Positions 1-24,486 of a stretch of DNA of 24,486 nucleotides are shown piece by piece. A program made the position numbers and the translations under genes. Every line of letters begins with the position of its first letter. Position 1 is the stretch's first letter. The notes beneath the pieces were generated by a model. The model was not told the DNA's origin and did not search any database. It was given only the letters and a program-made list of their open reading frames with translations. The DNA is from a virus, in the IMG/VR virus record IMGVR_UViG_3300017969_000140, positions 1-24,486 of that record, one strand, 5' to 3'.

Positions 1-126
1 AAGAAGGCTGGAGCCAGTTGCAAAGGCTCAGTGAGTAGTCTCCGTGCAAAAGCAAAAAAGTACAGTGGTGAGAAAGGAAAAATGTATCACTGGTGTGCCA
101 ACATGAAAGGCGGCAAAAAGAAATAG
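1..126 (+). CDS. C-terminal end of a small Lys/Cys-containing phage protein (partial)
   Basis: Frame 1 is open from the first base and gives 41 residues ending in a TAG at 124-126. The fragment is rich in Lys and Gly and contains the stretches ASCKGSVSSLRAKAKKYSG and KMYHWCANMKGGKKK. The start lies outside the window. The basic composition, two cysteines and position before other small lysine-rich genes suggest a small virion or assembly protein of marine T4-like phages. I do not know its function. The next gene's late-promoter octamer begins on the last base of its stop codon. Confidence 0.7.
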   Translation, partial: KKAGASCKGSVSSLRAKAKKYSGEKGKMYHWCANMKGGKKK

Positions 127-133
127 ATAAATA
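126..133 (+). promoter_or_regulatory. T4-late-type promoter octamer GATAAATA
   Basis: GATAAATA differs from the T4 late consensus TATAAATA at one base. It ends 5 bases before the ATG of the next gene. No Shine-Dalgarno lies between, so RNA started here would be leaderless or nearly so. Confidence 0.55.
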
Positions 134-138
134 CAATT

Positions 139-459
139 ATGAAGATTACTGATATAGTACAAAACGATATTATTAGCGAAATGACCAGTGCTGGTGCTGT
201 GGCAACAGTAGCACAACCCATGGGCAAAATGATCAAACGCAAAAATACATCTGTGTTTCCTAAAAAGAAAAAAAACGAAGATGCTACAGGTAAACAAGAG
301 GACGAGTTCCACAAGAAGTTAGACAAATTGGTTCATAAAACATTTGGTCACAGCTCAGACGAAAAGAAAAAGAAAAAGAAAACAGAAGGCAAAAGCCCCC
401 ACAAGAAAGGCACCAAGAAATATAAAAAGCATATGGCTGCTATGCATGCAGGTGGCTAA
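139..459 (+). CDS. Small lysine-rich protein, probable virion or assembly protein
   Basis: The gene encodes 106 residues. The N-terminal 30 residues are ordinary (MKITDIVQND, then SAGAVATVAQPMG). From about residue 33 the protein is extremely basic, with runs such as KKKK (42-45) and KKKKKK (76-81), and a C-terminus rich in Lys, His and Gly. Such a tail could bind DNA or acidic scaffold proteins, but this is inference. There is no Shine-Dalgarno ahead of the ATG; a late-type octamer ends five bases upstream. The stop codon abuts the ATG of the next gene. I do not recognise a named family. Confidence 0.75.
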   Translation: MKITDIVQNDIISEMTSAGAVATVAQPMGKMIKRKNTSVFPKKKKNEDATGKQEDEFHKKLDKLVHKTFGHSSDEKKKKKKTEGKSPHKKGTKKYKKHMAAMHAGG

Positions 460-681
460 ATGAAAGCAGTAAAATGTAAACACGGCATTGTTACGTTAAT
501 ATCCAGTGATGAAGCCCGCCTGTTCAATAAAATTGATATGGCCAATTTTGTAGACGTAAATACTTTAAGTGAGCGTGAGTGTCATCTTGCAGAAGAATTA
601 CACAAACGTAATGTATTACACAAAGTAAAAAGAGAACATAAAATTGGTTACAAAATCCACCCCCAAAAGCAAAAAGTTTAA
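460..681 (+). CDS. Small hypothetical protein (73 aa)
   Basis: The ATG directly follows the TAA of the previous gene, with a GGTGG stretch as a weak ribosome site. The 73 residues are charged and probably helical from residue 38 (SERECHLAEELHKRNVLHKV), with a basic C-terminus. There is no signal peptide or membrane segment. The last 38 bases overlap the next ORF in the +1 frame, where that ORF has only a TTG start, so the two may be translationally coupled or joined by a frameshift. No family was recognised. Confidence 0.7.
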   Translation: MKAVKCKHGIVTLISSDEARLFNKIDMANFVDVNTLSERECHLAEELHKRNVLHKVKREHKIGYKIHPQKQKV

Positions 682-1069
682 TAAACGCGACCTTGCTAAA
701 AGACTGGATACATTATCAAACAATGTGGCTAAACGTGGTGTCTTTGTGGTAAGGCCAAACAAATATAATGAGTTTGATGTTTTTGATTATGTTAATCAAC
801 GTGTTTACCATGACAATTTCCCATCTAAATCTCTAGCACAACAAATGTGTGATCGTTACAACAAAAACAAAAAGAGCGTACCAACTAAAAGTAAACGCAT
901 AAATGAATTGTGCAAGGCTATCAGCAAGCATAACCAGGATTGTATGCATTATATGCATATAATTACCACCACCAATGATGACTTTAAAGCAGAATATACA
1001 GAAATCAGATTGAGAGAATCACAAATGGCCATGAAGCATCTGTTATCTGACCTCCAAGCTGCTATCTAA
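644..1069 (+). CDS. Hypothetical basic protein, TTG start or frameshift product
   Basis: The 141-residue reading frame has no early ATG. TTG at 644 is the first plausible start, since the frame is closed by a TAA at 626-628, and only a weak AGAG lies upstream. The N-terminus is basic. The middle (about residues 30-70) has the pattern VFVVRPNKYNEFDVFDY followed by QRVYHDNFPSKSLAQQMCD, which resembles a compact alpha/beta domain. The C-terminal half is helical. The gene overlaps the preceding gene by 38 bases in the +1 frame, so a +1 frameshift near the upstream stop is an alternative to a TTG start. The function is unknown. Confidence 0.6.
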   Translation: MVTKSTPKSKKFNKRDLAKRLDTLSNNVAKRGVFVVRPNKYNEFDVFDYVNQRVYHDNFPSKSLAQQMCDRYNKNKKSVPTKSKRINELCKAISKHNQDCMHYMHIITTTNDDFKAEYTEIRLRESQMAMKHLLSDLQAAI

Positions 1070-1083
1070 AATTTTTAAAAAAA

Positions 1084-1091
1084 GATAAATA
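1084..1091 (+). promoter_or_regulatory. T4-late-type promoter octamer GATAAATA
   Basis: GATAAATA lies in the 55-base gap ahead of the 430-residue protein. Its last three bases also form the outer end of the 5' arm of the start-codon hairpin at 1089-1126, so a transcript begun about 6-8 bases downstream would lack most of that arm. Confidence 0.7.
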
Positions 1092-1126
1092 AGTACTATG
1101 AGAACCTGAAGCAGGAATAGACTTAT
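1089..1126 (+). promoter_or_regulatory. Start-codon hairpin with Shine-Dalgarno in the loop
   Basis: ATAAGT (1089-1094), a bulged A (1095) and CTAT (1096-1099) pair with ATAG (1117-1120) and ACTTAT (1121-1126), giving ten base pairs. The 17-base loop (1100-1116) holds AGGA at 1113-1116. The first two bases of the ATG at 1125 are in the 3' arm. A three-codon mini-ORF (ATG AGA ACC TGA, 1098-1109) begins in the 5' arm. Confidence 0.6.
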
Positions 1127-2417
1127 GTTTTTAAAAGAATTTAACCAAACACCAACTAAGCGTATTAGCAAACTGAATACCCTTCTAGAAAAGGAATTTG
1201 GTGTATCAGTTAAAAGTTTCCCTTCAAAAGAGAAGTTAGAACAATTAATTGAAGCATCAAATAACGTATTAGTTAAACTACGCAATAGTAATAAAAAATT
1301 TCAACTAGACCCAGAGTACGCAAAGTTCTTGGGTATACGTGATGTAGCACATACTATGCTTTCCGAAGGACAGTATGCAGACTCACCTAAATATAATAAA
1401 ATGAAAGAAATGCTGGAGTCCACAGTTAGAGAACTAATGGACAGCGGTTATACTATGGAAGACGCATGCAACGAATGCATGATGCGTTTCAGAATGAATC
1501 CAGAGTTTGGCCACCCAGATGAAGAAATCAAACCTATCATCATGATGGCTGCAAAAAACTTTATGGACGAATGTTCAGGCATGCTTTCCTCTTCATTTGT
1601 TAATGATACTGATCTTAACGATAGCCTTCTAAGAGAGTTGGCACTAGAAACTGGCCAAGAGCTAGAAACTTTGGAAAACTTTGATGCAATTGAAGAAAAA
1701 TTGAATTCGTTTGCTAAAGTTAGTGGTAAGACACGTGATGCAGTTGTTGGCTTCTTAAATGGTTTAGAAGAAGAAAACCTTGTTGCTGGTATACAGATGT
1801 TTGGCCGCAAGATTGGCGAGCAAAACAAGTTTACTGGTGCTAGAAAGGATGCTATTGCACAAGGCAAAAAAGAATTTGAAGTAGACGGTAAGAAATACAA
1901 AGTGACTGGCGATACATCAGACGAGAAGAAGCAAGCCAAAGAAAGCATGTTTGACTTTGATGACATCATTAACGAAATCATTAATGAAGAAGTAGACGTT
2001 GAACAAGCAGAAGTTGTTATGGCTGTTCGTGCATTAGCAGACGACATCCAAGATCAAGTTGAAAGATTAGGTCGTATGATGAATGAAGACTTACCTGCTA
2101 TTGCAGATCAAATGAGAGCAGAAATGGGTGCAACTCAAGCACAAAGTTTTGTAGATGCAACAAATGGTTTACTTGCTGGACATTTAGATGCTACTAAAGC
2201 AGTTAAAGCAGGTTTAGATCAATCTGTTGCTGGTTTAACAGGTGGCGAAATGGTAGGTGGCCTAGGCGACACTGCTATGGAACCAGCACCAGCAGGTGAT
2301 GTAGAAACAGACTTAGGACTTGAACCAGGTGTTGACGCTGGATTAGAAGAGCCTGTAGATAATATTCCTGCAGCATCTGGTCCAGAAGAAGAGCCAATGG
2401 GTAGAGCAGAAGTTTAA
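1125..2417 (+). CDS. Large acidic helical protein, probable virion or scaffold component
   Basis: The gene encodes 430 residues. Residues 1-60 are basic and helical; the centre is mostly helix, with a segment around 115-150 (SGYTMEDACNECMMRF, then NPEFGHPDEEIKPIIMMAA). From about residue 270 the chain is acidic and rich in Glu, Asp, Ala and Gln. The last 60 residues are Gly/Pro/Ala/Glu-rich and look disordered. There is no signal peptide or catalytic motif. An AGGA site lies 8 bases before the ATG, inside a hairpin loop. A late-type promoter and neighbouring structural-type genes make a virion, scaffold or assembly role likely. I cannot assign it to a T4 gene. Confidence 0.8.
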   Translation: MFLKEFNQTPTKRISKLNTLLEKEFGVSVKSFPSKEKLEQLIEASNNVLVKLRNSNKKFQLDPEYAKFLGIRDVAHTMLSEGQYADSPKYNKMKEMLESTVRELMDSGYTMEDACNECMMRFRMNPEFGHPDEEIKPIIMMAAKNFMDECSGMLSSSFVNDTDLNDSLLRELALETGQELETLENFDAIEEKLNSFAKVSGKTRDAVVGFLNGLEEENLVAGIQMFGRKIGEQNKFTGARKDAIAQGKKEFEVDGKKYKVTGDTSDEKKQAKESMFDFDDIINEIINEEVDVEQAEVVMAVRALADDIQDQVERLGRMMNEDLPAIADQMRAEMGATQAQSFVDATNGLLAGHLDATKAVKAGLDQSVAGLTGGEMVGGLGDTAMEPAPAGDVETDLGLEPGVDAGLEEPVDNIPAASGPEEEPMGRAEV

Positions 2418-2421
2418 TTAC

Positions 2422-2754
2422 ATGCTAATTAACGAAATCACAGTTAAAGAAAGTTATGTTGACGACCTGATCAAAATGGTTCAAGACATACTGGTTTTAC
2501 TTGATAGCAAAAACGTTACTAAAATATCCACAGAGAAATTTAAGGGTCTACTTGCTAAACAAGGTTACGTGGTAACCGATCAGGAACTCATACAAGCAAT
2601 AACTCAGAGTGGATATGCGAAAGATGTTAATGGCAATGAAATAAACATAGGTGAATTGCCTGATGATGTCAGCGTAGCAGATATACCACCGGATGTGGGT
2701 GCTATGGCAGGCAGTCAGGCTATGCAAGACATAAACTCGGAGTTACCACAATAA
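2422..2754 (+). CDS. Small acidic hypothetical protein (110 aa)
   Basis: The gene starts four bases after the preceding stop and ends in a TAATG overlap with the next gene, so it is in the same operon. The 110 residues have a helical N-terminal half (DDLIKMVQDILVLLDS) with a small domain-like stretch ISTEKFKGLLAKQGYVVTDQ, followed by an acidic Pro/Gly/Asp-rich tail. There are no cysteines, signal peptide or membrane segment. Its position between two virion-type genes suggests a particle or assembly role, but no family was recognised. Confidence 0.7.
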   Translation: MLINEITVKESYVDDLIKMVQDILVLLDSKNVTKISTEKFKGLLAKQGYVVTDQELIQAITQSGYAKDVNGNEINIGELPDDVSVADIPPDVGAMAGSQAMQDINSELPQ

Positions 2755-3074
2755 TGGCAAACATATTTGTAAATGCAACACAAGCCAGACTTGATACCAG
2801 AAATAACACTGTGATCCATGGCGAAGTTAGACATATCGAAAGTGCTGTGTTAGCAAATATAGATGCTGGTGTGCTTTATGCTAATGTGTCAAGCGGCACC
2901 ACAATGACAGACAGTAATGTATACTATAAAGCATATTATGGTATCACAGAAGACAGATCCATACTAGACCAAATAGATTACGTACAAAAATATTTTACCG
3001 ACCGCGGTTACGGAGTTAAAATCAAACAAAACACTGTCACTACTGATACCATTACGTGGAACATATCATGGTGA
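2754..3074 (+). CDS. Small beta-rich protein, probable virion component
   Basis: The gene encodes 106 residues, with its ATG overlapping the previous TAA by one base. The N-terminal half is beta-rich and Ala/Val/Asn-rich (NTVIHGEVRHIESAVLANID). The C-terminal half follows an alpha/beta pattern ending in a strand rich in Thr and Trp (TDTITWNISW). From memory of marine T4-like phages, similar C-terminal segments with DQIDYVQKYFTDRGYGV-like helices occur in structural proteins; that assignment is inference. No catalytic residues stand out. The next gene begins ten bases downstream. Confidence 0.7.
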   Translation: MANIFVNATQARLDTRNNTVIHGEVRHIESAVLANIDAGVLYANVSSGTTMTDSNVYYKAYYGITEDRSILDQIDYVQKYFTDRGYGVKIKQNTVTTDTITWNISW

Positions 3075-3083
3075 TGATATATT

Positions 3084-3740
3084 ATGCAACGATTAGATTT
3101 ATGGTTTGGCGGCAGTTATCCTGCTGGGACTAGTCTAGCAGAGACCGAAAGTAAGCCTAAAACGGTACAAACCAGAACACTTTTCAAAGCATTTTCAAAC
3201 CAGACACAAAAACGCAATAGATTCCCCACACTGGTATCTGCACAAAGAAATCGAAACGTATTAAATTTTTCAAAACCAGCATCCAGTATAGGATTTGCTC
3301 TAAGCAAACTGTTAAAATATATAAAATCTGAGCACAACATACATAATGATGTAACAGCATTTTTGTGCACATTACCCATAGGCAGAACGCATTATTATGA
3401 CTCAGTAACTGAAAAAGATGTGGATTTCATGTTGTATCATTTACCAACCGAACAACAACAATGGGTAGCCAGGTCTGCACTCTATAATGATACAATTTTG
3501 TATAATGCATTTTATACCACTTGTGTGGCTCACAACATAAAATTATATATACTGCCCATTTATAGTCCACTAGAATTACATGCGCCAGAGAATATTATAC
3601 CAGAAAATACCTGTCTATTTTCACCAACAGACCCACTAACCATTACAGATAGAAATTTATTATGCAGAGATCGAGAACATCCTAACATTGAAGGTCATGC
3701 TTACATAGCCGATAAAATACTGAATGCTCTTGACAGATGA
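3084..3740 (+). CDS. SGNH/GDSL-hydrolase-like protein (copy 1)
   Basis: The gene encodes 218 residues with the two end motifs of the SGNH fold. A block-I-like FGGSYPAG (residues 8-15) places the candidate nucleophile at Ser11, and a block-V-like DREHPNIEGH (196-205) places Asp196 and His199 as partners. Block I has GGS instead of GDS. SGNH enzymes are usually esterases, acetylhydrolases or lipases on lipids or glycans; the substrate here is unknown. There is no signal peptide. It ends the first structural gene block, and the -35 of the next gene's promoter lies within its last 11 bases. It is one of five such proteins in the window. Confidence 0.7.
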   Translation: MQRLDLWFGGSYPAGTSLAETESKPKTVQTRTLFKAFSNQTQKRNRFPTLVSAQRNRNVLNFSKPASSIGFALSKLLKYIKSEHNIHNDVTAFLCTLPIGRTHYYDSVTEKDVDFMLYHLPTEQQQWVARSALYNDTILYNAFYTTCVAHNIKLYILPIYSPLELHAPENIIPENTCLFSPTDPLTITDRNLLCRDREHPNIEGHAYIADKILNALDR

Positions 3741-3758
3741 GCTAATTAGTTATAGAAT
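3730..3758 (+). promoter_or_regulatory. Sigma70-like promoter for the exonuclease gene
   Basis: TTGACA (3730-3735) is followed by a 17-base spacer and TAGAAT (3753-3758), five of six bases of the -10 consensus. The predicted start is about 3765, giving a short leader with an AAAGG ribosome site before the ATG at 3782. Confidence 0.7.
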
Positions 3759-3772
3759 ATACTATTGACTAA
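3746..3772 (+). promoter_or_regulatory. Inverted repeat over the -10 region, possible operator
   Basis: TTAGT (3746-3750) and ATAG (3752-3755) match CTAT (3762-3765) and ACTAA (3768-3772), with a six-base centre. The symmetry covers the -10 and the predicted start point. No T tract follows, so it is not a terminator. It could be a repressor site or chance in AT-rich DNA. Confidence 0.35.
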
Positions 3773-3781
3773 AGGTTTCCC

Positions 3782-4450
3782 ATGATTGTTAACAAATACA
3801 ACTATCCTAATTTAAAACGTGTGCAAACACCAGCAGGCAGACAATATGTTGGTGAGGATCAAAATCCTGTACCCAGTGTTACAACCATACTGGACAAAAC
3901 AGCAGACAAGACGCATTTAATTGCATGGCGTAAACGTGTAGGAGACGCAGAAGCAACACGTATCGCAACAGAAAGTGCCAATTGGGGTACAAAAGTACAC
4001 AACAGCCTAGAAAAGTACGTCTTGGGCGAGGAATACGTTGTACAGGGCAATAACTTAATACAACATATGGCTCGTACAGCGGTTGATAACATGATACAAA
4101 ACGGTTTAAGCCAAGTTGACGAAGTGTATGGGGTAGAAGTAGGCCTGATTGCACAGGGTTTATACGCAGGTACATCAGATGCTATTGGTGTGTTTAACGG
4201 TACTGAAAGCGTAATTGACTTCAAAACTGCTAAAAAAATTAAGAAGCGTGAATGGATTGAAGATTATTTCCTACAAGGTTGTGCATACGCACTAGCACAC
4301 AACGAAATGTTTGGTTCTGACATCAGACAGGTAGCGATACTCATGGTGGACAGAGAAGGCAAATATGCTGACTTTGTGATTGAGGGAGATGAGTTTGATA
4401 GTTACTGCGAAAAATGGGGAGAGCGGGTAACGCAATTCTACTCTACCTAA
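3782..4450 (+). CDS. PD-(D/E)XK exonuclease (MGME1/RecB-like)
   Basis: The gene encodes 222 residues with the arrangement of MGME1-type and RecB-like nucleases. PSVTTIL (31-37) is followed by GTKVHNSLEKYV (69-80). The metal-site residues come next: Glu119 in VEVGL, Asp133 in GTSDAIG, and Asp146/Lys148 in VIDFKTAK. A helix with the QxxxYA-type pattern (LQGCAYALA, 164-172) completes the core. Such enzymes degrade or trim DNA ends during phage replication and recombination or host DNA breakdown. The gene has its own sigma70-like promoter between two virion-type genes, consistent with early expression. Confidence 0.85.
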   Translation: MIVNKYNYPNLKRVQTPAGRQYVGEDQNPVPSVTTILDKTADKTHLIAWRKRVGDAEATRIATESANWGTKVHNSLEKYVLGEEYVVQGNNLIQHMARTAVDNMIQNGLSQVDEVYGVEVGLIAQGLYAGTSDAIGVFNGTESVIDFKTAKKIKKREWIEDYFLQGCAYALAHNEMFGSDIRQVAILMVDREGKYADFVIEGDEFDSYCEKWGERVTQFYST

Positions 4451-4454
4451 ATCA

Positions 4455-4462
4455 GATAAATA
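4455..4462 (+). promoter_or_regulatory. T4-late-type promoter octamer GATAAATA
   Basis: GATAAATA sits five bases after the exonuclease stop and runs directly into the hairpin at 4461-4491. Transcription begun 6-8 bases downstream would start within the 5' arm of that hairpin. Confidence 0.7.
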
Positions 4463-4491
4463 CTGTTATGTAAATTGGAGACATAACAGTG
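4461..4491 (+). promoter_or_regulatory. Perfect 10-bp start-codon hairpin with Shine-Dalgarno in the loop
   Basis: ACTGTTATGT (4462-4471) pairs without mismatch with ACATAACAGT (4481-4490). A T-G wobble (4461 with 4491) extends it, so the whole GTG start codon is in the stem. The nine-base loop ends in GGAG (4477-4480), 8 bases before the GTG. The 5' arm also contains ATG followed at once by TAA (4468-4473). Confidence 0.75.
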
Positions 4492-7400
4492 GCAGAACAT
4501 GAAAACGACAATATTATAGTTTCACGTATTCAACATAGACGTGGCCTAAAACAAGATTTACCACAACCGTTAAGACCTGGAGAACTAGGTTTAGCAACTG
4601 ATAGCCGCCAGGTTTATATTGGCGGTGATCCTCTTGATCCAAATGCCGCACCATACAATAACGTAAGTTATTTTGAAAACACGGTGGGTGCTAGAGATCA
4701 TACAATCAGTATTGCAAATAATAATATTATTGCATTCCAGGTACCGTATATTAAATTTGTACGAGGTGAATTTAACGGTATACAAACTGAAAAGAGTTGG
4801 GAACCTGCAGATGCTCGCAGTATCATATCAGCAAGCCAACAACCTTCTAAACAATACATGAGTAGCACATACTCTGTGTTTAGTCCTACACGTATCACAC
4901 CTTTTGAACACACGTTAAGTGCAGACTTGTTGTCCACTAGCATTACTGTTAATCTCCAAGGCAACGAGTTGAATAATGATTCAATGGGTTATATCAGAGT
5001 AGGTGATATAGTTTCTGGTACCGGTATCAGAACAGGTCAGCAGATTGTAGTTACTGAAGTTACTAAAAACACTTCCACAGGAGTTATCACAGTAACTCTA
5101 AGTGAAGGCGGTCATACGGTTTCTGCTAATTCAAATATTACATTTACACCACGTAACATTGTAAACTTTGCTAGATATGATTTAGCTCAAGGACCTAGAA
5201 CTGCTGCGGCTTCTAACATCAAGATATCAGAAGGTGTATTTGTTAGCACAGATGTAACTGTTTGTAAAAATGGTATTAAATTAATACCTGAATCTAACTC
5301 TGCTATTGTTGATACTCCAAGTGCCACAGCAGATTACGTACTAGACGGCACAGACTTTAATAGTAATGGTACACATTATCTAACATTGAGAACCCGTCCT
5401 AGTACTAAAGATGAAGTAAGCATCTGTTATTACAGTAACTCAAATGTGATCCAGGCAATAGAAGGAATCAGCACAGGTAAAATTTCTTCCACTAGCACAG
5501 TGGACAGTTTCTATAGTGCATATAACATTCATCCATCAAGACATATACCTAAGGAAAATATCAGAGTTAACGGTTCCACAGGTTTGGGGTATATTGGTTT
5601 ACAAAACAAGCACATTGTTGCATCAGCACACGGTGCAAATATGTCTGCAACATCAGGATTGGTATTAGGAAATTTATTAGTTTCCAGAACTGATGATATT
5701 GACTCAGTAAGTTCATTTGTACGAAGTGATGACAGTGCATCTAGCACAGAGTATACCGGCACAGTATCATCAGGAGACGATATTTACAGCCCTGTATCAG
5801 AGTCTAACCGCGGTGTTTACAGATATAACAGAGTATGGACAACTCAAACAGCAGGAAGTTGGTTTCATAATAAACTATTTGATGTCGAAGTTGCTCCTGG
5901 TAGTGGTGCTATTACTATTGCATTAACTGGTCAAGACTTTCAAATTAACCGAAATGCATCCGCCAATTTGAGTACAACTGATATAACTTCAGGTTTTACT
6001 AATGATGGTAATGCAGCCACCACAAGGACTGTGATCAAATTCTCTTGTGATGAAATAGATGATGTAAGAGTAAATGATTACGTAAGAATTTTAGACGCTA
6101 CTGGTGATCCTGCAAACTGTGAATTACACGGTTCAATCTTTAAAGTTAGCAGTTTAGAGACCAATGCATTTGTAGTGGACTTATCCACAGCAGCAGATTG
6201 TGGTAATTCCTTACCAACCTTTACTGCAAACATTTCCTCATTGTACTATTTGAATCATGGTGATTTAGGTAATGTAAATACCACAGCACAATTTAGAAGT
6301 GTTAATCATGAGTTAACTAGTGATGTTGCAAATATTAAAATAACTGAAGCCAGTAATAGTCATTTGGCTGCAAGTGAAGTTTATAGTGTATATAACAGAG
6401 TTAATGCTAGTAACACTTTTTTCGCCACCGGAAATCCAGGTACCTTAATTGATGTAAATAACACAATGTCAGCATCAACTAATGTGGGCGAATTCCATCC
6501 ATCATTAGCGGCTTCCTATACTAATATAAAATTTACTCCAGTTCTAGCAATAGATCTATCAGGTGTAAGCACATTAAAAGAAGTTGTATCCACAGTAAAC
6601 AAATCATTAGTTAATATACCAGCACAAGATGGCAACAATGATGTACAAATATTTCCATTAATGGACTATCTGGAGCAAGATGATGGAACCAAGAATGCAG
6701 TATACATTACACAAAAACCAGCCTATGCTAGTGTTGCAGTGGGTGGTATTCCGTTTAGACTGACTGAAGATTCCAGATCAACATTAAGCACACTGGGCTT
6801 AAATGCTGGTGTATATGATCGTAATTCCAGTGTTAGAGCAAAATTAGAGCAGTGGTTAAACGATATGGTTGTGCACCGTGATGTTAATTTGTTTACTAAT
6901 GTACTGCTGGGTGGCACAGCATATAATTCTAATGCAAGTGCGATTAATAATTTATCAACCTATAATTTAACAATCGACGACACTTTTGGTGAAATTATTT
7001 TTGGTGATCGCGAAGAGGCGGCAAATTATAATTATGTAACAAATAGTGCCTATGCAGAATCCGCTTACGACAGAGCTTCTGACAGCTTCGAAGGCACACG
7101 TGGCCTTATTAACTTAAAGAACAATTTAGAAATTCAGACACGTGATACAGCAAGTACTGGTGAAAAAATTGTGTCCTTTACCAGCACAGAAGGTACAACT
7201 ATTTTACAAAGTGATGTAGCAAGTGATGAAATAATAGGTGTTGATGTATCAGTTTATGATAGTTATGTTATAGAATACACTATCAGTGAAACTCCTTTAG
7301 GAAGTGCCAACAAATATATGCGTATGGGCACAATGACGATTCAGGGAAGACCAGACTTCACAGATACTGCCAATGCTGTGATTTTTAATGACAGATTTAG

Positions 7401-7599
7401 TAGTCACTGGGAAACTGGAAGTACTTCTGCTGTAGTTGAACCAAAGTTTACTGCTGCTGTTTCAGGAAACAGAGTTGTAGTAAGTATGGAAAATCAACTG
7501 TCCGACCCTACTAATCCGTTGAGCAGTCAAATTGTGCATTCACTTGGTAATAACTTAAAGTTGAAATATGTTATTAGACGCTGGTCAAGTACAGAATAA
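4489..7599 (+). CDS. Large tail-fibre or baseplate structural protein with Mtd-N-like start
   Basis: The gene encodes 1036 residues from a GTG start placed 8 bases after GGAG. Residues 11-46 (VSRIQHRRGLKQDLPQPLRP, then GELGLATDSRQVYIGG) match the IxxRRG...LxxGELGxxTDxxxxxIG pattern of the N-terminal domain seen in Mtd and many fibre or baseplate proteins. The rest is beta-rich and Ser/Thr/Asn-rich with little charge clustering, as in fibre shafts and receptor-binding parts. I could not delimit repeats, and no catalytic motif was seen. The late-type promoter and hairpin leader fit late structural expression. Fibre versus baseplate placement is undecided. Confidence 0.8.
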   Translation: MAEHENDNIIVSRIQHRRGLKQDLPQPLRPGELGLATDSRQVYIGGDPLDPNAAPYNNVSYFENTVGARDHTISIANNNIIAFQVPYIKFVRGEFNGIQTEKSWEPADARSIISASQQPSKQYMSSTYSVFSPTRITPFEHTLSADLLSTSITVNLQGNELNNDSMGYIRVGDIVSGTGIRTGQQIVVTEVTKNTSTGVITVTLSEGGHTVSANSNITFTPRNIVNFARYDLAQGPRTAAASNIKISEGVFVSTDVTVCKNGIKLIPESNSAIVDTPSATADYVLDGTDFNSNGTHYLTLRTRPSTKDEVSICYYSNSNVIQAIEGISTGKISSTSTVDSFYSAYNIHPSRHIPKENIRVNGSTGLGYIGLQNKHIVASAHGANMSATSGLVLGNLLVSRTDDIDSVSSFVRSDDSASSTEYTGTVSSGDDIYSPVSESNRGVYRYNRVWTTQTAGSWFHNKLFDVEVAPGSGAITIALTGQDFQINRNASANLSTTDITSGFTNDGNAATTRTVIKFSCDEIDDVRVNDYVRILDATGDPANCELHGSIFKVSSLETNAFVVDLSTAADCGNSLPTFTANISSLYYLNHGDLGNVNTTAQFRSVNHELTSDVANIKITEASNSHLAASEVYSVYNRVNASNTFFATGNPGTLIDVNNTMSASTNVGEFHPSLAASYTNIKFTPVLAIDLSGVSTLKEVVSTVNKSLVNIPAQDGNNDVQIFPLMDYLEQDDGTKNAVYITQKPAYASVAVGGIPFRLTEDSRSTLSTLGLNAGVYDRNSSVRAKLEQWLNDMVVHRDVNLFTNVLLGGTAYNSNASAINNLSTYNLTIDDTFGEIIFGDREEAANYNYVTNSAYAESAYDRASDSFEGTRGLINLKNNLEIQTRDTASTGEKIVSFTSTEGTTILQSDVASDEIIGVDVSVYDSYVIEYTISETPLGSANKYMRMGTMTIQGRPDFTDTANAVIFNDRFSSHWETGSTSAVVEPKFTAAVSGNRVVVSMENQLSDPTNPLSSQIVHSLGNNLKLKYVIRRWSSTE

Positions 7600-7605
7600 T
7601 TAAAC

Positions 7606-8040
7606 ATGTTTACTAGCACACAGGGCTCTTCTGATCGTCTGGCAGTCTGGCGAAAACTAAGACAAGACAACAATTCTGCAGAACTAGAAACCCTTCTGGA
7701 AAGTTTCTCTCAGATTAAGTTACTTCCCAGATATATTGATTTCTATACACCAAAAAGTTGGCCAAATGTATTTGATATTGTATCTGAGGGATACTTTTGT
7801 CAGAGCGGTGTATCGTTAGTCTTAGCGGCTACACTCTACCATAAAAAGATCATTAATACTGAGACTATACAATTTGACGCGATAAGTAACCATGTCAACG
7901 GAGTAGAAGGCTTAGTTATAGTTGATGGTGACGACTGCTATAATTTTTATCGTGACAGAGTTGTACCTGTATCCTACATGCGAAAAAACTCTGTCTGCTA
8001 TGCCTCTCACATTATAACAATAGATAAACTTTTTGATTGA
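7606..8040 (+). CDS. Hypothetical protein (144 aa) after the fibre-like gene
   Basis: The 144 residues begin seven bases after the fibre-like gene and have no clear Shine-Dalgarno, so translation may be coupled. Residues 1-40 look helical. The middle contains the distinctive stretch DFYTPKSWPNVFDIVSEGYF followed by CQSGVSLVLAATL, and the C-terminal half alternates strand and loop. There is no signal peptide or catalytic triad. The WPNVFDIV segment looks like a conserved core, and I believe similar proteins occur in marine T4-like phages, but I know no function. The nrdA promoter begins in its last codons. Confidence 0.7.
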   Translation: MFTSTQGSSDRLAVWRKLRQDNNSAELETLLESFSQIKLLPRYIDFYTPKSWPNVFDIVSEGYFCQSGVSLVLAATLYHKKIINTETIQFDAISNHVNGVEGLVIVDGDDCYNFYRDRVVPVSYMRKNSVCYASHIITIDKLFD

Positions 8041-8065
8041 CCGGATAAGTAGTATGTAGTATAAT
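8037..8065 (+). promoter_or_regulatory. Sigma70-like promoter for the nrd operon
   Basis: TTGACC (8037-8042) is followed by exactly 17 bases and a perfect TATAAT (8060-8065). The predicted start is about 8072, so the leader would be 12 bases to the ATG at 8084 or 30 bases to the ATG at 8102. Confidence 0.75.
8044..8051 (+). promoter_or_regulatory. Possible late-type octamer GATAAGTA inside the nrdA promoter spacer
   Basis: GATAAGTA differs from TATAAATA at two bases and lies within the spacer of the sigma70-like promoter. If used, nrdA would have nested early and late promoters. The same AAGTA variant occurs at 16341 and 20544. Confidence 0.35.
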
Positions 8066-8086
8066 AACTTGTCGGGAATACACATG
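8053..8086 (+). promoter_or_regulatory. Possible hairpin over the nrdA start
   Basis: ATGT (8054-8057), a bulged A and GTAT (8059-8062) pair with ATAC (8078-8081) and ACAT (8082-8085); a T-G wobble (8053 with 8086) covers the last base of the ATG at 8084. The loop holds CGGGA (8073-8077). The 5' arm overlaps the -10 box, so part of the match may be fortuitous. Confidence 0.35.
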
Positions 8087-10402
8087 AACACAGGAAATAA
8101 AATGTCGAAACAAATTTTGATCACAAAAAGAGATGGTCGCAAGGAAGAACTAGAACTCGATAAGTTACACAAGGTTGTATTTTATGCCTGTGAAGATATC
8201 ACAGGTGTTAGTGCATCAGAAGTAGAAATCAAAAGCCACATACAATTCTATAGTGGTATTACATCTAGCGATATCCAAGAAACACTAATTAAAAGTGCGG
8301 CAGATCTTATATCTGAAGAAACACCTAATTATCAGTTCGTTGCTGGAAGATTAATTAACTACCATTTACGTAAGCAGGTATATGGACAATTTGAGCCCCC
8401 TTGCCTTTGTGATATTATTCAGGTAAACATTGATCGAGGTTTTTACGATCCAGAAATTTTAGAGAAATTTACAAAGGCTGAAATAGATGAACTCAGCGAC
8501 TACATTGTCCATAGTCGCGATAACAATTTAACTTATGCTGCAATGGAACAATTCCGTGGCAAGTATCTTGTGCAGAATAGAGCAACTGGTGAAATTTTTG
8601 AAACACCACAAGTTGCATATATGTTAATTGCCGCCACATTGTTTGCAGATTATCCTGCAGAAACAAGACTACAATGGATTAAAGATTATTATGATGCAAT
8701 TAGTTTACATCGTATTAGTCTTCCTACTCCTGTTATGGCTGGTGTACGAACTCCACAACGACAGTTTAGCAGTTGTGTTCTTATTGAAACTAATGACAGT
8801 CTCGACAGTATTAATGCTACTACCAGCAGTATTGTTAAGTATGTAAGTCAAAAAGCAGGTATTGGCATTGGTGCAGGTAGTATTAGGGCAATTGGTTCCC
8901 CTATTAGGAGCGGAGACGCAACTCACACAGGAGTTATTCCCTTCTATAAATTATTCCAATCAGCAGTTAAAAGTTGTAGCCAAGGTGGTGTAAGAGGCGG
9001 TGCCGCTACATTATACTATCCAATTTGGCACTATGAAATTGAAGACATGCTGGTACTAAAGAACAACAAAGGCACAGAAGAAAATCGTGTACGTCATATG
9101 GATTACGGTGTGCAGTTTAACAAACTGATGTATGAGAGACTGCTCAGTGGCGGCGACATCACACTGTTTTCTCCGCATGATGTGCCGGGATTATATGACG
9201 CATTCTACGCAGACCAAGACAAGTTTAAAGAGTTATACGAAACTGCAGAACGTAACACACGCCTACGCAAAAAAACTATTAAAGCAGTAGATTTGTTTAG
9301 TTCGTTTGTACAAGAGCGTAAAGATACAGGCCGTGTATATTTAATGAATGTCGACCATGCTAATACGCATAGCAGTTTTGATGAGAGTGTTGCACCTGTG
9401 CGTATGAGTAATTTGTGTTGCGAAATAGATTTACCAACTACACCGCTTAACAGCACAAGTGATGAAAACGGTGAGATAGCATTGTGTACATTAAGTGCTA
9501 TTAATTGGGGTAACATTAAAAGCCCATCAGACTTCCAGAAGCCCTGCGAGCTTGCTGTTCGAGGCTTAGACGCACTACTAGACTACCAGAAATATCCAGT
9601 ACTAGCCGCAGAGCTTGCCACAATGAAACGCAGACCATTAGGCATTGGTATTATCAATTTTGCATTTTGGTTGGCTAAAAATGATACAAACTATCAGGAT
9701 CCTAACTTGGAACTTGTCGACGAGTGGGCAGAAGCATGGAGTTATTATTTGATCAAAGCCAGTGCTGACCTAGCAGCAGAAAAAGGTGCTTGCCCTGGTA
9801 CTCCAGAAACAAAATATGGGCAAGGTATTACGCCTAATCAAACATACAAAAAGGACGTTGACGAACTTGTTAAACACCAAGAGCGTATGGATTGGAAAGG
9901 ATTACGTAAGCAGTTAGCAGAAACAGGTATTCGTAACAGCACATTGATGGCATTGATGCCTGCAGAAACTTCTGCACAAATTTCAAACAGCACAAACGGT
10001 ATTGAACCACCACGCAGTTATGTGAGCATCAAGCAAAGCAAACATGGTGTGTTAAAGCAGGTTGTGCCGCAGTATGCTAAACTTAAAAACAAGTATGATT
10101 TGTTATGGGATCAAAAGTCACCAGAAGGCTACTTGAAAATTTGTGCTGTATTGCAAAAGTATATTGACCAAGGTATCAGTGTAAACACCAGTTACAATCC
10201 GGAGCACTTTGAGGACGAGAAAGTGCCAATGAGTGTTTTACTACAACACTTGATTATGTTTTACAAGTATGGTGGTAAGCAACTTTATTACAATAACACT
10301 TATGACGGCCAAGGAGAAATAGATATACACAAAGAGGAATCTGTTACAGAGCTCACCACAATCATAGTCGAAGATGATGATTGTGAAAGTTGTAAAATAT
10401 GA
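8084..10402 (+). CDS. nrdA: Ribonucleotide reductase class Ia, alpha subunit
   Basis: The 772-residue protein reduces ribonucleoside diphosphates to deoxy forms for phage DNA synthesis. An ATP-cone domain (ITKRDGRKEELELDKL onward) is at the N-terminus. The active-site elements are all present: SSCVLIETND (first redox Cys), SNLCCEIDLP (Asn, thiyl-radical Cys and Glu), ALCTLSAINWG (second redox Cys), LYYNNTYDG (tyrosine pair of the radical path) and a C-terminal CESCKI shuttle pair. E. coli NrdA has 761 residues. The ATG at 8084 follows CGGGA by six bases; the ATG at 8102 after CAGGA is an alternative giving 766 residues. The stop overlaps the next ATG. Confidence 0.97.
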   Translation: MNTGNKMSKQILITKRDGRKEELELDKLHKVVFYACEDITGVSASEVEIKSHIQFYSGITSSDIQETLIKSAADLISEETPNYQFVAGRLINYHLRKQVYGQFEPPCLCDIIQVNIDRGFYDPEILEKFTKAEIDELSDYIVHSRDNNLTYAAMEQFRGKYLVQNRATGEIFETPQVAYMLIAATLFADYPAETRLQWIKDYYDAISLHRISLPTPVMAGVRTPQRQFSSCVLIETNDSLDSINATTSSIVKYVSQKAGIGIGAGSIRAIGSPIRSGDATHTGVIPFYKLFQSAVKSCSQGGVRGGAATLYYPIWHYEIEDMLVLKNNKGTEENRVRHMDYGVQFNKLMYERLLSGGDITLFSPHDVPGLYDAFYADQDKFKELYETAERNTRLRKKTIKAVDLFSSFVQERKDTGRVYLMNVDHANTHSSFDESVAPVRMSNLCCEIDLPTTPLNSTSDENGEIALCTLSAINWGNIKSPSDFQKPCELAVRGLDALLDYQKYPVLAAELATMKRRPLGIGIINFAFWLAKNDTNYQDPNLELVDEWAEAWSYYLIKASADLAAEKGACPGTPETKYGQGITPNQTYKKDVDELVKHQERMDWKGLRKQLAETGIRNSTLMALMPAETSAQISNSTNGIEPPRSYVSIKQSKHGVLKQVVPQYAKLKNKYDLLWDQKSPEGYLKICAVLQKYIDQGISVNTSYNPEHFEDEKVPMSVLLQHLIMFYKYGGKQLYYNNTYDGQGEIDIHKEESVTELTTIIVEDDDCESCKI

Positions 10403-11202
10403 GAAAGTATTTTTTGCAGCCTGCGAGCGATATCGGTGCCTGCCAGCCTACAATTTATGTTAATGAAAACAGAGGCATAGTTGTTGCAGTACCTTATAAA
10501 AATGGTACATCAACTATGGAGACTCTCATCAACGGATGGGGGTGGGCTGACGGTTTGTTACCAGACAGAAAAGAATGGAAGGAATTAAAATTAACAGGCG
10601 ACGGTTTAGAACTTAATTATATAAAGGCTATACATGTTATATTAAGAGACCCTTTAGAACGTGCTCAAAGTAATATCACAATGCAGATGACGCGGGCAGT
10701 TGAGCAAGGGTTGGTAATAACATCAGAAAATTTTAGGAATTTAGAATGGTGTATTGACGGACATGGAACGCCACAATGGGTTTTGATACCAGGATTAGTT
10801 ACAAGAGAATGGCAGGAATATATGCGTAGAATCAATGTTTTACGAAAACATGGATTTTGTTTGCTAGGACCAACACAAAACCACGGCATAATTGAGGGTG
10901 CTACAATAGCATTACAAAGTTGGAACGAAGTTGCAGAATTCCTTAAACCAGTAAAGGCAATGTCTTTTTTACATAAATTTTGGTATACATATTCCGGCCA
11001 ACAAAACAACACAATACAAGAAATTTTTAAAAGTTTAGGTTACGATATAAATATAAAACGAGAGCATGATTTTAGAACATATAATACAGAAGGCTATGAA
11101 AAAACTAGCGATGATATGATTACATACTTAAAAACAGTTTATAAAGCAGATTATAATTTTATAAAGCAAGTGCAGATGGAGAACACAAATGTCAGTATTT
11201 GA
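10399..11202 (+). CDS. Sulfotransferase-like protein inside the nrd operon
   Basis: The gene encodes 267 residues. VVAVPYKNGTSTMETLI (28-44) resembles the PAPS 5'-phosphosulfate loop of sulfotransferases (PKxGTT type). HVILRDPLERAQSN (79-92) resembles the 3'-phosphate-binding RdPxeRxxS motif. The order and roughly 45-residue spacing fit that fold. A sulfotransferase would move sulfate from PAPS to a glycan, lipid or other acceptor; the acceptor cannot be read. The ATG overlaps the nrdA stop (ATGA) and the 3' end overlaps nrdB by 14 bases, so the three genes are co-translated. It is unrelated to ribonucleotide reduction by sequence. Family assignment is moderate. Confidence 0.6.
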   Translation: MRKYFLQPASDIGACQPTIYVNENRGIVVAVPYKNGTSTMETLINGWGWADGLLPDRKEWKELKLTGDGLELNYIKAIHVILRDPLERAQSNITMQMTRAVEQGLVITSENFRNLEWCIDGHGTPQWVLIPGLVTREWQEYMRRINVLRKHGFCLLGPTQNHGIIEGATIALQSWNEVAEFLKPVKAMSFLHKFWYTYSGQQNNTIQEIFKSLGYDINIKREHDFRTYNTEGYEKTSDDMITYLKTVYKADYNFIKQVQMENTNVSI

Positions 11203-12280
11203 CGCAACAAAAAAACAGGACCACACCAAGGCTAAAATGTTTTTAGATACTTCTGGTGGTGTAACTATACAAAGATATGATACATTAAAATACAGACAGT
11301 TTGATAAACTCACTGATAAACAATTAGGTTTCTTCTGGCGTCCAGAAGAAGTAGACATCAGTCGTGATAGCAAAGACTTTAAAGATCTAACTGAGCATGA
11401 ACAACATATTTTTACCAGCAATTTAAAGAGACAAATATTGTTAGACAGTGTACAAGGTCGCTCACCTAACCTCGCTTTCTTGCCTATTGTTAGTTTACCC
11501 GAATTAGAAACCTGGATTGAAACTTGGGCGTTTAGTGAAACTATTCACAGTAGAAGTTATACGCATATTATCAGAAACATATATGCAGATCCAAGCAAAG
11601 TGTTTGATGAAATGATGTACGTGAATGAAATTGTTAGTTGCAGTAATAGTATTACAAAATATTATGATGAGCTGATTGATTGTAACAATCCAAAAAATAA
11701 AAAGTATGGAACATATGAGCATAAAAAAGCATTATGGTTAGCACTTATGAGTGTAAACATATTAGAAGGTGTTCGCTTTTATGTGTCGTTCGCTTGTTCG
11801 TGGGCATTTGCCGAATTAAAGAAGATGGAAGGTAATGCCAAGATAATTAAATTAATAGCCAGAGATGAAAACGTGCATATGGCTAGTACACAGCAAATGC
11901 TGAAATTCTTACCGCAAGATGATAAAGACTTTGCTAAGATTAAAACAGAAACAGAAGATCTTTGCATAGAGTTGTTTATGGATGCAGTAAAGCAAGAAAA
12001 AGATTGGGCTGAATACTTGTTTAAAGATGGATCAATGATAGGACTTAATAGTCAATTATTGAAAGAGTACGTGGAATGGATTGCTGCAAAACGTATGAGA
12101 GCAGTAGGATTAACAGCACCATACAGTGTAAGTGCAAGTAATCCACTACCGTGGACACAAAAATGGATCTCTGGTGGAGAGGTGCAAGTTGCACCACAAG
12201 AAACAGAAATTAGTTCTTATGTTATTGGCGGCACCAAGCAAGACGTAACTGAGGACACATTTAAAGGAATGAGTTTATAA
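11189..12280 (+). CDS. nrdB: Ribonucleotide reductase class Ia, beta subunit
   Basis: The gene encodes 363 residues of the diiron-tyrosyl radical subunit that partners NrdA. The iron ligands are visible: Asp86 in LLDSVQGRSP, Glu117 and His120 in WAFSETIHSRSY, the Glu of NILEGVRFY, and the Glu and His of ARDENVHMAS. The radical tyrosine is Tyr124. The core is very close to the E. coli pattern with numbering shifted by two. The ATG follows a GGAG site at 11177-11180 and lies within the end of the sulfotransferase-like gene. The TAA overlaps the glutaredoxin ATG by one base. Confidence 0.97.
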   Translation: MSVFDATKKQDHTKAKMFLDTSGGVTIQRYDTLKYRQFDKLTDKQLGFFWRPEEVDISRDSKDFKDLTEHEQHIFTSNLKRQILLDSVQGRSPNLAFLPIVSLPELETWIETWAFSETIHSRSYTHIIRNIYADPSKVFDEMMYVNEIVSCSNSITKYYDELIDCNNPKNKKYGTYEHKKALWLALMSVNILEGVRFYVSFACSWAFAELKKMEGNAKIIKLIARDENVHMASTQQMLKFLPQDDKDFAKIKTETEDLCIELFMDAVKQEKDWAEYLFKDGSMIGLNSQLLKEYVEWIAAKRMRAVGLTAPYSVSASNPLPWTQKWISGGEVQVAPQETEISSYVIGGTKQDVTEDTFKGMSL

Positions 12281-12555
12281 TGTTAACAGTATACAGTAAA
12301 AATGATTGTCCTTTTTGTACCATGGCAAAAGGACTTCTAGACACAAAAAATATCGCTTATGAAGAAATCAATATCATGGAAGATACAAATGCAAGAGAAA
12401 TGATTATAAATGCAGGACATAGAACAGTACCACAGATTTATTATAAAGGAGAGATATTTGTTGAAGGTGGATACCAGGGACTCAAGCAGTTAGAACATGA
12501 AGATTTAGTACAAAAATTAAATGAATGCTCTGAAGGTTGGGGCGACAGTCTATGA
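12280..12555 (+). CDS. Glutaredoxin
   Basis: The gene encodes 91 residues, a typical small glutaredoxin. The redox motif CPFC is at residues 11-14, TVPQIY (about 48-53) contains the cis-proline, and a GGYQGL segment (66-71) matches the glutathione-binding GG(Y/F)xdL motif. It would regenerate the C-terminal cysteine pair of NrdA, as T4 NrdC does. It starts on the last base of the nrdB stop and its own TGA overlaps the next ATG, so it is tightly bound to the nrd operon. Confidence 0.93.
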   Translation: MLTVYSKNDCPFCTMAKGLLDTKNIAYEEINIMEDTNAREMIINAGHRTVPQIYYKGEIFVEGGYQGLKQLEHEDLVQKLNECSEGWGDSL

Positions 12556-12875
12556 TAGACGCAACAGAATTTTTAAGTAAAGTAATAACAATCAGAGGAA
12601 TTTCCGGAGAGGAAATCATTGGTACACTATTGGGCGTAGATCTAGACTCTCAAATATATATTGTTAACGAACCCAGACTAGTAGTGATAAATAACAATGA
12701 AGTGACACTACTTCCTTACTTACTAACATGTGATCAAAGTGGCATTGCCATTAACTCGAACACTGTAGTGAGTTTACATCAAACATCTGTTACTATTGCT
12801 AAAGAGTATCAGGAAGTAATTGCAAGTGAGAATCTTGCCAAGGAGACAGTAGACGCTGAACTAGTAGAGGAGTAA
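12552..12875 (+). CDS. Small protein with Sm-like N-terminal half
   Basis: I chose the ATG at 12552, which overlaps the glutaredoxin TGA (ATGA) and gives 107 residues, over an in-frame TTG 15 bases earlier. Residues 6-60 have a short five-strand pattern with SGEEIIGTLLGVDLDSQIYI and VNEPRLVVINNNEVTLLPYL. This resembles the Sm fold (G-x-x-hydrophobic strand, then an I-x-N-P-type turn). The C-terminal third is acidic and helical. An RNA-binding or oligomeric ring role would follow from an Sm fold, but the assignment is by pattern only. It sits between glutaredoxin and iscU. Confidence 0.7.
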   Translation: MIDATEFLSKVITIRGISGEEIIGTLLGVDLDSQIYIVNEPRLVVINNNEVTLLPYLLTCDQSGIAINSNTVVSLHQTSVTIAKEYQEVIASENLAKETVDAELVEE

Positions 12876-12878
12876 TTA

Positions 12879-13355
12879 ATGGCATATTCAGAAAAAGTAG
12901 TAAAAAGATTTGAGGACGTAACAAATAATCCTGCGGCACACGGCGTAGGTAGATTTGACCCTAAAGATCCCACAGTTGCTACAGGAATGACTGGTGCTCC
13001 TGCATGTGGAGATGTCATGAAATTAGACCTTAAACTAGATCCAGAAACAGACACAATCCTTGATGTTAAATTTAAAACATATGGTTGTGGTAGTGCTATT
13101 GCTTCTAGCAGTATGTTTGTGGAAATGCTCAAAGGCAAAACCATCGAAGAAGCCAAACAAATCAAAGACAAAGAAATTGCTGATGCATTAGAACTTCCGC
13201 CTATCAAAATACACTGTTCAGTGTTAGCAGAAGATTCGATCAAACGTGCTATCCAAGACTGGGAAGAAAAGAAAGCAGGTAGAACAACTACTTGGATCGA
13301 AGAGATGCAAAAGAAAGATGACAGCATGATGGGTCACAACAATCCACCGGAGTAA
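12879..13355 (+). CDS. iscU: Fe-S cluster scaffold protein IscU
   Basis: The gene encodes 158 residues with an almost textbook IscU core. GAPACGDVMKL gives Cys43 and Asp45, KTYGCGSAIASSS gives Cys70, and LPPIKIHCSVLAED gives the chaperone-binding LPPxK motif (106-110), His112 and Cys113. IscU assembles 2Fe-2S clusters using sulfur from a cysteine desulfurase and passes them to acceptors. All ligand residues are kept, so it should be functional. The N-terminal region has a small insertion and there is a tail of about 25 residues (134-158) absent in E. coli IscU (128 residues). It starts 3 bases after the preceding stop and lies directly before the PAAR gene. No desulfurase is in the window. 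Confidence 0.93.
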   Translation: MAYSEKVVKRFEDVTNNPAAHGVGRFDPKDPTVATGMTGAPACGDVMKLDLKLDPETDTILDVKFKTYGCGSAIASSSMFVEMLKGKTIEEAKQIKDKEIADALELPPIKIHCSVLAEDSIKRAIQDWEEKKAGRTTTWIEEMQKKDDSMMGHNNPPE

Positions 13356-13358
13356 AAG

Positions 13359-13634
13359 ATGCCAGGAGCATGTAGAGTTTTACAAGACAAATATTTAACC
13401 GGTGTTATACTTGGTCCCGGTGCCCCCACAGTCCTGGTAAACGCTAAACCAGTTAGCACAGAAACTGACAAAATTTCTGCTCATGGCTCACCACCGCATG
13501 CTAAAGCAACAGTAGTTAAAGGATCAACAACTGTTAGAGCTATGGGTAAAGGAATTACTGTTCAGGGAATGAGTCCAGCGACATGTGCACATGTTCCTAC
13601 AACTGGGTCACTTACCGTGCAAGTTGGATTTTAA
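13359..13634 (+). CDS. PAAR-domain spike-tip protein
   Basis: The gene encodes 91 residues and is entirely a PAAR-type domain. It has Gly/Val/Pro-rich short strands, LGPGAPTVLVNAKPVS, an AHGSPPH segment, GSTTVRAMGKGITVQG and a closing CAHVPTTGSLTV. PAAR proteins form the sharp metal-bound cone on the tip of contractile-tail spikes; T4 gp5.4 is the counterpart. His and Cys residues in AHGSPPH and CAHVPTTG are candidate metal ligands. It starts 3 bases after iscU, in the same operon. Its last 23 bases overlap the end of the convergent minus-strand gene. Confidence 0.9.
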   Translation: MPGACRVLQDKYLTGVILGPGAPTVLVNAKPVSTETDKISAHGSPPHAKATVVKGSTTVRAMGKGITVQGMSPATCAHVPTTGSLTVQVGF

Positions 13635-14700
13635 TTTTATCTAAATCTATTTTACTAATTTCTTGTGCGTAGTGTAACAGGCGCATTCTGTAATCATCTA
13701 AACCATCATCAGTAGCATAAGAAAGAAATTGTCCATTAGGTTTGACAACATCTGACTTAGCAAAACGCCAGTCTGTGCACAACATATTCATAAAAGAAAC
13801 ACCCAACGCCATGCTAGGCAGAATGTGTCCTGTTGGACAAAGATACCTATTAGTATCTTCTAGCATTTCTCTGGTAAGATGTATTTTATATTGCTTGTCT
13901 GGAAACAGTTTTGTTATTAATGCCCCATCTAAAATACTTACACCTTCAGGTGGCTTCATAAAAGTTCTTAGAGTATTGTATGCCTCTATAGTTTTAGGCA
14001 GTCTGGATAACTCTGGATCCGGTTCTGGAATAGGGTAAAACTTAGATTGGTGTTCAGTTACTGCCATTAGCATTTCGTGTTCTTGTAAACCTTCAAAGTG
14101 TACAGGAAACACATCATATAACCAATTGGAATTCTCGTCTATAACACTATGGTAATAACCGTTACAGTGTTTTCCTGGAAACACCCTTATAGCAATTTCT
14201 TCATCTTCAGCAAACTGGCAGAATTTTTTAGCATCTTCTATGTTGTGTTGATATAAATTATAATGTACAACAAGTGCTGGCTTACCATTGCGTTTTACGT
14301 CTTTAAGTTCCATTATAGAGGACTTAACAGTTTCAAAATCTTGACCCAAGAAAACTTTACCCATAGTATCTTCCCAGCCATCTATATAGATGTTCACTTC
14401 ACGCTCTTGCCTCTTTAATACTCTTAGTGTAGACTCTTTAAACATTCCATAAGAATCCACTATAACTATAAAAGAGTTTTTAGCACGTAGGAAACGATCC
14501 AAATCCGTCCAATCAGCAGGATCTCCATACATACATTTTAAATGTAACGGCTCTGTGGGCCTACAATATAGTGTTGTTAGGTCGTCGTTAACCAACTCGA
14601 CATCTGGATAATCTCTTCTGCCCCATCTGTGGGCATACCATTCACCTTGTGGTGACGTGGGATCATATATTTGATTTTTTGTGGTGGGATCTACTATCAT
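13612..14700 (-). CDS. Radical-SAM-barrel-like protein lacking the cluster cysteines
   Basis: The gene encodes 362 residues. Residues 50-180 follow the strand and motif order of a radical SAM barrel. PLHLKCMYGDPADWTDLDRF sits where the GGEP motif would be, then NSFIVIVDSYGMF (TNG-like position), EVNIYIDGWED (SIDG-like position) and ALVVHYNLYQHNIEDAKKF. The CxxxCxxC motif that binds the 4Fe-4S cluster is not present near the N-terminus; only Cys46 and Cys56 are there. It may be a pseudoenzyme, a diverged relative or an unrelated alpha/beta protein. A terminator separates it from the protease gene, and a weak late-like octamer ends five bases before its ATG. Confidence 0.65.
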   Translation of the reverse strand: MIVDPTTKNQIYDPTSPQGEWYAHRWGRRDYPDVELVNDDLTTLYCRPTEPLHLKCMYGDPADWTDLDRFLRAKNSFIVIVDSYGMFKESTLRVLKRQEREVNIYIDGWEDTMGKVFLGQDFETVKSSIMELKDVKRNGKPALVVHYNLYQHNIEDAKKFCQFAEDEEIAIRVFPGKHCNGYYHSVIDENSNWLYDVFPVHFEGLQEHEMLMAVTEHQSKFYPIPEPDPELSRLPKTIEAYNTLRTFMKPPEGVSILDGALITKLFPDKQYKIHLTREMLEDTNRYLCPTGHILPSMALGVSFMNMLCTDWRFAKSDVVKPNGQFLSYATDDGLDDYRMRLLHYAQEISKIDLDKIKIQLAR

Positions 14701-14705
14701 AACAC

Positions 14706-14713
14706 TATTTACA
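14706..14713 (-). promoter_or_regulatory. Weak late-type octamer TGTAAATA
   Basis: On the minus strand TGTAAATA ends five bases before the ATG at 14700, the same spacing as the octamers ahead of 139 and 17732. It differs from TATAAATA at one base. There is no Shine-Dalgarno between it and the ATG. Confidence 0.35.
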
Positions 14714-14735
14714 CTGGCTTACAAATTCAAGTCAT

Positions 14736-14757
14736 AAAAAAAGGCGCTGAGCGCCTT
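14736..14757 (-). terminator. Rho-independent terminator of the protease gene
   Basis: On the minus strand AAGGCGC, a three-base TCA loop and GCGCCTT are followed by TTTTT. The seven-pair GC-rich stem lies 20 bases past the protease stop and ahead of the 362-residue gene. Confidence 0.9.
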
Positions 14758-14777
14758 CTTTTATTTTTATATAACTT

Positions 14778-16301
14778 TTAGAACTTTGCAGTACTAACTT
14801 GGTAGTTAACAACCGCATCATACTCATTGTTGTCAGCGTCATAGTAGTATGAACTAACGTTAGCGCCGTCATCTAGTTCTGTTGCATCAGTGTTGTACAA
14901 CTTAATTGCATATTCTTCAACACTAACTTCTCCTGCCATTTCGCCTTTAACAGCAAACAAGTAAACACCTGGTGCTGCATTAGCATCTAGTGAAGATGTA
15001 TTGATGTTAACAACACCTGTTGTTAGGTCTAAGTTAGCAAATGGAGGTAGAGGAGCAAACTCTAGTACTTCTACGTTTGTTGCTTCTGCTTTAATACCAA
15101 TAGTTGTGTTCTCAACATTACCACGTTGCATAGTAATCAAATCACCTGACGGTAATACCGCAAAACTTGCTGCTGTTGAACTTTCCACTGTTGTAATGGA
15201 ACGGTTAACCTGACTGTAATCCACATTAGCCACACTAGCAAAGTTTAGTAGTGATGCACCATCAGTGCTACCTTCTGCAATAAGGATGTTTTTAATGCTG
15301 TCAGCAACGTTGTCTGGATATGAGTCAACCAAAATAGCCGCCGCGCCTGCTGCAATACCTGCCGCAATACTGGTACCGTCTGCATTTGCATATGAGCCAT
15401 CAGTTGTTGCTACTGAAACATTTACACCCGGAGCGAAAATATCCACTTGTGCTCCATAGTTTGTGTAAAATGGTCCGCTGTCTGCACCATATGGGAAGTT
15501 GTTAAATGCTGCAACATTAAAATCGGAATCATGAGCACCAACTGTAATCACATTGTCTACGCCTGCAGGAGTTTTAGTGTTAACTTCAACTCCATCGTTA
15601 CCAGCTGCACACACCACAACTAAGTTTTCTCTCATCATGTCACTGATTATAGCGTCAATCAAGTTATTTTGCTCTATAACCCAAGGCAAACATACTACTC
15701 TAGCAGTATCTCTACCAACAGTCACATGGTGGTTAATAATAGAAGTTAGTGCCGCCGCAATCTCTCCAACAGTAATACTATTAGAACTTGCATTAAATAA
15801 CTTTAAAATTCTTAGTCCCGCCATTGGTGCTACACCAATGTTTTGCCCCACAATCATACTTGCTACCGCAGTACCATGACCTACGGTATCGTCGTAATCT
15901 GGTATAGCAGGATCATCACTAAAGTTTGTCCAATGCTCCTCTATGTTTGCACCGCTAAATTCTGGATGATCTACATCATACCCAGTGTCTACAAGATAAA
16001 CCGATGAACCAGCTGCGCTAAATCTAGGTGTATATGTTGCCGAAACACCACTAGGATCTACCAGTGTTGTTAAATGATTAATGTTATAATTTTGTACACT
16101 TGCTGTAAGCGAAGTGCTAGTATCTTCAGAATACTCTACATTAGGAATAGCTGCTAATTGTTCAGCAGTAGCAGTAATTCTAAATGTCCAAGGTATCTGG
16201 ATAAGCTCATCAATAGATGCACCTGTATCTGTGACCGCGGCTTCAGCGGCTGTGCGGTCAACAAACGATGTTCTATTGAGTTTAATAATGTATGTCGCCA
16301 T
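14778..16301 (-). CDS. Subtilisin-like serine protease (S8) with C-terminal beta domain
   Basis: The gene encodes 507 residues. Residues 1-65 look like an inhibitor-I9-type prodomain. The catalytic triad is Asp105 (VYLVDTGYDVDHPEF), His142 (GHGTAVASMIVG) and Ser311 (ADGTSIAAGIAAG), with oxyanion Asn235 (CAAGNDG). The Pro usual after GTSxAA is replaced by Gly. Residues from about 380 form an Ala/Asn/Thr-rich beta region, perhaps cadherin- or Ig-like. There is no signal peptide, so it acts in the cytoplasm or in the virion. The ATG has an AGGA site 8 bases upstream and a late-type octamer at 16347-16354, which suggests late, perhaps particle-associated, protease activity. Confidence 0.93.
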   Translation of the reverse strand: MATYIIKLNRTSFVDRTAAEAAVTDTGASIDELIQIPWTFRITATAEQLAAIPNVEYSEDTSTSLTASVQNYNINHLTTLVDPSGVSATYTPRFSAAGSSVYLVDTGYDVDHPEFSGANIEEHWTNFSDDPAIPDYDDTVGHGTAVASMIVGQNIGVAPMAGLRILKLFNASSNSITVGEIAAALTSIINHHVTVGRDTARVVCLPWVIEQNNLIDAIISDMMRENLVVVCAAGNDGVEVNTKTPAGVDNVITVGAHDSDFNVAAFNNFPYGADSGPFYTNYGAQVDIFAPGVNVSVATTDGSYANADGTSIAAGIAAGAAAILVDSYPDNVADSIKNILIAEGSTDGASLLNFASVANVDYSQVNRSITTVESSTAASFAVLPSGDLITMQRGNVENTTIGIKAEATNVEVLEFAPLPPFANLDLTTGVVNINTSSLDANAAPGVYLFAVKGEMAGEVSVEEYAIKLYNTDATELDDGANVSSYYYDADNNEYDAVVNYQVSTAKF

Positions 16302-16340
16302 TTTATGATTCCTAAAAAATTAGTTTAAGTGAATATTTTA

Positions 16341-16348
16341 TATAAGTA
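16341..16348 (+). promoter_or_regulatory. Possible late-type octamer TATAAGTA for the PP-loop gene
   Basis: TATAAGTA differs at one base from TATAAATA and precedes the ATG at 16381 by 32 bases. It overlaps the minus-strand octamer at 16347-16354 by two bases. Confidence 0.45.
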
Positions 16349-16354
16349 TTTATC
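16347..16354 (-). promoter_or_regulatory. T4-late-type promoter octamer GATAAATA for the protease
   Basis: The minus strand reads GATAAATA, 45 bases ahead of the protease ATG. The leader is AT-rich with an AGGA ribosome site at 16310-16313. Confidence 0.65.
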
Positions 16355-16380
16355 GGAAATCAACAATTAAGGTTTATTTA

Positions 16381-17424
16381 ATGATACTCGAATACGGAAA
16401 TCCTACTACGGTCAGCATAGATTATACTACCGGAAAGACTATGATGTTCAGCGATCACACAGATGAAACAGATATTTGTGCAATGATCGGAGAAGAATTA
16501 GAAGCATATGATAAAATCACAGTGATGTTAAGTGGCGGTTTAGACAGTCAGTTTAGTGCTGCTGTAGCCAAGAAATATCACGAAAATGTACATGCTATTA
16601 TATTTGATTTTACGTGGCAAGGCACAACTATTAATAGTCAGGATGTTTATAATGCAATCAAACTTGCTCAAAAGTTAGATCTATCATATGAAGTAATTGA
16701 GCATGAGATATATGACTTCCTAGAAAATGACCTGGTAGATTTCTCCAGAACATTTAAAAGTGTGAGTCCACAAGTATCAGTTCACCTTAATGCCATACAA
16801 AAACATGCACCAACAGACGGTGCAATATTACTGGGTGGTGATATTCCTTTTATTGGTATGTGCGATGGCATAGCAATTTGTCCTCACGTACCAGAAAAAA
16901 GCATACAACACAAAGCAGTGTTTGATTCCACAATGCATATCAGAAGTACTGGTCCTTATTCTTTACTGGGTAAAGAGTTAGGAGCAACTGTTATTAAAAA
17001 TCCGTTTATGTTAACTCCAGTAATATTGTATGCATCACTACGACATAACATTGATGTGATTAAAGACAACAACATGGTGTTTAATATGTCTAAAAATACA
17101 TTACAAAAAAGCTCAGTAAATTATAAGAAGGCATACTACAATTCTTTTGGACTAGACCTCCTGCCACCTTTTATCAAACGAACTGGGTTCGAATCCCTAC
17201 GCATGCATTTAGCAAGTGAAACTGGCATGTATGATGAATTCAACACCAGATACAGACGCCCACTAGCATTAATTTCAGCCGAGGAAAAATGGTTTGGGCC
17301 TGTGCTAACCAAAGGCACACACATAGAAGTAGAGGGAGATTTCAGAAGTGTACTTGAAGAAATTCAAGACTTCTGTAATGAAAATGATGTCAAAGAATCA
17401 AACACTTACGAGATTGACTGGTAG
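16381..17424 (+). CDS. PP-loop ATP pyrophosphatase, asparagine-synthetase-like
   Basis: The gene encodes 347 residues. VMLSGGLDSQFSAAVA (48-63) is a PP-loop that binds the pyrophosphate of ATP, as in asparagine synthetase, NAD synthetase and related amidotransferases. The following strand (HAIIFDF) and helix (INSQDVYNAIKLAQKLDLSY) continue the fold. The N-terminal glutaminase domain of AsnB, with its Cys2, is absent, so the enzyme would have to use ammonia or a partner. The substrate is unknown; modification of a sugar, peptide or nucleoside is possible. AAGG lies 8 bases upstream of the ATG. It is divergent from the protease gene. Confidence 0.8.
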   Translation: MILEYGNPTTVSIDYTTGKTMMFSDHTDETDICAMIGEELEAYDKITVMLSGGLDSQFSAAVAKKYHENVHAIIFDFTWQGTTINSQDVYNAIKLAQKLDLSYEVIEHEIYDFLENDLVDFSRTFKSVSPQVSVHLNAIQKHAPTDGAILLGGDIPFIGMCDGIAICPHVPEKSIQHKAVFDSTMHIRSTGPYSLLGKELGATVIKNPFMLTPVILYASLRHNIDVIKDNNMVFNMSKNTLQKSSVNYKKAYYNSFGLDLLPPFIKRTGFESLRMHLASETGMYDEFNTRYRRPLALISAEEKWFGPVLTKGTHIEVEGDFRSVLEEIQDFCNENDVKESNTYEIDW

Positions 17425-17457
17425 CAAAGTACTGCTTTAATTATAAAACTCCATATA

Positions 17458-17465
17458 GATAAATA
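17458..17465 (+). promoter_or_regulatory. T4-late-type promoter octamer GATAAATA
   Basis: GATAAATA lies 33 bases upstream of the ATG of the 55-residue gene, with a strong AGGAG site in the leader at 17488-17492. Confidence 0.65.
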
Positions 17466-17482
17466 TTGCTATAAGAATTTAT

Positions 17483-17499
17483 TTAGTAGGAGTAACTAA
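17483..17499 (+). promoter_or_regulatory. Small hairpin around the ribosome site of the 55-aa gene
   Basis: TTAGT (17483-17487) pairs with ACTAA (17495-17499). The seven-base loop contains AGGAG and the last stem base is the A of the ATG. It is only five pairs, so its stability is doubtful. Confidence 0.35.
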
Positions 17500-17666
17500 T
17501 GTCCAACAAGACACCATACGAAATCCGTTTGGATTTGGTAAGAGAAGCAAAAGATATTCTTCAGGCTAAAGCAACCAAGGCTGAGGATATGCCTACGACT
17601 GAAGATGTTATCAAGGAAGCAGAAAAACTTAACGAATTTGTTTCTAAAAGACCAAACGAAAGATAA
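17499..17666 (+). CDS. Small charged protein (55 aa)
   Basis: This short gene encodes 55 residues beginning MSNKTPYEIRLDLVREAKDI and ending VSKRPNER. It has a strong AGGAG ribosome site six bases before the ATG, its own late-type promoter, and an intrinsic terminator just after the stop, so it is a real single-gene unit. The protein looks like two charged amphipathic helices joined by a linker with a Pro, and lacks cysteines and membrane segments. I believe small proteins with this N-terminus occur in other marine T4-like phages. The function is unknown. Confidence 0.85.
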   Translation: MSNKTPYEIRLDLVREAKDILQAKATKAEDMPTTEDVIKEAEKLNEFVSKRPNER

Positions 17667-17670
17667 AAAG

Positions 17671-17697
17671 AATGCGTCATACCCTGGCGCATTTTTT
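17671..17697 (+). terminator. Rho-independent terminator after the 55-aa gene
   Basis: AATGCGTCA (17671-17679) pairs with TGGCGCATT (17685-17693) with one T-G wobble and a five-base loop. The stem's final TT runs into TTTT. Confidence 0.88.
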
Positions 17698-17718
17698 CTG
17701 ACTGCAATTTCTGAAAAT

Positions 17719-17726
17719 CATAAATA
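17719..17726 (+). promoter_or_regulatory. T4-late-type promoter octamer CATAAATA
   Basis: CATAAATA ends five bases before the ATG of the A-type carrier gene, with no Shine-Dalgarno between. RNA begun here would be leaderless or nearly so. Confidence 0.55.
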
Positions 17727-17731
17727 CCAAT

Positions 17732-18097
17732 ATGCAAGTAGAAACTTTTAATCCTAATAGTGATTTGATCACCATCACAGAAAATGCTCAAGCTCACTTC
17801 CTTGCACAAACAGAAGAAGCAAAAGCATTGGGTGTGAAATTAAGATTGACTGGTGGTGGGTGTGCAGGGTTTATGTATGATTGGCAATTGATTGAAGATA
17901 TATCAGATATCAATCTTGCAGATTATACCAAAGAGTATACAGGATGGACTTTTTGGTTGGACACCCTCAGCAAACAGTATCTTGCTGGTAGCACCGTGGA
18001 TCTAGTAAAAGGTGTCGCAGGACAGTATATAGAAATCAAAGCACCATTAGCGGATAGTGCGTGTGGTTGCGGTGAATCAGTCACTTTTTCCATCTAG
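17732..18097 (+). CDS. A-type Fe-S cluster carrier (IscA/ErpA/HesB family)
   Basis: The gene encodes 121 residues, close to the usual 105-120 of the family. The three conserved cysteines are present: Cys44 in LTGGGCAGFMYD, and Cys111 and Cys113 in SACGCGESVTF near the C-terminus. A-type carriers bind and hand on Fe-S clusters or iron to client proteins. IscA, ErpA and SufA cannot be told apart from this sequence. Together with IscU 4.4 kb upstream it gives the phage two steps of Fe-S biogenesis. It is not in the iscU operon: it has its own late-type octamer and follows a terminator. There is no visible ribosome site. Confidence 0.9.
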   Translation: MQVETFNPNSDLITITENAQAHFLAQTEEAKALGVKLRLTGGGCAGFMYDWQLIEDISDINLADYTKEYTGWTFWLDTLSKQYLAGSTVDLVKGVAGQYIEIKAPLADSACGCGESVTFSI

Positions 18098-18111
18098 ATT
18101 TAATACTCACC

Positions 18112-18119
18112 TATAAATA
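18112..18119 (+). promoter_or_regulatory. T4-late-type promoter TATAAATA ahead of tRNA-Ala
   Basis: This is an exact match to the T4 late consensus. It ends seven bases before the first base of the mature tRNA, so transcription could start at or within about a base of the tRNA 5' end. Confidence 0.65.
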
Positions 18120-18126
18120 TCAAAAT

Positions 18127-18202
18127 GGGGCCGTAGCTCAGTTGGGAGAGCGTCTGGTTTGCATCCAGAAGGTCGCAGGTTCGACCCCTGTCGGCTCCAC
18201 CA
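18127..18202 (+). tRNA. tRNA-Ala (anticodon TGC)
   Basis: A full cloverleaf can be drawn. Acceptor GGGGCCG pairs with CGGCTCC (one G-T wobble). The D-arm is GCTC/GAGC. The anticodon stem TCTGG/CCAGA carries loop TTTGCAT with anticodon TGC at 18160-18162... (third loop base onward), and the T-arm GCAGG/CCTGT carries TTCGACC. Discriminator A and an encoded CCA (18200-18202) follow. It reads GCA and probably all GCN codons. Confidence 0.96.
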
Positions 18203-18217
18203 CATTAAGTACATATC

Positions 18218-18901
18218 ATGAATATAATAATCATTGGAGACAGTTGGGCAGTCCCTAATTACATTACACCTCAACCAGGTTGGCGTGCTCGTAATCACCT
18301 TTCTGAATTACTAGTAGATGATGGCCATAGTGTTTTGAACATGGGACAAAACGGTGGTTCCAACATATATTCATTTCAAAGATTAGAACGGCAGTATGAA
18401 GGTTTTAAAAATTTTAGTAATTGGGAACATAATGACTACTGCATATGGTATCACACAAGCATGATACGTGATGCATACGAAGTAATAGGTAAATGGAGGG
18501 CTAGTAAATGCTCGAATGAAAGATTACATGCAGCTGCTGATATGTCTTATGCACAGATAAAACAGATATTACAAAACTTGGACATAAAAAATCTAATAGT
18601 TATGGAAGGTTATTCTCCCATAGTTGAGCCTGAGTTCAGTAAGCACTTATCTCCATTGCATGTAGTTAAAAATCTTAGAGCACATATCACAGGCCAACAG
18701 TTGCCCAATCCTTTCGGTGTCGGCGAAAGTGTTTATGCAGAAAATTTAAAAGTATCTAATGCGGAACTTGAATTACACATTAACCAAGTGGAGCAAGTAC
18801 AGAACGCAATGGCTCATTCAAGAATGTTTCCTGACTACTGTCATCCTGATGACCGGGCAAACAAAATCATATATGACATAGTTCAAGGGCTGATCACATG
18901 A
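18218..18901 (+). CDS. SGNH/GDSL-hydrolase-like protein (copy 2)
   Basis: The gene encodes 227 residues. IIIIGDSWAVPN (3-14) is a clear block I with Ser9. LNMGQNGGSN (40-49) fits block II. DYCHPDDRAN (206-215) fits block V with Asp206 and His209. The fold family hydrolyses esters or acetyl groups; the substrate is unknown. There is no signal peptide. It begins 15 bases after tRNA-Ala and its TGA overlaps the next ATG, so it starts a run of three overlapping SGNH-like genes. The three differ too much by eye to be recent duplicates. Confidence 0.75.
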   Translation: MNIIIIGDSWAVPNYITPQPGWRARNHLSELLVDDGHSVLNMGQNGGSNIYSFQRLERQYEGFKNFSNWEHNDYCIWYHTSMIRDAYEVIGKWRASKCSNERLHAAADMSYAQIKQILQNLDIKNLIVMEGYSPIVEPEFSKHLSPLHVVKNLRAHITGQQLPNPFGVGESVYAENLKVSNAELELHINQVEQVQNAMAHSRMFPDYCHPDDRANKIIYDIVQGLIT

Positions 18902-19641
18902 GACGGTTATTTACCTTTGGGTGTAGTTTTACACAATATGAATGGCCCACGTGGGCAGATTTGATATCAGATCAATTTGATGAGTTTTATAATTGGGGTC
19001 TGTCAGGTTTTGGTAACTTGGGTATAGCATGCAGTGTTGCAGAAGCAGATGTTAGACACAAATTTACTGAGGATGATACCATTATAATTATGTGGACCAA
19101 TTGTGTGAGAGAAGACCGGTGGTTAAACGGTTCATGGTATACCAAAGGCCATGTTATATTTTGCAAGGAATATCCTGAGGGTTTTGTGGAAAACTTTATA
19201 GATGTTAGGGGGTGCTATATTAGAGATTTTGCACAAATACATCTAACTAAAAAATTCTTAGAAAAAACTGGGTGTAATTTTGAATTCTTATCTATGGTAG
19301 AACTAAAACAACTATACGAGTATGAGACTGCGCCGATAAATGAAGTGATTTATGAATACAGAGAAACACTTGATTTCATAAAGCCTAGTATACACAAAAC
19401 TATATTTAACTATGATTGGACACAGCCTTGGACTTATGGTGAACAGAAGGATTACCATCCATTACCCAGAGATTATGCAAAATATATAAACACCGTTTTG
19501 CCAGAATATAAGTTAAGTGAACAAAAAATAGAAGAAGCAGAGGAGTACTCTTTCTTTATAATGGAAATAGAAGGTGACAAACAATTACTTAATGACAGAT
19601 TCAATAGTATGTCTCCACCATTATTTGGAAAAAGATTCTAA
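18898..19641 (+). CDS. SGNH-hydrolase-like protein (copy 3)
   Basis: The gene encodes 247 residues. LFTFGCSFTQYEWP (4-17) resembles block I with Cys in place of Asp and Ser10 as nucleophile. NWGLSGFGNLG (32-42) fits block II, IIIMWTNCV (62-70) fits block III with Asn68, and KDYHPLPRDY (184-193) fits block V with Asp185 and His187. The start overlaps the previous stop (ATGA), and its TAA shares a base with the next ATG. An additional C-terminal acidic helical segment (about 205-247) is not found in the shorter copies. The substrate is unknown. Confidence 0.7.
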   Translation: MRRLFTFGCSFTQYEWPTWADLISDQFDEFYNWGLSGFGNLGIACSVAEADVRHKFTEDDTIIIMWTNCVREDRWLNGSWYTKGHVIFCKEYPEGFVENFIDVRGCYIRDFAQIHLTKKFLEKTGCNFEFLSMVELKQLYEYETAPINEVIYEYRETLDFIKPSIHKTIFNYDWTQPWTYGEQKDYHPLPRDYAKYINTVLPEYKLSEQKIEEAEEYSFFIMEIEGDKQLLNDRFNSMSPPLFGKRF

Positions 19642-20447
19642 TGAAAAAATTATTAATTACTTCTGGTTGTAGTTTTTCAGAACCCGGTCCTAGTCCCGTT
19701 AACGGGTCTAATTGGACAACATATCTAGAAGGGAAACTAAAACTTAAAGGTATACATAGCGGTATGGGTTGTCAGGGTAATGGACTAATATACAGACGTA
19801 CATTGTATTCAATTTATAAAGCACTGCAAGAATATAAACCAGAAGAAATTTTAGTGGGTATAATGTGGAGTGGCCCAGGCAGGATGGACTGGTATACCTC
19901 AGACGCTACTGAACTACCCGACATAGATAATTGGGATTCGGCTCGCGGACAAAAAAATCCTGTAACTTTTATACCAGGTGCTACTGGTGGATGGGTATAT
20001 GTTAATTCCCATTGGAGTACAGATTGGGCTGAAAATTTTTATACTAGTAGATATGCAGATGTAACCGCACTGCAGATTAGAACTTATGAGTTAATTTTAA
20101 ATACACAAAGTTTCCTAAAAAATCTAGGAATAGATTATTTCATGACCACATATACTAGCAGTGTATTCCACTCTGATGATGACGATGACAAAAATATAAA
20201 TTGGATGAAAGATCTAATAGATTTTACCTCATGGTTGCCTGTTGACGGCTGTTTAAATTGGTGTTATAATCATACAAACTTGCCTTTTATGGGACAAACT
20301 ACTAGGGAAGATTTGGGAGATGAATTTGGAAAATTTTCCTCTCAAGATATAGAACGTTATGGTGGTGAACATCCTTCTAGTTTACAGCATAAGTTGTTCA
20401 CAGAGGAAGTAATACTACCGTTTTTAAAACAAAAAAACTTTATATAG
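19641..20447 (+). CDS. SGNH-hydrolase-like protein (copy 4)
   Basis: The gene encodes 268 residues. LLITSGCSFSEPGP (4-17) is the same GCS-type block I as the preceding gene, with Ser11. GMGCQGNG (41-48) fits block II, VGIMWSGPGR (71-80) fits block III, and YGGEHPSSLQHK (240-251) supplies His244 for block V. The central part has an inserted Trp/Ser-rich stretch (about 110-140) and an acidic run of five Asp. It is translationally coupled to the preceding gene (TAATG). The next element is tRNA-Gly, 17 bases downstream. Confidence 0.7.
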   Translation: MKKLLITSGCSFSEPGPSPVNGSNWTTYLEGKLKLKGIHSGMGCQGNGLIYRRTLYSIYKALQEYKPEEILVGIMWSGPGRMDWYTSDATELPDIDNWDSARGQKNPVTFIPGATGGWVYVNSHWSTDWAENFYTSRYADVTALQIRTYELILNTQSFLKNLGIDYFMTTYTSSVFHSDDDDDKNINWMKDLIDFTSWLPVDGCLNWCYNHTNLPFMGQTTREDLGDEFGKFSSQDIERYGGEHPSSLQHKLFTEEVILPFLKQKNFI

Positions 20448-20448
20448 G

Positions 20449-20456
20449 CTTAAATA
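20449..20456 (+). promoter_or_regulatory. Possible late-type octamer CTTAAATA ahead of tRNA-Gly
   Basis: CTTAAATA differs from TATAAATA at two bases. It ends exactly seven bases before the mature tRNA-Gly, the same spacing as the exact octamer before tRNA-Ala. Confidence 0.35.
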
Positions 20457-20463
20457 TAGACGT

Positions 20464-20539
20464 GCGGGAATAGCTCAGTTGGTAGAGCGTCTGCTTGCCA
20501 AGCAGAAGGTCGCCAGTTCGAACCTGGTTTCCCGCTCCA
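20464..20539 (+). tRNA. tRNA-Gly (anticodon GCC)
   Basis: Acceptor GCGGGAA pairs with TTCCCGC. The D-arm is GCTC/GAGC. The anticodon stem TCTGC/GCAGA holds loop TTGCCAA with anticodon GCC at 20497-20499. The T-arm GCCAG/CTGGT holds TTCGAAC. Discriminator T and an encoded CCA (20537-20539) follow. It reads GGC and GGT. Confidence 0.96.
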
Positions 20540-20543
20540 TGTT

Positions 20544-20551
20544 TATAAGTA
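20544..20551 (+). promoter_or_regulatory. Possible late-type octamer TATAAGTA
   Basis: TATAAGTA lies five bases after tRNA-Gly and 28 bases ahead of the ATG at 20580, with an AGGA ribosome site at 20569-20572 in the leader. Confidence 0.5.
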
Positions 20552-20579
20552 CATACATAACTATTAATAGGACACCCTA

Positions 20580-21506
20580 ATGTCGCGTAAGAAAAAACAA
20601 ACACAACCAAAGAAAGCTCAGAACAGCCAAAAGTTAGTCAGTAAAAATGTTGCACCCAAGCAGGCAGATAGTGATGTAATGCATCGATTGCTTGATGCAA
20701 AAATCGAAATTCCGGTTGGATTACTTAGACAAAAACACATTTTTATTGCTACACCTTGTTATGGTGGTCAGATTGGTGAGCCTTACTTTAGAAGTATGAT
20801 GCGTCTTGCTATTTTGTGTAACAAATACGATATTCCTTTTACAGTTAGTACACTGGCTAATGAGAGTTTGGTTACACGTGGGCGTAACACACTGGTCAGT
20901 TTCTTTATGGAAAATAAAGCGGCAACACACTTGTTCTTTATTGATGCTGATATTGAATTTAATCCTGAAGACCTTTTAAGAATGGTTGCATACGACAAAC
21001 CAATTGTTGTGGGTGCTTATCCTAAAAAGGCTATTAACTGGAACAGTATTGTTGAAGCATCCAGACGTGATACTAGTGAAACTGGTGATACTATTGAAGG
21101 ACATAGTTCTAACTATGTTGTAAATTTTGATTTTCTCAAAGATGAAGAAGGTAACAGAACTCCACAGGTTCAGATTATAGATAATCTTGTTAAACTTAAA
21201 GATGCAGGCACAGGATTTATGTGCATCAAGAAGGAAGTTATACAGAAGATGTTTGACGCTCATCCTGAAATGAAATATGTTAATGATATCAATGTAGACC
21301 AAAAATTTGAACCCTACATGTACGCATTATTTGACACAATTATTGATCCTGAAAGCAGACGTTACTTATCCGAGGACTATATGTTCTGTAGAACTTGGCA
21401 AAACATGGGCGGTGAAGTTTACTTAGATCCACGTACAGCACTTAACCATGTTGGACATTACACATTCAGAGGAAATATTAGAAAACTCTTTGGAGGTAAT
21501 TCTTGA
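20580..21506 (+). CDS. Glycosyltransferase, GT-A fold
   Basis: The gene encodes 308 residues. The first 30 are basic and Gln-rich, probably disordered. The GT-A core begins at HIFIATPCYGG (53-63). ATHLFFIDADIEFNPED (115-131) contains the Asp122-x-Asp124 motif that binds the metal and nucleotide-sugar, and VVGAYPKK follows. DAGTGFMCIKKEV and LSEDYMFCRTW fit the acceptor side. It would transfer a sugar to a glycan, DNA base or protein; the acceptor is not evident. AGGA precedes the ATG by seven bases. The stop overlaps the next gene by one base. Confidence 0.82.
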   Translation: MSRKKKQTQPKKAQNSQKLVSKNVAPKQADSDVMHRLLDAKIEIPVGLLRQKHIFIATPCYGGQIGEPYFRSMMRLAILCNKYDIPFTVSTLANESLVTRGRNTLVSFFMENKAATHLFFIDADIEFNPEDLLRMVAYDKPIVVGAYPKKAINWNSIVEASRRDTSETGDTIEGHSSNYVVNFDFLKDEEGNRTPQVQIIDNLVKLKDAGTGFMCIKKEVIQKMFDAHPEMKYVNDINVDQKFEPYMYALFDTIIDPESRRYLSEDYMFCRTWQNMGGEVYLDPRTALNHVGHYTFRGNIRKLFGGNS

Positions 21507-22366
21507 TGCCTGATACCATCATTAGTGTACTATTACCTACCCGCGGAAGAAAAGAAGTCCTACTAAACAGTCTAAAATCTTTACTAGATAAAGCAAGTAA
21601 TCCTAGACGAGTCGAAATTTTATTGGGTATTGATGATGACGATAAAGAAGTTCAAGACTTTATTAAAGCAGATGTGGCTGAGTATTTGCGTTCATTACAA
21701 ATAGAGTGCAAGGCAAATGTTTTTAAGCCTCTGGGCTATGAAAACTTGCACACCTATGTAAACACCCTAGCTCAAAGTGCAACAGGAGAATGGTTATTCT
21801 TTTGGAATGATGATGCATTGATGGTGACTGAAGGTTGGGACGATGTGATTGAAAGTTATAATGGGCAGTTTAAATTATTAGGTCCTAAAGATAATCATGA
21901 AGGGCATCCTTATGCTATATTGCCCATTGTTCCTATTGACTGGTTTAAACTTATGGATCATTTAAGTTTAAATGCACAGAACGATGCGTGGCTTAGCCAC
22001 ATTGCATACATGCTGGATATTTTTGAGCGTATTGATGTTGAGTTTATTCATGACAGGGCTGACATCACTGGTAATAATGACGACGAAACTTTCCAAAACC
22101 GCAAGTACATGGAAGGCAATCCTGAAGATCCAAAGGATTTCGGACACCCAAGCATGCAACAAGGCAGAGTTAAGAGTGCATTTAAAATTGCCTGGTTCTT
22201 GGATAAAATTGGTCAACCAAGCGAGTGGTGGGCACGAGTACAGGCAGGTGAGCAAAACCCATTTGAAAAAATGGTATGGGAGAAAGGTGTTAAAGGAGCA
22301 GGTCAGTTAGCCTCTGTAAGTAAGTCTAAGAAAAAAATATCAGACGAAGAAACACTGACCTTATAA
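21506..22366 (+). CDS. Family-2-like glycosyltransferase
   Basis: I chose the ATG at 21506 (GGAGG nine bases upstream, one-base overlap with the previous stop) over an in-frame TTG at 21503, giving 286 residues. ISVLLPTRGRKEVLLNSLKS (6-25) is the nucleotide-sugar strand-turn-helix of GT2 enzymes, and EWLFFWNDDALM (95-106) holds the Asp-Asp metal motif at 102-103. A later segment GNNDDETF may bind acceptor or metal. The C-terminal 20 residues are Lys/Ser-rich. It pairs with the preceding glycosyltransferase, perhaps building a two-sugar unit. The acceptor is unknown. Confidence 0.8.
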   Translation: MPDTIISVLLPTRGRKEVLLNSLKSLLDKASNPRRVEILLGIDDDDKEVQDFIKADVAEYLRSLQIECKANVFKPLGYENLHTYVNTLAQSATGEWLFFWNDDALMVTEGWDDVIESYNGQFKLLGPKDNHEGHPYAILPIVPIDWFKLMDHLSLNAQNDAWLSHIAYMLDIFERIDVEFIHDRADITGNNDDETFQNRKYMEGNPEDPKDFGHPSMQQGRVKSAFKIAWFLDKIGQPSEWWARVQAGEQNPFEKMVWEKGVKGAGQLASVSKSKKKISDEETLTL

Positions 22367-22369
22367 AAC

Positions 22370-23059
22370 ATGTCAAAACCACGTCTTGTTGTATTTGGTG
22401 ATAGTTTTTCATACGGAGCAGATTTAGACCCCAACAAGAATCCACGCGATCCTAGACCACACCCTGATAGTTGGCCTTTTATACTGGGCGAGTTGTTACA
22501 AAGGAAAACAGTAAATCTAGCAATACCAGGTTTCTCCAACAAAGGAATTTGGCATTTAGCCACACACTTTCGTTACGAACCCACAGACTTAGTAATTTTA
22601 GCCTGGAGTAATCCTGACCGAAGTTTTATACTTACAAAATATCATAACAAAATTTGTGAAAGATATGCAAGAAAAAATAATAGCGATTTCCTGGTTAACC
22701 ATATAAAACAAATAGGTAGTTGGTTAATAGAACAGGAAGAATTATCTAAAGCATATTATACTCATGTATATAATGAAGTAGATGTAAATTTGCAGACGTT
22801 TATGTACATAGATCATGCCGTTTCTACAATCAAAAAAATTACACCACGTGTTTTTAATGTGGGTATACCAAGCATAGAAATTTTTGGTGGCATGCATAAT
22901 GAGAACACCTTCGTACCGCCCTGGTTCGACGTAAAAACATTCCTTACAACCATGGATCCAGAATACAAAGAAGATCGAACAGAAGGTTTTCATCTAACTA
23001 CCTCCGGGCACAAATCCTTTGCTATCAGACTGCAGAATCTGCTTGACAGACACATTTAA
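22370..23059 (+). CDS. SGNH/GDSL-hydrolase-like protein (copy 5)
   Basis: The gene encodes 229 residues and is the most canonical of the five. LVVFGDSFSYGADL (6-19) has GDSxxxG with Ser12. AIPGFSNKG (51-59) supplies block II Gly54 and Asn57, LVILAWSNPDR (74-84) supplies block III Asn81, and EGFHLTTSGH (205-214) supplies block V His208. It starts three bases after the second glycosyltransferase and is probably co-transcribed, which points to glycan chemistry, for example removal or transfer of acyl groups. The -35 of the next promoter lies in its last codons. Confidence 0.82.
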   Translation: MSKPRLVVFGDSFSYGADLDPNKNPRDPRPHPDSWPFILGELLQRKTVNLAIPGFSNKGIWHLATHFRYEPTDLVILAWSNPDRSFILTKYHNKICERYARKNNSDFLVNHIKQIGSWLIEQEELSKAYYTHVYNEVDVNLQTFMYIDHAVSTIKKITPRVFNVGIPSIEIFGGMHNENTFVPPWFDVKTFLTTMDPEYKEDRTEGFHLTTSGHKSFAIRLQNLLDRHI

Positions 23060-23071
23060 TTCAAGTATTAT
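23043..23071 (+). promoter_or_regulatory. Sigma70-like promoter for the DexA-like gene
   Basis: TTGACA (23043-23048), a 17-base spacer and TATTAT (23066-23071) fit a strong sigma70 promoter. The -10 ends six bases before the ATG at 23078 and there is no Shine-Dalgarno, so the message may be leaderless. Confidence 0.7.
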
Positions 23072-23077
23072 ATAACT

Positions 23078-23617
23078 ATGACTATTCATGCAATGATTGA
23101 CATTGAAACTCTGGATACACAGCCTAGCAGTGTAGTACTCAGTGTGGGTGCTGTAAAGTTTGATCCTTTTGGCGGCCAAGAACCTTTCGCTAAAACATTA
23201 TGGCGACCCAGTGTAGACGAACAACTTTTAGCAGGCAGAACAACATCAGAAAGCACACTAGAATGGTGGAGCCGACAGGAAGAGCATATTCGCGAAAGCA
23301 CATTCACAGAGCAAGGTCGTGTTGATTTGAGTGTGTTTTTCAAAGATCTAAATAAGTTTTTAGTAGGTGTAGATAAAGTGTGGTGCCAAGGCCCACAGTT
23401 TGACATGGTTATACTGGAAGACCTATTCAAGCAATTTGAGCATCATATGAATTGGGCATACTGGCAAGTATGTGATTGTAGAACAATATTCAATATGATG
23501 CCAGCAGATCCACGCAAAGCAATACAGCAGGATTTGCACAGTGCAGAAGAAGATGCATTTTGGCAAGCAGTATGTGTACAGCAAACTTTCGGACATTTTA
23601 ACGTTTTACCAAGATAA
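23078..23617 (+). CDS. dexA: DexA-like 3'-5' exonuclease (DEDDh)
   Basis: The gene encodes 179 residues with an RNase-H-like exonuclease core. MIDIETLD (6-13) holds Asp8 and Glu10. STLEWWSRQ (59-67) closely matches the STIEWW segment of T4 DexA. WCQGPQFDMVILEDLF (102-117) holds Asp109. HSAEEDA (154-160) supplies His154 and Asp159. These complete the two-metal site. DexA-type enzymes digest single-stranded DNA from the 3' end and are non-essential in T4. T4 DexA is longer (about 227 residues). A sigma70-like promoter immediately upstream suggests early expression. Confidence 0.85.
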   Translation: MTIHAMIDIETLDTQPSSVVLSVGAVKFDPFGGQEPFAKTLWRPSVDEQLLAGRTTSESTLEWWSRQEEHIRESTFTEQGRVDLSVFFKDLNKFLVGVDKVWCQGPQFDMVILEDLFKQFEHHMNWAYWQVCDCRTIFNMMPADPRKAIQQDLHSAEEDAFWQAVCVQQTFGHFNVLPR

Positions 23618-23635
23618 AAACTACACGAAAGGTGC

Positions 23636-23664
23636 TTGACATAAGTATCTTTTAGTTGTATAGT
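23636..23664 (+). promoter_or_regulatory. Strong sigma70-like promoter for the lipoprotein gene
   Basis: TTGACA (23636-23641), exactly 17 bases, then TATAGT (23659-23664): eleven of twelve consensus bases. The predicted start is about 23671, giving a leader of about 100 bases. Confidence 0.8.
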
Positions 23665-23771
23665 AAACATTGGCTACAGTGGTATCATGGCCTGGTGAAT
23701 TACTTTGTATGCGTCTCTAACGGGGTGCATAGACAAGTAGTTTACAAACACAAACACATGAGGACATGATC
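23665..23771 (+). promoter_or_regulatory. Long leader of the lipoprotein gene
   Basis: This is the longest untranslated leader in the window. It holds a three-codon mini-ORF (ATG GCC TGG TGA, 23687-23698) and an imperfect hairpin: TTG and TATGC (23705-23712) against GCATA and CAA (23727-23736) with a two-base bulge. An AGGA ribosome site lies at 23761-23764. A regulatory role is not shown. Confidence 0.3.
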
Positions 23772-24486
23772 ATGAACTATATCAAGACTATGCTTGCCTT
23801 GTTTGTTTGTTTGACAATGAGTGCGTGTGCTGGCGCCGGGGCCAGAACCGATTACTATCTCGCTGTCCAACAAGCAGCTCAAGCTCAAGCTCAACAGTCA
23901 GAAGCACGTTACCGTGCCCTGGCAACCATTGCTAATGGTGGAGACCCGGCCGCAAAAGCAATGGCAACTATGGCAATCGCCATGAACAAGGACGAAACAA
24001 TCCAACCAGCCTTTATTGAAGACTCTGCTCTGAAGTGGGCACAAGTTTTGGCAACTCCTGTTGCAACTTTGGGTGGACTGTGGATTCAATCAGATGTGGC
24101 TAAAAACGCATCAAACAATGCTAAAGAAATCCAGATGGCCAGTTTCGCATCTAACGAAGCAATTCAGTTAGGTCAGCAAAACATGGTTACAGGATTAGGT
24201 GCACAGTGGGCTGACGCCGCTGCAGGTAGTGCTGATCTTGCTATTGCAGGGTTTAATGCACTTAATGTTGCAGGTGACCAAACTGTGGCACTTGGTGTAG
24301 CAGGACTTACTACTGCTGACAGTATTGCAGGAGCAGGATTTACTGCTAATGAAAATATTGCTACCGCAGGACTTAATGCAACCACCACAGTGGCTGGCTT
24401 AGGCTTTGCAACTGCTGACAGCATTGCTACAACTGGTTTTACCACAGTTGATAGTGTTGCTACAACTGGTATGGAAGGCATGGCTA
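23772..24486 (+). CDS. Lipoprotein with 11-residue tandem repeats (3' end outside window)
   Basis: The frame runs open to the window edge (238 residues seen). Residues 1-18 form a signal peptide ending TMSAC, a type II lipoprotein cleavage site with Cys19 as lipid anchor; Ala at +2 fits outer-membrane sorting. The next 120 residues are Ala/Gln-rich and helical. From residue 178 five 11-residue units follow (for example GLTTADSIAGA and GFATADSIATT), each 33 bases. Base composition looks more GC-rich than neighbours, partly due to Ala and Gly. The strong sigma70-like promoter suggests early expression, as for superinfection-exclusion lipoproteins; a spanin or virion role is also possible. Confidence 0.85.
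   Translation, partial: MNYIKTMLALFVCLTMSACAGAGARTDYYLAVQQAAQAQAQQSEARYRALATIANGGDPAAKAMATMAIAMNKDETIQPAFIEDSALKWAQVLATPVATLGGLWIQSDVAKNASNNAKEIQMASFASNEAIQLGQQNMVTGLGAQWADAAAGSADLAIAGFNALNVAGDQTVALGVAGLTTADSIAGAGFTANENIATAGLNATTTVAGLGFATADSIATTGFTTVDSVATTGMEGMA
24303..24467 (+). repeat. Five tandem 33-base (11-residue) coding repeats
   Basis: Five units in the lipoprotein gene each begin with Gly plus Leu or Phe and keep a small-residue/Ile-Val pattern (G[LF]xxxxxxAxx). The period is exactly 33 bases. The units are diverged at the base level, so this is an old protein repeat. It probably continues beyond the window. Confidence 0.75.

Follow-up and report, generated by a model that had tools for sequence, protein, structure and literature searches.

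Why does the start codon of a fibre-type structural gene lie within a hairpin whose 5' arm runs into a late promoter, and from which RNA would such a gene be translated? The question arises at positions 4455-4491 of the window, by which we mean the whole stretch of DNA analysed here, a 24.5-kb virus record (a 24-kb fragment). The features from the exonuclease promoter to the fibre-type gene are on the + strand.

The fibre-type gene and the hairpin over its start

The gene in question (4489..7599) starts with GTG at 4489-4491 and encodes a fibre or receptor-binding type structural protein of 1036 aa. An Mtd_N domain (PF18454) was found at residues 14-45 of the product (E 4e-6), and the N-terminus is held in common with a PA5oct protein annotated as structural from mass spectrometry, a match that spans about 7% of the protein. 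In view of the domain and the PA5oct annotation, "fibre-like", the name under which the initial annotation had listed this 1036-residue structural product, is a reasonable one. The protein belongs to no family in PHROGs, and a search for DNA near-matches among phages found none. Directly 5' of the fibre gene and co-directional with it is a 222-aa exonuclease gene (3782..4450; phrog_298 exonuclease, E 3e-55), and after four further bases the late-type octamer GATAAATA (4455..4462) begins. An Rfam search of the window returned two tRNAs and nothing else.

The initial annotation had described a perfect 10-bp inverted repeat with GGAG in a nine-base loop, the entire GTG in the 3' arm and one G-T wobble, and all of these elements were confirmed in the sequence. 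As read from the sequence, ACTGTTATGT (4462-4471) pairs with ACATAACAGT (4481-4490), and an 11th pair, a G-U wobble, joins T4461 to G4491. The 5' arm therefore occupies 4461..4471, most of it in what is predicted to be the untranscribed spacer between the octamer and +1; the 9-nt loop AAATTGGAG (4472..4480) contains the Shine-Dalgarno sequence GGAG (4477-4480), and the 3' arm (4481..4491) contains the whole start codon. The hairpin has a fold energy of -11.4 kcal/mol. The octamer had been placed next to the 5' arm, which is the right position, except that the two do not abut and instead overlap by 1-2 nt.

Because perfect 10-bp repeats with loops of 3-15 number 2 in the window and 0-4 in Markov simulations, the repeat by itself is weak evidence. 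Two other properties go beyond chance, judging from the sequences: the repeat sits on both the octamer and the start codon, and relatives have kept it, with changes in one arm compensated in the other. A reading of the repeat as an intrinsic terminator was rejected, as no terminator-like site was predicted at 4455-4491 and there is no T run 3' of the stem.

The late promoter and its predicted start site

GATAAATA is close to TATAAATA, is over-represented in the window (6 copies versus 1.5 expected) and lies upstream of genes, as a T4-type late promoter would. The late octamers of T4 span -13 to -6 (PMC2988020), and on that spacing +1 would be the A at 4468 (4468..4468). By sequence and T4 spacing, the promoter is placed such that late RNA from this predicted start would be without the 5' arm. 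The initial annotation had estimated the loss at about half of the arm; that part of the arm would be missing still holds, and T4 spacing changes the extent to 7 of the 11 pairs. In the window, late RNA from the predicted +1 would open with AUGUAA (4468-4473), a start codon followed immediately by a stop, and most relatives have AAG where the window has ATG at 4468. Elsewhere in the window, the late-type octamer TATAAATA ends 7 bases 5' of a tRNA gene at 18127-18199 (window 18112-18199).

The contigs of 12 relatives allowed the spacing to be calibrated within the lineage. At 136 of 603 NATAAATA sites, an ATG that opens an ORF had its A exactly on the predicted +1, compared to 23 sites where it was displaced by +1 base, 3 by +2 bases and 1 by -1 base. 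Four unrelated control octamers gave 0 or 1 ATGs at the predicted +1. The fifth, ATAAATAG, gave an ATG peak one base off, which is expected since it is a shifted part of the NATAAATA motif. This placement of ATG codons in the putative late genes supports a T4-type start spacing. Matches to a gp55-type sigma factor (phrog_12791) were obtained in relatives' contigs of 340 kb (E 2e-94) and 250 kb (E 5e-93), two of the three contigs larger than 200 kb that were searched; the factor was not found in the third, of 217 kb, nor in the contigs of smaller size; these are fragments, as is the window at 24 kb. A search for phrog_223 (gp45-type sliding clamp) gave no match in the relatives and none in the control genomes either.

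Predicted opening of the start site in late RNA

Read-through RNA had been proposed to carry the closed hairpin and late RNA to be open, and folding of the two leaders agreed with the proposal. Freeing positions 4477-4495 at 37 C was predicted to cost 11.7 kcal/mol in read-through RNA but only 3.7 kcal/mol in RNA from 4468, and the probability that the GTG is unpaired at 37 C was 0.06-0.09 in read-through RNA compared to 0.31 in late RNA. In the closed form the GTG is buried while the Shine-Dalgarno sequence stays in the loop. Similar values were obtained for 49 leaders, in which the median cost of opening the start region was 9.1 kcal/mol for read-through RNA and 3.6 kcal/mol for late RNA. 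The median cost difference was 5.4 for the fibre leaders and 1.4 for the leaders of other late promoters in these phages (p 4e-9). The fold, the pairing probability of the GTG and the covariation described below all point to sequestration of the start in read-through RNA. Because a late RNA that began at 4463 would still have an opening cost of 8.6 kcal/mol, the predicted opening depends on the start site.

Taken together, what the sequences show (the anatomy, the conservation and covariation, where the promoter lies and what opening the start is predicted to cost) indicates that the inverted repeat very probably is an RNA hairpin under selection, through which the fibre-type gene could be translated from RNA of its own late promoter and from no other. 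RNA initiated upstream would carry both arms, with the GTG locked in the stem and the Shine-Dalgarno sequence in the loop, and ribosomes should initiate poorly on this closed form. RNA from the late promoter, which we infer to start at about 4468, would be without 7 of the 11 bases of the 5' arm, could not close the stem and would be translated.

Read-through from upstream and what the hairpin would block

The exonuclease promoter that the initial annotation had located at 3730 is present, with the sigma-70 type sequence TTGACA-17-TAGAAT (3730..3758) and 11 of 12 consensus matches. It is the likely source of early RNA that would read into the fibre gene, and no terminator was predicted between the exonuclease and fibre genes. 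In relatives, sigma-70 scores of 11-12 of 12 were found in 22 of 46 distinct regions upstream of the exonuclease gene versus 2 of 920 shuffles. Another strong sigma-70 type site in the window, TTGACC-17-TATAAT (8037-8065; 11/12), lies just 5' of the gene for the large subunit of ribonucleotide reductase.

If the hairpin served to silence early RNA in particular, its strength might be expected to follow that of the early promoter. Hairpin strength and early promoter score were not correlated (rho -0.08, n=48), and the effect of the hairpin persisted where no promoter was recognisable just upstream of the exonuclease gene. Because of this lack of correlation, and because a minority of leaders have a weak hairpin or none, a block of any read-through fits better than a block of early RNA only. 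The likeness to the logic of T4 gene e, which the initial annotation had drawn, is supported by the geometry and the published mechanism, and less well for specificity to early RNA. We therefore state the function as translation from the gene's own promoter only, of which a block of early synthesis is likely a consequence.

It is possible, and we hold it only tentatively, that all read-through RNA is the target, including late RNA from an upstream structural operon, with the gene's own promoter setting the dose of fibre and the early block being incidental. Both of the promoter observations above favour this possibility, as does the presence of virion structural families among the genes upstream of the fibre gene. 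Against it, roughly half of the distinct lineages have a near-consensus early promoter immediately upstream (as scored in the adjacent region); moreover, its core mechanism is the same as that of the main reading, translation only from RNA of the gene's own promoter.

Conservation and covariation of the hairpin in relatives

Two scans of IMG/VR yielded 160 fibre loci, some on shared contigs, which together with the window make 161. At all 161 loci the octamer was present no more than 90 bases from the fibre start, and a hairpin covering the start was present in most of the distinct leaders. In two loci (L026/L028) an extra 0.5 kb separates the exonuclease and fibre genes, and the hairpin stays beside the fibre gene. 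Pairing was weak or shifted in the L050, L180, L194, L200, L203 and L037 groups. The cultured relative PA5oct has the octamer and the early promoter, and inspection found no matching hairpin over its start.

Arms that vary without compensation had been named by the initial annotation as a refuting result, and the opposite was seen. When 29 distinct leaders with a hairpin were compared, double changes filled 24 pair cells, compared to 6.9 ± 2.0 after shuffling, and none of 500 shuffles gave as many. Standard pairs filled 89.6% of pair cells; the shuffles gave 80.7 ± 1.1 and the slid registers 23-49%. The 89.6% is inflated, and the double changes less so, because the 29 leaders were picked as hairpin bearers. 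When 49 leaders were taken without selection for the hairpin, 0.80 of cells were paired compared to 0.689 ± 0.016, with a maximum of 0.748 in 2000 permutations. These shuffles take no account of kinship among the leaders. Parsimony on the fibre tree counted 17 pair-to-pair double changes versus 2 and 1 for slides of +1 and +2, respectively, but 14 for a slide of -1, so that the count is support rather than proof. The covariation makes the RNA structure credible. It is carried by the inner pairs, which change jointly on both sides; the outer A-T and C-G pairs hardly vary. The arms match even though loop length differs widely among leaders, and the loops have no conserved sequence apart from the Shine-Dalgarno.

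These patterns bear on three other explanations. A hairpin could act within the late mRNA itself, as a binding site for a repressor or a 5' stabiliser, and T4 has operators of that type, for example that of gp43 (PMC3014915). We consider this very unlikely here, because T4 spacing places the 5' arm in the untranscribed spacer, a start that ATG placement elsewhere supports, and because conservation in the loop is limited to the Shine-Dalgarno sequence. As the repeat shares bases with the octamer and the start region, it could be a DNA operator at which a dimeric regulator acts on the late promoter. This reading was rejected as very improbable: the wide variation in inter-arm spacing favours RNA over a DNA dyad, and the arms change while preserving pairing, G-U pairs included, and to a DNA-binding protein such variants would not be interchangeable. 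Least credible of all is that a conserved promoter start-site region (5' arm) and a conserved start-codon context (3' arm) match by chance or constraint, for although the outer A-T and C-G pairs are nearly invariant and repeats of this size arise by chance in the window, the inner pairs co-change beyond shuffles and slid registers, and most other late promoters lack a hairpin, strong promoter-start pairing occurring at 16 sites versus 2.1 expected (arms swapped), mostly in fibre orthologues.

Predicted leaderless starts and other late genes

In one clade of fibre leaders (L055, L057, L061-L071 and L078; the L055/L064 clade) the hairpin is replaced by GATAAATAGTTGT-ATG. The leader of this clade, GATAAATAGTTGTATGG, places the ATG exactly at the predicted +1 and thus has no leader, hairpin or Shine-Dalgarno sequence. 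The gene and the octamer are the same as in the window, and translation only from late-initiated RNA would also result; the means differ, in that neither hairpin nor Shine-Dalgarno sequence is present and the ATG sits at the predicted +1. That a leaderless start can stand in for the hairpin suggests that selection acts on the outcome, translation from the gene's own late RNA only.

The leaderless layout accounts for 23% of the NATAAATA sites in the relatives G001-G012 (the 136 of 603 sites given above); in T4 it was absent from all 43 sites present in 81 kb. In PA5oct, 8 of 16 octamer-ATG matches had leaderless spacing (no ORF filter was applied). The window itself has this layout at 126-141 and 17719-17734. 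We found no published description of leaderless mRNAs from T4-type late promoters in a literature search that was incomplete, and the widespread leaderless late layout may be a more novel result than the hairpin.

Similar hairpin leaders were found in some members of the class-3 lipase family, the SNase-like nuclease family and an unnamed family of 100 aa, few in all. In the late genes of the nuclease and lipase families concerned, a hairpin joins the promoter spacer to the Shine-Dalgarno sequence or the start (G001 89087 and G005 82335; G004 12485, G012 1630 and G006 37131 complement). A perfect GTGTATAG-GAGA-CTATACAC hairpin lies between the late octamer and the ATG of the unnamed 100-aa protein and is conserved in both large contigs (complement; G012 near 189432, G011 near 42345). 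A lineage-wide rule can be suggested with some reserve, as it is rather doubtful at present: late promoters would allow late proteins to be made only from their own RNA, by an ATG at +1 that is silent when internal to a longer RNA or by a 5' arm encoded in the spacer. The fibre gene would have switched between these designs, and the lipase, the SNase-like nuclease and other late genes would use variants of them.

Comparison with T4 and other known leaders

In the published account of T4 gene e, RNA started upstream folds and its translation is lower by about 100-fold, and the late RNA is without the 5' portion; further T4 cases of sequestered starts listed there are soc, 49 and I-TevI (PMC3014915). 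Inspection of the T4 gene e sequence showed that the octamer tail and spacer of its late promoter encode the 5' arm, as they do here, and that the 3' arm is GGTATT before the ATG. In both systems the translation start of RNA initiated upstream lies under a hairpin, and late RNA would be without the 5' arm. They differ in that T4 gene e encodes lysozyme and has two late promoters, whereas the gene described here encodes a fibre-type structural protein, has one late promoter, and holds its GTG start in the stem with the Shine-Dalgarno sequence in the loop. The phages also differ: those described here are uncultured, of jumbo type and not members of the T-even group. The leaders of T4 soc, gene 49 and I-TevI and of Aeh1 mobE likewise sequester the ribosome site in transcripts of the early or middle class, and the I-TevI structure has its 5' portion proximal to the late promoter (PMC3014915); these are other genes in other phages. 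Since the geometry of T4 gene e is identical, the fibre leader appears to be the same kind of control on another gene in another phage group. The timing trick of T4 lysozyme, which a few T4 genes are known to use, would thus be widely conserved on a fibre-type gene in uncultured jumbo-type phages.
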